From positions 62,001 through 126,000 of the forward strand of contig NZ_SMKW01000002.1 in NCBI RefSeq assembly GCF_004348985.1: DNA of 64,000 bases, given 5' to 3'. The notes below the pieces were generated by a model that was not told where the DNA came from, did no database searches, and was given only the letters and a program-made list of their open reading frames with translations. Positions 1-64,000 of this stretch are shown one piece after another; within the stretch, counting starts at the first letter, position 1, and each line of letters begins with the position of its first letter. Position numbers and translations under genes: made by a program. The DNA comes from Saccharopolyspora elongata. GTDB taxonomy: Bacteria; Actinomycetota; Actinomycetes; Mycobacteriales; Pseudonocardiaceae.

Positions 1-36
1 CCGCACCAGGCGGGAGGTTCCGGCGAGGCTGCTCAT
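1..36 (-). CDS. ABC transporter permease, N-terminal 12 codons only
   Basis: The start codon at 34-36 overlaps the stop codon of the ABC ATPase (ATGA), and the frame runs off the window edge as [12 protein letters not shown]. Overlap with the ATPase gene and the lack of any other partner suggest an ABC-2-type exporter permease. Only the start is visible, so the family is inferred from position. Confidence 0.6.
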
Positions 37-938
37 CGGGTGGCCTCCGCAGGGGTTTTGCCGTAGTGCCGCATGAAGAGCTCTTCGAGCGTGGGCGGCC
101 GGCTGACGAGGCTGCGAACGCCGATCGAGCCGAGCCGGCTCAGCGCCGGACCGAGGGCGTCGGCGTCGGCTTCGAAGCACACCTGGCCGTCCTCCGTCCA
201 GAGGTCGTGCACTCCCGGGAGCTCGGCGAGCCCGTCCGCGGGGCCGGCGAGTTCGGCGCGCACGGAGGTGCGGGCCAGGTGGCGGAGTTCGGCGAGGGAA
301 CCGGAATCGACGGCCCGGCCGTCGCGGATGATGGTGACGCGATCGCACAACTCCTCGACCTCGCCGAGGATGTGGCTGGACAGCAGCACGGTCCGGCCGC
401 CGCGCCGTACCTCCTCCCGGACGACGTCGCGGAACACCACCTCCATCAGCGGGTCCAGGCCCGAGGTGGGTTCGTCGAGGATGAGGAGCTCGGCATCGGA
501 GGCGAGCGCGGCGATCAGCGCCACCTTCTGCCGGTTCCCCTTGGAGTAGACGCGGGACTTGGTGCGGGGATCCAGGTCGAAGCGGTCGATCAGCTCCGCG
601 CGCCTGGCGTGGTCGGCGCCGCCGCGCAGCTGCGTGAGGAGGTCGATGACCTCGCCGCCGGAAAGTCCGGGCCAGAGCGTGACGTCGCCCGGCACGTAGG
701 CGAGCCTGCGGTGCAGGCTCGTCGCGTCCCGCCACGGATCGCCGCCGAGCAGCCGAGTGGTGCCCGCGTCGGCGCGCAACAGCCCGAGCAGGATCCTGAT
801 CGTCGCGCTCTTCCCGGCGCCGTTCGGGCCGAGGAAGCCGTGCACCTCACCGGTGCGCACCGCGAGGTCGAGGCCGTCCAGCGCCGTGGTCCGGCCGAAC
901 TCCTTGACCAGACCGGTGATCGATATCGCGTCAGTCAT
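33..938 (-). CDS. ABC transporter ATP-binding protein (exporter type)
   Basis: A 301-residue cytoplasmic ATPase that would power an ABC-2-type exporter with the permease that follows it. The Walker A region reads [12 protein letters not shown] near residue 45, the Walker B region [12 protein letters not shown] near 150, and the switch histidine follows in LLSSHIL. The signature is YSKGNRQK, the divergent form common in DrrA/CcmA-like drug exporters. The C-terminal extension ends in [13 protein letters not shown], as in antibiotic-export ATPases. I chose the ATG at 936-938, preceded by GAAGAAGG and overlapping the TetR stop. An in-frame ATG at 966-968 would add ten residues. The TetR-ATPase-permease order suggests a locally repressed export operon; the substrate is unknown. 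Confidence 0.9.
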
Positions 939-1593
939 CGAGGCCTTCTTCGGGAACGGGGTTTCCACCGGCGGGCAGCCGCGACCGGATGGCGGCGGCT
1001 TCCTCCGGGCTGAGGAGCGGATGGGAGTAGAGGTCGAGCAGGACGCGGGCCAGCACGTCCTCGCCCTGCGGGGTGAACACGTCGACGCCGAGGCCGCGGG
1101 ACACGTGCTCGTGCATGACGGAGATGGACAGCGCCATCGCCGCGCTGACGGTCGCGCGCTGCTCCGGGGACACCTCCGGCGGATCGGAACGCTTCCGGTC
1201 GGCTTCCGCCAGCCACTGCGCGCCCAGCTCGGCGAGCTTGTCGAACAGCGGCGCGGCCCGCCCCTCGACCAGCGCTCGTGCGACGTACCGCTGGTACGGG
1301 CCGAAGGCGGCGCCCGCGACGCCGACGTAGTTCACGCCGCCCGGCGCGCTGTCGGCCCTGACGTCGTCGTTGATCCCGTTCAGGACCTTGGCGAGGTAGG
1401 CGTCGCAGGCGTCGCGCAGCGCTTCCTTGGAGCCGAAGTGGTGGCGCACCAGCCCCGACGACACGCCCGCCGTCTCGGCGATCCCGCGGATCGTCGCCCG
1501 GTCGAAGCCGTGCTCGCCGAAGTGCCGCAGCGCCGCGTCCCGGATCCGCGCTCGAGCGGTCAGGTCCTCCGGATCCAGTCCCGGCAGGCTCAT
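931..1593 (-). CDS. TetR family transcriptional regulator
   Basis: A 220-residue one-component regulator. The N-terminal helix-turn-helix spans about residues 12-60, with [20 protein letters not shown] as the DNA-reading segment. The C-terminal ligand-binding half has no recognisable signature. It is the first gene of an operon with the ABC ATPase, whose start lies inside its last codons (8-bp overlap), so it probably represses its own operon and the divergent TIGR03086 gene. A perfect inverted repeat at 1644-1659, in its promoter region, is the likely operator. The inducer is unknown; a drug-like export substrate would fit. Confidence 0.92.
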
Positions 1594-1643
1594 GTCCCGT
1601 CACCTACCCACACGTGCATCTGACTATTCACACGAGAAGGATA

Positions 1644-1659
1644 CTACACACGCGTGTAG
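1644..1659. promoter_or_regulatory. Probable TetR operator, inverted repeat
   Basis: CTACAC-ACGC-GTGTAG is a perfect 6+6 inverted repeat with a four-base spacer. It lies in the gap between the TetR gene (minus) and the TIGR03086 gene (plus). On the minus strand, TAGTAT at its edge could serve as a -10 element, so occupation would block the TetR-ABC promoter. Confidence 0.6.
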
Positions 1660-1744
1660 CGCGGGAGTGATGGTTTCGGCGCGCGGCGACGATTCCCGGC
1701 TCCGCGAGCCGTCTACATCGGGGAACGGAACCCGAGGAGGATCA

Positions 1745-2281
1745 GTGATCGACCTGAAGCCGGCCTGCCGCCGGATGAACGACCTGCTGGCAGGCATCGC
1801 GGACGACCAGCTCGCCGCCCCCACACCCTGCGCCGAGTACACCGTCGGCGACCTGATCGACCACGTCGACGAGGCCGCTCACGGCTTCGCCGCGCTCGCC
1901 GGCCGCGACGTCGGCGAGCGAGCCGCCGACCTCGGCGACGACTGGCGGCACGAGGTCGCCGAGCACGTCCGGGCGCTCGGCGAGGCGTGGGACGACCCGG
2001 CGGCCTGGCGGGGCAACTCCGGCGGCGCGGGAGTGGAGCTGCCGAACGAGGTGTGGGGCAAGATCGCGCTCACCGAGGTGGTCGTGCACGGCTGGGACCT
2101 CGCGAAGGCGACCGCTCAGCCCTTCGAGCTGCCCGAGGAGACTCTGCGGGCCTGCCTCGACCACGTGGCGGAGTTCGTCCCGAACGCCCCCATCAAGAGC
2201 CTGTGGGGGAGTCCCGTCGAGACCCCGGCCGACGCCCCGCTGCTCGATCGCATCGTCGCCATCACCGGCCGCACTCCGTGA
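1745..2281 (+). CDS. TIGR03086-family metal-binding protein (DinB/MDMPI-like)
   Basis: A 178-residue protein of the actinobacterial TIGR03086 family, related to mycothiol-dependent maleylpyruvate isomerase and the DinB fold. These are four-helix bundles that bind a divalent metal through histidines, and many are presumed mycothiol-dependent transferases. Visible signatures are PTPCAEYTVGDLIDHV near residue 25 and VVVHGWDLAKAT near residue 105; the latter is the family hallmark. The start is GTG 1745, preceded by GAGGAGG; ATG alternatives upstream have no ribosome binding site. It is divergent from the TetR-ABC operon and shares its putative operator, so it may respond to the same signal. The substrate is unknown. 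Confidence 0.85.
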   Translation: MIDLKPACRRMNDLLAGIADDQLAAPTPCAEYTVGDLIDHVDEAAHGFAALAGRDVGERAADLGDDWRHEVAEHVRALGEAWDDPAAWRGNSGGAGVELPNEVWGKIALTEVVVHGWDLAKATAQPFELPEETLRACLDHVAEFVPNAPIKSLWGSPVETPADAPLLDRIVAITGRTP

Positions 2282-2284
2282 ATT

Positions 2285-2301
2285 CCGTTGCCCGGCAACG
2301 G
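2285..2301. terminator. Short bidirectional hairpin between convergent genes
   Basis: CCGTTGC-ccg-GCAACGG is a perfect 7-bp stem with a three-base loop. It fills the 27-bp gap between two convergent stop codons. It has no U-tract, as is usual for actinomycete terminators. Confidence 0.5.
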
Positions 2302-2308
2302 GATCGGG

Positions 2309-4411
2309 TCACGGCAGCGGCAGGCCCTGCTCCAGGAGGGCGGTGAACCGGTCCTCCTGGACCGGGCGGGCGAACAGGAAGCCCTGGTACACGTCGATCC
2401 CGACGCTGGCGAGCAGGTTGAACTGCTCCACCGTCTCGACGCCTTCGGCCACGGTCTGGCAGTTCAGCGCGCGGGCGAACTCCGCGACCGCGCGGGCGAC
2501 CGCCAGATCGCGGGAGCCGACGCCGAGGTCGGAGACGAAGCTGCGGTCCGCCTTGATGATCTGCGCCGGCAGGTCCTTGATCCGGGCCAGCGAGGAGTAG
2601 CCGGTGCCGAAGTCGTCGACGGCGAACCGCACGCCGCGGGCGACGAGTTCGAGCATCGCGCGGCGCGGCCCGCTCGGCAGGTCGACCAGCACCGTCTCGA
2701 CCAGCTCGAGGACGACGCGGTTCGGCTCGATGCCGGATTCGGCGATGGCCCCGGTCACCTCGGCGGTGAACTCCGGGCCGTCGGGCAGCAACCCGGCGAG
2801 GTTCACCGCGATGCCGACCGGGCGCCCGCCGACGGTCGGCCACCGGGCGGCTCGGCGCAGGGCGGTGCGCAGCACCCACCGGTCCAGGTCGCGCAGCAGG
2901 TCGCCCTGCTCGGCGACGGGCAGGAAGACGTCCGGGTAGAGCAGGCCGTGCTCGGGGTGCTGCCACCGGACCAGCGCCTCGGCCGAGACCACGTTGCCCG
3001 CGACGTCCACCACGGGCTGGTAGTGGAGCACGAGGTCGTCGTCGTCGATGGCCTCGCGCAGCTCCGCCTCCAGCCGCAGCTGCTGGCTGATGGCCTGGGC
3101 CTGCCCCGGATCGGCCAGCGCCACCCGCCCCGGGCCGCGCCGCTTCGCCCGGTACATGGCGGCGTCGGCGAAGCGGAGCAGGTCGTCGCCGCAGGTCGCG
3201 GTGCCGTCGGGCATCGCGCAGCCGACCGCGGCCGACACCTGCACCGGCTGGCCCTGCAGGCGCACCACGGTGCGGAGCAGGCCGGACACCGTCGCGCCCA
3301 GCGCCTCCAGGCCGCCCACGGCGTCGACGTCGCGGCAGACCACCACGAACTCGTCACCGGAGAGCCGGGCCGGGACGCATCCCGGCGGCATGCCGCTGCG
3401 CAGCCTGCGGGCCAGGGTCGCGACCAGCTCGTCCCCGGCGTCGTGGCCCAGGGAGTCGTTCACCCGCTTGAAGTTGTCGATGTCGCAGAACAGCACGCCG
3501 ACCCGCTCGGCGTCGGGCCCGCTCACCAGTTCGTCGAGGAGTTCCTTGACCGCGCGGCGGTTGAACAGCCCGGTCAGCGAGTCGTGGGTGGCCTGGTAGC
3601 GGAGCTCCTCGGCCCGCTGGTGCCGTTCGGTGATGTCCTGGAACGCCACCAGCCAGAACAGCCGCCCGTCGTCCTGCACCGCGGCGGCGCAGCGGAGGTC
3701 GCAGTGCACCGGCCTGCCGTCGGCCCGCTTGAGCACCCGGTGGGTCGGCGCATCCGAGATCATGACGAGCGGGCCCGACCGGTCCTGGGGGTGCCGCAGG
3801 TCGTCGGCACGCGTGCCGTGCAGCTCGGAAATCTCCGAATCCAGCAGGTCGCACAACGCGTCGTTGGCCCGGGCCAGCCGGTGCGACTCGTCGAACAGGG
3901 CGATGCCCACCGGGGCCAGGCCCATCAGGTTGGTGAATCGCTCGCTGGAGCGCTCCAGCCGGGTGTGGGACTCGGTGTCGTCCCTGGTGACCTTGGCGAA
4001 GCCGCGCAGGCTGCCGTCGGAGGACCGCAGCGCGGCGGTGACGACGTGGGCCCAGAAGCGGGTGCCGTCCTTGCGGACGCGCCACCCCTCGGCCTGGTGG
4101 TAGCCGGTGCGCGCGGCGTGTTCGAGCTCCCGCTCCGGCCGGCGTTCGGCCGCGGCCTCGGGCGGGTAGAACACGGAGAAGTGCCGCCCGACGATTTCGT
4201 CGCTGCGGTAGCCCTTCATGCGTTCGGCGCCCGGGTTCCAGCTCGTCACTGTCCCGTTCGCGTCGAGCATGAAGATCGCGTACTCGTTGATGGCGGTGGC
4301 CAGCAGGTCGAGTCCGACCTCTTGCGCCTGCGGGAACCCGAGTTGTTCCGAATGGGTCAGCCCGTTCTTCGTTTGCAGAATTATCGCCCCCGAATGCACC
4401 CGGACTTGCAC
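2309..4411 (-). CDS. PAS-PAS-GGDEF-EAL cyclic-di-GMP protein
   Basis: About 700 residues: a PAS/PAC sensor near 33-150, a second PAS near 160-275, a GGDEF domain near 285-440 and an EAL domain near 455-695. No membrane segment is seen. The diguanylate cyclase motif is SGDEF rather than GGDEF, a substitution usually tolerated. The phosphodiesterase half looks intact: EAL in SAEALVRW, N in IAVNLAG, DD in DDFGTGYSSL, K in IIKADRSF, E in AEGVE and Q in YQGFLFARP. It could make or break c-di-GMP in response to a PAS signal. The start is uncertain: GTG 4409-4411 is used here, GTG 4397-4399 and ATG 4514-4516 are alternatives, and none has a strong ribosome binding site. It is divergent from the FHA gene. 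Confidence 0.9.
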   Translation of the reverse strand: MQVRVHSGAIILQTKNGLTHSEQLGFPQAQEVGLDLLATAINEYAIFMLDANGTVTSWNPGAERMKGYRSDEIVGRHFSVFYPPEAAAERRPERELEHAARTGYHQAEGWRVRKDGTRFWAHVVTAALRSSDGSLRGFAKVTRDDTESHTRLERSSERFTNLMGLAPVGIALFDESHRLARANDALCDLLDSEISELHGTRADDLRHPQDRSGPLVMISDAPTHRVLKRADGRPVHCDLRCAAAVQDDGRLFWLVAFQDITERHQRAEELRYQATHDSLTGLFNRRAVKELLDELVSGPDAERVGVLFCDIDNFKRVNDSLGHDAGDELVATLARRLRSGMPPGCVPARLSGDEFVVVCRDVDAVGGLEALGATVSGLLRTVVRLQGQPVQVSAAVGCAMPDGTATCGDDLLRFADAAMYRAKRRGPGRVALADPGQAQAISQQLRLEAELREAIDDDDLVLHYQPVVDVAGNVVSAEALVRWQHPEHGLLYPDVFLPVAEQGDLLRDLDRWVLRTALRRAARWPTVGGRPVGIAVNLAGLLPDGPEFTAEVTGAIAESGIEPNRVVLELVETVLVDLPSGPRRAMLELVARGVRFAVDDFGTGYSSLARIKDLPAQIIKADRSFVSDLGVGSRDLAVARAVAEFARALNCQTVAEGVETVEQFNLLASVGIDVYQGFLFARPVQEDRFTALLEQGLPLP

Positions 4412-4788
4412 GGTTGCCGCCGTAGAGCGTAGCGACGGCGCGGACCGAACAACAGTTCCCGGTCGGCTCCCGCTCGGGAGAACGTGTGCAAGGCCACTGC
4501 GCTGGGACTTCGGCATCGGCGCACCGGGCGAAACATTGAACTGATTTCGTATTCGTGTTCCACCGTGATCCACTGTGGACCAGTTCGATGGGTGGATCCC
4601 GCATTGCTCGGCACGGGTGAATTCCTGGTGTCCTCTCAGCCAATTCTCAAGGATTGCCATGGTTTCGTCGGTAACTTGGATTGCACGGGCCCGGCCGCAA
4701 CGGTGCCGGGCCTGGCGGGTTCCCCCGACGACCTGCACCGGCAGCCGCCGCGTGCGCGACGGCGACTCGAATCCGTCAGGAGGACGCC
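4412..4788. other. Long divergent intergenic region, GGDEF-EAL / FHA
   Basis: About 377 bp (about 270 bp if the upstream GGDEF start is used). The stretch 4525-4565 is clearly richer in A+T than its surroundings and probably carries promoters. On the minus strand, a CGCCG/CGGCG hairpin lies just ahead of GTG 4411. A minus-strand open frame over 4381-4614 has no recognisable domain and I do not call it a gene. Confidence 0.45.
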
Positions 4789-5190
4789 ATGAACCAGAGT
4801 CGATGCGGTGCGGCCGCCATGCCCGTCGGAACCTTCGGCGACGAGCCGCCCGCGATCCCGGCGCAGGCCGGGCCCGCCACGCCCGCACCACGCGTCGCAG
4901 GCGGGGGCGCGGCGTTGGTGGTCCGTCGTGGTCCCCACGAGGGCACCGTCATCCCGGTCGCCGACGCGGTGACCGTGGGACGCGGCCGGGATTGCGACAT
5001 CACGCTCGACGCGCCCACGGTCTCGCTCCGGCACGCCCGGATCCACCGCGTCGGCGACCGGTACGCGATCACCGATTCGGGCTCGCTGAACGGCACCTAC
5101 CTCAACCGCAGCCCGGTCGACCGGGCGGAGCTGTCCGACGGCGACGAGCTCTGGATCGGCACCTACCGGTTCACCTTCCGCGCGGCCTGA
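4789..5190 (+). CDS. FHA domain protein
   Basis: A 133-residue protein made of a flexible Pro/Ala-rich N-terminal 40 residues and a single forkhead-associated domain (about 45-130). FHA domains bind phosphothreonine peptides, usually on targets of Ser/Thr kinases. The conserved points are visible: VGRGRDCDI, then SLRHARIH, then SGSLNGTYLN. It has no catalytic domain or membrane segment, so it is probably an adaptor for a kinase encoded elsewhere. The ATG at 4789 is preceded by CAGGAGG. Its neighbour is a PAS-GGDEF-EAL gene read in the opposite direction, but nothing here proves a functional link. Confidence 0.9.
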   Translation: MNQSRCGAAAMPVGTFGDEPPAIPAQAGPATPAPRVAGGGAALVVRRGPHEGTVIPVADAVTVGRGRDCDITLDAPTVSLRHARIHRVGDRYAITDSGSLNGTYLNRSPVDRAELSDGDELWIGTYRFTFRAA

Positions 5191-5203
5191 CGCCCGCGGT
5201 CCC

Positions 5204-5234
5204 GCGGCGATCGTCCACACCGGATGATCGCCGC
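5204..5234. terminator. Hairpin terminator between convergent FHA gene and S9 remnant
   Basis: GCGGCGATC at 5204-5212 pairs perfectly with GATCGCCGC at 5226-5234 across a 13-base loop, just after the FHA stop codon. It has no T-run. Confidence 0.6.
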
Positions 5235-5248
5235 AGGCGTGGTGGCCG

Positions 5249-6130
5249 TTATGCCGGGGCCGAGGTGTCGCGGCGGCCGCCGAGGTGCTCGGCGAAGTGC
5301 CGCTCGATGGCGCGGTACAGCCGGAACTGGTTCTCGGGGTTCTCGAAGCCGTGGCCTTCGTCCTCGGCGACGATGTACTCGACGGGGACGCCGCGGTCGC
5401 GCAGGGACGCGACGATGTTGTCGGATTCGGCCTGGACGACGCGGACGCGTTGGCGCCCTGGGCGACCAGCAGCGGGGTGCGGATCCGGTCGGTCATGGTG
5501 ATGGGCGAGCGGGCCAGCATGTCGGCCTCCTGGGCGGGGTCGTCGGGATCGCCGACGTAGCGGTACCAGCTTCTCCTCGCCGGTCTCCCGGTCGATGCGG
5601 ACCAGTCGCAGGTCGTCGGAGTCCTGGTAGGTGCCGACCAGCAGTCCCTTCCCGTCGGGCGTCACCAGCTGCGGCTGCACCCCCACCGGGTGCTCCGCGC
5701 CGCCGATGCGGCGCAGGAGCCGCTTCTGCCCGGTCCCGGGGTCGATCGCGGAGAACTCGTGGGCGCCGTCCTCGGCCAGCAGCGAGTGGAACGCCGGCTC
5801 GCCGTTGCGGTCGAGCAGGACGTGGCCCCTCGGGTCGGCCTGCTCCAGGTGCAGTGTCGTCTCGCCGGTGGCGACGTCGATCCGGAACAGGTCGATGGAC
5901 ATCGGCCGCCGGTTCATCGCGACCAGCACGCTCCCGGGGACCGAGGGCAACGGCTCGGCGCCGAACACGCGCGATCCCTGCTCCATCGGTGTCAGGACGA
6001 CCGCGGGCACGTCCGGCGAGTCCAGGTCCACCCGGTAGAGGTGCCAGTCCTCGTTGCCGTCGGTGTCCTGCAGGTACAGCAGCCAGCGCGGGTCGTCGGT
6101 CCACAGGTAGGTCGTTGATACCGCGGCGGG
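5249..6130 (-). pseudogene. Degraded S9 (prolyl oligopeptidase-like) peptidase
   Basis: The 5-prime part, near 6130-5545, encodes a stretch of S9 beta-propeller including WTDDPRWLLYLQDTDGNEDW. It then jumps near 5545 to the C-terminal hydrolase fragment YVGDPDDPAQEADMLARSPI in another frame. The segment that would carry the catalytic serine (GxSxGG) is absent, so roughly 200 or more residues are deleted. A second break follows VAQGAN near 5460: one base appears missing from the expected AND-VRVVQAESDN, and the reading frame resumes as VRVVQAESDN and ends with the catalytic histidine in DEGHGFENPEN. The first part of a normal S9 protein is missing too. The single-base gap might be a sequencing error; the large deletion cannot be. 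The gene cannot make an active peptidase. Confidence 0.85.
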
Positions 6131-6351
6131 CGTCGTCAAGTGCGGCGGCACCTCTCCGAAGGCGGAAGTAGAAAGTGGACACTCCGGCACTGGAGCGGTT
6201 GAGCGGCAACCAGATCAGCGTCCATTCGCTGGTCTGCAAGACCGCTTCCGCGCCCTCCGGCCCCGGGGTCCCCTGGTTTTCCGCCCGCGGGCCCTGGTGG
6301 ATCGGCCGAGCCGGGGGCAGCATGGACCGGAATCCCGAGGGACGGAGGAAC

Positions 6352-7119
6352 ATGGCTGCTGTGGCATCGGACCGGTTGTCGGGCCGGACGGCCGTCGTGA
6401 CCGGCGCGGCATCGGGCATCGGAGCGGCCACCGCGCGCAGGCTCGCGGCCGAGGGCGCCGGTGTGCTGGTTGCCGACGTGGACGCCGAAGGCGGCAGCGC
6501 GGTGGCCGCCGAAATCAACTCGGCCGGCGGGCGGGCGCTTTTCCAGCGCTGCGACGTTGCCGACCAGGCCGACTGGATTGCGGCGGTGCACGCCGCGCGC
6601 GAAGCGTTCGGGCCGGTCTCGGCGCTGGTCGGCAACGCCTACGCGGTCCAGGTGGCGCCCGCCGACGCGACCACCCGCGAGTCGTGGGACCACCAGCTGG
6701 CGGTCAGCCTCACGGGAGCGTTCCTCGGGTTCAAGGCGTGCCTGGAAGACCTGGCCGAGACGGCGGGAGCCGCGGTGCTGACCTCGTCGGTGCACGCCCT
6801 GGTCGGCTTGCCCGGCCGCCCCGCCTACGCGGCGGCGAAAGCGGGGCTGACGGGCCTGACCCGGCAACTGGCGGTCGAGTACGGCCCGCGCATCAGGGTC
6901 AACAGCGTCCTCCCGGGACCGATCCTGACCCGAGCCTGGGACGAGGTCCCGGAAGCGGACCGCAAGCGGACGGCGGAGCAGACCGCGGCGGGAAGGATCG
7001 GAGATCCCGAAGAGATCGCGGCGCCGATTGGCTTCCTCCTCAGCGAAGAGGCGTCCTTCATAACGGGAGCAAGCCTCGTCGTCGACGGGGGCTGGAGCGT
7101 CTACAAAACCTCCGCATGA
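6352..7119 (+). CDS. SDR family NAD(P)-dependent oxidoreductase
   Basis: A 255-residue classical short-chain dehydrogenase. The cofactor motif is TGAASGIG near residue 14, with acidic residues in LVADVDAEG, which favour NAD(H). The catalytic triad is S in TSSVHA, Y and K in YAAAKAG. The usual NNAG is replaced by GNAY, a rare change. The C-terminus ends in the common GASLVVDGGW. ATG 6352 has GGAGGAA just upstream. Its 3-prime end overlaps by 19 bp the end of the convergent TPP-enzyme gene. If the neighbouring TPP enzyme makes an aldehyde, this enzyme could reduce it, but that is inference. The true substrate is unknown. Confidence 0.88.
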   Translation: MAAVASDRLSGRTAVVTGAASGIGAATARRLAAEGAGVLVADVDAEGGSAVAAEINSAGGRALFQRCDVADQADWIAAVHAAREAFGPVSALVGNAYAVQVAPADATTRESWDHQLAVSLTGAFLGFKACLEDLAETAGAAVLTSSVHALVGLPGRPAYAAAKAGLTGLTRQLAVEYGPRIRVNSVLPGPILTRAWDEVPEADRKRTAEQTAAGRIGDPEEIAAPIGFLLSEEASFITGASLVVDGGWSVYKTSA

Positions 7120-7706
7120 CCATCGCGGCCGGTGGCCGAATCATGTTGCTGGAGAAGGAGGTTCTGGCGGAAGCGGGTGGCGATCGTTGCCGGGTCGTCG
7201 AGGAGCCAGGGGGTGTTCGGCGCGTTTCCGCCCGCTATTCGCGCCACCACCGCTGTCGGGCCGGCGGAGGCCCGGGCGTTCAGCAGCGCTTCGCGGAGTC
7301 CGTCGGGGTCCATCGCCGCCGCGGTCTTCAGCCCCGCCGCGGCCGTGAGATGCGCGAGCCGGACGTGTTCGGCTTGCGTCGGCATCTTGTCCGCCGATGC
7401 GTGCTGGTGGTTGTCGAGCACGATCAGCGTGTACGTGGCGGGTGCGTTGGCCCCGAGCGTCGGGAGCGCGTTCAGGCCCATGAGCAGCGATCCGTCGCCT
7501 TCGATCGCCCATACCCGGTGATCGCCTGCCAGGGCGATGCCCAGGCCGACCGCCGCGGACAGGCCCATCGAATCGAGCAGGTACAGGTGGCTGTCGCGGC
7601 CGTGGTGGTGGGCGAGTTCCCGCGCCGTGGCACCGCAGGTGACGACCAGCGGGTCGGTTCCGACGACGTCGTCGACGACCGCGAGGGCGGTGAGGCGGTC
7701 CATCAT
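7101..7706 (-). CDS. Sulfopyruvate/phosphonopyruvate decarboxylase-like TPP enzyme, beta (PP) subunit
   Basis: A 201-residue subunit with the C-terminal TPP-binding fold: GDGSLLMGLNAL near residue 70, followed by the distal Asn in VLDNHQHAS, is the diphosphate/metal motif. Together with the alpha subunit encoded just upstream it reconstitutes a split decarboxylase like ComDE or sulfopyruvate decarboxylase. These enzymes convert a 3-sulfo- or 3-phosphono-pyruvate to the aldehyde and CO2. The start ATG 7704-7706 overlaps the alpha stop (ATGA), implying translational coupling. The last 19 bp overlap the convergent SDR gene. The family assignment is firm at the TPP-enzyme level; the acid substrate is inferred. 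Confidence 0.82.
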   Translation of the reverse strand: MMDRLTALAVVDDVVGTDPLVVTCGATARELAHHHGRDSHLYLLDSMGLSAAVGLGIALAGDHRVWAIEGDGSLLMGLNALPTLGANAPATYTLIVLDNHQHASADKMPTQAEHVRLAHLTAAAGLKTAAAMDPDGLREALLNARASAGPTAVVARIAGGNAPNTPWLLDDPATIATRFRQNLLLQQHDSATGRDGHAEVL

Positions 7707-8245
7707 CGGGCGGCCTCCTCGGGGCGCAGTTCGACGGCGGGGTGCAGCAGGTCCAGCAGCGCGACCATGGGGCGGCGGGTCATCACCGCGGTGCGGCACA
7801 GGTCCCGCGTGGTGACCCGCCAGGCCTCCGGCGAGACGTGCGGGCCCAGCGGCGTGTGGTGGATGCCCGCCGTGGTCAGCAGCGCCGGGACCGCGGCGGA
7901 GAACTCGTGGATCATCGCGTTGTACTCGCCGAGCCCGCCGCGGGTGTTCGCCAGGATCGGCAGGCCGACGTGGTAGGCCTTGGCGAAGGTGGTGAGCGCG
8001 GTCAGGGCGTTGCCGAAACCGTTGTCCTGCATGACGATGAGCGCTCGCTTGCCCGCCAGGGCTGCGCCGCCCGCGATGCCGACGGCCTCCTCTTCGCGGT
8101 TCGCCAGCACCGACGGCGTGCCGGCCTGCTCGAAGGCGCGGATCAGCGGGGCCGCGTGCGAGGACGGGACGTGGACGAGGAGTTCGGGTTCCCAGTCGAG
8201 GACGCCGGCGACCGCGGCGTCGGTGTACGCATTGGATCCGGCCAT
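7703..8245 (-). CDS. Sulfopyruvate/phosphonopyruvate decarboxylase-like TPP enzyme, alpha (PYR) subunit
   Basis: A 180-residue PYR-domain subunit. The catalytic glutamate that activates TPP sits in VLANREEEAVGIAGGAAL near residue 50, and LIVMQDNGFGNALTAL matches the alpha subunits of sulfopyruvate decarboxylases. About 180 residues is normal for this split family. It lies 19 bp after the aminotransferase gene and overlaps the beta subunit, so the three form one transcript. The logical pathway is amino acid to 2-oxo acid (aminotransferase) to aldehyde plus CO2 (this enzyme). Cysteate to sulfopyruvate to sulfoacetaldehyde is one candidate; an aminophosphonate route is another. Confidence 0.82.
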   Translation of the reverse strand: MAGSNAYTDAAVAGVLDWEPELLVHVPSSHAAPLIRAFEQAGTPSVLANREEEAVGIAGGAALAGKRALIVMQDNGFGNALTALTTFAKAYHVGLPILANTRGGLGEYNAMIHEFSAAVPALLTTAGIHHTPLGPHVSPEAWRVTTRDLCRTAVMTRRPMVALLDLLHPAVELRPEEAAR

Positions 8246-8264
8246 GGATCAGCTCCGTTGGGCG

Positions 8265-9365
8265 TCAGGCGGTGGATTCGAGGGCGGACAAGGTGCGCGA
8301 GACGTCGTCGGCCGTGTTGAAGCCGTGCAGGCCGAACCTTAGGGCACCGGCCCGCGCCGTCGCACGCACATCGCGGGCCGCCAGCCGGTGCACCGCGACG
8401 TCGGCGTCTGGGACCGCGATGGTGACGATGTGGCTCGGCCGTTCGGTGGGGGAGCAGCGGAATCCCCGCTCCTGGGCGCCTTCCCGGAGCAGCCCGGCCA
8501 GTTCCAGGCAGTGCCGTTCGAGCTCAGCTGAGTCGAGCGCCATCAGCAGGTCGAGCGCGGCGGCAGCGCCGGCCCAGGAAGGCCAGCACGGCGACATGTC
8601 GAGCCTGCGTGCGCCGGGCGCGTAGGACAGCGGACCGCCGTAGTAGTCCTGTGGTTCGGGCGAGGTCTTGACGTTGGGCGCCAGCGGCGTGAGCGCGGCA
8701 AGCCGGTCGGGGCGCACGTAGAACCATGCGGCGCCGCGCGGGCACAACAACCACTTGTAGCCGTGGATCGCGATGAAGTCGGGTTCCACGTCTTCGGGCA
8801 GCGCCAGCACGCCGGCGCTTTGCGTCGCGTCGACGAACAACTGCGCACCCACTTCCCGGCACCGCGCCGAAACGGCCGCCAGATCGGTGCGCCAACCGGT
8901 CGCGGACTGCACGTCGCTCAGCGCCACCAGAGTCGTGTCCTCGGCTATCGCCGCCACCAGCGATTCGCTGCGCAGGCAACCGCCCGGCATCGGCACCTGC
9001 TCCACGTGCACGCCGCGTTGTTCCGCAGCGAGCAGCGGAAAGATGTTGCTGCGGAACTCCTCGGCGCCGACGACGACCCTGCTGCCGGCAGGCAGCGCCG
9101 CGGCCACCGTCGCGACCGCCTCCGCCACCGACTGGACGAGCGCGACGTGCTCGGGATCGACGCCGAGCAGCCCGGCGACCTGGCGCCGGCTGTGCTGGGC
9201 CGCCTGATCGCGCTGCGGCCAGGAGAAGTCGCCGAGATCCCAGTTCGCGAGCTCCGCGTGGAGCGCACGCAGCACCGGCTCGGCGGCGGGCGCGCAGCTC
9301 GGGGTGGACAGCCACGCGATGCGGTCCAGGACGGCGAACTGCTCTCGGAACCTCGCCAGATCCAC
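8265..9365 (-). CDS. Class V aminotransferase (PLP-dependent)
   Basis: A 366-residue fold-type I PLP enzyme of the class V family (cysteine desulfurase / isopenicillin-N-epimerase-like). The cofactor aspartate is in LFVDATQSAG and the Schiff-base lysine in HGYKWLLCPRG, near residue 205; the C-terminal domain is complete. The start is GTG 9365, preceded by GAGGAGG; upstream frame extension into the LysR intergenic region is unlikely. It is first in an operon with the two TPP-enzyme subunits and divergent from a LysR regulator. Class V enzymes may transaminate, eliminate or desulfurise, so the reaction is not fixed by sequence. The genomic link to a 2-oxo acid decarboxylase favours transamination. 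Confidence 0.85.
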   Translation of the reverse strand: MDLARFREQFAVLDRIAWLSTPSCAPAAEPVLRALHAELANWDLGDFSWPQRDQAAQHSRRQVAGLLGVDPEHVALVQSVAEAVATVAAALPAGSRVVVGAEEFRSNIFPLLAAEQRGVHVEQVPMPGGCLRSESLVAAIAEDTTLVALSDVQSATGWRTDLAAVSARCREVGAQLFVDATQSAGVLALPEDVEPDFIAIHGYKWLLCPRGAAWFYVRPDRLAALTPLAPNVKTSPEPQDYYGGPLSYAPGARRLDMSPCWPSWAGAAAALDLLMALDSAELERHCLELAGLLREGAQERGFRCSPTERPSHIVTIAVPDADVAVHRLAARDVRATARAGALRFGLHGFNTADDVSRTLSALESTA

Positions 9366-9457
9366 GGTGCCTCCTCGATCAGGGGTTGTACCGAGGATCG
9401 GGAAGCTGGGACCATGAGTCAACGGAATGGTTCTCATGCCTTCCATGAAGGCGGTTG
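9366..9457. promoter_or_regulatory. Divergent control region, aminotransferase / LysR
   Basis: This 92-bp gap is where the LysR protein should bind. An imperfect dyad TTCTCATG-ccttc-CATGAAG lies at 9431-9450, just before the LysR start. It is a candidate site but lacks a clean T-N11-A core. Confidence 0.4.
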
Positions 9458-10345
9458 ATGGTGGAGCTGCAACAGCTGAGATGCCTCGTCGCGGTGCTCG
9501 ACACCGGTTCGTTCACGAAGGCCGCCACCACCCTGCACGTCACGCAGGGCGCGGTCAGCCACGCGGTGAACGGGCTGGAGCGCGAACTCGGCGTGGGGCT
9601 CGTGCGCCGTGGCCGTGGCGGGGCGAGCGCAACCGACGCGGGGGCGCGGGTCGCGGAGCACGCGCGGGCGGTCCTCGCGCGCCTGCGGGTGGCCGAGGAG
9701 GAAGTCCTCGCGATGCGCGGACTGCGAGCGGGACGCCTGCGCGTCGGGAGCTTCACCAGCGCGTCGACGCGCCTGCTGCCCGGGCTCCTCGCCGCCTACC
9801 GGCGGGAGCACCCCGACGTCGAGGTCACCCTGCGGGAAGGCAACGACCTGCAGACCAGGGACCTGCTCGCCGACGGCGAAGTCGACGTCGCGTTCGTCGT
9901 GCTGCCGGCGGACGGCCACGACGTCATCGCCTTGTCCGAGGACGAGCTGGTCCTGGTCGTCCCCGAGACCCACCGCCTCGCGCGGCACCGCGTCGTCCCG
10001 CTGGCCGAGCTCGTGCCGGAGCCGTTGATCCTGTCGTCGGGGGGCTGCGCGACGCTGGTCCGGAGCACGTTCCGCGAACACGGGCTGGAACCGCTGGAAT
10101 CCGGTGCCGTGCAGGAAGGTTCCACGGCGCTGGCCATGGTCGAGGGCGGACTCGGCGCGACGCTCATGCCGGAACTGGCGGTGCCGGCGCTTCCCGGAAC
10201 GCTCGTGACCCGCCCGGTGCGGCCGACCGGCCACCGGCGCCTCGGACTCGCCGCGCGGAGCCAGGAAGCGCACAGCCCGGCGCTGCAAGCCTTCCTCGCG
10301 CTCGCGAAGCGGCAGGCGCCCGCGTTGGCCCGCCGGACGGCCTGA
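9458..10345 (+). CDS. LysR family transcriptional regulator
   Basis: A 295-residue LysR regulator with an N-terminal winged helix (about 1-60: CLVAVLDTGSFTKAATTLHV, then TQGAVSHAVNGLERELG) and a two-lobed effector domain (about 90-285). The start used is ATG 9458, with AAGGCGG upstream; TTG 9455 and GTG 9461 are in frame next to it. It is divergent from the aminotransferase-TPP operon, the classical arrangement for a pathway-specific activator, so its effector is probably that pathway's substrate. It ends 3 bp before the stop of the convergent MFS gene. Confidence 0.9.
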   Translation: MVELQQLRCLVAVLDTGSFTKAATTLHVTQGAVSHAVNGLERELGVGLVRRGRGGASATDAGARVAEHARAVLARLRVAEEEVLAMRGLRAGRLRVGSFTSASTRLLPGLLAAYRREHPDVEVTLREGNDLQTRDLLADGEVDVAFVVLPADGHDVIALSEDELVLVVPETHRLARHRVVPLAELVPEPLILSSGGCATLVRSTFREHGLEPLESGAVQEGSTALAMVEGGLGATLMPELAVPALPGTLVTRPVRPTGHRRLGLAARSQEAHSPALQAFLALAKRQAPALARRTA

Positions 10346-10348
10346 CGG

Positions 10349-11671
10349 TCACGGGGCGTCGGTGGTCGCCAGGTCGTCGGAGTTGCCGGAGCGGTCGGGG
10401 GCCGCCACAGGCAGCATCGCCAGCAGCCCGATCAGCAGGATCACGACGATGCCGCCCATGCCCGCGCGCTGAGTGCCGAAGAAGGCGATGAAGCCGCTGA
10501 ACGCCAGCGGTCCGAGGAAGCTCACGGCCCGGCCGGTGGTGGCGTAGAGGCCGAACACCTCGCCCTCCCGGCCGGGGGTGGCGATGCGCGCGAGGAAGGT
10601 CCGGCTGGCCGACTGGGTCGGCCCCAGGAAGATCGCCAGCAGCAGCCCGCCCACCCAGAAGGCCGGTTTGCCGGGCACCGCGACCAGCGCTCCGCCCACC
10701 ACGACCAGCCCGATCAGCGACGCCATGATGACGGTCTTCGGGCCGAACCGGTCGTCCGCGCGACCGCCCAGGAACGCGCCGAGCCCGGCGACGAGGTTCG
10801 CCGTGATCGCGAAGACCACCACCTCGGTGGCGGTGAAGCCGAAGGTGCCCGCGGCGATCACGCCGCCGAAGGTGAAGATCGCGGCCAGGCCGTCCCGGTA
10901 GAGCGCGCTGGCCACCAGGAAACCCAGCGTCCGCCGCTCGGTGCGCCACATCCGGGCCAGTCGCTTCCCGAGCACGACGTAGCTGCTGAAGATCGCGCGG
11001 CGCAGCGGCTCGCCGGAGGACTCCGCCTCGGGCACGAAGAAGAACAGCGGCAGCGCGAACACCGCGAACCACGCGGCCGCGAACAGCGCCACGACGCGGA
11101 TGTTCAGCCCGTCCTGCGAGGTCACGCCGAACAGGCCGACCTCGGGCTGCACGAAGCCGATCAGCACGATCACCAGCGCGATCAGCCCGCCGAAATAGCC
11201 CAGGCCCCAGCCGAAACCGGAGATGCGGCCGATCGTCGCCGGAGTCGAGACCTGGAGCAGCATCGCGTTGTAGTTCACCGTGGCGAACTCGGAGAACACG
11301 CTGCCCACCGAGATCAGCACGAGGCCCAGCAGCAGGTAGGCCGGATCGTCCCGGACGAAGAACAGCCCGGCCGTGCTGGCCACCACGAGCGCGGTGTGCA
11401 CCGCCAGCCACAGCTTGCGGCGTCCGCCCGCGTCGCTGCGCTGACCGGTCACCGGCGCGACCAGCGCGATGCACACGCCCGAGATCGTGAGCGCGAGGCC
11501 CAGGGACTCCGAGCCGCTCTTCGGGTCGGCGGCCACGCTCTCGGTCAAGTACACCGTGAACACGAACGTCAAGATCACGGTGTTGAACGCTGCGGAACCC
11601 CAGTCCCACAGCGCCCAGCTGATCACCCCGCGCACGTCCCGTTGAGGTGCGGGCGGGGTATTCGCGGTCAT
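10349..11671 (-). CDS. MFS transporter, Atg22/UMF1-like (copy 1)
   Basis: A 440-residue membrane protein with about 12 helices. It starts with VISWALWDWGSAAFNTVILT, the opening characteristic of bacterial Atg22-like (UMF1-type) MFS proteins. The helix 2-3 region has GQRSDAGGRRK and the second half GGRADDRFGPK, the two Asp/Arg MFS loops. The ATG is 11669-11671. A paralogue of nearly the same length lies at 38726-40030 with long stretches of near-identical DNA. Bacterial members are thought to be exporters or amino-acid effluxers, but none is assigned here. It overlaps no neighbour and probably has its own promoter in 11672-11793. Confidence 0.88.
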   Translation of the reverse strand: MTANTPPAPQRDVRGVISWALWDWGSAAFNTVILTFVFTVYLTESVAADPKSGSESLGLALTISGVCIALVAPVTGQRSDAGGRRKLWLAVHTALVVASTAGLFFVRDDPAYLLLGLVLISVGSVFSEFATVNYNAMLLQVSTPATIGRISGFGWGLGYFGGLIALVIVLIGFVQPEVGLFGVTSQDGLNIRVVALFAAAWFAVFALPLFFFVPEAESSGEPLRRAIFSSYVVLGKRLARMWRTERRTLGFLVASALYRDGLAAIFTFGGVIAAGTFGFTATEVVVFAITANLVAGLGAFLGGRADDRFGPKTVIMASLIGLVVVGGALVAVPGKPAFWVGGLLLAIFLGPTQSASRTFLARIATPGREGEVFGLYATTGRAVSFLGPLAFSGFIAFFGTQRAGMGGIVVILLIGLLAMLPVAAPDRSGNSDDLATTDAP

Positions 11672-11793
11672 GCCCACGGCACGATTCGACCAGCAGGCCC
11701 CGGCCGCAGCCAGTCGAAACCCACTGGTCGCCCGGTCCGCGCGACAACCGCGCCGAAAAGCATCCGGATGGTCGACCCCGGACCGGCCGGTGC

Positions 11794-14544
11794 TCACCGC
11801 CGACCGGCCGTCGGCGGGAACAGCCAGTCCATCGGGGCGGGTTTGCCCAGGTAGTAGCCCTGCCCCTGGTCGCAGCCGAGGTCGCGGATGATGGCGAGCT
11901 GGGCGGCCGTCTCGATGCCCTCCGCCACCACGCCGAGGCCGATCGCGTGGGCCATGGCGACGATGCCGGCGACGATGACCTCCAGCTCGTCGGAGGAACC
12001 GAGGTCGGTGATGAACGTCCGGTCGATCTTGACGATGTCCAGCGGCAGCCGGCGCAGCTGCGCCAGCGAGGAGTAGCCGGTGCCGAAGTCGTCGATCGCC
12101 AGGCCGATGCCCAGTTCGCGCAGCGCCGTCAGGACGCGCGTCGCGGCTTCGGGGTCCTGCATGATCGCGTTCTCGGTGATCTCCAGGCACAGCGCGTGGG
12201 ACGGCAGCCCGGATTCCGCGAGCGCCTGCTGCACGTGGTCCTGCAGCCGGGGATCTTCCAGCTGGCGCGGCGAAAGGTTCGCGTTGAGGTGCAGATCGAG
12301 GTCGTGGCGCTCGCGCGCCGCGGCGACCCGGCTGGTCGCCTCGCGCAGCATGTGCGCGCCGATGGGGTTGATCAGGTCGCTCTCCTCGGCCAGCGGGATG
12401 AACTCGCCCGGCGACACCGCCCCGTGCAGAGGATGCCACCACCGGAGCAGGCCTTCCACCGCGACCGTGCTTTCGGTGCGCAGGTCCACGACCGGTTGGA
12501 AGGCCACCCAGAGCTGCTCGCGCCGCACGGCGTGGCGCAGGTCCTGCTCCAGGACCATGTGCCGCTGCACGCGTTTTCGAAGGTCGACGTCGAAGAACGC
12601 GCAGCGCCCGCCGCCGTGCGCCTTGGCCTTGTACATCGCGACGTCGGCGTCGCGCAGGAGGTCCTGGGCGGACCGGGTGTCGTCCGGCCCGGCCAGCACC
12701 ACGCCGATGCTGCCGTTGACGTGCAGCTGCCGGCCCTGCACGTGGATGGGCTCGGTGAGGGCGGCGAGCAGCCGCTCGCTGAGCCTGCGGAGCATGGCGT
12801 GGCTGCCGTCGCAGTGCACCAGGATCACGAACTCGTCGCCGCCGAGCCGGCCGACCAGCGCCTCCCCGGGCGTCGCGCGCACCAACCGGTTCCCGGCGAT
12901 GCGCAGCACCTCGTCGCCGACGCCGTGGCCGAGGGAATCGTTGATCCGTTTGAAGTTGTCCAGGTCGATGAACAGCACGGCCATCGGGAGCGTTCGCCGC
13001 CGCGCGGCCCCGAGGTGGCGCAGCACCAGCGTCCGGTTGGCCAGACCGGTCAGCGGATCGTGGGTGGCCTCGTACTCCAGGCGCTCCCTGGCGGCCCGGC
13101 TCTCGGTGATGTCGCTGAAGGAGATGACGACCTTGTGCGGCGGGCTGTCCTGCGGGTTCAGCGACCGCGCGGTGACCGCCAACCACGTGGTGCGCCCGTC
13201 GGCGCGGGTGAAGCCGATCACCCGCGAGTTCTGCTGCTTGCCGGTCCGCCGGGTCACCACCGCCGGGTGCTCATCGGGCCGCATCGAGGTCCCGGCGTCG
13301 TTGAAGAACGGCCAGGACGTGGGCGTGGTGCCGATGATCTCGGCCGCGGTCGAGCCGGCGATGCGCTCGGCGGCCGGGTTCACCGCCTCGATGATGCCCG
13401 TCGAGCCCACCACGATGACGCCCTCGTCCAGCGCCGCGACGACGGTTGCGAAGTCCTGCTCGGCCTGCCGGTGCGCGGTCTCGTCGGCGCACACCAGCAC
13501 GTAGCCGGAGTCCATTTCAGAGGCCGAGATCCGGACGACGAGGGAGGTGCCGTCCCGGTGCCGGTGCACGGCCTCGGTGACCCCGCCCTCGGCGACCAGG
13601 GCCTCGGGCCGCAGCGGCGCGCCGACGAGCGCCTCGACGTGCCGTCCCAACGCCTGTTCGGCGGGCACGCCGTACACGGTTTCGGCGGCCGGGTTCCAGC
13701 TGGTGACCACGCCCTCGCGGCTGGTCGCGATGATGGCGTTGTTGACGTGCTGCACCAGGGCCGCCTGGTAGCGCAGCGCGGCTTCGGCGGTCTTCTGCGT
13801 GGTGATGTCCCGCCCGATGACCTGCACCGCCGGACGCCCCTCCCAGGTGGTGTGCACCGCCATTATCTCCACCGGGACCGCGGTGCCGTCCACGCGCTGC
13901 AGGTGGGCGTGCGACCGCGGCGTCGCCGTGCCCGCCGCCGTCAGCAGCTTCAGCCGCTTGCGCATCTCGACGACCGACTGCGGGGTCACGAAGTCCGTGA
14001 CCCGCCGCCCGAGGAGCCACTCGCAGGATTCGGCGCCGAGGATGGAGCTCATCGCCGGGTTGGCGTACTTGATGATGCCGTCCTGGTGCACGCAGATCGC
14101 ATCGGGGCTGAGCTCGGCGAGCAGCCGGTAGCGGTCGGCGAGGTCCTCCATGGCCTGCCGGTCCCGGTGCAGGCCGGTCACCTCGCGGATCAGGCCGATG
14201 AGGCCGCCGGTGCGCCGGTCGCCGAACGCGCGGGCCCGCAGGTGCAGCAGTCGGGTCTCGCCCTGCGCGGTGATGATCGGCTGTTCCAGATCGACGTCCC
14301 GCAGCCAGGCCGGCGGGTCGGCCGTCGCCGCCCACGGCTCGATGAGCTCGGTCAGCCGGTCGCGGACGGCCTCGTCGGTCGCGCCCGGCATGTCCAGGAG
14401 CACGTCCATGCCGGGCATCCAGGTGATCTTGCGATCGGCGAAGTCGAACCGCCAGCCGATCGCGCCGTGCGCGGACAGCGCGAGGTCCAGCAACTCGCCG
14501 CCAAGGCCCGCACTGCTCGGCCCGCCCCCAGGATCGATCGTCAT
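11794..14544 (-). CDS. Multi-PAS GGDEF-EAL cyclic-di-GMP protein, EGL variant
   Basis: About 916 residues. Four PAS-type modules seem to fill residues 15-475; YANPAMSSILG, VTSWNPAAETVYG and IEAVNPAAERIAG are PAS cores. A GGDEF domain (about 480-640) follows with an intact RLGGDEF near 568, then an EAL-type domain (about 650-905) in which the signature is EGL (VAVEGLLRWW near 696). The other phosphodiesterase residues are present: NANLSP, LEITEN, IDDFGTGYSSL, IVKIDRTF, AEGIET and GQGYYLGKP. The metal-binding Glu is retained, so activity may survive the Ala-to-Gly change. No membrane helix is seen. ATG 14544 is used; an ATG 36 bp upstream is possible. It is the larger of two such proteins in this window. 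Confidence 0.92.
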   Translation of the reverse strand: MTIDPGGGPSSAGLGGELLDLALSAHGAIGWRFDFADRKITWMPGMDVLLDMPGATDEAVRDRLTELIEPWAATADPPAWLRDVDLEQPIITAQGETRLLHLRARAFGDRRTGGLIGLIREVTGLHRDRQAMEDLADRYRLLAELSPDAICVHQDGIIKYANPAMSSILGAESCEWLLGRRVTDFVTPQSVVEMRKRLKLLTAAGTATPRSHAHLQRVDGTAVPVEIMAVHTTWEGRPAVQVIGRDITTQKTAEAALRYQAALVQHVNNAIIATSREGVVTSWNPAAETVYGVPAEQALGRHVEALVGAPLRPEALVAEGGVTEAVHRHRDGTSLVVRISASEMDSGYVLVCADETAHRQAEQDFATVVAALDEGVIVVGSTGIIEAVNPAAERIAGSTAAEIIGTTPTSWPFFNDAGTSMRPDEHPAVVTRRTGKQQNSRVIGFTRADGRTTWLAVTARSLNPQDSPPHKVVISFSDITESRAARERLEYEATHDPLTGLANRTLVLRHLGAARRRTLPMAVLFIDLDNFKRINDSLGHGVGDEVLRIAGNRLVRATPGEALVGRLGGDEFVILVHCDGSHAMLRRLSERLLAALTEPIHVQGRQLHVNGSIGVVLAGPDDTRSAQDLLRDADVAMYKAKAHGGGRCAFFDVDLRKRVQRHMVLEQDLRHAVRREQLWVAFQPVVDLRTESTVAVEGLLRWWHPLHGAVSPGEFIPLAEESDLINPIGAHMLREATSRVAAARERHDLDLHLNANLSPRQLEDPRLQDHVQQALAESGLPSHALCLEITENAIMQDPEAATRVLTALRELGIGLAIDDFGTGYSSLAQLRRLPLDIVKIDRTFITDLGSSDELEVIVAGIVAMAHAIGLGVVAEGIETAAQLAIIRDLGCDQGQGYYLGKPAPMDWLFPPTAGRR

Positions 14545-14797
14545 GATCCGTCCAAAGAAGAGACCCGCCCACCCGCGCACGCGGCGTGGGCTGCGCCCGT
14601 CGTGGCCGCACCCGACCTAGCAGTTCCCGGAACCGCAGACCACCAACCATCGGCGCGGCGGGCGTAATGGACCGCTGCGCCGAGCGTCGGGAGATCGACG
14701 CGGGTGGAATTCATGCCATCGGGCGGTCTGCGGCGTCGGCGGCCCGGTTACCCCAGGACAACAGCAGCGGAGCGCTGTTCTGGTTCAGGGGGAAACC

Positions 14798-15202
14798 ATG
14801 GACATGACGAGTCCGGCGGCAGGTGGACTGATCAACTACGTCCGCACGGTGGCGGGCGACCTCGGCGACGACGTCTACGAGGTCGACGTGGACCTCGAGA
14901 GCGGGTTGGCCACGGCGATCATCCTCGTGCACTCCAAGGTGCCCACCCTCGTGGACTGCCCACTCCTGCTGACCTGGGACGAGGTCAGCGGCTGGGCCCT
15001 GCGGGTGGAGACCGACGGCTGGGGGGACACCACGGCCATCGAGTTCATGGGCGAGGACATCCTGCCCGAACCGGGGCTGGTGCGGGACTTCCTGCAGGAG
15101 GCGGTCGACGGCCGCAACCCCGGCATGCTCCAGCCCCCGTCGTTCCGCCTGCCCAATGCGGGCGATGACCTCGAAGACCGCCTGGCCCGGTTCGCCGCCT
15201 GA
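14798..15202 (+). CDS. DUF6292 family protein
   Basis: A 134-residue acidic soluble protein matching the small DUF6292 family known from Pseudonocardiales-type actinomycetes. The order of conserved pieces is an N-terminal helix (INYVRTVAGDLGDDVYEV), a central strand with LLLTWDEVSGWALRVETD, then EDILPEPGLVRDFLQEAV. Function is unknown; members often sit near regulatory genes. It has an imperfect AACAGC/GCTGTT dyad shortly upstream (14761-14780) and is convergent with the GlsB-type gene, 16 bp from stop to stop. No catalytic motif is visible. Confidence 0.75.
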   Translation: MDMTSPAAGGLINYVRTVAGDLGDDVYEVDVDLESGLATAIILVHSKVPTLVDCPLLLTWDEVSGWALRVETDGWGDTTAIEFMGEDILPEPGLVRDFLQEAVDGRNPGMLQPPSFRLPNAGDDLEDRLARFAA

Positions 15203-15218
15203 CCTCGGCCGGGCGCGG

Positions 15219-15482
15219 TCATGCTCGCGTGCGGTGGAAGATCAGCCGGTAGATCAGCAGCAGGATCACCGAGCCGACGACGGCCCAGACGAAGCTCATC
15301 AGGTTGAAACCGGTGACTCCCGCACCACCGGCAACACTGGTCGCGATCCAGCCGCCGAGCAACCCGCCGACGATGCCGATCACGATGGTCACGATGATCC
15401 CGCCGGGATCGCGGCCGGGGAGGATGAACTTGGCGATCGCCCCGGCGATCAGCCCGAACAGGATCCAGCTGAGAATACCCAT
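15219..15482 (-). CDS. GlsB/YeaQ/YmgE family small membrane protein
   Basis: An 87-residue protein of the transglycosylase-associated family, with three hydrophobic segments at about residues 4-22, 28-50 and 60-80. The conserved features GLIAGAIAKFILPGRDPGG and GGLLGGWIAT are plain. These proteins respond to envelope stress; a direct enzymatic role is unproven. ATG 15480-15482 has AGGAGG upstream. Frames running further upstream are not supported. Confidence 0.88.
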   Translation of the reverse strand: MGILSWILFGLIAGAIAKFILPGRDPGGIIVTIVIGIVGGLLGGWIATSVAGGAGVTGFNLMSFVWAVVGSVILLLIYRLIFHRTRA

Positions 15483-15702
15483 GACGGCGTCCTCCTGAGC
15501 TCGATCGACCATCCGGCACAGGGGTTCCCCGAACGAGGGCATCGCATGCACCGGTCGTGCCCGGGCACGCCACCGAGCTCCGCCAGATCGTCCTATGAGG
15601 ACGCCGGACCACGCGTCGTGGCACTCCGGGGTACCGGTTGCACCGCGGCCGCTGCCGAGCGGTTTGATCTCTGCGGTCGGCACGCGGTTTTCGGAGGCGG
15701 CG

Positions 15703-16956
15703 GTGTTGCAGCGCGGTGCATCTTTGGGGCGGGATTTCGGCTGGTTGTGGGCGGCGTACGCGGTCAGCACGGCGGGCACGTGGCTCGCGCTCGACGCGTT
15801 CCCGCTCATCGCCGTCCTGGTGCTGCACAGCAGCACGACGCAGGTTTCCGCGCTCGCCGCCGCGGGCCTGGCGGTCGGTGCGGTCCTCGCGGTGCCGCTC
15901 GGCCCGTGGGTGGAGTTCCACCCGAAGCGGCCGGTCATGATCGCGATGGATCTGGTCCGGTTCGCGGTGCTGATGTCCGTGCCGGCGGCCTACGCGTTCG
16001 GCGTGCTGACCTTCGCCCAGCTGGTCGTCGTGTCCGTGCTCGTGGCGGCCGCCAACATCCTGTTCACCGCGGCGAGCGGTGCGTGCCTCAAGGCGCTGGT
16101 GCGGCCCGACGACCTGCTGGCGGCCAACGGCAGGTTCGAATCCACGACGTGGACGGCGACCGCGATCGGTCCGCCGCTGGGCGGGTTCGCCGTCGGTGCG
16201 TTGGGCCCCGTGACGACCGTCGTGCTCAACGCCGCCAGCTACCTGCTCTCCGCGCTCGGGATCCGCGCGATCAGCGGCCGGGAGCGACCGCCGGAGCGGC
16301 GCGGATCGCGGTTCCGCGCCGGCGACGTCGGCGAGGGCTGGCGCTGCATCTTCCGGCATCCCCTGCTGCGGCGGCTGTTCCTCAACAACAGCCTGGTGAA
16401 GGGGCTGATCATGGCGCCAGTCCCGCTGCTCACGGTCCTGCTCCTCCGCGACCTGGGCTACGCGCCGTGGCAGTACGGCCTGGCCTTCGGCGTGCCGTGC
16501 ATCGGCGGCCTGGTCGGGTCGCGGCTGGCGAGGCCCCTGGTCGCGAGGTTCGGGCAGCACCGGGTCATGCTCGCCGCGGGCACGGTGGCCGTGTGCTGGC
16601 CGGTGGGCCTGGCGTTCGTGCCGCCCGGCCCGCCGGGCCTGCTGCTCATCATCGGGATCGAGTTCGGCTTGATCACGAGCATGGGCGTCTTCAACCCGGT
16701 GTTCGCCACCTACCGCCTCGAGAACATCGATTCCGGCAGCGTCGCCCGGACCTTGGCGGCGTGGTCGATCGGCAGCGGCGCCACCGTTTCGGCGCTGACG
16801 TTCCTCTGGGGACTGCTCGCCGCCGTCACCGGCCCCCGCGTCGCCATCGCGATCGCCGGGGTGCTCATCCTCGGCACGCCGCTCCTGCTGCCGCGCCGGA
16901 ACAGCGATTCGTCCGATGAGCACAGGATTCCGCGTCCGGCGGAGACTGCCCCGTAG
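15703..16956 (+). CDS. MFS transporter
   Basis: A 417-residue MFS protein with about 12 transmembrane helices, starting with FGWLWAAYAVSTAGTWLALD, as in actinobacterial MFS exporters of the MFS_3/enterobactin-exporter type. The loop RPLVARFGQHRV marks the second-half MFS motif. GTG 15703 is preceded by GGAGG; an upstream frame from 15595 is open but its residues do not look like protein. It stands alone, divergent from the GlsB-type gene. Drug or siderophore export is typical of the family but not shown here. Confidence 0.82.
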   Translation: MLQRGASLGRDFGWLWAAYAVSTAGTWLALDAFPLIAVLVLHSSTTQVSALAAAGLAVGAVLAVPLGPWVEFHPKRPVMIAMDLVRFAVLMSVPAAYAFGVLTFAQLVVVSVLVAAANILFTAASGACLKALVRPDDLLAANGRFESTTWTATAIGPPLGGFAVGALGPVTTVVLNAASYLLSALGIRAISGRERPPERRGSRFRAGDVGEGWRCIFRHPLLRRLFLNNSLVKGLIMAPVPLLTVLLLRDLGYAPWQYGLAFGVPCIGGLVGSRLARPLVARFGQHRVMLAAGTVAVCWPVGLAFVPPGPPGLLLIIGIEFGLITSMGVFNPVFATYRLENIDSGSVARTLAAWSIGSGATVSALTFLWGLLAAVTGPRVAIAIAGVLILGTPLLLPRRNSDSSDEHRIPRPAETAP

Positions 16957-17010
16957 CAAGCGAACACGCCTCCCGGCGCGCCCCCTCCGAGGACTGCCTC
17001 GTAGGCGTCG

Positions 17011-17346
17011 GAATCCCACGGCGTTCCAGAACCAGGTTCCATTGTCAACCTGAGCGTTCAAGGCATCCAGCAGGTCCAAGCGAGCCGCTTGCACGGTCAC
17101 GCCTGCGGGCATCTCCTTGGGGACCACGTCGCTGCGGCGTACCCGCGCATCGACTTCCGCGGTCGCGGTGGCCTTCTCGACGGGCCCGATCCGATTCACC
17201 ATGGCGACCACGTTCTTGGGCAGTTTGACCGGATTGCCGTCCAAGTCCTTGTCCGCTTCGGCGGTGAGCAGGTTGGTGCCCAGCCGATCCAGTTGCGACA
17301 TGAGATCTGCCCGGCTGCCCCAGTTCCTCACCCGTTGAACCCACAT
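17011..17346 (-). pseudogene. Unrecognised protein fragment
   Basis: The minus frame here reads like real protein for about 110 residues, with amphipathic helices, several lysines and pieces such as LDRLGTNLLTAEADKDLDGN and LPKNVVAMVNRIGPVEKA. After NGTWFWNAVGF it runs into arginine-rich sequence typical of a wrong frame, with no stop. The ATG at 17346 has GGGAGG immediately upstream, but too close. It looks like the start of a gene that lost its 3-prime part. I do not recognise the family. Confidence 0.4.
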
Positions 17347-17524
17347 GCCTCCCGCCTGGGAGACACCCATCGGCAGGATGCGCACGCAGCCCAGTGAACC
17401 CCACAGCAACCTTGCCGCTTCGCGGCGCCTGAACAAGGGACTCCGGATCACCCCCTTCCGCGAGTGCTGGATCAGCGCTATGTTCCCGAATAGTTTTCAT
17501 GTTTTCTTTAGGGGAGTGATCGAG

Positions 17525-18811
17525 ATGAAGGTCCCGCACTTGCCCTCCGATTTCGTCTGGGGCGTGGCTACCGCGGCGTTCCAGATCGAAGGCGCCACCG
17601 CGGAAGGCGGCCGGGGACGTTCCATCTGGGACACCTTCACCGCTACTCCCGGCAAGATCGCGCGCGGCGAGCACGCCGACGTCAGTACCGACCACTACCA
17701 CCGCTACCTCGAGGACGTCGCGCTGATGTCCGATCTGGGTGTGGACGCCTACCGGTTCTCGCTGGCCTGGCCCCGCATCCAGCCCGACGGTCGCGGTCCG
17801 GTGAACCCCGAGGGAATCGCGTTCTACGACCGCCTGCTCGACTCGCTCTGCGAAGCAGGTATCGACCCGGTCGCCACGGTCTACCACTGGGACACCCCGC
17901 AGGCGCTGGAGGACCGGGGCGGATGGCTCAGCCGCGAGACCGCCGAACGGTTCGCCGAGTACGCCGCGATCGTCGGCGAGCGCTTCGCGGACCGGGTGAA
18001 GATGTGGATCCCGCTCAACGAGCCGATGGTCATGTCGATCTTCGGCTACGGCATCGGCGAGTACGCGCCGGGCAAGGCGCTGCTGCTCGACGCGATTCCG
18101 ACCGCGCACCACCAGCTCCTGGCGCACGGCCTGGCCGTGACGGCCTTGCGCGCGGCGGGCGCGCGCGCAGTGGGAACTGCGAACAACCACAGCCCGATCT
18201 GGGGTGAAGACCCGGAACCGGTGTCCTTCCTGGACGCGTTGATCAACCGCTTGTTCGCCGATCCGATTCTGCTCGGCAGCTACCCCGAGGTGCTGCATGA
18301 CCGGCTTCCCGATGGCTTCGCCGACGACCTGCCGGCAATCGCCGCGCCGCTGGACTTCTACGGCGTCAACTACTACGAGCCGATGGCCGTCCGCGCGCCT
18401 CGGACCGCCGGCCCGCTACCGTTCGAACTCGTTCCGGTCGAGGGCTATCCGATGACCACCAACGGGTCGCCGGTAGTGCCGGACGGACTGCGCGAGCTGC
18501 TCGTCCTGCTCCACGAGCGCTACCCGGAGATGCCGCCAGTGCACATCACCGAAAACGGTTGCAGCTTCGACGAAATCCACGACTCCGACCGCATCGACTT
18601 CCTCGCCGGCCACCTCACCGCTGTGCGGGAGGCCATGGACGCCGGTGCGGACGTTCGCGGCTACTTCGTCTGGTCGCTCCTGGACAACTTCGAGTGGTCC
18701 AAGGGGTACGCGCCGCGGTTCGGCCTGGTGCACGTCGACTACGACACACTCGTGCGCACCCCGAAGGACTCGTTCGCCTGGTACCGCGACGTGATCAAGC
18801 GGTCGAGATGA
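17525..18811 (+). CDS. Glycoside hydrolase family 1 beta-glucosidase
   Basis: A 428-residue GH1 enzyme that hydrolyses beta-glucosides by a retaining mechanism. The acid/base glutamate is in WIPLNEPMVM near residue 164 and the nucleophile in HITENGCSF near residue 341. The start FVWGVATAAFQIEGA and the WSLLDNFEWSKGYAPRFGL block are family hallmarks. There is no signal peptide, so it acts in the cytoplasm on imported glucosides. ATG 17525 follows GGGGAG at 17511-17516; GTG 17516 is a less likely start. The AT-rich stretch 17480-17510 is the probable promoter. Its stop overlaps the start of the transporter gene. Confidence 0.95.
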   Translation: MKVPHLPSDFVWGVATAAFQIEGATAEGGRGRSIWDTFTATPGKIARGEHADVSTDHYHRYLEDVALMSDLGVDAYRFSLAWPRIQPDGRGPVNPEGIAFYDRLLDSLCEAGIDPVATVYHWDTPQALEDRGGWLSRETAERFAEYAAIVGERFADRVKMWIPLNEPMVMSIFGYGIGEYAPGKALLLDAIPTAHHQLLAHGLAVTALRAAGARAVGTANNHSPIWGEDPEPVSFLDALINRLFADPILLGSYPEVLHDRLPDGFADDLPAIAAPLDFYGVNYYEPMAVRAPRTAGPLPFELVPVEGYPMTTNGSPVVPDGLRELLVLLHERYPEMPPVHITENGCSFDEIHDSDRIDFLAGHLTAVREAMDAGADVRGYFVWSLLDNFEWSKGYAPRFGLVHVDYDTLVRTPKDSFAWYRDVIKRSR

Positions 18812-20031
18812 CCGCACTCGCCGAGCCCCGGACCCCGGTCCGCGCCGGGTGGACGACGTTGCTCTTCCTGGCCAATCTCGGGCTGTGGCTGGCGTTCTAC
18901 GCGCCGATCCAGGTACTGCTGCCCCGGCAGGCGGAACTGCTCGCCGGCGTGGACAAGGAGGTCGTCTTCGGCGCGGTCACCGGGGTCGGCGCGGCGGTGT
19001 CGGTGGTGGTCAACCCGCTGGCGGGCATGCTTTCCGACCGCACCACCTCAAGGTTCGGCCGCCGACACCCGTGGACGCTCGGCGGCGCGCTCCTAGGGGC
19101 GGCGGGACTGACGGTCCTCGTCGCGGCGGGCGACGTGGTGACCATGACGGTCGGGTGGTGCCTGGTGCAGGCCGGTCTCAACACGATGCTTGCGAGCCTG
19201 GCGTCGGCGCTGCCGGACCGGGTTCCGGTGACGCAGCGGGCACGGATCGGCGGACTCGTTGGAATCAGCCAGATGCTGGGCACCGTCGTCGGCGCGCTGG
19301 TGGTGACGGTGCTGATCACTGGGCTCGCCGGTGGTTACCTGGCGTGCGCAGCACTAGTCGTGCTCGCGGCAGCGGCGTTCGTGCTGCGCACCCCGGACGC
19401 CATGCTGCCGGCGAAACCCGCAGGCGGGCTGGCCGCCGCTGCGCGGCGGCTTTGGGTGTCGCCGCGCAGGTACCCCGACTTCGCGTGGGGCTGGGGCTGC
19501 CACTTCCTGATCAACCTGGGCAACGCCTTCGGCACGCTCTACCTGCTGTTCTTCCTAGGCGACGCCGTGCACCACCCCGATCCGGAGACGGGTCTGCTGA
19601 TCCTGATGGGCCTCTACGGTGCCACGCTCACCGTCGGCGGGATCCTCGCGGGAGCGCTGTCGGACCGCACGGGGCGGCGCAAGCCCTACATCCTGACCTC
19701 GTGCGCGCTGATGGCGCTGGCCGCGCTGCTGCTGGCCGCGTGGCCGACGTGGACCTCGGCACTGTGCGCCGCTCCGCTGCTCGGACTGGGTTTCGGGATC
19801 TATTGGGCGGTGGCCCTGGCCCTGCTGACGCAGGTGCTGCCGGCCGCCCCCGACCGCGCCAAGGACCTCGGCGTGGTGAACATCGCGAACTCGCTGCCCC
19901 AAGTCGTCGCCCCGGCGCTCGCCACGCCGGTCCTAGCCCACCTCGGCGGCTATGCCGGGCTGTTCACCGCATCGGCGGTGGCCACCCTGCTCGCGGGCGT
20001 GCTCGTCACCCGCGTGCGCGGCGTCGCCTGA
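18808..20031 (+). CDS. MFS sugar transporter, coupled to the beta-glucosidase
   Basis: A 407-residue membrane protein with about 12 helices and the MFS loops LSDRTTSRFGRRHPW and LSDRTGRRKPY, the pattern of glycoside-type sugar symporters. The ATG at 18808 overlaps the beta-glucosidase stop (ATGA), so the two are made together: this protein would import a beta-glucoside such as cellobiose, and the enzyme would split it. Which sugar is carried cannot be read from sequence. No local regulator is present. Confidence 0.88.
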   Translation: MTALAEPRTPVRAGWTTLLFLANLGLWLAFYAPIQVLLPRQAELLAGVDKEVVFGAVTGVGAAVSVVVNPLAGMLSDRTTSRFGRRHPWTLGGALLGAAGLTVLVAAGDVVTMTVGWCLVQAGLNTMLASLASALPDRVPVTQRARIGGLVGISQMLGTVVGALVVTVLITGLAGGYLACAALVVLAAAAFVLRTPDAMLPAKPAGGLAAAARRLWVSPRRYPDFAWGWGCHFLINLGNAFGTLYLLFFLGDAVHHPDPETGLLILMGLYGATLTVGGILAGALSDRTGRRKPYILTSCALMALAALLLAAWPTWTSALCAAPLLGLGFGIYWAVALALLTQVLPAAPDRAKDLGVVNIANSLPQVVAPALATPVLAHLGGYAGLFTASAVATLLAGVLVTRVRGVA

Positions 20032-20163
20032 CTCATCCTGATCGTGCAGTTGGGTTGGTTGATGATCTTCCATAGTGTGCTGATGCTCTGTTGGCCCGGA
20101 TGCCTGCCCACTGTGCGGCCCGGCTGAGGCCTCGCGAGCGGCGACGCAGCTTTCGAGATCCAG

Positions 20164-20194
20164 TAGCTCGGAGCCCAGCCCTGGCCCCGAGCTA
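20164..20194. terminator. Hairpin at the end of metH
   Basis: TAGCTCGG at 20164-20171 and CCGAGCTA at 20187-20194 form a perfect 8-bp stem with a 15-base loop. The right arm includes the metH stop codon. It may also stop transcripts coming from the transporter gene on the other strand. Confidence 0.55.
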
Positions 20195-23100
20195 CGTGTT
20201 GTCCGGTTGGTAGCCGAGGTTGGGAGCCAACCACCGTTCGGCTTCAGCGAGTGTCCATCCCTTGCGGTCGGCGTAATCCAGTACCTGGTCCTTGCCGATC
20301 CGCCCGACGACGAAGTAGCGCGACTCCGGGTGCGCGAAGTACCAGCCGCTCACCGACGCCGCCGGCCACATGGCCATTGATTCGGTCAGGGTGATGCCGG
20401 TGGTTTCCTCCACGTCCAGCAGGTCCCACAACGTCTGCTTCTCGGTGTGGTCCGGGCACGCCGGGTATCCAGGTGCCGGTCTGATGCCCGTGTACTTTTC
20501 GGCGATCAGCTCGTCGTTGCCGAGCTGCTCGTCCTCGGCGTATCCCCACAGATCGCGCCGGACGACTTCGTGCAGCCGCTCTGCGAAGGCCTCGGCCAGC
20601 CGGTCCGCGATCGACTCCAACAGGATCGCGCTGTAATCGTCGTGGTCTGCCTTGAACTGCGCGACCCGCTCGGCCACGCCATGGCTCGCGGTGACCGCGA
20701 AGCCACCGATGTAGTCCTGTAGACCGCTGCCCTTGGGCGCCACGAAGTCCGACAACGCCCGATGCGGAACGCCCGCCCGGTGCTCGCCCTGCTGGCGCAG
20801 GTGGTGCAGGACCGCGAGCACCACCTCGCGGTCCTCGTCGGCGTAGACCTCGATGTCGTCCCCGACGCCGTTGGCGGGGAAGAATGCGACGATGCCGTTG
20901 GCCTGGATCCACTCTTCGGCGATCACCCTGTCCAGCATCGCCTGGGCGTCGTCCCAGAGCTTGCGGGCCGCCTCCCCGGTCGTCGGGTTGTTGAGAATGT
21001 CGGGATACTTGCCCTTCATCTCCCAAGCGTTGAAGAACGGTTGCCAGTCGATGTACTCGCGCAGCGTAGCCAGCGAATACGACTCGAATCTTTCGGCGTG
21101 CACCGCACCGGTCGCGCCCTCAGGCGGCAACACGCGCGGTCGCGGTGGGCGGTAGTGCGACCAGTCGACCGGTAACCGGTCCGCGCGCGCCTGCTCGATC
21201 GTGACCAGTGGGCGTTGAGAGCGTTTCGCCGCATGCCGCTCGCGCAGCGAGTCGTAGTCCTTGGCGAGCTCGTCGAGGAACGCGTCGCGCCGCTTCTCGG
21301 ACAGCAAGGCTGCGACCGTGGGCACCGACCGGGATGCGTCCTTGACCCACACGACCGGCTCGTCGTACCGGTGGTCGACCTTGATCGCCGTGTGGGCCCG
21401 CGAGGTCGTCGCCCCACCCAGCAGGAGCGGCTGCTTGAAGCCCTGCCGCTGCAGCTCGCCTGCGATCGACACCATTTCCTCCAGCGACGGTGTGATCAAG
21501 CCCGACAGCCCGATGACGTCGGCGTTGTGCTCCTTGGCCGCGTCGAGGATGGTCTGGCCGGGAACCATCACCCCGAGGTCGATGACGTCGTAGTTGTTGC
21601 ACTGCAACACCACTCCCACGATGTTCTTGCCGATGTCGTGGACATCGCCCTTCACCGTGGCCAGTACGACGACGCCCTTGGACCGCTGCGCCTCGCTCGG
21701 AGTCTTCTCCTGCTCGATGAACGGGATGAGGTGCGCGACGGCCTTCTTCATGACGCGCGCGGACTTCACCACCTGTGGCAGGAACATCTTGCCCGCGCCG
21801 AACAGGTCTCCCACGGTGCCCATGCCGTCCATCAGCGGGCCCTCGATGACCTCCAGCGGGCGTGAGCCGGCCTCGGCGAGCTCGACGCGTAGTTCCTCGA
21901 CGTCGTCGACGATGTACTCGTCGATGCCCTTGACCATCGCGTGGGTGATGCGCTCGCGGACCGGGTTCGAACGCCATTCCTCGCTGGTGGTCTCGGCCTG
22001 TTCGCCGGTGCCGCGGAAGCGCTCGGCGATCTCCAGCAGCCGCTCGGTGGCGTCGGGCCGGCGGTTGAGGATGACGTCTTCGATGCGGTCCCGCAGCTCC
22101 GGGTCGATCTCCGAGTACGGGACGAGCGCCCCGGCGTTGACGATGCCCATGTCCATACCGGCCTTGATGGCGTGGTAGAGGAAAACGGCGTGGATCGCCT
22201 CGCGCACGGGGTTGTTGCCGCGGAACGAGAAGGACACATTGGACACCCCGCCGGAGACCCGGGCGCCGGGGAGGTTCTGCTTGATCCAGCTGGTGGCTTC
22301 GATGAAATCGGTGCCGTAGGCGGCGTGCTCTTCGATCCCGGTGGCCACCGCGAAGATGTTGGGGTCGAAGATGATGTCCTCGACCGGGAAGCCGACCTCG
22401 TCGACGAGGATCCGGTAGGCGCGTTCGCAGATCTCGACGCGACGCTCCAGCGAGTCGGCCTGCCCGCGCTCGTCGAACGCCATGACGACCGCGGCCGCCC
22501 CGTACGCGCGGCACAGCCGGGCTTGTTCGACGAACGGCTCGACGCCTTCCTTCAGCGAGATCGAGTTGACGATCACCTTGCCCTGGAAGCAGCGCAGACC
22601 CGCCTCGATGACCTCCCACTTGCTGGAGTCGATCATCAGCGGCACCCGGCAGATGTCCGGCTCCGAACTGATGAGGTTCACGAACTTCCGCATCGCGGCG
22701 ACGCCGTCCAGCATGCCCTCGTCCATGTTGATGTCGATGACCTGGGCGCCGGATTCGACCTGCTGGCGCGCCACCGACAGCGCCGCGGTGTAGTCGTCGG
22801 CCTGGATGAGCTTGCGGAACCGTGCAGATCCGGTGACGTTGGTGCGCTCACCGATGTTGATGAACAGGCTCTCGTCGCCGTCGACGTTGAACGGTTCCAG
22901 ACCGGACAACCGCAGGCTCGTCGAGTGTGGCGCCGGGCGGCGTGGTGCGGCGTCTGCGACCTTTCGGGCGATCACCGCGATGTGTTCGGGTGTCGTCCCG
23001 CAGCATCCGCCCACGATGTTGGCGATCCCGGCGTGCGCGAACTCGCCGACGACCTCGCCCATGTCGTCCGGGGTTTCGTCGTACTCGCCGAAGGCGTTGG

Positions 23101-23947
23101 GCAGGCCGGCGTTCGGGTGCGTCGAGACGAACGTGTCCGCGAGTCGCGCGAGTTCTGCGATGTGCGGCCTGATCTCCTTCGGCCCCAGCGCGCAGTTGAA
23201 GCCCACGGCCACCGGGCGCACGTGCCGGATGCTGTTCCAGAAGGCCTCCACGGTCTGCCCGGAAAGCGTCCGGCCCGAGCCGTCGGTGATGGTGCCGGAG
23301 ATGATGACCGGCCAGCGGCGGCCGTGCTCGGCGAACAACTTCTCCACGGCGAAGATGCCGGCTCGGCTGTTGAGGGTGTCGAAGATGGTTTCCAGCGCCA
23401 GCAGGTCGGCGCCGCCGTCGACGAGCCCGCGCGCAGCTTCCAGGTAGGCGTCGACGAGTTCCTCGAAGGTGACGTTGCGCATGCCCGGGTCGTTCACGTC
23501 GGGGGAGATCGACGCCGTGCGGTTCGTTGGCCCGAGTGCGCCGATGACGAACCGGGGCTTGGCCGGGTCGTCCTGCGTGACCGCGTCCGCGGCGGACCGT
23601 GCGACGCTGGCGGCCGCACGGTTGATTTCGTAGGCCATGTCCTGCAGGCCGTAATCGCGTTGCGAGATGCGTTGCGCGTTGAAGGTGTTCGTCGAGATCA
23701 GATCGGCGCCCGCGCGTAGATAGTCCAGATGCAGCCGTTCGATCAAGGCGGGTTGGGTGATTGACAAAACGTCGTTGTTTCCCTTTAGGTCCGAGTCCCA
23801 ATCGGCGAAACGGTCTCCGCGATAATCTCTTTCGGACAACCCGAGGCATTGGATGAGCGTTCCCATTGCGCCGTCCATCACAAGCACGCGTTCCTGGAGC
23901 AAATCGCTGAGTTGCTTGGTCGCGTCCGGGACGTGCAGAGTGTTCAC
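20192..23947 (-). CDS. metH: Methionine synthase, cobalamin-dependent
   Basis: A full-length 1251-residue MetH that methylates homocysteine using 5-methyltetrahydrofolate and cobalamin. In order: homocysteine domain (about 1-330) with zinc cysteines in NCALGP and GGCCGTTP; folate domain (about 345-620) with [11 protein letters not shown]; cobalamin domain (about 650-890) with the lower-ligand histidine in DVHDIGKN near 765 and the usual VMVPGQTIL and LSGLITPS; and the AdoMet reactivation domain (about 900-1240) with [12 protein letters not shown]. The start is GTG 23947, with GGGGTGG upstream. It is monocistronic with a hairpin at its end. I found no B12 riboswitch in its leader. Confidence 0.97.
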
Positions 23948-24269
23948 TTATCCACCCCATTGTGTAGCCGAGCATGTGGTGTCTGCTGGGTCGACTGATC
24001 ACCCTACCGACGTGCACGGCTAGAACGAAGTGAGCTCACACCTTGGGAAAGTCGGCGCTGTCGAGCAGGAAATCTCCCAACACCAGGCAGTCGATGCCGC
24101 CGATAAGTCGCGGCGGTACGAATCCGTTGTCTGCCGCACGGTCGGCGCGAACTCCGTCGATGTGCGCCCGGGTCGCTCGCCGAGTTAGCCGGGACGCGCT
24201 TCTGGGTAGGCCAGGCAAGCCGTCGGCAACACGGTCTTAGCGGCGCGGCGGCTGCGAGGAGGTGCGGTG
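23948..24269. other. Intergenic region upstream of metH
   Basis: This stretch should hold the metH promoter. It shows no conserved B12-box or S-adenosylhomocysteine riboswitch sequence that I can identify. A short minus-strand frame at 24036-24218 ends in a protein-like segment (PPRLIGGIDCLVLGDFLL) but matches nothing I recognise; it may be further debris. Confidence 0.4.
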
Positions 24270-24380
24270 ATGTCGGAACTGGTGGCGGATTTCGTCCTTC
24301 GCCGACTGCGGGAATGGGGCGTCGACCACGTCTTTTCCCATGCCGGTGACGGGATCAACGGTTTGCTGGCGGCGTGGGAG
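24270..24380 (+). pseudogene. N-terminal remnant of a pyruvate-oxidase-like TPP enzyme
   Basis: MSELVADFVLRRLREWGVDH is the opening of thiamine-pyrophosphate oxidases of the pyruvate oxidase / acetolactate synthase type. The usual FGYPGDGINGLLAAW is here FSHAGDGINGLLAAW. After about 37 residues homology stops and the sequence continues in another gene remnant. A full-length member would be about 550-600 residues. Confidence 0.7.
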
Positions 24381-24580
24381 CGGAGATCTCCGGGCACTGC
24401 GCCCCGAACGCCGGCGCCCACGTCGCGCTGGCCATGCCGAACATCCGACACCTGGAATGGTTCCACGCCACGAGCGCATCGAAACACTGCTGTTCGCGGC
24501 GGAGGCGAGGTCCGAGCGGATCTGTCCTGTGCGGGACACGGCATGACCTTCAAGGATGCCGACGCAGAATGTCACCGTCA
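24374..24580 (+). pseudogene. C-terminal remnant of an enolase-superfamily protein
   Basis: Three frames together spell the tail of a mandelate-racemase/enolase-type protein: EISGHCAPNAGAHVALAMPN then IRHLEWFH in one frame, HERIETLLF in a second, and SCAGHGMTFKDADAE in a third. At least two frameshifts and the loss of the first ~300 residues make this a dead gene. It is fused directly to the TPP-enzyme remnant, so a deletion joined two formerly separate genes. Confidence 0.7.
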
Positions 24581-24597
24581 TCGCAGGCAGGGAGGTG

Positions 24598-25677
24598 ATG
24601 GGCGTGTCGCAGGTCGTGGTGGTCACCGGCGCCAGCGGTGGGGTCGGTCGTGCACTCGCGCGTGCCTACGGGCGGCGTGGGGCCAAGGTGGCGCTCCTCG
24701 CCCGAGGGCGCGCAGGCCTGGACGCCGCCGCACGCGAGCTGCGCGACGGTGGAGGCACACCGTTGGTCTTGCCCTGCGACGTCGCCGATCACGAGCAGGT
24801 CGACGCGGCCGCCGAGCGCACCGAGACCGAGCTGGGGCCGATCGACACGTGGATCAACACCGCGTTCAGCACCGTGTTCGCCCGGTTCGACGACATCGGC
24901 CCCGAGGAGTTCCGCAGGGTCACCGAGGTCACCTACCTCGGCTTCGTCCACGGGACCATGGCGGCGTTGCGCCGGATGAGACCACGCGACCGAGGCGTCA
25001 TCGTCCACGTCGGTTCCGCCCTGGCCTACCGGGGTGTGCCGCTGCAGTCGGCCTACTGCGGCGCCAAGCACGCCATCCAGGGTTTCCACGAGTCGCTGCG
25101 CAGCGAGCTGCTGCACGACCGCAGCAGCGTCCGGGTCACGATGGTGCAGCTGCCCGCGGTCAACACCCCGCAGTTCTCGTGGGTGCGGTCCCGGCTACCG
25201 CAGCACCCCCAACCGATGCCGCCGATCTACCAGCCGGAAATAGCGGCCCGGGCCGTGCTCCACGCGGCCGACCACCCACGACGCCGCGAGTACTGGGTAG
25301 GCGGCAGCACCGTCGGCACGCTGATCGCCAACGCCATCGCCCCCGGCGTCCTGGACCGCTACCTCGCCCGCAGCGGCTACGCCGCCCAGCAGAACGATCG
25401 CGTGCACGACCCCCACCGGGCGGACAACCTGTGGGAGCCCGCCGACGACGCAGGCCAACGGGACTTCGGTGCCCACGGCGTTTTCGAACAGCAAGCGCAC
25501 CCGCGCAGCGCTCAACTCTGGGCATCGCAACACCACGGCGTGCTCGCCGCCGTGACCACCGCGCTGGCGGCGACCGCCGCAGGTGTGCTGGCTCGCCGCT
25601 GCAGAAAGCAGGTAACCGGTGGCGGGCAAGGCGTCCTTCCAGCCCCACGTGCTCCGCGAGTACGCCGTTCTCGCTGA
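24598..25677 (+). CDS. SDR family oxidoreductase with C-terminal hydrophobic segment
   Basis: A 359-residue short-chain dehydrogenase. The cofactor motif is TGASGGVGRALARAY near residue 10; catalytic S is in VGSALAYRG and Y/K in SAYCGAKHAIQG. NNAG is replaced by INTA. After the Rossmann domain (to about 240) comes a long tail with a hydrophobic stretch near residues 315-335. This SDR type is usually found with TPP oxidases and GH15 genes, whose remnants flank it. ATG 24598 has GGAGG only two bases away, so GTG 24604 may be the true start. The last ~20 codons overlap the GH15 remnant and look unnatural, so the C-terminus may be altered. Possibly still functional. Confidence 0.75.
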   Translation: MGVSQVVVVTGASGGVGRALARAYGRRGAKVALLARGRAGLDAAARELRDGGGTPLVLPCDVADHEQVDAAAERTETELGPIDTWINTAFSTVFARFDDIGPEEFRRVTEVTYLGFVHGTMAALRRMRPRDRGVIVHVGSALAYRGVPLQSAYCGAKHAIQGFHESLRSELLHDRSSVRVTMVQLPAVNTPQFSWVRSRLPQHPQPMPPIYQPEIAARAVLHAADHPRRREYWVGGSTVGTLIANAIAPGVLDRYLARSGYAAQQNDRVHDPHRADNLWEPADDAGQRDFGAHGVFEQQAHPRSAQLWASQHHGVLAAVTTALAATAAGVLARRCRKQVTGGGQGVLPAPRAPRVRRSR

Positions 25678-25682
25678 CGGCT
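25619..25682 (+). pseudogene. N-terminal remnant of a GH15 glucoamylase-like protein
   Basis: A GTG-initiated frame gives MAGKASFQPHVLREYAVLADG, which matches the beginning of actinobacterial GH15 proteins (LREYALLADG...). Homology ends abruptly after about 21 residues. An IS3-type transposase remnant follows within 45 bp, so an insertion and later deletion may have removed the rest (normally about 600 residues). Confidence 0.6.
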
Positions 25683-25723
25683 ACGCGAATTACTCCACAA
25701 TGGACAAGCTTTGTGAAGTGGCG

Positions 25724-25820
25724 AGGCCGAGGTTCGGCAGCAGGTCTTCCGCTGGATCGCCTTCTACAACCACCGGCGCCGGCACTTCCAGGGGAACCTC
25801 GCATCGGCCGCCTGGGCCTG
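25724..25820 (+). mobile_element. IS3-family transposase (OrfB) C-terminal remnant
   Basis: One frame reads VRQQVFRWIAFYNHRRRH, the conserved end of the IS3 integrase core, where the second catalytic Glu precedes FYNxxRxH. Frame and homology are lost after LASAAW. No terminal inverted repeats, OrfA or remaining catalytic domain are present, so the element is dead. Confidence 0.75.
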
Positions 25821-25957
25821 CTTCCTGTCTGGCCGGGAAGACGGGGCATGGGGTATCGACGCGAGGTCGTGATCGTGCGGATGGTACAGCCGTTGGGCAC
25901 GGCCAGTTCTGTGCGGCGGATGGCCTTATCGGTTTCGATCAACTCGGACGGGCCTGG

Positions 25958-26860
25958 TTAGGCTGTGAAGTCGGCCAGGACTGCTCGGTGGTCGGTGCCG
26001 CGGGTGTGAATGGTGTTGGTGTCGGTGGGGTGTAGTCCCCACTGGAGGATGTGGTCCAGTCGGACCAGCGGAAACCGCGCGGGCCAGGTGAAGCCGAATC
26101 CCGAGCCGGTGTCCTGTCGGACGGCGCGGGCCTTGGACGGCAGTCGCTGCATCGCTCGGTCGCTGCTTGCGGTGTTGAAGTCGCCCAGCACGATCGCGCG
26201 GGATGAGTTGTCGGTCCGCAGCGCGTCGGCCAGTTCGTCGAGGGCTTGGTTGCGTTGGTCGATGGACTCCGGGCGCAACGATGGCAGGTGCACGACGTAG
26301 ACCTCGATGGGCCCGTGCGGGGTGTGCAGCCGTGCGCGCAGTGCGCGCGTCCAGCCGAGGCCGAGGTCGACGCGGTCGACCTCGGTGATCGGATAGCGGC
26401 TCCACACACCGACGGTGCCGATGGTCGCGTGGTGCGGGTGGTCGTCGCCGAGCACCGTCGCGATGGCCCGGCGCCCTGGGTCGGTCAGTTCCTGCACGCC
26501 GACGACGTCCGCGTTGGTTGCCGCTAGGTCGGCGGCGGTGGCTGCGGGGTTGTCGTTGCTTGCGTACAGGTTCTGGCTGACAACCCGCATGTTGCCAGTG
26601 GCCGCCGAGGCGTGCGGGAGCAGGTTCGCCCCGAAGACCAGGCACCACACCAGTGCCGGGATCAGCATCGCGAGTGTGGTCCGGGCCTGCAGTACCAGTC
26701 CCGCGACGAGCAGCAGCGGGATCATCAGCCCGAGCCACGGTGCGGCGCTGTCGAGCAGGGTGCCTGCTCCGGCGATGTCCGGGATCATGGTGTGTCCGGC
26801 GATGGACAGCGCCAGTCCTCCGGCGGCGGCGACGATCACCACGTCACGCACGCGACGCAT
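25958..26860 (-). CDS. Membrane-anchored endonuclease/exonuclease/phosphatase family protein
   Basis: A 300-residue protein with three N-terminal transmembrane helices (about 5-25, 38-58, 62-82) and an extracytoplasmic EEP domain (about 92-298). The metal and catalytic residues are visible in SQNLYASN, VQELTD, VVHLPSL, VLGDFNTA and the terminal TDHRAVLADF. EEP enzymes cleave phosphodiesters in nucleic acids, lipids or inositol phosphates; the membrane topology points to an external substrate. It starts 12 bp after the stop of the glycosidase-like lipoprotein and has GAGAGGAG upstream, so they share a transcript. Its exact substrate is unknown. Confidence 0.85.
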   Translation of the reverse strand: MRRVRDVVIVAAAGGLALSIAGHTMIPDIAGAGTLLDSAAPWLGLMIPLLLVAGLVLQARTTLAMLIPALVWCLVFGANLLPHASAATGNMRVVSQNLYASNDNPAATAADLAATNADVVGVQELTDPGRRAIATVLGDDHPHHATIGTVGVWSRYPITEVDRVDLGLGWTRALRARLHTPHGPIEVYVVHLPSLRPESIDQRNQALDELADALRTDNSSRAIVLGDFNTASSDRAMQRLPSKARAVRQDTGSGFGFTWPARFPLVRLDHILQWGLHPTDTNTIHTRGTDHRAVLADFTA

Positions 26861-26872
26861 CAGCGTCTCCTC

Positions 26873-28834
26873 TCACAGTCCGGCTGGGCAGATCCGCTGC
26901 GGCGCGCCACCGTCCAGTACCGCGTCCACGCATCCGGCGGGAAGTCCGTCGTGGGGTTGCGTGGAGAAGTTCGCGGTGACGGTCAGCGCGCCGTTGCCGA
27001 TGTTGGTCCGCTGCACCCGATGATCGGGGGTGAGCCAGCGGAAGTCCGTCATCGGCTGGGTGGCGGCGGCCTTGTGTAGTGGTTCGAAGTACTGCTGCAG
27101 GTCGGCGATCTGTTTTCCGTGGCTGTCCAGTTCGGCCTTGTTGAGGACGAGGTTCAGCGGCGTGTTGTACAGCATCGCCAGCATGGCGCGGTCGCGGGCC
27201 TGGTCCGGAAGCTTGGACCAGGACAGCTCCCAGCGGTCGGTGCTGATGACCGAGTCGTGCAGCACCGTTTGGTACAGCGGCACTCGGAATTGCGGGTCGA
27301 ACATGGCCTTGGCCAGATTCGCGGGCAGGTGCACCGGTTTGAAGAAGAACTCCGGGGCGCCTTGCGGGGCGTATCCACCCCAGGTCTGGCGGTCCTTCTG
27401 CAGGGCCCACAGCCCGTCGGCGACCGGGGTTTGCGAGCCGTGGTTGTAGGACAGCACGCGGTTGGCCCACGCCCCGGCTTTTTCCGAGCCCAGGACGAGC
27501 TTCTGATCGCCGGAAAGCCATTCCATCCGGTCTAGGCGGTTAGTGCGGTCGGTGGCTTTGTCCATGGGGTGCTGCGGGCTGTGATCGGTGTGTAGTTCGC
27601 CTGCGGCGTCGACGTCAAGGAAGTAGCTCGTGGCGCCGTTGGCGGTCATCTGCCGGGTGCGGTCGGCCATGTAGTGCTCGCGTGGCTCGGTGCGCTGGAA
27701 CGCCTCGGAACTCAGGTAGCACCCGCGTCCGCCGAAGCCTGTCACGATCTTGCCCTGCGCGTCGCGGACGCAGGCGTCCTGCCATACCGGGGCGGGCCAG
27801 CGTGACGAAGGGTTGTCGGCGGTGTTCGGGTCTTGGGCGTTGGCCCACGAGTCGTAGGGGCCGACCAGGTATCCGGCCTGCTTGGCGGCGTCGACCGCCT
27901 GCTTGCTCATCGGCTGGTCGTCGGCGTCGTAGCCCAGCCACATGCGCCCCAGGCCGAGTCCGCGCATCCGGTTGATGCCTTCCGGGGTACGCGCCTGCCC
28001 CCAGGCGTAGGCGTGGAAGGCGCCGACGAGCTTGCCGACCTCGGGATTCCGGTCGATCTTGGTGCGCAGAGGTTCGATCCCACCGTGGTGGCTCAGCCAG
28101 TCCCGGTAGTCGCGGGCGGAGGCCACCGGGGACCCATCGGTCAGGGCGAACGACACCGTGTAGTCCATCGTGGACTCCTTCGGTGCGAACTCGTGCACCG
28201 CTTCGGTGCGCAGACGCCCCTTGGCGGAGGCGAACCGCAGTGAGGTGCCGATGTCGGACTGGGCGATGTAGCTGGACCCGTGCCCCTCCTGGCTGGTGCC
28301 CCAGAACGGCATCGTCAGCCCATCGACCATGCCCAGCTCCGTCCCGGTGAGCCCGCCGCTCTCGGAGTTCCAGAACGGGTCGGCCACCGGCACCGACAAG
28401 CCCTCCCCGTGCGGGATCTGCACCTCGTGCACGGTCGGGTCGGTGCCGGTCACCGGCCAGGTCATCGAGCCCTGCTCGTCGGCGTGCACGGTCATCTCCA
28501 GCCGCCCGTCCCGTGGGGTGGCGGTCACGGTCAGGCCCTTGGCCGGGTAGCGCCACGTCGCCTTGCCGTCGCTGGTTGTGACCTCGGTCGCCGTGCCCGG
28601 CGCTTCGGCGGCCGGAGCCGACAGCTGCCACCTCGTCCCGTCGGCGGCCTCGGCGCGCACGCCCAGCGACGTGGTGTCGACCACGGCCTTGCCGCCGGCG
28701 ACCGGGACGGCGACCTGCTGTCCGTTCACTTCGATCTCGGGCCGGTCGGCCGCTGAGGCGTTGGAGCACGCGGTCGTCGCCGCGCACAGCACGCCCAGCA
28801 GCCCGGCCAGTCGGATTGCGTTGTTGCGTATCAC
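26873..28834 (-). CDS. Secreted glycoside-hydrolase-like lipoprotein
   Basis: A 653-residue protein with a lipoprotein signal (hydrophobic IRLAGLLGVLCAATTAC, lipobox cysteine near residue 22), an N-terminal beta-sandwich-like region to about 260, then a TIM-barrel-type region with GLGLGRMWLGYDADDQP, LVGPYDSWANAQ, ATSYFLDVDAAGELHTDHSP and LVLGSEKAGAWAN. The Asp/Glu-rich barrel strands resemble glycosidases of the GH101/DUF5696 kind, and I infer action on a surface polysaccharide or glycoprotein. The start is GTG 28834; upstream frame extension lies in the promoter. It is divergent from a two-component system, with a direct-repeat operator in the 72-bp gap, and is followed by the EEP gene. Confidence 0.72.
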   Translation of the reverse strand: MIRNNAIRLAGLLGVLCAATTACSNASAADRPEIEVNGQQVAVPVAGGKAVVDTTSLGVRAEAADGTRWQLSAPAAEAPGTATEVTTSDGKATWRYPAKGLTVTATPRDGRLEMTVHADEQGSMTWPVTGTDPTVHEVQIPHGEGLSVPVADPFWNSESGGLTGTELGMVDGLTMPFWGTSQEGHGSSYIAQSDIGTSLRFASAKGRLRTEAVHEFAPKESTMDYTVSFALTDGSPVASARDYRDWLSHHGGIEPLRTKIDRNPEVGKLVGAFHAYAWGQARTPEGINRMRGLGLGRMWLGYDADDQPMSKQAVDAAKQAGYLVGPYDSWANAQDPNTADNPSSRWPAPVWQDACVRDAQGKIVTGFGGRGCYLSSEAFQRTEPREHYMADRTRQMTANGATSYFLDVDAAGELHTDHSPQHPMDKATDRTNRLDRMEWLSGDQKLVLGSEKAGAWANRVLSYNHGSQTPVADGLWALQKDRQTWGGYAPQGAPEFFFKPVHLPANLAKAMFDPQFRVPLYQTVLHDSVISTDRWELSWSKLPDQARDRAMLAMLYNTPLNLVLNKAELDSHGKQIADLQQYFEPLHKAAATQPMTDFRWLTPDHRVQRTNIGNGALTVTANFSTQPHDGLPAGCVDAVLDGGAPQRICPAGL

Positions 28835-28857
28835 GCCCGTCAGAGTCAGCGCCGCAG

Positions 28858-28875
28858 ATGAGAGTTCGATGAGAG
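28858..28875. promoter_or_regulatory. Direct-repeat operator for the OmpR-type regulator
   Basis: ATGAGAG occurs twice, at 28858-28864 and 28869-28875, with an 11-bp period; on the minus strand it reads CTCTCAT-CGAA-CTCTCAT. Tandem half-sites one helical turn apart are the usual target of OmpR/PhoB-type regulators. It lies between the lipoprotein start and the response regulator start, so it could control both. Confidence 0.65.
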
Positions 28876-28890
28876 CCGCAATGGGCGCGG

Positions 28891-28896
28891 TAGCAT
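28891..28896 (+). promoter_or_regulatory. -10 element of the two-component operon, probably leaderless
   Basis: TAGCAT fits the actinobacterial TAnnnT -10 box and ends ten bases before the GTG start at 28907. No ribosome binding site precedes that GTG, so transcription and translation probably begin at or very near the same base. Confidence 0.5.
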
Positions 28897-28906
28897 CGCC
28901 AGCATT

Positions 28907-29578
28907 GTGCGTGTGCTTGTGGTCGAAGACGATTCCATCGTGCGGGACGCCGTGCTGCGCGGCCTGGAGACCGAAGGTTATGAGGTTCGCTCCGCCGCCG
29001 ACGGTGCGAAGGCGTTGGCCGAGATCTCCCGGTGGCGACCGGAGGCGATCCTGCTCGACCTGCTGATGCCGTTCATGGACGGCCTGACGATGTGCGAGCG
29101 GCTGCGTGCGCACGGTGACCGGACCCCGATCCTGGTGCTGACCGCTCGGGACGCGGTAGGCGACCGGATCGCCGGACTGGACGCGGGCGCCGACGACTAC
29201 CTCGTCAAACCATTCGACCTCGACGAACTGCTCGCACGCCTGCGGGCACTGCTGCGCCGCAGCTACCCCGCCGACGACGTGGTGCTGCGCTTCGCCGACC
29301 TCAGCATGGACACCGCCGCACACCGGGTGCGGCGCGGCGACCGGGTGGTAGATCTGAGCCGCACCGAGTTCGCGCTGCTGGAGGTGCTGTTGCGCAACGC
29401 CGAGCAGGTGTTGCCGCGCGAGACGATCACCGAACGGGTGTGGGGCCGGGACTTCGGACCGGCGTCGAACTCCCTGCAGGTTTACGTCCGCTACCTGCGT
29501 CACAAGCTAGAGGCCGCAGGCGAGCCGCGACTGGTCCACACCGTGCGCGGCATCGGCTACCGGCTCGGTGCGCCGTGA
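28907..29578 (+). CDS. Response regulator, OmpR family
   Basis: A 223-residue response regulator. The receiver domain (1-120) has the acidic pocket VVEDD, the phospho-acceptor Asp in LLDLLMPFMDG near residue 49, the Thr in VLTARD and the Lys in DDYLVKPFD. The winged-helix DNA-binding domain (about 128-222) has LSRTEFALLEVLLRN and VYVRYLRHKLE. The family resembles MprA. The start is GTG 28907, apparently leaderless. Its stop overlaps the start of the histidine kinase. The direct repeats just upstream are its probable autoregulatory site, shared with the divergent lipoprotein operon. Confidence 0.94.
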   Translation: MRVLVVEDDSIVRDAVLRGLETEGYEVRSAADGAKALAEISRWRPEAILLDLLMPFMDGLTMCERLRAHGDRTPILVLTARDAVGDRIAGLDAGADDYLVKPFDLDELLARLRALLRRSYPADDVVLRFADLSMDTAAHRVRRGDRVVDLSRTEFALLEVLLRNAEQVLPRETITERVWGRDFGPASNSLQVYVRYLRHKLEAAGEPRLVHTVRGIGYRLGAP

Positions 29579-30918
29579 GGCGCAGACGTCCACTACGGCT
29601 GCGGATCGCCGTGGCCACCGCAGCGTCGGTGGCAGTGGCGGTAGTCGGCATGGCGCTGGCCGGTTACGCGATCATGGCCCACGAACTCGACCGGTCGCTC
29701 AACCTCGGCCTGACACGCGAGGTCACCCGACTGGCACGACAGGAGCAGGCGTCACCGGGTGCATGGTCGCCATCCGGCCCGTGCGTATTCCTCGCCGCTC
29801 CGGCGTGCGTACAAAAAGTCACCGCGGACGGCCACATCGACGGCGAGGGCGAACTCCCGGTGGACCGGCGCACCCTCGACGTCGCAACCGGCCGCGCGGA
29901 GGCATACTTCAGCGACATCACCCTGCAAGGGCACCCGGTGCGGATGCTGACCGCACCCCTGGCACCGGGCAGAGCCGTCGAAGTCGCGGTGCGATCCGAC
30001 CGGGTCGACGAAAGCCTGCACCGGATCAGCCTGGCGCTGCTCGCCGCCGGGTCGGTCGGCGTCGTGCTCGCCGCCGCGGCGGGTTTCACCGTGGCACGCA
30101 CCGGACTCGCACCCGTGGCCGCGCTCACCAGAACCGCCGAGCACATCGCCCGCACCCGCGACCCCGAACACCGCATCGAGCCCCGCGGGGACGACGAAAT
30201 CGGCCGCCTGGCAACGAGCTTCAACACGATGCTCGACGAACTTCAGCAGGCACTGAGCGCGTTGCGGGATTCCCTGGACACGCAACGGCGCCTCGTCGCC
30301 GACGCCTCGCACGAACTGCGGACCCCGGTGACCGGATTGCGCACCAACATCGACCTGCTCGCCCGCGCCGACCGGCTGACCCTCCACCAGCGAGAGCAGA
30401 CGATCGAGGCACTGCGCACCCAGACGGACGAGCTGACGGGACTGGTCACCGACCTGATCGACCTGGCACGCGGTGACGAGCCCGCCGCCCCGGAGGACAC
30501 CGAAGACGTGCGGCTGGACAAGCTGGTCGAGCAATGCGCGGACAACGCGCGGAAACGCCACCCGGACCTGTCGTTCGACACCGACCTGCAGCCCACCGTG
30601 GTCGACGGAGTTCCCCGAACCCTCGCCCGCGCGGTCACGAACCTGCTGGCCAACGCGGCGAAATTCAGCCCACCCGGCGGCTCGGTCCAGGTCCGGTTGC
30701 GAGACCGCGAACTGGTCGTCCGCGACCACGGCCCCGGCATCGCCGAAGACGACCTCCCCCGCGTCTTCGACCGCTTCTACCGTGCACCAGACGCACGCGA
30801 CCTACCCGGATCCGGTCTCGGCTTGGCGATCGTACGGCAAGTCGCCAACGCCCACGGCGCAACAGTCACCGCCGAAACCCCACCGGGAGGCGGAGCACTG
30901 CTCCGACTCCGCTTTTGA
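29575..30918 (+). CDS. Sensor histidine kinase (MprB-like)
   Basis: A 447-residue membrane kinase. Transmembrane helices lie at about residues 10-30 and 150-170, with an extracytoplasmic sensor loop of about 120 residues that carries two cysteines (PCVFLAAPACVQK). HAMP follows (about 170-225), then the phospho-acceptor His in DASHELRTPVTGLRTNI near 245, the N-box NLLANAAKFSPPGG, and the G-boxes DHGPGIAEDD and GSGLGLAIV. The start is GTG 29575, overlapping the regulator stop (GTGA). It likely senses an envelope state and, through its partner, controls the divergent glycosidase-lipoprotein/EEP operon. The sensor signal is unknown. Confidence 0.93.
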   Translation: MRRRRPLRLRIAVATAASVAVAVVGMALAGYAIMAHELDRSLNLGLTREVTRLARQEQASPGAWSPSGPCVFLAAPACVQKVTADGHIDGEGELPVDRRTLDVATGRAEAYFSDITLQGHPVRMLTAPLAPGRAVEVAVRSDRVDESLHRISLALLAAGSVGVVLAAAAGFTVARTGLAPVAALTRTAEHIARTRDPEHRIEPRGDDEIGRLATSFNTMLDELQQALSALRDSLDTQRRLVADASHELRTPVTGLRTNIDLLARADRLTLHQREQTIEALRTQTDELTGLVTDLIDLARGDEPAAPEDTEDVRLDKLVEQCADNARKRHPDLSFDTDLQPTVVDGVPRTLARAVTNLLANAAKFSPPGGSVQVRLRDRELVVRDHGPGIAEDDLPRVFDRFYRAPDARDLPGSGLGLAIVRQVANAHGATVTAETPPGGGALLRLRF

Positions 30919-31086
30919 ACCAGCCAGTAAGCGTCGCACCGGAACCCGACAGTTTCGGCTTCTCCTCCAAGACAGGGGCTGAGTAGTAGCGGTACAGGAG
31001 CCTTTCAGAGATCGGCAACCGGACGCGCTGATGCGTCGCTCCCGAGCCAACCCGCACGAGGAACGGGGTGAGTCCGACCAAGGCAG

Positions 31087-31326
31087 TTAGCCATCGACCG
31101 GTAGGTAATGACTTGCTTCCATGTCCAGGAGACGTCGCTCGGTCGGCCGCAGCCCGTGCACCCGATCCCATCGAGTCAACCGCATCTCGCCCTCGCTCCA
31201 CTCGATGCAGCTTGCGGCGTTGACAACCACGGTGAAGAAGCGCCAGGTGTCGCGCGGCCGCCACCCGCTCGTTGCCTCGACCGAGGCCGTGGTCGCCTCG
31301 CGTTGCGATTCGTCGACGTCCACCAC
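31087..31326 (-). CDS. Small hypothetical protein, doubtful
   Basis: A 79-residue frame starting MVDVDESQREATTASVEATS, with a protein-like middle (RDTWRFFTVVVNAASCIEW). I recognise no domain. Its start lies near a recombinase remnant and no clear ribosome binding site is seen, so it may be part of a decayed gene. Confidence 0.3.
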   Translation of the reverse strand: MVDVDESQREATTASVEATSGWRPRDTWRFFTVVVNAASCIEWSEGEMRLTRWDRVHGLRPTERRLLDMEASHYLPVDG

Positions 31327-31388
31327 GTGGCCCGGCCTCGATCAAGCACTCGCGGCGGTGCGAAGCGGCGGCACCCTGGTGGTCCCTG
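31323..31388 (+). mobile_element. Serine recombinase (resolvase) fragment
   Basis: One frame reads WPGLDQALAAVRSGGTLVVPE, the resolvase catalytic-domain segment that precedes KLDRLARS. In this copy it stops before that helix, and the N-terminal serine region and DNA-binding domain are missing. It is a dead trace of a mobile element. Confidence 0.55.
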
Positions 31389-31546
31389 AGGGGACGGGTG
31401 CTTTTGGAATGAGATGGGGGAGCGGATCGAGCCGTTGCCGCCGGCTACGCAGGACATCTGCTGCTCATCGAACTGTGGGCGTGCGAGCCGCCGCTCCTGT
31501 GGAGACACTGGGTCGCCGAGGCGGAGCAATACGAAAGGGCCTGATC

Positions 31547-32011
31547 ATGTCTGATGTCGAGCCGATTCCGTCGGGCTTTCCGCGGGTGACTCCGTATCTG
31601 CACGTTGACGGCGCGGCTGCTGCGATCGACTTCTACTGCAACGTGCTCGGCGCGCGCGAGCGGATGCGCATGCCCGCCCCCGGCGGCAAGGTCGGCCATG
31701 CCGAGTTGGAGCTTGGAAACTCGATCATCATGTTGGCTGACGAGTTCCCGGACCAGGGTGTTCTCGGCCCGAAAACCGTCGGTGGTGCTTCGATGACGCT
31801 CTACGTCTACGTCGAGGATGTGGACAGCGTCTTCGACCGGGCCCTGAAGTCAGGCGCCAACTCCGTGAAGCCAGTGGTGAACGAGTTCTACGGGGATCGT
31901 ACGGGACAGTTCGAGGACCCGTTCGGGCACCGATGGAATGTCGCCACGCACGTTGAGGACGTCTCGGAGGAGGAGATGGCTAAGCGGATGGCCCAGGCGA
32001 CAGAGTCCTGA
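31547..32011 (+). CDS. VOC (glyoxalase/bleomycin resistance) family protein
   Basis: A 154-residue protein of the vicinal oxygen chelate superfamily, PhnB/YdeM-like type. Two beta-alpha-beta-beta-beta modules are visible: VTPYLHVDGAAAAIDFYCNV at the start, GHAELELGNSIIMLADE, then TLYVYVEDVDSVFDRAL and FYGDRTGQFEDPFGHRWNVA at the end. Members either bind drugs or act as metal-dependent isomerases or dioxygenases; the sequence does not decide which. ATG 31547 is preceded by AAAGGG. It stands alone between recombinase and TetR remnants, yet is intact, so it may have arrived or survived separately. Confidence 0.85.
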   Translation: MSDVEPIPSGFPRVTPYLHVDGAAAAIDFYCNVLGARERMRMPAPGGKVGHAELELGNSIIMLADEFPDQGVLGPKTVGGASMTLYVYVEDVDSVFDRALKSGANSVKPVVNEFYGDRTGQFEDPFGHRWNVATHVEDVSEEEMAKRMAQATES

Positions 32012-32125
32012 GCGTGCTTCACCTGGCGCGCGTCGTAGTCGGCCGGCAGTTTTCCGATTCGAGCGACTGGCTTGAGGGGCGAAGCCGGGCGGAGGTAGCC
32101 GCCGACGAACTCACACCGCGCCTGT

Positions 32126-32503
32126 CTAACGCGGCACGGGAGGCGAACCTCGGTGGCGCACCTGGCCGTCGCACCCGTCGCGCCTCACACCGTGGCGTAG
32201 GTCGTCGATGGTCGGCTGGTTTCGCTCGGCGAGTGCGATGAGCTGGTCGAATACGGCGATGGCCTCGCGCAGCTCGCCGTGGGCGACGCGCACCGTCGGG
32301 TGGTTCGCGTCGTGGACCTGCTCGGCCAGAACGTGGAGCAGTGACCGGAACTCGTACAGGATCGAGTGGTTCACGGCGCCGTAGCAGCCTAGGTCGTCGC
32401 TGATCTGATGAGGCGTCTGCCGCTGAACTGCACTGACTGCGGCCTGGAGCGCATCGCGGGCCTGGTACAGCATCTCAAGCGGGTGCTCCATGGGGGTGCT
32501 CAT
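32126..32503 (-). CDS. Hypothetical helical protein
   Basis: A 125-residue protein, mainly alpha-helical, starting MSTPMEHPLEMLYQARDALQ, with GGGAGAG upstream. The body (residues 10-100) has regular Leu/Ala heptads and three short histidine-containing stretches (HSILYEFRSLLHVL). The last ~20 residues are Arg/Gly-rich and may be an unnatural tail in this debris region. I recognise no family. Confidence 0.5.
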   Translation of the reverse strand: MSTPMEHPLEMLYQARDALQAAVSAVQRQTPHQISDDLGCYGAVNHSILYEFRSLLHVLAEQVHDANHPTVRVAHGELREAIAVFDQLIALAERNQPTIDDLRHGVRRDGCDGQVRHRGSPPVPR

Positions 32504-32695
32504 GACGCTCTCCCGTTCTGCGCGCGTCGGGGCTTACATGATGCAGACCCGCACAGGAGAGCGAGCTAGGGAACAAATGCCCCACTTGTGTGAGTGTGGG
32601 GGTGGGCTGGTGGCGATTGGTAACGCTCCAACGCAGGTCGAGCAGCAGTGGCTGACCCGGCTGATCCTTCAGCACAACGCGGAGCTCGGGAGCCG

Positions 32696-32880
32696 GTCAC
32701 CCGGCGCTCGGTCGTCGCGGGTACTGGCCTGTCGACCATGGCCGTCTACACCTACTTCGGCGGGATGGACGGTCTGTGGCAGGCGATGCGCCAGGGGGGT
32801 CACCCCGCCTGGCCGCCAGGCTCGACGCCGTCACGCTGACAGCGGACCCGGTCCAGGACCTCGCAGGGCGCGGGCGAGCG
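32696..32880 (+). pseudogene. TetR regulator remnant
   Basis: TGLSTMAVYTYFGGMDGLWQ is the recognition helix region of a TetR protein. The continuation RLAARLDAVTLTADPVQDLA appears in a different frame from 32806. The beginning of the DNA-binding domain and nearly all of the ligand domain are gone, so it is a dead fragment. Confidence 0.65.
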
Positions 32881-33025
32881 CCGACGCCTCATCAACGACT
32901 TCATCGCCTCGACCTCTCCCAGGACTTGAACTCCTATCCTCAGTCAAGCCTTTCCGGAGAGTCAGCATCGCCGAGGACGTTCACGACGCGCGTCTCCCTT
33001 TGGCTTGTCAGGAATTCCTCACGCG

Positions 33026-33210
33026 GATGGCCAAAGTTCTCGACGAACAGCGGTGGATGTGGCCGGCCAGCCGAACAGGTCGACCACATCCTGCCCCTGA
33101 GCCGGGGTGGCGCGATGCTCGACTACGCCAACGCGCAATCACTGTGTACTGGCTGCCACGACCGCAAGACCCGCGCCGAGAACGTGCGGAGGCAGCGAAA
33201 ACTGCGATGA
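33026..33210 (+). pseudogene. HNH endonuclease remnant
   Basis: The end of an HNH nuclease is readable: CGRPAEQVDHILPLSRGG and then NAQSLCTGCHDRKTRAEN, giving the H of DHI, the N and the C-x2-C zinc pair. The preceding segment MAKVLDEQRWM is in another frame, and the first zinc cysteine pair is incomplete at the break. Phage or plasmid HNH genes look like this. Confidence 0.65.
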
Positions 33211-33363
33211 CGCAGAGCACCGGATTGTTAGGATCCTCGTACTGGCGGAGTGCGTGGCAGACGATTCCCCTGACCCCGCAACAATGTTGAGTCTGTCCGA
33301 ATAGGACACTTCGCGGCGCCGGAACCAGGCGGCACGAGCCGGCGAGGGCAGCAGAGGGCGTCG

Positions 33364-33910
33364 CTAGTCCGAGTAGCCGGGTGGCAGGGGAGTGGGGCGC
33401 AGGGCGCGATCCATTCCCGCGGCGACGAATTCCGACACCGCTGCCACCGCGTGCTGCCGGAGGAGCATCACCACCCGCGGATCGGACGACGTCTCCAGGA
33501 CCCGCACGCCGTCGGGAAGGGGCTCGACCTGCAGGTCGATCTGCGCGTGGTGCTCGAAGAGCTCCGCGAACAGCGGGTCGAGCTGGCGGATCGCGTCGCC
33601 GCGCGCCAGCCGCCACCGCATCCGCTCGACGTGGGTGCGGAGGTTCGCGGCGACGTCCCGGTTGGCGCTGGTGGTGGTGGCCCGGACCCCGTAGGAGTAG
33701 TGGTCCACCGTCCGTGCGATCTCCTGGTGGTGGACCAGGAGCTCGTGGATGATCCGCACGTCGCGCTCCAGATCCGGGTCCGTCTTCGGGTCCGGGGTCA
33801 GCATCCAAGGCGGTACCCCTCCCTGCTCCTCCTGCTGCGCGCACCCGGGCAGCGGCACCGCGATGGCGGCGGCCAGGGCCAGGAATACGCGTCGCGAGCA
33901 TGCGCGGTGC

Positions 33911-33921
<11 letters not shown>
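33364..33921 (-). CDS. Tat-type lipoprotein, histidine-containing tandem-repeat family
   Basis: A 185-residue exported lipoprotein. The N-terminus has twin arginines (CSRRVFLAL) and a lipobox ending LPGC near residue 27, so Tat export is likely. The mature part has two similar helical halves: HELLVHHQEIARTVDHYSYG with VRATTTSANRDVAANLRTHV, then LFAELFEHHAQIDLQVEPLP with VRVLETSSDPRVVMLLRQHA. This is an uncharacterised family of paired His-bearing helices, reminiscent of heme or metal binding, but that is inference. Its start overlaps by 11 bp the end of the phosphoribosyltransferase gene, so the two are co-transcribed. Confidence 0.78.
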
Positions 33922-34576
<655 letters not shown>

Positions 34577-34702
34577 GGTGGTACCCCCTCCGCCCGAGCA
34601 TGGCCCGGCGAGAGCCGGGGGCACAGGGGCATCGGTACTCAGCCGCGGCTTCCATCCCGTCGAACAGGTTCGCGACCGTCCTGGGTGCGCATCGGTCAGC
34701 GG

Positions 34703-35299
34703 TCAGACGAGGTGGCCGAACACGACCAGGTTGTCCTCATAGCTGCGGCGCGTCTCGTCGAAGTCCCCGCCGCAGGTGATCAACCGGATCTCGGGGCGCG
34801 CCACGTCGCCGTACACGGCCTCGGTCGGGAACCGGTCTTTGGCGAACCGTTCGACGCGGTCGACGACGTAGGTGACCCGTGACCCGTCCCGGCGGTCGAC
34901 CTGGATCTGGTCACCGGGACGGAGGTCGCGCAGCCGGTAGAACACGCCGGCTTCGGTGTAGGAGTCGACGTGGCCGAGCACGACGAAGGGGCCGATCTCG
35001 CCCGCGCCGGGCCCGCCGTCGTACCAGCCCGCCTGCCCGGGTTTCTCGATCGGGGGAACCTGCACCGTGCCGTCCGCGTTCAGGCCGAGCGGGACGAGCG
35101 TCGACGCCACCCGGATGGCCGGGATCGCGATCCCGGTCGGGTGGGGATCGCCCGGGGCGGCCGTCGCCGGTCCGGGCGGGACCGGTCCGGCGGCCGCGAT
35201 CGGCGGCGGCGTGGAATCAGCGTCCGCCGGGCCGAAGAACGCCGAGCCGGCCGCGGTGATCAGCAAGATGCACCACATGGCCAGAACTGCGGGCCGCAT
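34703..35299 (-). CDS. Class F-like sortase
   Basis: A 198-residue sortase with an N-terminal membrane anchor (about residues 3-22), a Pro/Ala-rich linker to about 60 and a catalytic beta-barrel. The active-site His is in VVLGHVDSY, the Cys in LITCGGDF near residue 175, and an Arg near SYEDNLVV. Sortases cut a sorting signal and attach the protein to the cell wall. ATG 35297-35299 is used; GTG 35308 is an in-frame alternative. The likely substrate is encoded just upstream at 35402-36001, with a strong palindrome in between. Confidence 0.88.
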   Translation of the reverse strand: MRPAVLAMWCILLITAAGSAFFGPADADSTPPPIAAAGPVPPGPATAAPGDPHPTGIAIPAIRVASTLVPLGLNADGTVQVPPIEKPGQAGWYDGGPGAGEIGPFVVLGHVDSYTEAGVFYRLRDLRPGDQIQVDRRDGSRVTYVVDRVERFAKDRFPTEAVYGDVARPEIRLITCGGDFDETRRSYEDNLVVFGHLV

Positions 35300-35351
35300 G
35301 CTCCCCACCCCCGCCGTTTCCGGTGCCCGCGCCGATCGCGGGCCTTCGCGG

Positions 35352-35393
35352 GGAATGGTGGTGCGCGCTTCTCGAAGCGCGCACCACCATTCC
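35352..35393. repeat. 20-bp perfect inverted repeat (42-bp palindrome)
   Basis: The arms 35352-35371 and 35374-35393 are perfect reverse complements (left arm GGAATGGTGGTGCGCGCTTC), separated by TC only. It lies between the wall-protein stop and the sortase start on the same strand. As RNA it would form a long hairpin, so it may terminate or attenuate transcription between the two genes, or be a mobile intergenic repeat. Confidence 0.85.
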
Positions 35394-35401
35394 GATTCGG
35401 G

Positions 35402-36001
35402 TCAGCGCCGGGACTCGGCGCTCCGGCGACGGAGCGCGTAAGCGCCTCCGGCCGCCAGGGCGACGGCCGCCGCACCGCTGGCTGCCAGCAGCGGGGCGGT
35501 GGCACCGGACTCGTCGTGTGCCGTGGCTCCGCCGCCCGCCGGCACGGCGCCCACCGGCTTCTGCTCGACCTGCGGCCGCTGCTGCGGCTTCATCGGAACG
35601 GTGGGCTTGGCCGTCGGCTGCGGCCTGACCGAGGTCGGCCTCGCCGTCGGCGACTCTTGCGCCGGTTGCTGGGCCGGCTGCTGGGCCGGCGGCGCCGGAG
35701 GTGCCGGAGGTGCCGGAGGCGGTGCAGGCGGCAGGGCAGGTTGCTCGACCGGCGGCTTGACCGGCGGCTTGACCTCCTCCGGCGGGCAGTCCTCGAAGCA
35801 AGGCGGCGGCTTCGGGCAGTCCTCGGGTTTGCACTCCGGTGGCTGCAGGCAGTCTTCCGAGTTTTCGCACTGGTCATCGGTCGTTGACACCAGCGGTGGC
35901 TTCGCCATATTCCCTTCGGCGTTCCCCACAGGAGTCAGGCCGATCGACGTACCCAACACAAAGGCGGCGATCCCGCCAAGGCGAACAAGCGTTGAGGACA
36001 C
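35402..36001 (-). CDS. Proline-rich, six-cysteine surface protein (putative sortase substrate)
   Basis: A 199-residue secreted protein with a signal peptide (about 1-28), an acidic six-cysteine module (Cys 45, 51, 57, 62, 68, 72), a Pro/Ala/Gln region to about 140 with DNA-level tandem repeats (PPAPPAPP, QPAQQPAQ), a linker, and a C-terminal hydrophobic helix (about 170-190) followed by an Arg tail (LRRRSAESRR). Ahead of the helix is VPAGGGATAHDESG, not a standard LPxTG. The architecture is that of a wall-anchored protein, and a sortase gene follows. GTG 36001 has GGGAGG upstream; the earlier ATG at 36038-36040 is less likely. Function unknown; adhesion or a wall spacer is plausible. Confidence 0.78.
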   Translation of the reverse strand: MSSTLVRLGGIAAFVLGTSIGLTPVGNAEGNMAKPPLVSTTDDQCENSEDCLQPPECKPEDCPKPPPCFEDCPPEEVKPPVKPPVEQPALPPAPPPAPPAPPAPPAQQPAQQPAQESPTARPTSVRPQPTAKPTVPMKPQQRPQVEQKPVGAVPAGGGATAHDESGATAPLLAASGAAAVALAAGGAYALRRRSAESRR

Positions 36002-36014
36002 TCGAGCCTCCCTT

Positions 36015-36468
36015 TGATCATTCGAGCGAGAATCCCGCATCCGAGATCTTTTCCCCGATCGCCTCGCTAGATCTGAAGGCGACTATTCGTAACGGTAAGC
36101 ACCGTCATTCGGGTTGGCAGCGGCAGCAATGCATGATCATACGATCGGGGTGCTGTTGATATGTCCAATTGGGAATACTCTTCACGCAAGGTGAGATCGA
36201 CACCGATGCAGTGCTCCGATCACTCCGTTGGTCGTCGATCGACGCCGCGAAACCAGGGGGAATCGTCACAGATCGTCACCATTGGATTGCGTCGTGAGGC
36301 GACGATCGTCCATTTAGCCAGATCGTCCGCAAATGTGATCTGGCCACTTTGGAGATCAATTCTTCCGGGGCTGCCGAGAAATGATTTTGAGAAATGATCG
36401 AGACTGTTGATCTGTGGTGATCGTGCGGCGCGGGATATTCGCGATCAATTTTCGATCAATTTTCGATC
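36015..36468. repeat. GATC-rich, low-GC intergenic tract
   Basis: By eye I count 20 GATC sites in about 454 bp (first at 36016, last at 36465), where chance would give about two. Base composition is far lower in G+C than the rest of the window. Several are in larger words such as AGATCGTC (36270, 36320), GACGATCGTC (36301) and TGATCTG (36337, 36409). It contains no gene and lies upstream of the wall-protein gene. Confidence 0.75.
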
Positions 36469-36474
36469 AATTCG
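36442..36474. repeat. Three 11-bp direct repeats, CGATCAATTTT type
   Basis: Units start at 36442, 36453 and 36464: CGATCAATTTT, CGATCAATTTT, CGATCAATTCG. The 11-bp period puts each unit on the same DNA face. The third unit contains the stop codon of the GNAT gene. Confidence 0.85.
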
Positions 36475-37051
36475 CGCGAGGATGTTCCCCAAAGTGCCCT
36501 GAAAAGCCGGAAAGGTGCTGTGCGGACGCCGTGCGGCGCCGCCAGTCATCGGCGGTGATCAGGTATCGGTGGTGTGGCCTGTCGTATTCGACGCATTCGC
36601 CGTGGAACCGGAATCCGAGCTTGTCGAGCACGCGCGCCGATGCCGGGTTCCGCGGGTCGACGACCGCGGTCAGCCCCGGCAGGTGGAGCCGGCCGAACGC
36701 CGCGGCGAGGCAGACGTGTCCGACCTCGGTGGCGAGGCCGTGCCCCCATCGTCGGCGCGCCAGGGTGTAGCCGAACTCCGCGCCGCCCTCGTGCGCCTCG
36801 AATCCGGCGTCGCCGATGAGGTCGCCCGTCGAGCGCTCGATCACGGCCCAGAACGAGTAGCCGTGCGAGCGTTGGTGCTGGATGTAGTCGTTCACCATCG
36901 TCGCGCTCTCCGTCGCCGAGGCCGCGTTCCCGTACGCGACGTAGCGCATCACCTCGGGATCGCCGTAGACCGCGTGGATCGCGGCGTGATCTTCGGTCCG
37001 GAACGGGCGGACCTGCAGGCGGGCGCTCATCAGCGGGAACCGGATAGCCAC
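36467..37051 (-). CDS. GNAT family N-acetyltransferase (RimJ/RimL type)
   Basis: A 194-residue acetyltransferase of the RimJ/RimL branch. Motifs are LQVRPFRTEDHAAIHAVYGD at the start, YSFWAVIERSTGDLIGDAGF, the acetyl-CoA loop RRRWGHGLATEVGHVC near residue 120, and NPASARVLDKLGFRFHGE near 155. Such enzymes acetylate protein N-termini, polyamines or drugs; the target is unknown. GTG 37051 has AAAGGG at good spacing; ATG 37030 is the alternative. Its end reaches into the GATC-rich tract. It is divergent from the TetR-hydrolase pair. Confidence 0.87.
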   Translation of the reverse strand: MAIRFPLMSARLQVRPFRTEDHAAIHAVYGDPEVMRYVAYGNAASATESATMVNDYIQHQRSHGYSFWAVIERSTGDLIGDAGFEAHEGGAEFGYTLARRRWGHGLATEVGHVCLAAAFGRLHLPGLTAVVDPRNPASARVLDKLGFRFHGECVEYDRPHHRYLITADDWRRRTASAQHLSGFSGHFGEHPRAN

Positions 37052-37163
37052 GCGGCAACCCTTTCGCGTTCGCGAGGCGGAAGGCAAGCCATTAACCGCG
37101 CCGCGAGGCGCGCTATGGTGACCGCATAGTCGATTTCGGTCACTACGAGCCGGAGGTGGTTCC

Positions 37164-37841
37164 GTGCCGCGACCGCTGATTCCCGACCGAGTGGGCGCAA
37201 TCCTCGACGCGGCCGAGGATCTGGTGCTGCGCGACGGTTTCGACGGCGTGAGCGTCGAGCGGATCGCTCGCCGAGCGGGGATCAGCAAGGGCGCGATCTA
37301 CCGCGAGTTCGACGGCAAGCACGAGCTGATGGACGCCCTGCTCACCCGGTGCATGCGCCGCCTCGCCGAGCGGGTGCGCCAACGCGTCGTCGCGGCGCCG
37401 GCGCCGGTCGGCCTGAGCGCCGTCTACCGGTTCGGGCTGGAGGCGTTGCTCGACGACGCGCTGATGACCGCCGCGTTCCTCGACGACGAGGCGGTTCTCG
37501 GCTCCCACGCCCGCGCGGTCGGCGGCGATCGGTACCGGCAGCGCTTCGCCTGGATCACCGACTACGTCGAAGCCCTCCACGAGGCCGGATCGTTGGCGAC
37601 CGACGCCCGGCCCGAGGCGGTTTCCCTCGCGCTCTCGTCGTTCACCATCGGCCTGCTGTCGGTGAACTCCATGCTCGGGCCGCTGACCCGGGATCAGCTC
37701 GCGGCGGCGGTGGACGTGGTGATCACCTTCGTCGAGCGGGGGCTGGAACGCCCGCCCGAACCCGCCGCGACCGACGCCCACTTGCTGCTCCTCGGCCGCC
37801 TGACCGAGCAGCTCGGCACCGACCAGGAGGGACGGCCATGA
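37164..37841 (+). CDS. TetR family transcriptional regulator
   Basis: A 225-residue TetR protein with the DNA-binding segment SVERIARRAGISKGAIYREF near residues 30-50. The C-terminal domain is of the TetR_C type with no known ligand motif. GTG 37164 has GGAGG upstream. Its stop overlaps the ATG of the alpha/beta hydrolase gene, so both are expressed together; the regulator likely controls that enzyme and may bind its substrate or product. The divergent GNAT gene may also be under its control. Confidence 0.9.
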   Translation: MPRPLIPDRVGAILDAAEDLVLRDGFDGVSVERIARRAGISKGAIYREFDGKHELMDALLTRCMRRLAERVRQRVVAAPAPVGLSAVYRFGLEALLDDALMTAAFLDDEAVLGSHARAVGGDRYRQRFAWITDYVEALHEAGSLATDARPEAVSLALSSFTIGLLSVNSMLGPLTRDQLAAAVDVVITFVERGLERPPEPAATDAHLLLLGRLTEQLGTDQEGRP

Positions 37842-38713
37842 CCGGCTTCGCCACCGTCACCGATCTCGAACTCGCCGGCGGCCCGGTGCGGCTGTTCGCC
37901 GCGGGCGCCGAGGAACGCGAACCGGTCCTGCTGCTGCACGGGGCGATGCTCGACACCGTCGAGCTGCTCTGGCATCGCGTCCTCCCGGCGCTGGCCCGCA
38001 CGCACCGCGTCTACGCGATCGACCTGCCGAAGCACGGCGGCAGCCGGCCGTGGCAGCGGACGGTCGACCAGGAGTTGTGCGAGCTCGTCGTGGAGCAGCT
38101 CCTCGACCACCTGGGCATCGAACGGATCTCCCTGGTCGGCCATTCCATGGGCGGCGGCATCTCGCTCGGGTTCAGCCTGCACCACCCGGAACGCGTTGCC
38201 CGCGCGGTCTTCTCGGCACCCGGTGGGATCGGCGCCCGGCGCCCGGCGCAACTCGCCACCTGGCTGGCGCTGCGGACGCCCGGCCTGCTGAGCGCGTCGA
38301 GCCGCTACCTGGCCAACTCCGCCACCATGATCCGCCGGTCGATGGTGCGCGGTCTCGCCGCCGGTGCGGCCACCGAAGGTTTCGACCGGATCGTCGAACT
38401 CGCCCGCGCCGAGGTGCAGGCCAAGGCCCGCCATCGCGAAAAGGCGCTCGACGACTGGCAGATCCTCGCCTACGGGCCCTTCGGCATGCGGCTGGACTTC
38501 TTGCCGGAGCTGGGGCGGCTGGCCGTGCCGAGCTTGTGGTTGCGCGGATCGGACGATGCGCTCGTCGGTGACCGGGAGGTCCGGCAGGCGGCCGCGGCGG
38601 CGCCGGGCGGGAGGTTGGCGGTCGTAGCCGGTGCCGGGCACCTGCTCCCGCTGGACCGGCCCGGCGAATTCCACCGGCTCATCGCCGAATTCCTGGCCGA
38701 GGACCAATCGTGA
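37838..38713 (+). CDS. Alpha/beta hydrolase
   Basis: A 291-residue alpha/beta-fold hydrolase. The nucleophile elbow is GHSMGGGI near residue 106, the oxyanion strand LLLHGAML near 32, the acid in LRGSDDALVGD near 240 and the His in GAGHLLPLDRP near 270. It has no signal peptide. Esterases, C-C hydrolases and dienelactone-type enzymes look alike at this level, so the substrate is open. The ATG overlaps the TetR stop (ATGA). It is convergent with the Atg22-like MFS gene, stop to stop 12 bp apart. Confidence 0.88.
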   Translation: MTGFATVTDLELAGGPVRLFAAGAEEREPVLLLHGAMLDTVELLWHRVLPALARTHRVYAIDLPKHGGSRPWQRTVDQELCELVVEQLLDHLGIERISLVGHSMGGGISLGFSLHHPERVARAVFSAPGGIGARRPAQLATWLALRTPGLLSASSRYLANSATMIRRSMVRGLAAGAATEGFDRIVELARAEVQAKARHREKALDDWQILAYGPFGMRLDFLPELGRLAVPSLWLRGSDDALVGDREVRQAAAAAPGGRLAVVAGAGHLLPLDRPGEFHRLIAEFLAEDQS

Positions 38714-38725
38714 GCGGCCCTGGCG

Positions 38726-40030
38726 TCAGGACCGGTCGCCGGTGGCTTCGGGTGCCCGGACCCGCAGCATGGCCAGGAGCCCGAGCACCAGGATGAGGAC
38801 GATCCCGGCCATGCCCGCGCGTTGCGTGCCGAAGATCGCGATGAAGCCGCTGAACGCCAGCGGCCCGAGGAAGCTCACGGCCCGACCGGTCGTGGCGTAG
38901 AGCCCGAACGTTTCGCCTTCGCGGCCGGGGGCGGCGATGCGCGCGAGGAAGGTCCGGCTGGCCGATTCGGTCGGCCCCAGGAAGGCCGCCAGCAGCAGCC
39001 CGCACACCCAGAACGCGGGCTTGCCGGGCAGCACCACCAGCGCCGATCCCACCACGACCAGTCCGGACAGCGCCGTGACGATGACGGGTTTCGGCCCGAA
39101 CCGGTCGTCCGCGCGTCCGCCCAGGAACGCACTGGACCCGGCGACGAGGTTCGCCGCGATGGCGAAGACCACCACCTCGCCGGGGCCGAAGCCGAAGGTG
39201 CCCGCGGCGATCACGCCGCCGAAGGTGAAGATCGCGGCCAGGCCGTCCCGGTAGAGCGCGCTGGCGACCAGGAATCCGAGCGTCTGCCGGTCGCTGCGCC
39301 ACATCCGCGCGATCCGCTGGCCGAGCACCCGGTAACTGTCCAGGAACGACCGATGCATCCGGTTCGCGGGAGCGGGTGCTTCCGGGACGACGAGGAGCAC
39401 CGGCAGCGCGAACAGCGCGAACCACGCGGCCGCGAACAGCGCCACGGCACGGATGTTCAGCCCGCCCTGCGAGGTCACGCCGAACAGGCCGACCTCGGGC
39501 TGCACGAAGCCGAACAGCACCACCGCCAGCGCGATCAGCCCGCCGAAATAGCCCATCGCCCAGCCGAAACCGGAGACGCGGCCGATCGTCGCGGGCGTCG
39601 AGACCTGGAGCAGCAGCGCGTTGTAGTTCACGCCCGCGAACTCCACGAACACGCTGCCCGCGGCGACCAGGGCCAGGCCGAGCAGCAGGTACGCCGAGTC
39701 GTCCTGGACGAAGAACAACGCCGCGGTGCAGGCCACCACGAGCGCGGTGTGCACCGCCAGCCACCTCTTGCGGCGCCCGCCGGCGTCGCTTCGCAGGCCG
39801 GTCACCGGCGCGACCAGCGCGATGCACGCCCCAGCGATCGTGAGCGTGACGCCGAGCGCCGCCGAGCCGCCTTGCGGATCGTTGGCCACCGAGCCCGTCA
39901 GGTACACGGTGAACACGAACGTGAGGATCACGGTGTTGAACGCCGCCGAGCCCCAGCCCCACAACGACCAGCAGAGCACCGAACGCCAGTCCCACCGGGC
40001 CGCAACGCCCGGATTCGCAGCCACGTCCAT
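38726..40030 (-). CDS. MFS transporter, Atg22/UMF1-like (copy 2)
   Basis: A 434-residue protein with about 12 membrane helices, closely similar along its whole length to the gene at 10349-11671: for example LCWSLWGWGSAAFNTVILTF at the start, LQVSTPATIGRVSGFGWAMG, and the end segment LARIAAPGREGETFGLYATT. ATG 40028-40030 is used; an earlier in-frame ATG at 40064-40066 is possible. Long DNA stretches are nearly identical between copies, implying a fairly recent duplication or gene conversion. The transported compound is unknown. Confidence 0.88.
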   Translation of the reverse strand: MDVAANPGVAARWDWRSVLCWSLWGWGSAAFNTVILTFVFTVYLTGSVANDPQGGSAALGVTLTIAGACIALVAPVTGLRSDAGGRRKRWLAVHTALVVACTAALFFVQDDSAYLLLGLALVAAGSVFVEFAGVNYNALLLQVSTPATIGRVSGFGWAMGYFGGLIALAVVLFGFVQPEVGLFGVTSQGGLNIRAVALFAAAWFALFALPVLLVVPEAPAPANRMHRSFLDSYRVLGQRIARMWRSDRQTLGFLVASALYRDGLAAIFTFGGVIAAGTFGFGPGEVVVFAIAANLVAGSSAFLGGRADDRFGPKPVIVTALSGLVVVGSALVVLPGKPAFWVCGLLLAAFLGPTESASRTFLARIAAPGREGETFGLYATTGRAVSFLGPLAFSGFIAIFGTQRAGMAGIVLILVLGLLAMLRVRAPEATGDRS

Positions 40031-40149
40031 CACGCGATCAGACCAGCCCGCCGCCACCCGGGCCACTCGGCGGAATCCGCGTCACCGCCGGGTTCACCAG
40101 CGGATTCGGGGAAGCCGGGCGCCTCGGCGGCGCCGAGGAACCCGGTCGT

Positions 40150-41340
40150 TCACCCCTTGACGCACACGACCTGCTTCAGGTGGGTGACCACCTCCACCAG
40201 GTCGGTCTGCGCGGCGACCACCGACTCGATGTCCTTGTATGCGGCCGGGATCTCGTCCACCACGCCCTCGTCCTTGCGGCATTCCACCCCCGCGGTCTGC
40301 GCCTCCAGGTCCGCGGCGGTGAAGGTCTTCCGGGCCTTGGTCCGCGACATGCGCCGGCCCGCGCCGTGCGAGGCCGACTCGAACGACCGCTCGTTGCCGA
40401 GGCCGCGCACGATGTAGGACCCGGTGCCCATGCTGCCCGGGATGATGCCGAGATCACCCGCGCCCGCCCGGATCGCGCCCTTGCGCGTGACCAGCAGCTC
40501 GACGCCGTCGTAGCGCTCCTCCGCCACGTAGTTGTGGTGGCAGGAGATCGGCGTGTCGAACCTGGTGCCCGGCACCGTGTCCGCCACCGCGAGCTGCACC
40601 AGCGCCAGCATCGTGGCCCGGTTGCGCGCCGCGTAGTCCTGCGCCCAGAACAGGTCCCGGCGGTACGCCTGCATCTCCGGGGTGCCCGCGACGAACACCG
40701 CGAGGTCCGGGTCCGGCAGGTCCGCGTTGTGCGGGAGGCGCCGGGCGATGTCGATGTGCCGCTTCGCCAGCTCGTTGCCGATGCCGCGGGAACCGGAGTG
40801 CAGCATCAGCCACACCCGGTCGGCGTCCGGGCCGCCCTGTTCGAGGCAGACCTCGATGAAGTGGTTGCCGCCGCCGAGGCTGCCGACCTGCGCCCGCGCC
40901 CGGTCCTGGAGGCTCTGCACGCCCGGGTGCAGGTCGCCGAAGGCGGACCAGAACTCCCGCCACCCGCCGACGCCCGGCACGCGCGCCGGGTTCACCGGCG
41001 TGCGGTGCATGGCGAAACCGACCGGCACGGCCGATTCGATCCGCCGCCGCAGGACGCCGAGGTCGTCCGGCAGGTCGGCGGCCGTCAGGGACGTTCGCAC
41101 CGCGCTCATCCCGCAGCCGATGTCGACGCCGACCGCAGCAGGGGACACGGCGTTGCGCATGGCGATCACGCTGCCGACGGTGGCGCCCTTGCCGTAGTGC
41201 ACGTCCGGCATCACGGCGAGGCCGTGCACCCACGGCAGGTTGGCGACGTTGTGCAACTGGCGCATCGCGGCGTCTTCCACGGACTGCGGGTCTGCCCACA
41301 TCCGGATCGGTACCCTTGCGCCTTCGACTGCCGCGTACAT
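40150..41340 (-). CDS. rtcB: RtcB RNA-splicing ligase
   Basis: A 396-residue RtcB that seals 2-prime,3-prime-cyclic phosphate (or 3-prime phosphate) and 5-prime OH RNA ends using GTP and Mn. The metal residues are in MPDVHYGKGATVG, GVDIGCGM, GGGNHFIE, HSGSRGIG and HHNY; the GMP-accepting His is in SHGAGRRMSR near residue 310. ATG 41338-41340 is preceded by AGGAAGAAAG. The AT-rich upstream region probably holds its promoter. No RtcA or RtcR partner is present, common for actinobacterial copies, which likely repair cleaved tRNA or act on stress-cut RNA. Confidence 0.95.
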   Translation of the reverse strand: MYAAVEGARVPIRMWADPQSVEDAAMRQLHNVANLPWVHGLAVMPDVHYGKGATVGSVIAMRNAVSPAAVGVDIGCGMSAVRTSLTAADLPDDLGVLRRRIESAVPVGFAMHRTPVNPARVPGVGGWREFWSAFGDLHPGVQSLQDRARAQVGSLGGGNHFIEVCLEQGGPDADRVWLMLHSGSRGIGNELAKRHIDIARRLPHNADLPDPDLAVFVAGTPEMQAYRRDLFWAQDYAARNRATMLALVQLAVADTVPGTRFDTPISCHHNYVAEERYDGVELLVTRKGAIRAGAGDLGIIPGSMGTGSYIVRGLGNERSFESASHGAGRRMSRTKARKTFTAADLEAQTAGVECRKDEGVVDEIPAAYKDIESVVAAQTDLVEVVTHLKQVVCVKG

Positions 41341-41566
41341 CTTTCTTCCTGACTCCCGGTCGACTTGACCCGGCAATGATCGCGGGTTTTCCCCAGCAGT
41401 GCCACCGAATTAACCGAACTCCCGCGAACTGCTCACGTTGGACAGTCGAACGCCGGCCGGGAACGTCCTCTGAGGACACGCTGTCCCGGGGTCGACGCGC
41501 GCTGGTCGCTCGCGCGACACCGGATCATCACCGCGGCGACGCGAAATCGGCAGTAACCTCCCCTGC

Positions 41567-42073
41567 ATGACCCGCCGCATCGAGTACCGGAGCACCTACG
41601 AGTGGCCCGCCGCCCGGGTGTTCGCCGTGCTGATCGACCCCGACTACCTCCGCGAGCGGCTGCGCGTGCTCGGCGGCGACAACGAACTGCTGGAGCACGA
41701 GGCGACCGAGACCGGTGCGCGGTTCCGGATCCGGCAGGGCGTGCGTGCCGAAGCGGTTCCGGCGATCGCCCGCACCGTCGTCGGCGGCGATCTCGCGATC
41801 GACCGCGCCGAGGAGTGGCGGCGCGAAGCCGACGGGAGCTTCGCGGGCGAGGTGACGGCAGGAGCCCTGGTGATGCCGCGCGCGATCACGGCGGTGCAGC
41901 GCTTGCGCGCCTCGCCCGGGGGTGCGGCCTGCGAGTTCGCCGTCGAGGGCGAGGTGAAGGTGGCCATCCCGCTGCTCGGCGGCAAGTTGGAGGGCCTCTT
42001 CGCCGGCGAGGTGCGCGGTCTGCTCGAGTCCGAGCACGAGTTCACGGTCGGGTGGCTGGCCGAGCAGGGCTGA
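41567..42073 (+). CDS. DUF2505 family protein
   Basis: A 168-residue protein of the actinobacterial DUF2505 family, which has a START/SRPBCC-like lipid-binding fold. The start RIEYRSTYEWPAARVFAVLID resembles SRPBCC members, the centre has the usual TVVGGDLAIDRAEEW and a basic strand region, and the C-terminal helix is LLGGKLEGLFAGEVRGLLES. It has no catalytic signature and no signal peptide. Its true ligand is not known. It is divergent from rtcB with 226 bp between, and does not appear to be in an operon with the ABC-F gene that follows. Confidence 0.8.
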   Translation: MTRRIEYRSTYEWPAARVFAVLIDPDYLRERLRVLGGDNELLEHEATETGARFRIRQGVRAEAVPAIARTVVGGDLAIDRAEEWRREADGSFAGEVTAGALVMPRAITAVQRLRASPGGAACEFAVEGEVKVAIPLLGGKLEGLFAGEVRGLLESEHEFTVGWLAEQG

Positions 42074-42156
42074 GGTGGCGGCTCGCCGGAAAACCGTTCG
42101 AGCGGGCCGGAAGCCGTTTGCTACGGTGACTCCGATCGGAGCAAGGGAGACCAGAC

Positions 42157-42186
42157 GTGGTTGGTGACGACGACATCTCCGGGTGA
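42157..42186 (+). CDS. Candidate 9-codon leader peptide 1 upstream of ABC-F gene
   Basis: GTG-VGDDDISG-stop, preceded by AAGGGAG at good distance. Its stop codon overlaps the ATG of the second leader frame (TGATG). Such short coupled frames are what ribosome-stalling attenuators use. It is a prediction from position only. Confidence 0.4.
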   Translation: MVGDDDISG

Positions 42187-42262
42187 TGCCCGGACGTGAA
42201 CGGCCGCCGGTGGGCGCGCGGGAGCGCAGCCGCCGTGTGGCGATCTTGTCGTCCCGTTCTTA
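42185..42262 (+). CDS. Candidate 25-codon leader peptide 2 upstream of ABC-F gene
   Basis: An ATG frame of 25 codons, starting MPGRERPPVGARERSRR and ending in SSRS before a TAG. It is rich in arginine. Its sequence folds with the GC-rich DNA that follows (for example CCGCCGGGCGCC and GGCGTGCCCGC), and the ABC-F start lies 47 bp downstream. It is consistent with translation-dependent attenuation, but no experiment is implied. Confidence 0.42.
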
Positions 42263-42309
42263 GCCGCCGGGCGCCCCAGGCGTGCCCGCATCACCACGAG
42301 GGTTCTCGC

Positions 42310-43953
42310 ATGTCCGATGCATTCATCATCTGCTCCAACCTGTCCTTCTCCTGGCCCGACGACACCCCGGTGTTCCAGGACCTGTCGTTCACCGTCGGCG
42401 GCGGGCGCACCGGGCTGGTCGCGCCCAACGGCGCGGGGAAGAGCACGCTGCTCAAGCTGATCGCCGGCGAGTACCGGCCCGGCGCCGGGATCGTTGCCGC
42501 CGAGGGCGTGCTCGGCTACCTGCCGCAGACCCTGCCCCTGCTCGGCGATCCGACCGTGGCCGAGGTCCTCGGGATCGCTCCGGTGCTCCGGGCGCTGGCC
42601 GCGATCGAGTCCGGGGACGCCGACGAGGAGCACTTCACCACGATCGGCAACGACTGGGACATCGAGGAGCGCACCCGCGCCCAGCTGGACCGGCTGGGCC
42701 TCGGGGACGTCTCCCTCACCCGCCGCCTGCACACGCTCAGCGGCGGGCAGGTCATCTCCCTCGGCCTCGCCGCGCAGCTGCTGAAGCGGCCCGACGTGCT
42801 GTTGCTCGACGAACCGACCAACAACCTCGACCGCGACGCGCGCCGCAAGCTCTACGACGTGCTCGACGACTGGAACGGCTGCCTGCTGCTGGTCAGCCAC
42901 GACCGGGCGCTGCTCGACCGGATGGACCGCATCGCCGAGCTCGAGCGGGGAGAGGTCCGCTTCCACGGCGGGAACTTCACGTCGTACGAGGAGGCGGTGC
43001 GCGCCGAGCGGGAGGTCGCGGAGAAGAACATCCGCAGCGCCGAGCAGGAGGTCAAGCGCGAGAAGCGGGAGATGCAGCAGGCCCGCGAACGAGCGCAGCG
43101 CCGGGCCAGCAACGCGGCCCGGAACATCGACAGCGCCGGGCTGCCGAAGATCGTCGCCGGCGGGTTGAAGCGGCGCGCTCAGGAATCGGCGGGCAAGGCG
43201 AACGACACGCACGCCGCGCGGCTCAGCGATGCCAAGACGCGCCTCGACGAGGCCGAGCGGTCACTGCGCGACGAGCAGCGGATCACGCTGGAACTGCCCG
43301 GGACCAACCTGCCGGCCGGGCGCACGGTCTTCCTCGGCGAGCGGCTGCAGGTGCACCGCGGCGAGCGGGCCCTGTTCGCCGGCGACGGCGTCGACCTCGC
43401 GATCCGCGGGCCCGAGCGGATCGCGCTGACCGGGCCGAACGGCACCGGGAAGTCCAGCCTGCTGCGCGTGATCAACGGCGATCTGGCGCCGTCCGGGGGG
43501 AGCGCGAAGCGGGCCGACGGGCGCGTCGCCTACCTGTCCCAGCGGCTGGACCTGCTGGACCTCGACCGCACGGTGCTGGAGAACCTGGCGGCGTTCGCGC
43601 CGGGAATGCCCGAGGCGCAGCGGATGCACCTGCTCGCCCGGTTCCTGTTCCGGGGCTCCCGCATCCACCTACCGGTCGGTGTCCTCTCCGGCGGCGAACG
43701 CCTGCGCGCCACCCTGGCCTGCGTCCTGTTCGCCGAGCCGGCGCCCCAGCTGCTGCTGCTCGACGAGCCGACCAACAACCTCGACCTGCTGAGCATCGGG
43801 CAGCTGGAAAGCGCGCTCACCGCGTACGAGGGCGCGTTCGTGGTGGTGAGCCACGACGAGCGGTTCCTCGCGAAGATCGGCGTGGACCGCTGGCTCCGGC
43901 TCGCCGACGGCCGGCTGCTGGAGACTGCGGCCCCCGACGGCGAATCCCTTTAG
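42310..43953 (+). CDS. ABC-F family ATPase (ribosome protection / antibiotic resistance type)
   Basis: A 547-residue ABC-F protein: two ABC domains with no membrane part. Domain 1 has GPNGAGKST in the form APNGAGKSTLLK near 40 and LSGGQVISLGL with LLLDEPTNNLD near 160; the linker (about 230-300) is highly charged and helical, as in the P-site tRNA interaction motif; domain 2 has TGPNGTGKSSLLR near 378 and LSGGERLRATL with LLLDEPTNNLD. ABC-F proteins act on the ribosome, either displacing antibiotics or helping translation. The long leader suggests the resistance subgroup. ATG 42310 follows ACGAGGG. The drug, if any, is unknown. Confidence 0.92.
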   Translation: MSDAFIICSNLSFSWPDDTPVFQDLSFTVGGGRTGLVAPNGAGKSTLLKLIAGEYRPGAGIVAAEGVLGYLPQTLPLLGDPTVAEVLGIAPVLRALAAIESGDADEEHFTTIGNDWDIEERTRAQLDRLGLGDVSLTRRLHTLSGGQVISLGLAAQLLKRPDVLLLDEPTNNLDRDARRKLYDVLDDWNGCLLLVSHDRALLDRMDRIAELERGEVRFHGGNFTSYEEAVRAEREVAEKNIRSAEQEVKREKREMQQARERAQRRASNAARNIDSAGLPKIVAGGLKRRAQESAGKANDTHAARLSDAKTRLDEAERSLRDEQRITLELPGTNLPAGRTVFLGERLQVHRGERALFAGDGVDLAIRGPERIALTGPNGTGKSSLLRVINGDLAPSGGSAKRADGRVAYLSQRLDLLDLDRTVLENLAAFAPGMPEAQRMHLLARFLFRGSRIHLPVGVLSGGERLRATLACVLFAEPAPQLLLLDEPTNNLDLLSIGQLESALTAYEGAFVVVSHDERFLAKIGVDRWLRLADGRLLETAAPDGESL

Positions 43954-43964
43954 CCGCTGGGGAA

Positions 43965-44489
43965 TCACCAGCCGGCGGCGGTCCGGACCTTCTCGGCGAG
44001 GACCGCCGGCGGCTCGTGCGAGGAATCGAGGACGAGGTCGTCGAGCCCGGCCGCGTCGATGATGCCGGCGAGCTCGGTCGTGCGATCCAGGTGCCAGCGC
44101 AGGCCGGGCTCGTCGTCGGAGTGTCGCCGCTGGAGGCGGTCGCGCGCGACGGCCGGTTCGACGACGAGCCGGACCAGCAGGATCGGCGTCGAACCGAGCG
44201 CCGCCTGATAGCGGGCGACGGCCGAGCGCTGCTCGATCACGCCCGCGACGATCAGGTGCCGCGCGCCGGCCCGCCGGTAGTTGGCGGCCAGATCGCGCAG
44301 GTTCCGCAGTTCGAGCGCGTGGTTGAACGGGTCGTCGGCGGGGCTCGGCCAGCACTGGCGGATGTGGTCGAGGTCGATCAGCGCGTGGGGCAGGCCCGCC
44401 CGCACCTCGATCTCGCCGATCGCCTCGGCGAGGGTGGACTTGCCCGCGCCGACGGTTCCGTTGATGAAGACGACGTCGAATCCGGTCAT
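43965..44489 (-). CDS. P-loop ATP-binding kinase-like protein
   Basis: A 174-residue single-domain P-loop NTPase. The Walker A is INGTVGAGKST near residue 10, the acidic cofactor pocket LIDLDHIRQ near 40, and the rest resembles adenylylsulfate or nucleotide kinases with a lid (RDRLQRRHSDD). It is the third gene of a TetR - hydratase - kinase unit. Its acceptor is unknown; the many small kinases of this type include drug phosphotransferases. Stop-to-stop distance to the ABC-F gene is 11 bp. Confidence 0.78.
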   Translation of the reverse strand: MTGFDVVFINGTVGAGKSTLAEAIGEIEVRAGLPHALIDLDHIRQCWPSPADDPFNHALELRNLRDLAANYRRAGARHLIVAGVIEQRSAVARYQAALGSTPILLVRLVVEPAVARDRLQRRHSDDEPGLRWHLDRTTELAGIIDAAGLDDLVLDSSHEPPAVLAEKVRTAAGW

Positions 44490-44510
44490 GGCTTCCTCGG
44501 GGACCTCCCG

Positions 44511-45173
44511 CTACTGCGCGGGCGTGCGCAGGGCGGCGACCGCATTGGCGAACATCGTGGACTTGATGGCGCTCAGGGTGGCTCGATCCTTGCCCGCCAG
44601 CGGGCGGACGATCTCCGCTGCGTTGCGGACGACGTCGGCCTCGGTCGCGGTCTCGTCGACCAGACCGAGGTCGCGGGCCTGAGCACCGCCGAAGCGGCGG
44701 CCGGTCGTCATCGACGCGACCGCCGCGGCCGGGGTGATCTTGCCCTGGATGAGCGCGGCCATCCCGGGCGTGAACGGGATGTTGATGTCGGCCTCGGGGA
44801 AGCAGAAGTAACCGCGGTTGGCGCGCATGACCCGGAAGTCGTGCGCCAGGGCCAGCATCGCCCCGGCGCCGAAGGCGTGGCCGTTGATCGCGGCGACGGT
44901 GGGGACCGGCAGGGTCAGCACGCGGGCCAGCAGCTCGTGGATCTCCGTGCGGTAGGCGTCGAGCTGGTCGTAGTTGTTCAGCAGCCAGTCCAGGTCGAGC
45001 CCGTTCGAGTAGAACTTGCCCTGCCCGGTGGTCACGAGAGCGCCGGGGGACGGGGCGTCGACGACGGTGTCCAGCAGCGAGTGCACCGTCTTCAGCCACT
45101 CCGGGGAGAAGCGGTTCTCGTCGTCGCCGAGGTCGAGGACGTAGACGTCATTCTCTTCGCGGAGCTCGGGCAT
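44511..45173 (-). CDS. Enoyl-CoA hydratase/isomerase family protein
   Basis: A 220-residue crotonase-fold protein, shorter than the classical 260, with the first oxyanion-hole segment as GKFYSNGLDLDWL and the second as INGHAFGAGAMLALAHDFRV. FPEADINIPFTPGMAALIQG is the next conserved block. The position that holds the catalytic Glu in hydratases is not clear, which favours an isomerase similar to Delta3,Delta2-enoyl-CoA isomerases. ATG 45171-45173. Its start overlaps the end of the TetR gene by 26 bp. The TetR probably senses an acyl-CoA or related ligand. Confidence 0.85.
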   Translation of the reverse strand: MPELREENDVYVLDLGDDENRFSPEWLKTVHSLLDTVVDAPSPGALVTTGQGKFYSNGLDLDWLLNNYDQLDAYRTEIHELLARVLTLPVPTVAAINGHAFGAGAMLALAHDFRVMRANRGYFCFPEADINIPFTPGMAALIQGKITPAAAVASMTTGRRFGGAQARDLGLVDETATEADVVRNAAEIVRPLAGKDRATLSAIKSTMFANAVAALRTPAQ

Positions 45174-45849
45174 GGTCAGTCCTTTCCGGGGATGTGCATG
45201 GTCTTTCGCGCCGGTCGGGCGGCGGGAAGGCGAGGACCGCTCGGACGGCCGCATCGAGGCGGCGGCGCGCGTCGGCACTGATCTGGGTGGTGCCGTCCGC
45301 GGTGGGGGCGGTCAGTTCCCGGCGGAACAGCGCGGTCGGCAGGTCGACCACGCAGGTGGTGATCACGTCGACGCCGGGGCCGTCGCGCCGGTCCCAGAGC
45401 GCTTGCGCGAGGCGGCGCATCAGCGACACCAGCCGCCGGTCGAGGCCGAGGAGCTCGTCGGCGAGTTCCGTCGGCAGTTCCGGGCCGAGCAGCTGGTCCC
45501 GGCGCACGGTCATCAGCATCCTGGCGGCGGCCGGCCGCCGGTTCGCGAACGCCGCCGGGGTGTCGGCGGCGGCGACGACCGCGTTCACCGCCGCGTCGAG
45601 GCCGGGCAGTTCCCCGAGCGCATCGTCGACGAGTTCCTTCTGCAGTTCGAGGAATTCGGTCGCGGCGCGCAGCCAAAGCCTGCCCCGCAGCGTCGCGAGC
45701 GAGCCGAAGGCGTGGTAGATCGCGCCGTTGGACATCCCGGATTCGGTGGCGAGCCGCCGGATCGTGAGCCGCTCGGGGCCGCCTTCGGCGATGAGCCGTT
45801 CGGCGGTGTCGAGCAGCCGGTCCAGGTCATGCGTGCGTGGTCGAGGCAC
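45148..45849 (-). CDS. TetR family transcriptional regulator
   Basis: A 233-residue TetR protein; the DNA-binding part is TIRRLATESGMSNGAIYHAF near residues 30-50. The C-terminal domain includes the charged TVRRDQLLGPELPTELADEL. GTG 45849 is used, with GGCGGC upstream. A perfect 16-bp palindrome lies immediately upstream (45863-45878), so it almost certainly represses itself and the hydratase-kinase genes downstream. It is the first gene of a three-gene operon. Confidence 0.88.
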   Translation of the reverse strand: MPRPRTHDLDRLLDTAERLIAEGGPERLTIRRLATESGMSNGAIYHAFGSLATLRGRLWLRAATEFLELQKELVDDALGELPGLDAAVNAVVAAADTPAAFANRRPAAARMLMTVRRDQLLGPELPTELADELLGLDRRLVSLMRRLAQALWDRRDGPGVDVITTCVVDLPTALFRRELTAPTADGTTQISADARRRLDAAVRAVLAFPPPDRRERPCTSPERTDHARAPRRE

Positions 45850-45862
45850 GCCGCCAACATAA

Positions 45863-45878
45863 CAGAGCACGTGCTCTG
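45863..45878. promoter_or_regulatory. Perfect 16-bp palindrome, TetR operator
   Basis: CAGAGCACGTGCTCTG is self-complementary over all 16 bases and lies 14 bp upstream of the TetR GTG start. Length, symmetry and position fit a TetR dimer site. Confidence 0.8.
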
Positions 45879-46035
45879 GAACTGCGATGGTGACGCGCAC
45901 CACTCGCCCAGTGGTGGCGGGGAGGGGCTTGAGCGCGGTTCGAGGAGGAGATGTCCGATCGTCGCCGAACGCACCCGATTCCCTTGCCGCGTAGGTGGTT
46001 CAGGCCGGGCGCGACGTGGCCGCCTTGGGGGCAGG

Positions 46036-46061
46036 GCGCCGATTTCGCGCGAAATCGGCGC
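46036..46061. repeat. 26-bp perfect palindrome containing GATTTCGCGCGAAATC
   Basis: The 26 bases from GCGCCGATTT to AAATCGGCGC are fully self-complementary. They lie between the TetR promoter and the methyltransferase stop codon. A second copy of the inner 16 bp lies 42 bp away. Confidence 0.85.
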
Positions 46062-46082
46062 TCCGCATGAGGGCGGGTTGGC

Positions 46083-46098
46083 GATTTCGCGCGAAATC
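46083..46098. repeat. 16-bp perfect palindrome GATTTCGCGCGAAATC, second copy
   Basis: An exact copy of the core of the palindrome at 46036-46061, centre to centre 42 bp (four helical turns). Either a paired protein binding site or an intergenic repeat family. Confidence 0.8.
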
Positions 46099-46176
46099 AC
46101 CACCGGTCCCATGCGCCCGGGACCGGGGCACCTGAGGACGGTTCAATGTCGGGGAAATCGCGCCGGGACCGGGTGA

Positions 46177-47025
46177 TCAGGGTTTGCGGGCGAGGCCGCC
46201 GATGTGCATCGCGTGCGCCGGGTTCTGCGGGTCGGGGACGTCGCCGCCGGGGCGCCACTGGTTGTTCGGCACGAGTCCGGGTTCGATCAGTTCCAGCCCG
46301 TCGAAGTAGCGGATCTGCTCGTCCCAGGTGCGGAAGCAGCGGGTTCCCATGCCGCTCTCGGCGAACACGCGGGCCAGCTCCTGGGCGCGCGGCTCGCCGG
46401 TGCCGCAGGTGTTCGACACCAGCAGGTAGCCGCCGCTGGGCAGCCGGTCGCGGATGCTGGCCGCGACGCCCTCCGGGTCTTCCTCGTCCTCGAGGTGCAT
46501 GAGGATTCCGCCCAGCAGCACCGCGAACGGCTCGGTGGCGTCGATCAGCCGCTCCGCCTCGGGGTGCTCGAAGATCGTGTCCGGGCGGCGCAGGTCCGCG
46601 TTGATCACCGTGGTGGTGGTTTCGTTCGCCAGCAGCGCTCGGCCGTGGGCTAGCACGATCGGGTCGTTGTCGACGTAGAGCACGCGGGTCTCGGGCGCGA
46701 TCTCCTGCGCGACCTCGTGCACGTTGCCCGCGGTGGGCAGGCCCGACCCGATGTCCACGATCTGCCGGATGCCCGCCTCGCCCACCAGGTACTTGACGGC
46801 CTGGCGGAGGAAGCAGCGGTTGGCCTGCGCCAGCAGCGGCGTCTCCGGGACCACTTCCATCATGGCCTCGCACGCCGCGCGGTCCACCGCGAAGTTGTCC
46901 TTGCCGCCGAGGCAGTAGTCGTAGACCCGTGCGATCGAGACTTCCTCGGTGTTGACGTCGACGAGTTCCGGTGGCTCCTGCCCGGTGTCGAGCAGTCGTT
47001 CCAGCGGCCCCCTGGGTTCAGTCAC
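46177..47025 (-). CDS. SAM-dependent methyltransferase (former DUF574 family)
   Basis: A 282-residue protein of the large actinobacterial SAM-methyltransferase family. Hallmarks are ARVYDYCLGGKDNFAVDR near residue 30, then QIVDIGSGLPTAGNVHEVAQ (SAM motif I) near 85, VLYVDNDPIVLAHGRALL near 110 and RPDTIFEHPEAERLID near 145. Many copies occur per genome in streptomycetes and relatives; targets are unknown, and some are linked to regulators or BGCs. GTG 47025 is used because upstream residues do not look like this family. It is isolated; its stop is followed at a distance by the paired palindromes. Confidence 0.88.
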   Translation of the reverse strand: MTEPRGPLERLLDTGQEPPELVDVNTEEVSIARVYDYCLGGKDNFAVDRAACEAMMEVVPETPLLAQANRCFLRQAVKYLVGEAGIRQIVDIGSGLPTAGNVHEVAQEIAPETRVLYVDNDPIVLAHGRALLANETTTTVINADLRRPDTIFEHPEAERLIDATEPFAVLLGGILMHLEDEEDPEGVAASIRDRLPSGGYLLVSNTCGTGEPRAQELARVFAESGMGTRCFRTWDEQIRYFDGLELIEPGLVPNNQWRPGGDVPDPQNPAHAMHIGGLARKP

Positions 47026-47276
47026 TCGCCCCGTCCATCCTCGTCGCGGTAAAAGTGTCACCGACGTTACAACATCGACTCGGCCCGCCTGGCACTTCCG
47101 TGGAGATCGTGGACCGCGTTTCGCTCGATCCGCCACGAATTGCGTCGAACGGAGCAGAAGCGGTTCGCCCCGTGGTTCGCGCCGATTGCCGCCGATGGGC
47201 AGGTTCGTGCTGTTGAGGAGCGGCCCGGCCGTACTACGACAACGCCGCCGAACCGCCGCCCCGGGGTGGGGCGGCG

Positions 47277-47564
47277 GTGGAACGCGCCTGCGTGGAGCGG
47301 GTCTGCTGCCTTGCCCGGCCGAGGTTCACCGACGCGGACTGGGTGAAGCCCGGCCGGATCTACCAGGTCCTCCCCGGCTGGCAGGCCGACTCGCCCGACG
47401 TGGCCAGGTGGTTCTCGACGACCGAGGACGGTGCGCACCCGTGGGCCTCGGTAGAACCCTAGGGGTTGCAGGTCTGCGGCGTGCTGCCCGCCGGCATCTG
47501 GCGGGAGTGGGAAGTCCGGTTCAGCCAGGCCGTCGCAGACGCGCGCCTGCCCAGGTTCAGCTGA
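47277..47564 (+). pseudogene. Possible broken gene with in-frame TAG
   Basis: One frame reads well as protein from RFTDADWVKPGRIYQVLPGW to FSTTEDGAHPWASVEP, meets TAG at 47460-47462, and then continues in the same frame with LQVCGVLPAGIWREWEVRFS to a TGA at 47562-47564. I see no family and no clear start. It could be a pseudogene with a single nonsense change. Its last bases overlap the convergent NmrA-type gene by 8 bp. Confidence 0.35.
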
Positions 47565-48408
47565 CGTCCCGCCAGGAGCCCGCGGCCGCCGCGGCCTTCA
47601 CGTACTCGCTGAAGTCGCGGGGTTCCCGGCCGAGGGCGCGCCGCACGCCGTCGGAGACGTGGCTGTCCATGTCCCGCCGGAGCGGTGCCACCGCCTCGGC
47701 GAAGTCGGCAGCGTCTCCCCGCGACCAGCCCGAGGCCGTCAGCTCGGCGACGAAGTCCTCCGGCGACAGCGGGACGTAGCGGATCTCGCGGCCGGTGGCG
47801 GCGGAGATCTCGGCGGCGGCCTCGGCGATGGTCACCGCCCGGGGGCCCGACAGCTCGTAGATCTGCCGGTCGTGGCCGTCCTCGGTGAGGGCCGCCACCG
47901 CCACCGCCGCGATGTCCTCGGCGTCGACGAAGGTCGCCGCGCCGTTGCCGGCCGGTAGCCGCAGCTCACCGGCCAGGATCGCGTCCCGGAAGAAGCCCTC
48001 GTCGAAGTTCTGCGCGAACCACCCGGGCCGCACGATCGTCCACTCGATGTCGAGGTCCCGGACCGCGGCTTCGCCGTCGATGTGCGTCTGGGCCGCCGGG
48101 TTGCGCGTGTCGGCGTATCCGGGCACGTCCACGCCCCGCCCGGAGAGCAGGACGAGCCGTCGGACGCCGAGTTCCACGGCGCGTTCGACGAACGGGCGGG
48201 TGAGCAGCTCGCCGTCGAAGGGCACGAGGTAGACCGCGCGCACGCCTTCGAGCGCGGTGTCCCAGGTGCCGCGGTCGGTCCAGTCGAAGCGCCGGTCGCC
48301 GGAGCGCGACGCGGTGAGGGCGGGCAACCCCGCCGCGCGGAGCCGGGAAACGATGCGGTGGCCGGACTTGCCGGTGCCGCCGATTACCAGGATCTGTTGT
48401 CCAGTCAC
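47557..48408 (-). CDS. NmrA-like NAD(P)-binding protein
   Basis: A 283-residue atypical short-chain dehydrogenase of the NmrA/azoreductase-like type. The cofactor motif is VIGGTGKSGHRIVSRL near residue 8; further marks are VYLVPFDG, VLLSGRGVDVPGY, WTIVRPGWFAQNF near 125 and FVDAEDIAAVAVAAL near 165. The classical catalytic Tyr-x3-Lys is not present, so redox sensing or a reductase on quinones is possible. It is divergent from an AraC-type regulator that probably controls it (82 bp between). Confidence 0.87.
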   Translation of the reverse strand: MTGQQILVIGGTGKSGHRIVSRLRAAGLPALTASRSGDRRFDWTDRGTWDTALEGVRAVYLVPFDGELLTRPFVERAVELGVRRLVLLSGRGVDVPGYADTRNPAAQTHIDGEAAVRDLDIEWTIVRPGWFAQNFDEGFFRDAILAGELRLPAGNGAATFVDAEDIAAVAVAALTEDGHDRQIYELSGPRAVTIAEAAAEISAATGREIRYVPLSPEDFVAELTASGWSRGDAADFAEAVAPLRRDMDSHVSDGVRRALGREPRDFSEYVKAAAAAGSWRDVS

Positions 48409-48490
48409 GAAATCGAGTCAACCGCCGGATGAGGCGGCCGACCATGTTCGAGCGGCTCGCCCGCATGTTCCCGCGTCTATCGTGGCGTCC

Positions 48491-49453
48491 ATGGACGGGG
48501 TTGCCGAGCTGCTGGCCGGGGCCCGGGCGCGGGGCGCGCTGTTCCGCCGGGCGATCATGAATCCGCCGTGGTCGCTGCGGTTCGACAGCGGCGCGCGGCT
48601 GACGCTCGCCGCGATGCTGCGCGGCCGGGCGTGGATCGTCCCGGCCGAGGGCGAGCCGGTGCAGATCGGTCCCGGCGACATCGCGATCATCCGCGGACCG
48701 GCGCCGCACCTGGTCGCCGACGACCCGGGCACCCGGCCGCAGGCCGTGATCACCAGCGACTACTACTGCGCCCCGATCGGCGGCGAGCCCGTCGCGGACA
48801 CCGAGCTGGGCGTGCGCTCCTGCGGCGTCGGGCCCGACGGTTCGGCCCTGCTGCTCAGCGGCGCCTACGACGATCAGAGCGGGATGAGCGCGCGACTGCT
48901 CCAGGCGCTGCCCGACGTATTGGTGATCGCCGACGCGGACTGCCCCAGCCCGATGCTGGACCTCGTTGCCGCGGAGGTCGCGGTCGACCGCCCAGGGCAG
49001 CAGCTGGTCCTCGACCGGTTGCTGGACCTGCTGCTGGCCTCCGCGCTGCGCGGCTGGTCCGACCAGGGGCGTGCGCCCGCGTGGTTCCGGGCGATGGCGG
49101 ATCCGGTCACCGGGCGGGCCCTGGCGCTGCTGCACGACGATCCGGCCCATCCGTGGACCCTGGCGGACCTGGCGGCCAAGACCGGCGTCTCCCGCGCCGC
49201 GCTCGGTCGCCGCTTCTCCGCAGAGGTGGGGGAGCCGCCGATGGCCTACCTCGCAGGGTGGCGCACCGCCCTCGCGGCCGACCTGCTGCGCGACACGGAC
49301 GCGACGCTGGGCGCGATCGCGCGGAAAGTCGGCTACGGCAACGCCTTCGCGCTCAGCGTCGCCTTCAAGCGCATCCGCGGCACCACCCCGACCGAGCACC
49401 GCACCGCATCGCGCGACGGCCGAACAGTCGCGGCCGGCAGTGCTACGACATGA
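48491..49453 (+). CDS. AraC family regulator with N-terminal cupin
   Basis: A 320-residue regulator. The cupin_6-type N-terminal domain (about 20-180) has WSLRFDSGARLTLAAMLRG and VQIGPGDIAIIRG; the C-terminal double helix-turn-helix (about 215-310) has WTLADLAAKTGVSRAALGRR and VGYGNAFALSVAFKRIRGTT. ATG 48491. This family commonly controls an adjacent NAD(P)-binding gene, here at 47557-48408. Its stop lies 11 bp inside the end of the convergent LysR gene. Confidence 0.9.
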   Translation: MDGVAELLAGARARGALFRRAIMNPPWSLRFDSGARLTLAAMLRGRAWIVPAEGEPVQIGPGDIAIIRGPAPHLVADDPGTRPQAVITSDYYCAPIGGEPVADTELGVRSCGVGPDGSALLLSGAYDDQSGMSARLLQALPDVLVIADADCPSPMLDLVAAEVAVDRPGQQLVLDRLLDLLLASALRGWSDQGRAPAWFRAMADPVTGRALALLHDDPAHPWTLADLAAKTGVSRAALGRRFSAEVGEPPMAYLAGWRTALAADLLRDTDATLGAIARKVGYGNAFALSVAFKRIRGTTPTEHRTASRDGRTVAAGSATT

Positions 49454-50312
49454 TCGGCTGCGCGAGCCCGGCGAGCAGGGCGTGGAGCGTCCGGCTGGGA
49501 TTGTCCTTGCGGTACAACAGCTCGACGTTCGTGTGCAGCTGAGGGGTGAACTGCACGATGCGCGTGCCGGGCACCGGCGCGCGCTCGGCGTGCCACCGGT
49601 CGGTGAACGCGCACCCGAGGCCGGCTCCGGCCATCTGCTCCCAGACGAGGCGCTCGTCGGTCTGGCACACCACGCGCGGGCGCAGGCCGAGCGAGCTGAA
49701 CCAGGCGTCGAGCTGACTGCGCCGGTAGCCGCTCGCGGGCACGATCAGCGGCAGCCGGGCCAGGTCCTGGTGCGGCAGGGGAGTGGCCGCCGGAATCCCG
49801 TCCGGGCACAGCAGCACGATCTCGCGACGCCCCAGCGACAGGGTGGCGAGGCCATCGGCGGTGGAGAACTGGTGCGGTGACGGGATTTCGACGATCCCGG
49901 CCGTCGCCTGGCCGTTGCGCACGACGGCCGCCACCTCGGCCGGCCCGTCGAGCCGTTCCAGCAGCACCGTCGCAGTCGGGCACCGCTCGGCCAGCACCCG
50001 GAGCAGTCGCGGTGCCGCACCGGCACCGAGCGTGGGCGTCGCGGCCAGCACGAGTTCGCGCTCGTCGCCCAACGACAGGATGTCCGCGACGTGGCCGAAG
50101 ATCGCTCTTGCGTGGGCGGTGACCGCGAGCCCGGCCGGTGTCGGGTACAGGCGCCGTCCTTCGGACGCCAGCAGCGGGGTGCCCACCTCCCGCTCCAGCG
50201 CCCGCACCGCGCGGCCGAGCGCCGGCTGCGAGACGTGCAGCGCGCGGGCGGCAGCCGTCATCGTGCCGTGCTCGACGACGGCGGCGAGGTAGTGGAGCTG
50301 CTGCAGGTTCAT
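49443..50312 (-). CDS. LysR family transcriptional regulator
   Basis: A 289-residue LysR protein: helix-turn-helix LHYLAAVVEHGTMTAAARAL and VSQPALGRAVRALEREVGTP, then a substrate-binding domain (about 90-285). ATG 50310-50312. It is divergent from the secreted SurE gene, and the 99-bp gap has a CCCAACC/GGTTGGG inverted repeat. Its tail overlaps by 11 bp the end of the convergent AraC gene, a very tight arrangement. Confidence 0.9.
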   Translation of the reverse strand: MNLQQLHYLAAVVEHGTMTAAARALHVSQPALGRAVRALEREVGTPLLASEGRRLYPTPAGLAVTAHARAIFGHVADILSLGDERELVLAATPTLGAGAAPRLLRVLAERCPTATVLLERLDGPAEVAAVVRNGQATAGIVEIPSPHQFSTADGLATLSLGRREIVLLCPDGIPAATPLPHQDLARLPLIVPASGYRRSQLDAWFSSLGLRPRVVCQTDERLVWEQMAGAGLGCAFTDRWHAERAPVPGTRIVQFTPQLHTNVELLYRKDNPSRTLHALLAGLAQPIMS

Positions 50313-50334
50313 GCCGATAGAGCATGTAAGCAAG

Positions 50335-50366
50335 CCCAACCGGACTTGGACAAGTGCTTGGTTGGG
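50335..50366. promoter_or_regulatory. Inverted repeat between LysR and SurE genes
   Basis: CCCAACC at 50335-50341 and GGTTGGG at 50360-50366, with ACTTGGACAAGT in between, itself nearly symmetric. It is the likely LysR binding site in the divergent promoter. Confidence 0.5.
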
Positions 50367-50411
50367 TCGATCCAATGGATGAGCCGGTTTTCCCAGCGAA
50401 GGGGCGAATCC

Positions 50412-51314
50412 ATGAGAAGGATCTTCAGATCGGCGGCCGCCTCGGCGGTCGCCGTCGCGTTCGTGACCACGACGGCGTCCGCCGCACCCGAACAAGAACC
50501 GCTCGACGTGCTGCTGACCGACGACGACGGGCACGCGGCGCCCACCTTGGCGGCGTTGAAGCAGGCGTTGACCGCGGCCGGGCACCGGGTCACGGTGGTG
50601 GCCCCGTGCGACGACCAGTCCGGCAGCGGCACCCAGCTGTCCTCGAACTACGCGTCCGGGGAGCCGGGGCCGGAGAACACCATCACCGCCGAGCAGCTGG
50701 CGCCCGATGTCTGGTCGGTGTGCGGATCTCCCGGCGACGCGGTGCTTTTCGGGCTGCAGCACGTCTTCACCTCGGGACCGCCGGACGTCGTGGTCTCCGG
50801 CGCCAACCCGGGCCAGAACTCCGGTGCCGTGGCGAACCACTCCGGCACGGTCGGCGCCACGATCACCGCCGGTGAGATGTCGATCCCGGCCATCGCGATC
50901 AGCGTCGAGATCGACCTCACCGCGAACCCGCCGCAGCTCGGGAACGTGGCCGCCGCGGCCGACTACACCGCCCGCGTGCTCGATCGGTTGCAGGGCACGT
51001 CCGGCGGCGCGGCGCTGCTGCCCGAGCACGTGAGCCTCAACATCAACTACCCGGTGGCGCCCGAGGTCAAGGGCACACGGGTCACGAAGACCGGTCGCAA
51101 CGCGTTCGTCCGGCCGAAGTACGAGCGCACCGACCTGTGCGAGAACTGCTACGTGATCCGGCCCGAGGTGGACCTGTCCCGGGACCCGGTGGCCGACTCG
51201 GACAACAACGCGCTGGCGGCCGACTACGTCTCGATCACCCCGCTGGACGGCGACTGGACGGCCTCCGACGGAGTCCGCTCCTCGATCCGCCAACGGCTCG
51301 GTACTTTGCGCTGA
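50412..51314 (+). CDS. Secreted SurE-family phosphatase
   Basis: A 300-residue exported SurE-type 5-prime/3-prime nucleotidase. The signal peptide is about residues 1-24 (ending ASA). The metal site reads LLTDDDGHAAPT near 34 (usually LLTNDDG), and the other conserved blocks are VVAPCDDQSGSGT, PDVVVSGANPGQNSG and SGTVGATITAGE. SurE proteins are normally cytosolic nucleotidases; secreted actinobacterial copies with a C-terminal addition are known. ATG 50412 has AAGGGG upstream. It is divergent from a LysR gene and convergent with an Lrp gene, stop to stop 4 bp. Confidence 0.87.
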   Translation: MRRIFRSAAASAVAVAFVTTTASAAPEQEPLDVLLTDDDGHAAPTLAALKQALTAAGHRVTVVAPCDDQSGSGTQLSSNYASGEPGPENTITAEQLAPDVWSVCGSPGDAVLFGLQHVFTSGPPDVVVSGANPGQNSGAVANHSGTVGATITAGEMSIPAIAISVEIDLTANPPQLGNVAAAADYTARVLDRLQGTSGGAALLPEHVSLNINYPVAPEVKGTRVTKTGRNAFVRPKYERTDLCENCYVIRPEVDLSRDPVADSDNNALAADYVSITPLDGDWTASDGVRSSIRQRLGTLR

Positions 51315-51318
51315 GCCG

Positions 51319-52338
51319 TCACGGGCAGCTCCGGGTGTCCAGCGACACGGTTCCCGTCGCGTAGCCGTGCTTGTCGAGGAGCCTGCCGACGAGCTTCACC
51401 GGCCGGACGACGATGCTGCGGTCGACGATGTCCAGGTGCGGCAAGCGGCGCGCCATGTGCGTCTCGAGCTCCTGCACGTCGATCAGGGAACGCAGCCACA
51501 CCGCGATGATCAGGTTGTACGGGCCGGCGGTGGACGTGACGGCGCGGACCTCCGGGATCCGGGCCAGCGCGCGGGCGGTCTCCTCCAGGTGCGCCGGCGA
51601 CACCCTGGCGAAGAACCAGGCGTAGACCGGCCAGCCGGACAGCTTCCGCGCGAGCTCGCAGCGCAGCCGGAGCTGCTGGTTGGCGATCAGCCGGGCGAGC
51701 CGCCGGCGCACCGTGCTGGTGCTCGTCGCCGCCGCTTCGGCGAGGGTGCCGACCGGCGTCCGCCCGTCGGCGGCCAGGGCCACGGCGATCGTCCAGTCCG
51801 CGTCGCTCAGCGGCCCCGGGGCCCGGTCGCCGGCCTCGTCGGCCTCCCGGATCATCCGTGCGACCTGGTCGTGGTCGAGGGCGCGCAGCCGCCACCGGCT
51901 GGCCTCCGTGTACGCCCGGACCACCAGGTGGCTGCGCACCTGCCGCAGGTGCTCGACGCGGGTCATCCGGTCCAGCAGGTAGCCGGACAGGACCTCCGGG
52001 CTGGGGGTGTTGACCGTGACCAGGACATCGCGGCCGCCGGCGGTGACGTCGACCGTCATCGCCTGCGGATCGGTCGCCAGCTCCCGCGCCACGGTCAGCC
52101 CGCGGCCCGGCTCGCACTCGATCTCGACGAACGCGTTGGCCTGGGTGGGGGAGATCGGCGGGTAACCGGAGATCCAGGCCAGGCCGGACCGCTCCAGCCG
52201 CGCCCACCGGCGCGCGGCGGTGACCGGGTCGATCCCGAGCACGGCGCCCACCTGCGACCAGGCGGCGCGGGGGGCGATCTGCAAGGCGTTGACGAGCTGG
52301 AGGTCCAGTTCGTCGAGGGAGGTGGCTTGATCCTGCAT
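51319..52338 (-). CDS. Lrp/AsnC family regulator with two tandem units
   Basis: A 339-residue double-length AsnC protein. The first unit starts LDELDLQLVNALQIAPRAAW with a ligand-binding part (to about 145), the second starts LSDADWTIAVALAADGRTPV near 175 and ends with VELETHMAR-like RAM residues. Usual Lrp proteins are about 150 residues, so this is a fused duplication that should form pseudo-dimers. ATG 52336-52338 is used; a GTG 60 bp upstream lacks a usable ribosome binding site. It is divergent from the M20 amidohydrolase-DUF3100 operon, which it likely regulates in response to an amino acid or peptide. Confidence 0.85.
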   Translation of the reverse strand: MQDQATSLDELDLQLVNALQIAPRAAWSQVGAVLGIDPVTAARRWARLERSGLAWISGYPPISPTQANAFVEIECEPGRGLTVARELATDPQAMTVDVTAGGRDVLVTVNTPSPEVLSGYLLDRMTRVEHLRQVRSHLVVRAYTEASRWRLRALDHDQVARMIREADEAGDRAPGPLSDADWTIAVALAADGRTPVGTLAEAAATSTSTVRRRLARLIANQQLRLRCELARKLSGWPVYAWFFARVSPAHLEETARALARIPEVRAVTSTAGPYNLIIAVWLRSLIDVQELETHMARRLPHLDIVDRSIVVRPVKLVGRLLDKHGYATGTVSLDTRSCP

Positions 52339-52439
52339 CTGGGCCGTGATTCTGCTGCGTTCCTGCGTTTGGGCTAATGAAAGAGTCTCATCGCTCACCC
52401 TTCGTGTCCAGGTTGGCGGCCGACATCGAGGAGCGTGCA

Positions 52440-53654
52440 GTGGGCCATCAGGGCATCGAGGGCGACATCACGGCCTACCGGGGGCTGGTGCGGGCCGAGC
52501 AGGAGGCGTGGCGGGAGCGGCTGCTCCGGCTCAGCCACGACCTGCACGCCGAGCCGGAGCTGTCGTTCGCCGAGCACCGTTCGGTGACCAAGGTGACCGA
52601 CGTGCTCCGCGAGGCCGGCTTCACCGTCGAGCCCGGCCCGGCGGACGTGCCCACCGCGTTCACGGCCGAATACGGCGCGGGCGAGTTCACCGTCGGCATC
52701 TGCGCCGAGTACGACGCCCTGCCCGACATCGGGCACGCGTGCGGGCACAACATCATCGCCTCCGCCGCGGTCGGCGCGGCGATCGGGCTCGCCGCCGTGG
52801 CCGACGAGCTCGGCGTCCGGGTGAAGGTGGTCGGCACCCCGGCCGAGGAGCACGGCGGCGGCAAGGTGCTGCTGCTGGAACGGGGCGTCTTCGACGACGT
52901 CACGGTCGCGATGATGGTGCACCCGGCCCAGTACGACACCCACCCCGGCCACTTCTCCAGCCAGGCGGTGAGCCGGTTCGCGGTGACCTACGGCGGCCGG
53001 GCCTCGCACGCCGCGGCGGCCCCGCACCTGGGCGTCAACGCCGCCGACGCCGCCGTCGTGGCCCAGGTGGCGATCGGCTTGCTGCGCCAGCAGATCACCG
53101 CGGAGTGCCGGATCGGCCTGTTCGTGCGCGAAGGCGGCACGGTCACCAACATCATCCCCGAACGGTCCGTCGTTGACTGCGAGGTGCGCGCGTTCGACTT
53201 CGACGAGATGGCGGCGCTGAAGCAGCGGGTGCTGGCGTGCTTCGAGGCCGGGGCGCTGGCGACCGGGACGACGATGGCCGTCGAACCGACCGAACCGGAC
53301 TACGCCGAGCTGGTGCAGGAGCCGGAGATGTCGGAGCTCTTCGCCGCGCACATCGAATCGCTGGGCCGGGAGCTCCGCGACACCCGTGGCACCCGGGGCG
53401 GCTCGACGGACATGGGCAACGTCTCCAAGGTGTTGCCCAGCATCCACCCGAGCATCGCGATCATCGGCTGCGAGCACCCGCCGCACACGCACGGCTTCGC
53501 CGCCGCGGCGGCCACCCCCGCCGCCGACGACGCTGTCTTCGACGGAGCCGTCGCGATGGCGCTGACCGCGGTCGACGTGGCGATCGATCCGGTGCTGCGG
53601 CAGAAGTTCCTGGCCGAACAGGCCACGCGCGGCACGGCCGCGACGCGGGTCTGA
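52440..53654 (+). CDS. M20 family amidohydrolase
   Basis: A 404-residue zinc amidohydrolase of the M20D/aminoacylase type, resembling AbgA. Zinc ligands are in CAEYDALPDIGHACGHN near 90-105, GTPAEEHGGGK near 135 and the C-terminal HTHGF near 345; GGSTDMGNVSK is also typical. Substrates in the family are N-acyl amino acids, dipeptides or aminobenzoyl-glutamate. GTG 52440 follows GAGGAG; an upstream ATG at 52377 would overlap the regulator promoter. It is in an operon with a DUF3100 membrane protein (46 bp downstream), which may bring in the substrate. Confidence 0.88.
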   Translation: MGHQGIEGDITAYRGLVRAEQEAWRERLLRLSHDLHAEPELSFAEHRSVTKVTDVLREAGFTVEPGPADVPTAFTAEYGAGEFTVGICAEYDALPDIGHACGHNIIASAAVGAAIGLAAVADELGVRVKVVGTPAEEHGGGKVLLLERGVFDDVTVAMMVHPAQYDTHPGHFSSQAVSRFAVTYGGRASHAAAAPHLGVNAADAAVVAQVAIGLLRQQITAECRIGLFVREGGTVTNIIPERSVVDCEVRAFDFDEMAALKQRVLACFEAGALATGTTMAVEPTEPDYAELVQEPEMSELFAAHIESLGRELRDTRGTRGGSTDMGNVSKVLPSIHPSIAIIGCEHPPHTHGFAAAAATPAADDAVFDGAVAMALTAVDVAIDPVLRQKFLAEQATRGTAATRV

Positions 53655-53700
53655 CCGCCCCGCCTAGTTCCCAACACTCCTGGCGACCACGGAGGAAGCC

Positions 53701-55002
53701 ATGTCCGGCATGACGGTTGCGCGGAAGCTGCCGCGTCCGACCCGCGGTTCGCGCGGGCGACTGGCCTTGTTCGCGCTGCTCGCGCTCGTCCTGGCCGCGG
53801 CCGCCGAAGCCATCGGTAGCCACAAGGTCGCCATCGGTCCCGGCGCGATCACCCTGTTCCCGATCATCTGGGGCCTGCTGCTCGGGGCCGTGGTGAGCAT
53901 CCAGCGGTTCCGCCCGGTGCCCGTCGGCATGCAGCGCGCCGCCACCTACGTGGTGGAGATGGGCGTGCTGCTGCTCGGGGTGCGGCTGGCGTTCGTGGTC
54001 GGCCACGAGCTGCCGGTGCTGAAGCAGGCGAGCTTCGCGCTGCTGTTCCAGGAGATCGGTCACCTGTTCGGCACCGTCGCGTTGTCGCTGCCGCTCGCCG
54101 TAATCCTGCGGATGGGGCGGTCCGCGGTGGGCGCGTGCTTCTCCATCGACCGCGAGGGCTCGTTCGCGATGGTGTCCGAGCGGTTCGGGCCCGACTCCGA
54201 GGAATACCGCGGCGTGCTCGGCATGTACATCTTCGGCAGCGTCGTCGGCGCGTTGTACGTGACGCTGCTCGCGAGCCTGCTGGCGGGCAGCGGGATCCTC
54301 AGCCCGCTGGCGCTGGCGATGGGCACCGGCGTGGGGTCCGGCTCGGTGATGGCCGCCTCGTCGGCCGCGATCGCCGCGCAGTACCCGGAGCTGGCGAACC
54401 AGATCGTCGCCCTGGCCACCGTGAGCAACCTCGTGACCAGCCTCGCCGGCGTCTACATCGGCATGTTCGTCGCGCTCCCGCTGGCCGACCGCTTCTACGA
54501 GCTGCTCACCCGCGGCCGCAAGATCGAGCCCGCGGCCGCCCCGGACCTCTCGGCGGCGGAGTTCGAAAGCGGCAGCCCGAGCCGGGTCCGGCCGTTGCCG
54601 GCGATCCTCATCGCGCTGGTGACCATGTTCGTCTCCAACGCCGTCCACGCGGGCGGTGTCGAGCCCCGCGCGCTGCTCGGCTTCGCGCTGGTGGCGGCCG
54701 TCGTCTTCGCCGGGCTGGGGATCAAGCGGCTGACCAAGCTGCCCGCCGTCGCCGGGACCTCCGCGCTGGCCATCCTGCTCACCTCGCCGATCTCCCCGGT
54801 CGCCGACGCGGTGATGTCGCTGGTGAAGCCGGTCGAGTTCCTCGCGATGGCGACGCCGATCCTGGTCTTCGCGGGCCTCAGCATCGGCAAGGACCTGCCC
54901 GCGCTCAAGCGGATCGGGTGGCGGATCGTCCCGGTGGGGCTGATGTCCTTCGCCGCGTCGTTCCTCGTCTCCGCCCTGATCGCGCAGGTGTTCCTCGGCT
55001 GA
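53701..55002 (+). CDS. DUF3100 family membrane protein
   Basis: A 433-residue protein with about 11 transmembrane segments, matching DUF3100, an uncharacterised family often beside M20 amidohydrolases. Two halves of similar membrane pattern suggest an inverted repeat. Glycine-rich segments such as MGTGVGSGSVMAASSAAIAA in the middle may line a path for a solute. ATG 53701 follows GGAGGAAGCC. It is probably the transporter for the amidohydrolase substrate, but this is inference from gene order. No binding protein or ATPase is nearby. Confidence 0.8.
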   Translation: MSGMTVARKLPRPTRGSRGRLALFALLALVLAAAAEAIGSHKVAIGPGAITLFPIIWGLLLGAVVSIQRFRPVPVGMQRAATYVVEMGVLLLGVRLAFVVGHELPVLKQASFALLFQEIGHLFGTVALSLPLAVILRMGRSAVGACFSIDREGSFAMVSERFGPDSEEYRGVLGMYIFGSVVGALYVTLLASLLAGSGILSPLALAMGTGVGSGSVMAASSAAIAAQYPELANQIVALATVSNLVTSLAGVYIGMFVALPLADRFYELLTRGRKIEPAAAPDLSAAEFESGSPSRVRPLPAILIALVTMFVSNAVHAGGVEPRALLGFALVAAVVFAGLGIKRLTKLPAVAGTSALAILLTSPISPVADAVMSLVKPVEFLAMATPILVFAGLSIGKDLPALKRIGWRIVPVGLMSFAASFLVSALIAQVFLG

Positions 55003-55068
55003 CCGGGCGAGCGGCGGCTGCGGCGAAGAGATCTTGCGGTGATCCGCTCCGGGTTGTCTGATGACGTC

Positions 55069-56595
55069 ATGCGCAGGACTGGCGCTAACGCGCTGATCGC
55101 GGCACTGACGGCAGGCTCGCTGATGCTGGGCAATCCCGGGGCGACCGGGCACGGAGCGTTGGGCGTCGACCTCGACACGGTGACGATTCCCGAGCTCCAG
55201 GCCAGGATGTCGCGCGGATCGCTCACCTCGTCGGAGCTGACCGCCGCCTACCTGGAGCGGATCCGCACCATCGATCCGAAGATCAAGGCGGTGCTGCGCA
55301 CCGATCCGGCGGCGATGGCCCAGGCGGCCGCGAGCGATGCCCGGCACCGCCGCGGCACCGTCCTCGGTCCGCTCGATGGAATTCCCGTGCTGCTCAAGGA
55401 CAACGTGAACACCCGCGATCTGCCGACGACGGCGGGCTCGCTGGCGCTGGCCGGGAGCCCGCCCGGCTCGGACGCGGTCCTGGTGACCCGGTTGCGGGAC
55501 GCGGGCGCGGTCATCCTCGGGAAGACGAACCTGTCCGAGTGGGCGAACTTCCGTGCCGGGAAACCCACCTCCGGGTGGTCGGCGGTGGGTGGGCAGACCC
55601 GCAACCCGTTCGTGCTGGACCGCAACCCGTGCGGTTCGTCGTCGGGTTCCGCCGCCGCGCTCGCCGCGTCGCTGGCGCAGGTGGCCATCGGCACGGAGAC
55701 CGACGGCTCCATCGTGTGCCCGGCGGGGATGAACGGGGTGGTCGGACACAAGCCGAGCCTCGGCCTCGTCAGCCAGTCCGGCGTCGTGCCGATCTCGGCG
55801 GAGCAGGACACCGCGGGGCCCATGGCGCGCAACGTCATCGACACGGCGCTGACCTTCGCGGTGCTGCAGGGCGAGGAGAGCGCATTCTCGCCGCCGGGCG
55901 ACCTGCGCGGCAAGCGGATCGGCCTGTGGCGGCTGCCGTCGCTCGGGCCGGACGTCGATGCCGTGATGACCGCCGCTGCGCAGCGGCTCACCGCGGCGGG
56001 CGCCGCGGTGGTGGAGGTGACCCCGCCCTATCAGGCCCGGCTTGGCGAGCTGGAGTTCCCGGCGCTGCTGAGCGAGTTCCACCGCGACATCGACGCGTAC
56101 CTCGCGACCCGGCAAGGCCCCCGCGACCTCGCCGAGCTGATCGAGTTCAACCGCCGCACCCCGGCTGAGCAGACCTGCTTCGCCGGCCAGGAGCTCTTCG
56201 AACAGGCGCTCGCCGCGCCGCCGACGACCGATCCGCAGTACCAGGCGATGCGCGCCGAGCTGGCGGACCTCTCCCGGCGCTCGATCGACGAGACCTTGGC
56301 CGAGCACGCCCTGGACGCCATCGCCGCGCCGACGAACCCGCCGGCGTGGACCACCGACTGCGAGCGCGGCGACAACGACGTGATCCCGTCCTCGACGCCG
56401 GCCGCGGTGGCGGGCTACCCGTCGGTCTCGGTGCCCGCGGGTTCCGTCGGCGAGCTCCCGGTCGGCTTGCTCCTCATGGCAGGTGACCGGCAGGATGCCG
56501 AGCTGCTGTCGATGGCGGCCGCCGCCGAGCGCGAGCTGAAGGCCTGGCGGGCCCCGCGCTACTTGCCGACGGTGGGGCCCGACCCCATCGGCTGA
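55069..56595 (+). CDS. Secreted amidase (amidase signature family)
   Basis: A 508-residue amidase. The signal peptide seems to be residues 1-28 (MRRTGANALIAALTAGSLML). The Ser-cisSer-Lys triad is present: Lys in IPVLLKDNVN near 95, the cis-Ser in CGSSSGSAAALAASL near 175 and the nucleophile in TETDGSIVCPAGMNG near 195. Amidase-signature enzymes hydrolyse amides of small acids, peptides or nitriles. GTG 55039 is an alternative start. It is 66 bp behind the DUF3100 gene and may be co-transcribed: external amide cleavage could feed the transporter and M20 enzyme. Confidence 0.88.
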   Translation: MRRTGANALIAALTAGSLMLGNPGATGHGALGVDLDTVTIPELQARMSRGSLTSSELTAAYLERIRTIDPKIKAVLRTDPAAMAQAAASDARHRRGTVLGPLDGIPVLLKDNVNTRDLPTTAGSLALAGSPPGSDAVLVTRLRDAGAVILGKTNLSEWANFRAGKPTSGWSAVGGQTRNPFVLDRNPCGSSSGSAAALAASLAQVAIGTETDGSIVCPAGMNGVVGHKPSLGLVSQSGVVPISAEQDTAGPMARNVIDTALTFAVLQGEESAFSPPGDLRGKRIGLWRLPSLGPDVDAVMTAAAQRLTAAGAAVVEVTPPYQARLGELEFPALLSEFHRDIDAYLATRQGPRDLAELIEFNRRTPAEQTCFAGQELFEQALAAPPTTDPQYQAMRAELADLSRRSIDETLAEHALDAIAAPTNPPAWTTDCERGDNDVIPSSTPAAVAGYPSVSVPAGSVGELPVGLLLMAGDRQDAELLSMAAAAERELKAWRAPRYLPTVGPDPIG

Positions 56596-56922
56596 CGCGG
56601 CTTCCACGTGCCGGATGAATCGTTCCGCCGGCATCGTGCCGGTGGGCGGACTTCCGCGCCTTTCATGGGAATCGCGCGCCGCCTGTCGTCCGATCCGGTA
56701 GCGGGGCGCTGCGCGCCCTGGGCGGCCGTGTGGCCCCGGCGTTATGGTGCGCAGGTCCGCGGTGTTCGGCTCGAACACCGCGTGCTTGGGGGAACTGATG
56801 CGGGATTGTGCGCCACACCTCGGAAGGACCGCGGACGTGCTTTCACCGGCCGTCCGCAGGCGCTGCGCCGTTGCCCGGTGCGCGCGCCGAGGAGGCACTC
56901 CGCAAGGGAAGGATGGATCGTC
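56596..56922. other. Intergenic region between amidase and cupin genes
   Basis: A 327-bp stretch without a convincing gene. TATGGT at 56744-56749 is a possible -10 box for the cupin gene, and a perfect inverted repeat follows at 56758-56782. A short plus frame (56744-56926, starting MVRRSAVFGSNTACLGELMR) is Arg/Cys-rich and has no recognisable domain. Confidence 0.4.
56758..56782. repeat. 11-bp perfect stem-loop upstream of the cupin gene
   Basis: CGCGGTGTTCG-gct-CGAACACCGCG: the arms 56758-56768 and 56772-56782 are perfectly complementary with a 3-base loop. It sits just after a possible -10 box, so it would be in the 5-prime leader of the cupin mRNA or act as an operator. Confidence 0.65.
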
Positions 56923-57333
56923 GTGACCGATGTCGCAGAGTTCGCGCTGTCCAGCCTCGCAACGGTGGTCCGGATCGAAAAGCCCTGGGGCTACGAGGAG
57001 ATCTTCGCCGTGGTGGCGGGCCGCTACGTCGGCAAGGTGCTGCACATCCGGGCGGGCGAGTCGATTTCGTTGCAGTACCACGAGAAGAAGGAGGAGACGA
57101 TCGCCGTGCAGTCCGGCATCGTGCTCCTCGACCTGGGACCGAACCGCGATTCGCTGGTCCGGATGGAGCTCGACCCCGGCCAGACGGCGAGCATCCCGTC
57201 CGGCGTCGTGCACCGGGTCACCGCGGTGTCCGACGCCGTCCTGCTGGAGGCGTCCACGGCGGAGCCGGGCTGGCAGGCGGACGTCGTCCGCCTGGAGGAC
57301 GAGTACGGCCGCGCCACGACCGCGGCCTGGTGA
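56923..57333 (+). CDS. Cupin protein, mannose-6-phosphate isomerase type II-like
   Basis: A 136-residue single-domain cupin. The sequence RIEKPWGYEEIFAV then KVLHIRAGESISLQYHEKKE and ETIAVQSGIVLL, ending PSGVVHRVTA, matches the C-terminal isomerase domain of type II phosphomannose isomerases, with metal-binding His and Glu in SLQYHEKKEET. A stand-alone domain of this kind can isomerise a sugar phosphate or merely bind sugars. GTG 56923 is preceded by GGAAGGATGG. Convergent with the APH-like gene, 9 bp apart. Confidence 0.82.
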   Translation: MTDVAEFALSSLATVVRIEKPWGYEEIFAVVAGRYVGKVLHIRAGESISLQYHEKKEETIAVQSGIVLLDLGPNRDSLVRMELDPGQTASIPSGVVHRVTAVSDAVLLEASTAEPGWQADVVRLEDEYGRATTAAW

Positions 57334-57342
57334 CATGCGGCG

Positions 57343-58245
57343 TCACGGGCGGAGTTCGGCGAAGATCTCGAGACGGCGTGCGTGGTAGGCGAGGTCTTCC
57401 GCGTCGTGCGCGACGCCGAGCCGCCGCTGCTCGTGGAAGGACACCACCTCGCGGCGCAGCCGGTGCCGGATGAGCTGCGCCAGGGTTTCCTCGTCGAGGA
57501 GCCCGGCGGGCCCGTCGGCTGCGGCATAAGCCTGCACGAACGAGCGCACCGCCGCGGTGTCGATCGCGGGCTCCTGCTCGGCCCATTCCAGGGCGGCGTA
57601 GGCGACCTCGACCGCGGGCGGGACCACGCACGCCTCGTCCCAGTCCACCACGGCCGTGAGGGCGCCTCCGTCGGTCAGCGTGTTGCCCGGGTAGAAGTCG
57701 CCGTGCACGGCCTGGCGTTCCCGGTGGGTGCGGTGGAATTCCGCCAGCCACGAATCGAGTTCCGGGTCCGCGAGAGCCGGTTCCGCCGGCGGTTCGGACC
57801 CGTCCAGGCCCGGTTCCAGGCCGGACGGGACGGGCCGCGGCGGCGGCTGCATCCCGGCCAAGGAGCGGTGCAGCCGCGCGAGCAGCGAGGCGGCCTGAGC
57901 CGGGGCGCCGGGCGTTTCGCGGGTCGGCCACCTGCCCGGGACCAGCGGCCAGACCGACATCGGGCGGCCGTCGACCCGGACCACCGCGCGCCCGTCGGCC
58001 GTGGCGACCGGAGCGACCACCTCCGGCACCTCGGTCGAGGCGTGCGCGGCGATGGCGTAGCACCACTCGGCTTCTTCCGTGCCGCGCCATTCCGGCCCCA
58101 CCCGGACGACGTGGTCGCCGACGGCGAACGCGGCGGACTCCTCGCCGCCGTGCAGCCGGACGGGATCGCCCGGGAACCGCAGCCCCCAGTGGGCATCGAG
58201 CGCCCGCCGAGTGCTTTCGGTGAACGGGATGTCTGTGAACGGCAC
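57343..58245 (-). CDS. Aminoglycoside phosphotransferase-like kinase
   Basis: A 300-residue APH/choline-kinase-fold protein. The Brenner motif is VHGDFYPGNTL near residue 190 and the metal Asp is in VVDWDEACVVPP near 210; the N-lobe has the ATP-binding GGEESAAFAVGDHVVRVG. The start is GTG 58245, with AAGGAG upstream. It begins 14 bp after the response regulator stop and is probably in the same operon. Family members phosphorylate drugs, homoserine, choline or sugars, so a resistance role is only one possibility. Confidence 0.82.
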   Translation of the reverse strand: MPFTDIPFTESTRRALDAHWGLRFPGDPVRLHGGEESAAFAVGDHVVRVGPEWRGTEEAEWCYAIAAHASTEVPEVVAPVATADGRAVVRVDGRPMSVWPLVPGRWPTRETPGAPAQAASLLARLHRSLAGMQPPPRPVPSGLEPGLDGSEPPAEPALADPELDSWLAEFHRTHRERQAVHGDFYPGNTLTDGGALTAVVDWDEACVVPPAVEVAYAALEWAEQEPAIDTAAVRSFVQAYAAADGPAGLLDEETLAQLIRHRLRREVVSFHEQRRLGVAHDAEDLAYHARRLEIFAELRP

Positions 58246-58259
58246 GGAATCCGGCTCCT

Positions 58260-58919
58260 TCAGCGGACGTCGGGTGGGGCGAACCCGGCCTCTTGGGCGA
58301 CGATGGCCGCCTGCACGCGGGAACGGATCTGCAGCTTGGCCAGGATCCTCGAGACGTGCGTCTTGACCGTGGTCTCCATGATGAACAGCCGGGCCGCGAT
58401 CTGGGCGTTCGACAGCCCCCGGCCCAGGCACGCCAGCACGTCGCGTTCCCGTTCGGTCAGCTCGTCCAGGCCGGTGGGCGGTTCGGGCCCGGGCTGCTCG
58501 GTTTCGGCGAAGGCCCTGATCAGCTTGCGGGTGATCTGCGGCGCGAGCACGCCCTCCCCGGCGGCGACCAGCAGCACCGCCTCCACCAGCCGGGGCGCCT
58601 CGACCGACTTGAGCAGGAACCCGGCCGCCCCGGCGCGGAGCGCGGCGTAGACGTACTCGTCCAGGTCGAAAGTGGTCAGGACGAGCACCTCGCACAGCTC
58701 CTCGGCCAGCAGGGCGCGGGTCGCCGCGATGCCGTCCACCCCGGGCATCCGGACATCCATCAGCGTCACGTCCGGCCGTAGCACCCGGGCCAGCCGGATG
58801 GCCTCCGCGCCGTCCGCCGCTTCGCCGACGACCTCGACGCCGTCGGCGTTGTCCAGGATCAGCGCGAGTCCCGAGCGCACCGCCGCGTGGTCGTCGGCGA
58901 CCAGCACCTCGATCGTCAA
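58260..58919 (-). CDS. Response regulator, NarL/LuxR family
   Basis: A 219-residue regulator: receiver domain ([14 protein letters not shown], phospho-acceptor in [13 protein letters not shown] near residue 53, [13 protein letters not shown]) and a LuxR-type helix-turn-helix ([20 protein letters not shown], then [20 protein letters not shown]). The start is TTG 58919, overlapping the kinase stop (TTGA). It is the partner of the NarL-type kinase upstream. Its targets are unknown; the operon also carries a phosphotransferase-like gene. Confidence 0.93.
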
Positions 58920-60121
58920 GAGTTCACCCCCGAGATGGGCAGGACCGCCCGGACCAGCCAACCCGGCTCCGCCGGGCCGGCGGACAGCGAACCGCCCACC
59001 GTCGTCGCGCGCTCCCGCATGTTCAGCAATCCCGCACCCGTTCCGCTCGCCTCCGTGGTCGAGGGGGCCAGTTCGTTGGCGACCTCCACCGTCAAGGCGC
59101 GTTGATCTTGGCGGATCGTCAGCCTCGCTGCGGCATCGGGTGCGTGTTTGGCCGCGTTGGTCAACGCCTCCTGGATGATGCGGTACGCGGTGAGGCCCAC
59201 TGCCGCCGGGATCGGCGTCGGATCGTCCACTTCGGATCGGAGTTCCAGGCGCATGCCGCCCGCCCGCGCCGATTCGACGAGCGCGGAGAGCTCGGTGAGC
59301 CGCGCCGGCGCGGTCACCTCGTCCTCGCCGCCTGCCCGCAGGACGCCGATCATCGCGCGCATCTCCTCCAGCGCTCGCACGCTGTTCTCCCGCACAGACC
59401 GCAGCACGGTCCGTACGGTGGCCGGGTCGGCGTCGCTGCGGGACAGCACGGCCTCGGACTGGATCGCGATCGCCGACAGGTGGCCGGACACGACGTCGTG
59501 CAGGTCCCGGGCCATCCGGGTGCGTTCGGCGGTGACCGCCGCCGTGCGGTCCAGCTCCGCGATCTTCGCCAGCTGCGCGGCCTTGACGCGCTCCGCCTCG
59601 GCCATTTCCTGGTGCTGCCGGACGTTGCTCGCCCAAACCACCGGGAGGACGACGGCCGACAGCGCCGTGAGCCCGGCGATGACGGTGGCCCGCCAATCCG
59701 TCGCGAAGGCCGGCGCCGCGAGCACCGCCAGCGGCGTGCTCAGTGCCGCGATCGGGACCATCTTCCGGCTCAACCACCGAGGACCGTAGAGCGTGGCCGC
59801 GTACACCAGGTCCACGAACACGATCCACATCGGCATGCTGAAGCCGAGTACTCCGTCGCCGACGAGCAGCAGGAATCCGGCTATCAGCGCCAGCGCGGGC
59901 GCCCGCCGCCGGAACAGCTCCGCGACGCAGATGGCTGCGAACAGCGCCAGGTGCAGCCACCGCCGAAGGGGATCGTCCGGCACGCCGAACAGCGGGTGCA
60001 GGCCCGTTCCGTACAGCAGCGCACCGAGCGCGACGGACACCGCCACGATCAGCACGTCCTGCTGCCACGCGGGCAGGCACAGCTTCACGACCCCAGTACG
60101 CACGAAACCCACGATGCACAT
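58916..60121 (-). CDS. Sensor histidine kinase, NarL-type partner
   Basis: A 401-residue kinase with about five N-terminal membrane helices (to about residue 165), then HisKA_3 with the phospho-acceptor in [20 protein letters not shown] near 215, and an HATPase domain with [17 protein letters not shown] near 310. The extracytoplasmic loops are short, so it probably senses the membrane itself. The start is uncertain: ATG 60119-60121 is used; an earlier in-frame start at 60184 would add 21 residues. Translationally coupled to the response regulator. Confidence 0.9.
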
Positions 60122-60313
60122 CGAACGATGTGGCCGCATCCTCCGGAATGATGACCCGGGTGATGATTTCCGCGCCCTCGGCACAGGTTGCTCAAAGGCG
60201 TTTCAACGTCCGGAAATCCACCCGTGATCCGACTTTCGGAGGAGATGCGCCGTCATTCTAGCCAGCACTTTCCGACGACGCGCCGGGCAAGACGATGCGC
60301 CCACCATCGAGGC

Positions 60314-61525
60314 ATGCCCGGTTCTCGACCCGCTCCAGGCCTGACAGCACGCGCTCCCGGCACGGCGCCCCGACGTCTCGTCGGCATCGACGTCGCCCGC
60401 GGCATCGCGGTGCTCGGCATGTTCGTCGCCCATTTCAACCCCGCTCAGCTGGACCGGGGGGACTGGCTCCAGCAGTTGGTGTCCGGACGCCCGGCCGCGC
60501 TGTTCGCGGTGCTCGCCGGGATTTCCGTAGCCCTGCTCAGCGGCGGCAGCCGGCCACGGCGCGGTGCCGCCCTGCGCGCGGACCGCGCTCGCCTCGCGAC
60601 GCGAGCCGTCCTGCTGTTCGCGCTCGGCCTCGCGCTCACGTCGCTCGGCACGCCTGTCAAGGAGATCCTGACCGCCTATGGCGTGCTGTTCCTGCTGGCC
60701 ATCCCGCTGCTCGCGGTGCCACCGCTGATCCTCGGCTGCGCCGGGGCCGCCCTCGCGGTCCTGGGGCCGATTGCGTCGTTCTTCCTCCGCAGCACGGTGA
60801 TCACCGGCTCCGAGCCCGGTGCCACGCCTGCGTTCGAGGACTTCCTCACCGGCGACGGATCGGTCCGCGTCATGGAGATGCTCCTGGTGACGGGGGTGTA
60901 TCCGGTGCTGACCTGGCTGCCGTTCGTGCTCGTCGGGCTGTCGATCGGGCGGCTGGATCTGCGCAGCACCGCGATCCGGCTGCGACTGCTGGTCGTCGGC
61001 TCCGCGCTGGCCGTGCTCGCACACGGCGTGTCCTGGCTGCTCCTGAACCCGCTCGGCGGCTACGCGCGGATCGCGGCGACGCTCGGCACGAACCCGGAAC
61101 ACGCTCGCGACGTCGCGACGACCACCGTGGGAACCGTGCCGACCGGCGACGCCGCCTTCTTACTCACGACGGCGCCGCACAGCGGCGCGCCGCTGGAGAT
61201 CTTCGCGGCGACCGGCGCGGCGATGGCGCTGATCGGGGCGGCGCTGTTGCTCGCCGAACGGTTCCCGAGGACGTTGCGCCCGCCGGCCGCGGTCGGGGCG
61301 CTTGCCCTGACCTGCTACGCCGGGCACGTCCTGGTCATCCACCTCATCGGGTACGAGGGAATGGTGTTCCTGCTGACCGAGTGGGCCTACTTGCCGCTGC
61401 TGGTGCTGATCGTCGGCACCACGGCGGCCGCGATGGCCTGGCGGACCTGGCTCGGCCGCGGCCCGCTGGAGCGGCTGGTGCACGAGCTCGCCACCGGCGC
61501 CGGGAAACTCGTTCGACGTGCTTGA
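60314..61525 (+). CDS. DUF418/heparan-acetyltransferase-like membrane protein
   Basis: A 403-residue membrane protein with about ten helices. It starts GIDVARGIAVLGMFVAHFNP, the DUF1624/DUF418 signature, with the catalytic-type His in the first helix. The C-terminal half has LTCYAGHVLVIHLIGYEG and EWAYLPLLVLIVGTTA. Members acetylate sugars or transport acyl groups; the role here is unknown. ATG 60314 follows GAGG. It is divergent from the NarL-type kinase and convergent with the FAH-family gene (13 bp). Confidence 0.83.
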   Translation: MPGSRPAPGLTARAPGTAPRRLVGIDVARGIAVLGMFVAHFNPAQLDRGDWLQQLVSGRPAALFAVLAGISVALLSGGSRPRRGAALRADRARLATRAVLLFALGLALTSLGTPVKEILTAYGVLFLLAIPLLAVPPLILGCAGAALAVLGPIASFFLRSTVITGSEPGATPAFEDFLTGDGSVRVMEMLLVTGVYPVLTWLPFVLVGLSIGRLDLRSTAIRLRLLVVGSALAVLAHGVSWLLLNPLGGYARIAATLGTNPEHARDVATTTVGTVPTGDAAFLLTTAPHSGAPLEIFAATGAAMALIGAALLLAERFPRTLRPPAAVGALALTCYAGHVLVIHLIGYEGMVFLLTEWAYLPLLVLIVGTTAAAMAWRTWLGRGPLERLVHELATGAGKLVRRA

Positions 61526-61538
61526 GGGGCGGCACCGA

Positions 61539-62723
61539 TCACGTCGCGGCGCCCGGGATGAGGCCGCGCGCGGCGAGGTTGGTCATCAGCGCGCGGATGC
61601 CGAAGGTCCAGTCGGGCGCGTCCTCCGCGGTGTTCACGACGTTGATCAGGCTACCGAGCGCGGGGGAGGAGATGCGCACGACGTCGCCGGGCTTGTGGGT
61701 GAAGCCCTGGCCGGGGACGTCGCGGTCCTCGGTGGGGGCGAACATCGTGCCGGTGAACAGCACGAACCCGTCCGGGTACTGGTGGTGGCGGCCGTGGGCG
61801 TGCCCGATCAGCTCCCGCACGTCGCGGCTGATCTCGCGGACCGGGTTGACGCCGTCCAGCCGGTAGCCGTCGGTTCCGGCGATGGCCAGGCCGATCTCCA
61901 GGTCTTGCGCGTCGTCGAGGGTGAACTCGTCGTCGAAAAGGCGGAGGAACGGGCCGATCGCGCAGGACGCGTTGTTGTCCTTGGCCTCGGTGAGCAGCAG
62001 GGCGCTGCGCCCCTCGAAGTCGCGGAGGTTGACGTCGTTGCCCAGCGTTGCCGCCACCGGGACGCCGCGGGAGGTGACCGCGAGGACCAGTTCGGGCTCC
62101 GGGTTGTTCCACGTCGAGCGTTCGAGCACCCCGATCTCCGCGCCCGTGCCGACCGCGGACAGCACCGGAGCCTTGGTGAAGATCTCCGGGTCCGGGCCGA
62201 TGCCGACCTCCAGGTACTGCGACCAGAGTCCCTCCCGGACGAGCACCTCCTTGATCCGCTGCGCCTCGACGGAGCCCGGCCGCACCTGGGAGATCCGGCC
62301 TTCGATGACGTCGCCGAGCTTCGCGCGGATCTCCTCGGCCCGGCGGAGGTCGCCCTCGGCGCGCTCCTCGATCACCCGCTCCAGCATGCTCCGCACGAAG
62401 GTCACGCCCGCCGCCTTGATGACCTGCAGGTCGACCGGCGCCAGGAAGTGCGGCCGGGCGCGGTCGCCGGACAGCGTGGCCTGCAGGAGGTCGGCGAGCC
62501 GCCAGCTCCGGCCGCCCTCGTGCGTCCGCACGACCTCCCCGGCGTCGGCCCGTTCGAGCAGCCCGGCGACCGTCGGTTCGACACCCGTCAGGTCGACGAC
62601 CGACGCGCCGCGCACCGCGGCGACGCACGGGCCGCCGCAGTCCGGGTCGAAGACGCGGGCGACCAGCGTCGCCCGGGCCGCGTCATCGGGCAGGACGTGA
62701 TCGGCGTGGGCGGAGAGGTTCAA
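61539..62723 (-). CDS. Fumarylacetoacetate hydrolase (FAH) family protein
   Basis: A 394-residue FAH-fold protein. Conserved points include FVRSMLERVIEERA near 150, GIGPDPEIFTKAPVLSAVGT, AEIGVLERSTWNNPEPELVL (the metal Glu pair), then SCAIGPFLRLFDDEF and GYRLDGVNPVREISRDV. Family reactions are C-C bond hydrolysis of 2,4-diketo acids, decarboxylation or 2-keto-3-deoxy-sugar dehydration. TTG 62723 is preceded by GAGGAAGG. It is divergent from an SDR gene over 304 bp; an acid-sugar breakdown pathway with both is a reasonable inference. Confidence 0.85.
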   Translation of the reverse strand: MNLSAHADHVLPDDAARATLVARVFDPDCGGPCVAAVRGASVVDLTGVEPTVAGLLERADAGEVVRTHEGGRSWRLADLLQATLSGDRARPHFLAPVDLQVIKAAGVTFVRSMLERVIEERAEGDLRRAEEIRAKLGDVIEGRISQVRPGSVEAQRIKEVLVREGLWSQYLEVGIGPDPEIFTKAPVLSAVGTGAEIGVLERSTWNNPEPELVLAVTSRGVPVAATLGNDVNLRDFEGRSALLLTEAKDNNASCAIGPFLRLFDDEFTLDDAQDLEIGLAIAGTDGYRLDGVNPVREISRDVRELIGHAHGRHHQYPDGFVLFTGTMFAPTEDRDVPGQGFTHKPGDVVRISSPALGSLINVVNTAEDAPDWTFGIRALMTNLAARGLIPGAAT

Positions 62724-63027
62724 GGTGCCTGCCTTCCTCGGGGCTTCCTGGAGCGATCCGAAGGGGATTGCGATCAGCGCTTCCCGCCGGGATCCGAACG
62801 TGGCCCGGGTGATCGCGCGAACTCCGGCGCGCCGCGGCTGCGGATGGTTGCGGCGGCTGCATGGCCGAACTATGGTCCGAACATCATGCGAAGTCAACCG
62901 GATTCCGGGCCCGGCGAAGGCCGGCGTACGCGCCCGCGCGCACCGGTGTCCGATGTGGACGCGACGGTTTCCCGTCGGGCGGGATGATCACCGGCTTCGT
63001 GCCTCGGCCACGTCCCGGGAGGGGAAC
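62724..63027. promoter_or_regulatory. Divergent promoter region, FAH-family / SDR genes
   Basis: A 304-bp gap. The words ATGGTCCGAACATCATGC near 62874-62890 and further CCGAAC words at 62797 and 62864 could be half-sites of a GntR- or other-type regulator, but the dyad is incomplete. No regulator gene is adjacent. Nothing else stands out. Confidence 0.35.
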
Positions 63028-63780
63028 TTGAGCGAGCTCTTCGCACTCAACGGCAAGAACGCGGTCGTCACCGGCGGCGCGCAGGGCATCGGCGAGGCGA
63101 TCGTGCTGGCCCTGCGCGACGCCGGGGCGCGGGTGTTCATCTGCGACATCAACCCGGAGGTCGGCAACGCGACCGCCGAGCGGCACGGCGTCGAGTTCGT
63201 GGCCGCGGACGTCACCGACTCGGCCAGCGTGGAGACTGCGTTCGAGCACGTGGCGACGACGGCCGGATCGCTCGACGTCGCGGTCAACAACGCCGGGATC
63301 GTGCACAACCACCCCAGCGAGGGCCTCGCGGACGAGGACTGGCGGCGGGTGATGTCGGTGAACCTCGACGGCGTCTTCTACTGCTGCCGGGCGGCGGGCA
63401 GGCGGATGCTCCAGCAGGGTTCGGGGAGCATCGTCAACACCGGCAGCATGAGCGGCCACATCTCCAACCACCCGCAGCCGCAATCTGCTTACAACACGGC
63501 GAAAGCGGGCGTCATCCACCTGACGAAGTCGTTGGCGGGAGAGTGGGCCGACCGCGGCGTGCGGGTCAACTCCGTCTCGCCCGGCTACGTCGGCACCGAG
63601 ATGACCAAGCGCGGGATGAGCAACGAGGAGTGGCGCCGGGTCTGGGTCGGCGACACCCCGATGAAGCGGGTCGCCGAACCCCGCGAGATCGCCCCCGCCG
63701 TGGTCTTCCTGGCCTCCGACGCCGGCAGCTACTGCACCGGCACGGACCTCGTCGTCGACGGCGGCTACACCGTCTGGTGA
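63028..63780 (+). CDS. SDR family oxidoreductase (polyol/sugar dehydrogenase-like)
   Basis: A 250-residue classical short-chain dehydrogenase: cofactor motif TGGAQGIGEAIVLAL near 15, acidic D in FICDINPEVG for NAD preference, NNAGIVHNHP, catalytic S in NTGSMSGH and Y-x3-K in SAYNTAKAG, ending GTDLVVDGGYTVW. The start is TTG 63028, with GGGAGGGG just before. It is similar to D-arabinitol/mannitol or 2-keto sugar dehydrogenases. Divergent from the FAH-family gene, with which it may share a pathway. A strong terminator follows 11 bp after the stop. Confidence 0.9.
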   Translation: MSELFALNGKNAVVTGGAQGIGEAIVLALRDAGARVFICDINPEVGNATAERHGVEFVAADVTDSASVETAFEHVATTAGSLDVAVNNAGIVHNHPSEGLADEDWRRVMSVNLDGVFYCCRAAGRRMLQQGSGSIVNTGSMSGHISNHPQPQSAYNTAKAGVIHLTKSLAGEWADRGVRVNSVSPGYVGTEMTKRGMSNEEWRRVWVGDTPMKRVAEPREIAPAVVFLASDAGSYCTGTDLVVDGGYTVW

Positions 63781-63791
63781 CCTCGCCTGCG

Positions 63792-63831
63792 GACGGCCCG
63801 TCCTCGACCGGTGTGAGGACGGGCCGTCTTT
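63792..63831. terminator. Strong intrinsic terminator between SDR and PP2C genes
   Basis: GACGGCCCGTCCTC at 63792-63805 pairs perfectly with GAGGACGGGCCGTC at 63815-63828 (14 bp, 9-base loop), followed by TTT. It ends the SDR transcript and may also serve the convergent phosphatase gene. Confidence 0.85.
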
Positions 63832-63834
63832 CGG

Positions 63835-64000
63835 CTACGCGCGTGCGAGCGCGTCGATGACCACGAAGGCGAAGTTGTCCGGTGCGCCTGCGTCGCGGAC
63901 GAGTTCGGTGAAGCGATCCACCGCTTCCCCGGGATCGCCTGCAGCCTCCAGGGCGTCGCGTAGCTGCTGTTCGGGCACTACGGCGTGAAGCCCGTCGGAG
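63835..64000 (-). CDS. PP2C-family serine/threonine phosphatase, C-terminal end
   Basis: Only about 54 codons are inside the window; the rest lies beyond its right edge. The frame ends TAG at 63835-63837. Visible PP2C features are the metal-binding SDGLHAVV at the start and the terminal Asp in APDNFAFVVID. The family reverses Ser/Thr phosphorylation. Nothing of the N-terminal domain can be seen. Confidence 0.75.
   Translation of the reverse strand, partial: SDGLHAVVPEQQLRDALEAAGDPGEAVDRFTELVRDAGAPDNFAFVVIDALARA

Follow-up and report, generated by a model that had tools for sequence, protein, structure and literature searches.

The locus described here lies in a 64-kb stretch of a Saccharopolyspora genome (the window), in which a class F sortase gene, the gene for a proline-rich wall protein and a GNAT acetyltransferase gene are neighbours. 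Between the GNAT gene and the GTG start codon of the wall-protein gene is an intergenic tract that carries an array of GATC words (Table 1). All three genes are on the minus strand, so the tract is 5′ of the wall protein, which is where a first-pass annotation of this DNA had placed it. The same annotation had estimated 20 sites, about one per 23 bp, in one of the least GC-rich parts of the window, and direct counting bears out both statements. Exactly 20 sites occur between 36016 and 36468, starting at positions 36016, 36045, 36057, 36070, 36135, 36143, 36195, 36218, 36237, 36271, 36304, 36321, 36337, 36354, 36396, 36409, 36419, 36443, 36454 and 36465, and no other 454-bp segment of the 64 kb has a lower GC content (0.52, next lowest 0.568, window 0.705). 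The description of the tract as free of genes is right in that the sequence is intergenic, but does not extend to its last base, as the final GATC shares sequence with the stop codon that ends the GNAT gene upstream (36465–36469).

Table 1 Features of the wall-protein locus (positions in the window)
Feature	Position	Strand	Remarks
Class F sortase gene, downstream of the wall-protein gene	34703..35308	-	Adjoins the wall-protein gene in 14/14
Proline-rich wall protein, 199 aa, GVDTG-type sorting domain	35402..36001	-	GTG start at 36001
Array of 20 GATC	36016..36468	.	GC about 0.52; intergenic; counted; outlier; kept in 14/14 orthologues
Invariant GATC at -18, touching the ribosome-binding site	36016..36019	.	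14/14; GATCWT in 2/14
Invariant GATC at -137 relative to the start codon	36135..36138	.	GATCWT in 14/14 species; within the block CGATCGTATGATCATG
TATGAT, possible -10 element	36136-36141	-	Overlaps the GATC at -137; putative
Repeat in three copies at 11-bp spacing, with GATCAATT, centred on GATC	36437..36472		Far end of the array
GNAT acetyltransferase gene, upstream of the array	36467..37051	-	Neighbour in 4/14 only

A GATC array that stands out from its genome

Within the window, the array gives the highest GATC count of any 454-bp segment (19, runner-up 13), and the 500 bp upstream of the wall-protein gene contain 20 sites, against a mean of 8.4 (s.d. 2.3, maximum 15) in 300 dinucleotide-preserving shuffles. 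The first-pass annotation had held that the array would mean little if many intergenic regions were equally dense. Sliding windows over 1,658,701 bases, or 16%, of the 10.3-Mb draft genome (277 contigs) found no such density in the sampled DNA: the array was again the densest segment and no other exceeded 13 sites, and 266 other low-GC windows (GC < 0.58, overlapping) had a mean of 2.9 and a maximum of 9. The orthologous tract of one relative likewise tops its surroundings (16 versus 12 sites in 400 kb of genome G006).

One premise of the first-pass annotation, a chance rate of one site per 256 bases or less, proved too low. The genome sample contains 8.1 GATC per kb, or one per 124 bases, and the local excess is thus about five-fold rather than eleven-fold. 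This background hardly differs between coding and non-coding sequence (8.3 and 8.2 per kb, respectively, in 357 kb divided by a rough gene finder). Across the whole window, 530 sites compare with a dinucleotide-based expectation of 337.5, yet match a trinucleotide-based expectation of 533.8, which makes the general excess a codon-level effect. Twelve other GATC-dense windows (10–13 sites per 454 bp) lie mostly in or beside open frames that are G+C-rich at third positions, and none equals the array in density. A whole-genome scan for GATC triples, which returned 311 places per strand against 2 with a reversed-word control, was left out of the argument.

Nor is the array a general feature of sortase substrates of this type. 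Among 30 loci with a GVDTG domain, as returned for 80 sampled genomes of the family, the number of GATC in the 500 bp surrounding the frame start was 20 at the present locus and 0–6 at the other 29, with frames taken from stop to stop, so that true starts may differ.

Conservation across Saccharopolyspora

The search for wall-protein orthologues gave 23 matches, of which 14 genes were used (L002–L012 and L018–L020); three further matches (L013–L015) fell on other parts of genes already represented by L019, L018 and L020, respectively, and six (L016, L017 and L021–L024) were weak matches to other proteins. A clear orthologue is present in 14 of 22 Saccharopolyspora genomes, with a weak match only in one more, and 19 genomes outside the genus yielded one weak match and no true orthologue. 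A DNA pattern of 19 bases taken from the tract matched six species (S. spinosa, S. shandongensis, S. hirsuta, S. kobensis, S. indica and S. oryzae); a protein-alignment search of a named genome collection returned 593 pattern stretches, none of which was confirmed by tblastn.

All 14 orthologues have 12–20 GATC within the 500 bp that precede the start codon, in each case more than in any of 300 dinucleotide-preserving shuffles of the same sequence. The alignment with relatives had been proposed as a test that the array would fail if relatives with the same wall-protein gene lacked the sites; every one of them carries the sites. Because the sortase gene accompanies the wall-protein gene throughout and the GNAT gene only occasionally (Table 1), the array belongs with the wall-protein gene and not with the GNAT gene.

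The GATC words are also kept better than the sequence around them. In all 14 species pairs, GATC was retained 1.2–2.4 times as often as other 4-mers; examples are pairs at 76% identity (15 of 18 sites retained, against 39% for other 4-mers), 57% (7 of 19, against 17%) and 53% (4 of 18, against 11%). For 12 pairs, random mutation simulated at the observed divergence reached the site count of the partner species in 0–5 of 2,000 runs; for the two closest pairs it did so 109 times each in 2,000 runs. These simulation and retention figures are indicative only, as the model assumes a uniform rate and pairs share sequences. In the 14-way alignment GATC occurs in 51 columns, 18 of which have it in a single species, meaning that individual sites turn over as the number is held. 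Retention above that of other 4-mers, together with this turnover of positions, makes the sites look selected. The conservation upstream of every orthologue supports the first-pass view of the tract as a control region and as an array of binding sites for some regulator that reads GATC.

Anatomy of the array and its flanks

Only two alignment columns have GATC in all 14 species (Table 1), and five more have it in 10–12. The column at −137 is the sole one in which the word is extended to GATCWT throughout; here the site reads GATCAT and lies over the possible −10 element, although a promoter consensus scan of the region returned no promoter (the same scan found three terminator-like hairpins). 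Other columns keep the bare word in 12, 11 and 11 of the 14 species without any GATCWT. Conserved blocks that lack GATC, around TGGACA and GCTTACCG, suggest that further factors may bind besides a GATC reader.

The extended form GATCWT accounts for 4 of the 20 sites of the array and for 40 of 226 over the 14 arrays (17.7%, against 19.8% expected from composition). What marks the flanks is the avoidance of C: it follows GATC in none of the 40 flanks of the array and in 27 of 438 flanks over the 14 arrays, the flanks of related species being non-independent, where other C precede C in 25% of cases. Elsewhere in the same genome, C follows GATC in 17% of 481 flanks from low-GC windows and in 23% of the general background. 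The commonest base after GATC is G (0.44), not A or T.

Helical phasing of the sites is not supported, since in two of ten arrays the share of random sets came to less than 10% (97 and 45 of 1,000), and in the other eight it did not. There is likewise no sign of a structured RNA leader in Rfam, which gave no match at E up to 1 between 34000 and 38000. The far-end repeat of the array resembles the operators of BldC in consisting of short direct repeats with AATT. BldC repeats have the form AATTXXXX(C) and a spacing of about 9 bp (PMC5859096); the three copies seen here are spaced at 11 bp, centred on GATC and confined to one end, and do not fit the BldC pattern.

Candidate readers of the array

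The first-pass annotation could name no known system of this design, but one fits in outline. Gbn (SCO1839) of Streptomyces is a GATC-binding nucleoid protein of 73 aa (pI 10.53, 7.6 kDa), described as specific to Actinobacteria and having thousands of sites in Streptomyces; it prefers GATCWT, is loaded in more molecules where there is more GATC, and binds its own promoter, in which eight GATC lie between −561 and −239 (PMC9239103). The affinity for bare GATC in vitro is only moderately lower, methylated GATC is bound less well in vitro, and occupancy of bare GATC is not shown by ChIP in S. coelicolor; genes bound at the promoter are mildly suppressed, and only 9.5% of the strongly bound genes responded to a gbn deletion in S. 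coelicolor, compared with 6.9% overall (PMC9239103). The present genome encodes two Gbn-like proteins with an HTH_58 domain, 81% (G000:C191:7282-7482; L209) and 73% (G000:C26:13301-13501; L219) identical to a Streptomyces-like Gbn.

That reference protein was reached through cobN, which we take to lie near SCO1839 and used as the route to the gbn locus in Streptomyces-like genomes. A protein encoded near cobN, found in two of three sets of stretches from three such genomes, has 73 aa, a pI of 10.53 and a mass of 7.67 kDa; ahead of its gene, seven GATC lie between −482 and −273 and another at −43. These properties and the locus, rather than the published sequence, identify the protein as Gbn, a strong but indirect assignment. 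An orthologue occurs in all 22 Saccharopolyspora genomes, at 80–81% identity to the Streptomyces-like protein, and the Saccharopolyspora proteins match Pfam HTH_58. Before the gbn gene of the genus, GATCWT stands at about −110, −96 and −66, with all three sites present in 21 of the 22 genomes and two in the other (L197 onward), a pattern that suggests an active Gbn in Saccharopolyspora that regulates itself, as in Streptomyces, with its preference for GATCWT retained. The region upstream of the second Gbn-like copy (73%) is without GATCWT sites of the conserved type. As Gbn is present in all 22 genomes and the wall-protein gene in 14, their co-occurrence is uninformative.

The array shares with the Gbn targets of S. 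coelicolor, the gbn promoter in particular (Du et al. 2022, PMC9239103), the GATC core, several sites, a low-GC promoter region and a genome that also encodes Gbn. It differs, as far as the sequence tells, in having 20 sites compared with eight in the gbn promoter, in consisting mostly of bare GATC and in avoiding GATCC; GATCWT, which Gbn prefers, is found at the invariant −137 site in all 14 species and at the other array sites mostly not. For Gbn speak the right core, the right multiplicity, its universal presence and an invariant full-strength site at the presumed promoter; against plain Gbn stand the few GATCWT, the conserved bare sites, the predominance of G after GATC, the avoidance of GATCC, and the ChIP and gbn-deletion results from S. 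coelicolor. On balance, the best reading is that the tract is a multi-site operator, putatively bound by Gbn itself or by a closely related protein that is less strict about the flanking bases. Our probability for Gbn or a close paralogue as the reader is about 0.5.

Under this reading, the tract would be a promoter-operator for the wall-protein gene, perhaps shared by the class F sortase gene that follows, with selection maintaining the dense GATC array. Many molecules of Gbn, which is a small nucleoid-associated protein of actinobacteria with a single HTH, would coat about 450 bp. One full-strength site (ATGATCAT) would fall within the presumed core promoter; the clustered bare GATC would be accepted, as in vitro binding allows, unless another protein reads them. 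The operator is probably repressive: when Gbn is abundant, as it is late in development in Streptomyces, transcription of the wall protein would be expected to fall.

A different GATC-binding regulator, accepting A, G or T after the word and dedicated to the wall-protein and sortase pair, is a possible but doubtful alternative. It would account for the conservation of bare sites in the 14-way alignment, for the avoidance of a following C (0 of 40 flanks in the array and 27 of 438 over the 14 arrays, compared with 17% in low-GC DNA) and for a flank rule that departs from the GATCWT obeyed by the promoter of gbn itself in this genus. However, the search within the Gbn/HTH_58 family, the sole family covered, produced no candidate, and Gbn itself binds bare GATC in vitro at only moderately lower affinity (PMC9239103). 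Only tentatively, then, would we describe the tract as an operator of 12–20 bare GATC under the rule ‘not then C’, through which a reader unlike Streptomyces Gbn controls a sortase-anchored wall protein. Since site number is kept more than site position, an operator of this kind would work as a dose-reading switch.

It is improbable that the array is a mere by-product, a slowly evolving promoter region that was GATC-rich from the start and has no GATC reader. The conservation of non-GATC blocks is in keeping with such a region, and the two closest species pairs fit neutral decay. Against this, counts of 12–20 persist down to 53–57% identity, where simulated mutation leaves about three sites, and the single-species columns indicate that sites arise anew and that their number is held. 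The first-pass suggestion of silencing of the Lsr2 type, with GATC incidental, is as unlikely to be the explanation. Lsr2 binds AT-rich DNA across actinobacteria (PMC6584129), and low GC, 0.52 in a genome of 70% GC, makes the tract AT-rich relative to its genome and compatible with this part of the proposal. The scarcity of GATC in the other low-GC windows and its retention above other 4-mers are left unexplained by Lsr2 alone, which could nevertheless act in addition to a GATC reader.

GATC switches that depend on Dam are known in enterobacteria, and they resemble the present array in placing GATC in the promoter of a surface-protein gene. A methylation-sensitive switch of this type, also proposed in the first-pass annotation, is very improbable here even though GATC is the Dam site and its methylation reduces Gbn binding in vitro, as the array has far more sites and no D12-class methylase was found in any of the 22 Saccharopolyspora genomes by a search that covered PF02086 and no other methylase family (control positive in 4 of 14 genomes, including that of Escherichia coli).

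We found no publication on such an array in the literature of one open-access library on GATC in Saccharopolyspora, clustered GATC in actinobacteria, Gbn/SCO1839 and other GATC-binding nucleoid proteins, and class F sortases in Saccharopolyspora. That a chromosomal protein reads GATC is already known; what appears to be new, as a variation on this theme, is an operator so dense, with a different flank rule and kept by selection in front of a single surface-protein gene. With thousands of Gbn sites in Streptomyces and few bound genes responding to deletion (PMC9239103), it is unclear where binding matters. A region that retains 12–20 GATC across a genus, with drift at most other positions, is a strong candidate for one in which GATC binding does matter. 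It offers a defined target gene and a scorable surface phenotype, and lets the number versus the position of sites, as well as a second actinobacterial GATC reader, be tested directly.

Several observations concern the wider HTH_58 family and the candidates tried before it. Gbn resembles the archaeal CRISPR-repeat-binding protein Cbp1 (NF040595), with E values of about 1e-8 for two proteins and 3.5e-6 for a third, below the curated cut-off (L176, L209 and L219), and HTH_58 matches also occur in the Haloferax and Sulfolobus controls. Several such matches, one of them below the pair cut-off, fall within a single open frame of 14,299 codons (G003:C1:2130855-2135915). A route to Gbn through HTH_7 (PF02796) gave 93 matches in the present genome, 8 of them over the cut-off; seven small or medium frames and three others were checked, and none fitted. 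Another protein considered as Gbn (G000:C110:276420-276626; 69 aa, pI 10.8; matches in 62 of 118 genomes) was rejected, having HTH_11 and HTH_23 over their Pfam cut-offs and upstream regions that are mostly not GATC-dense. The frame that follows it presumably resembles a Clp N-terminal domain, and directly before the start of this HTH protein is a TTGACA-rich inverted repeat (L124 and L143).
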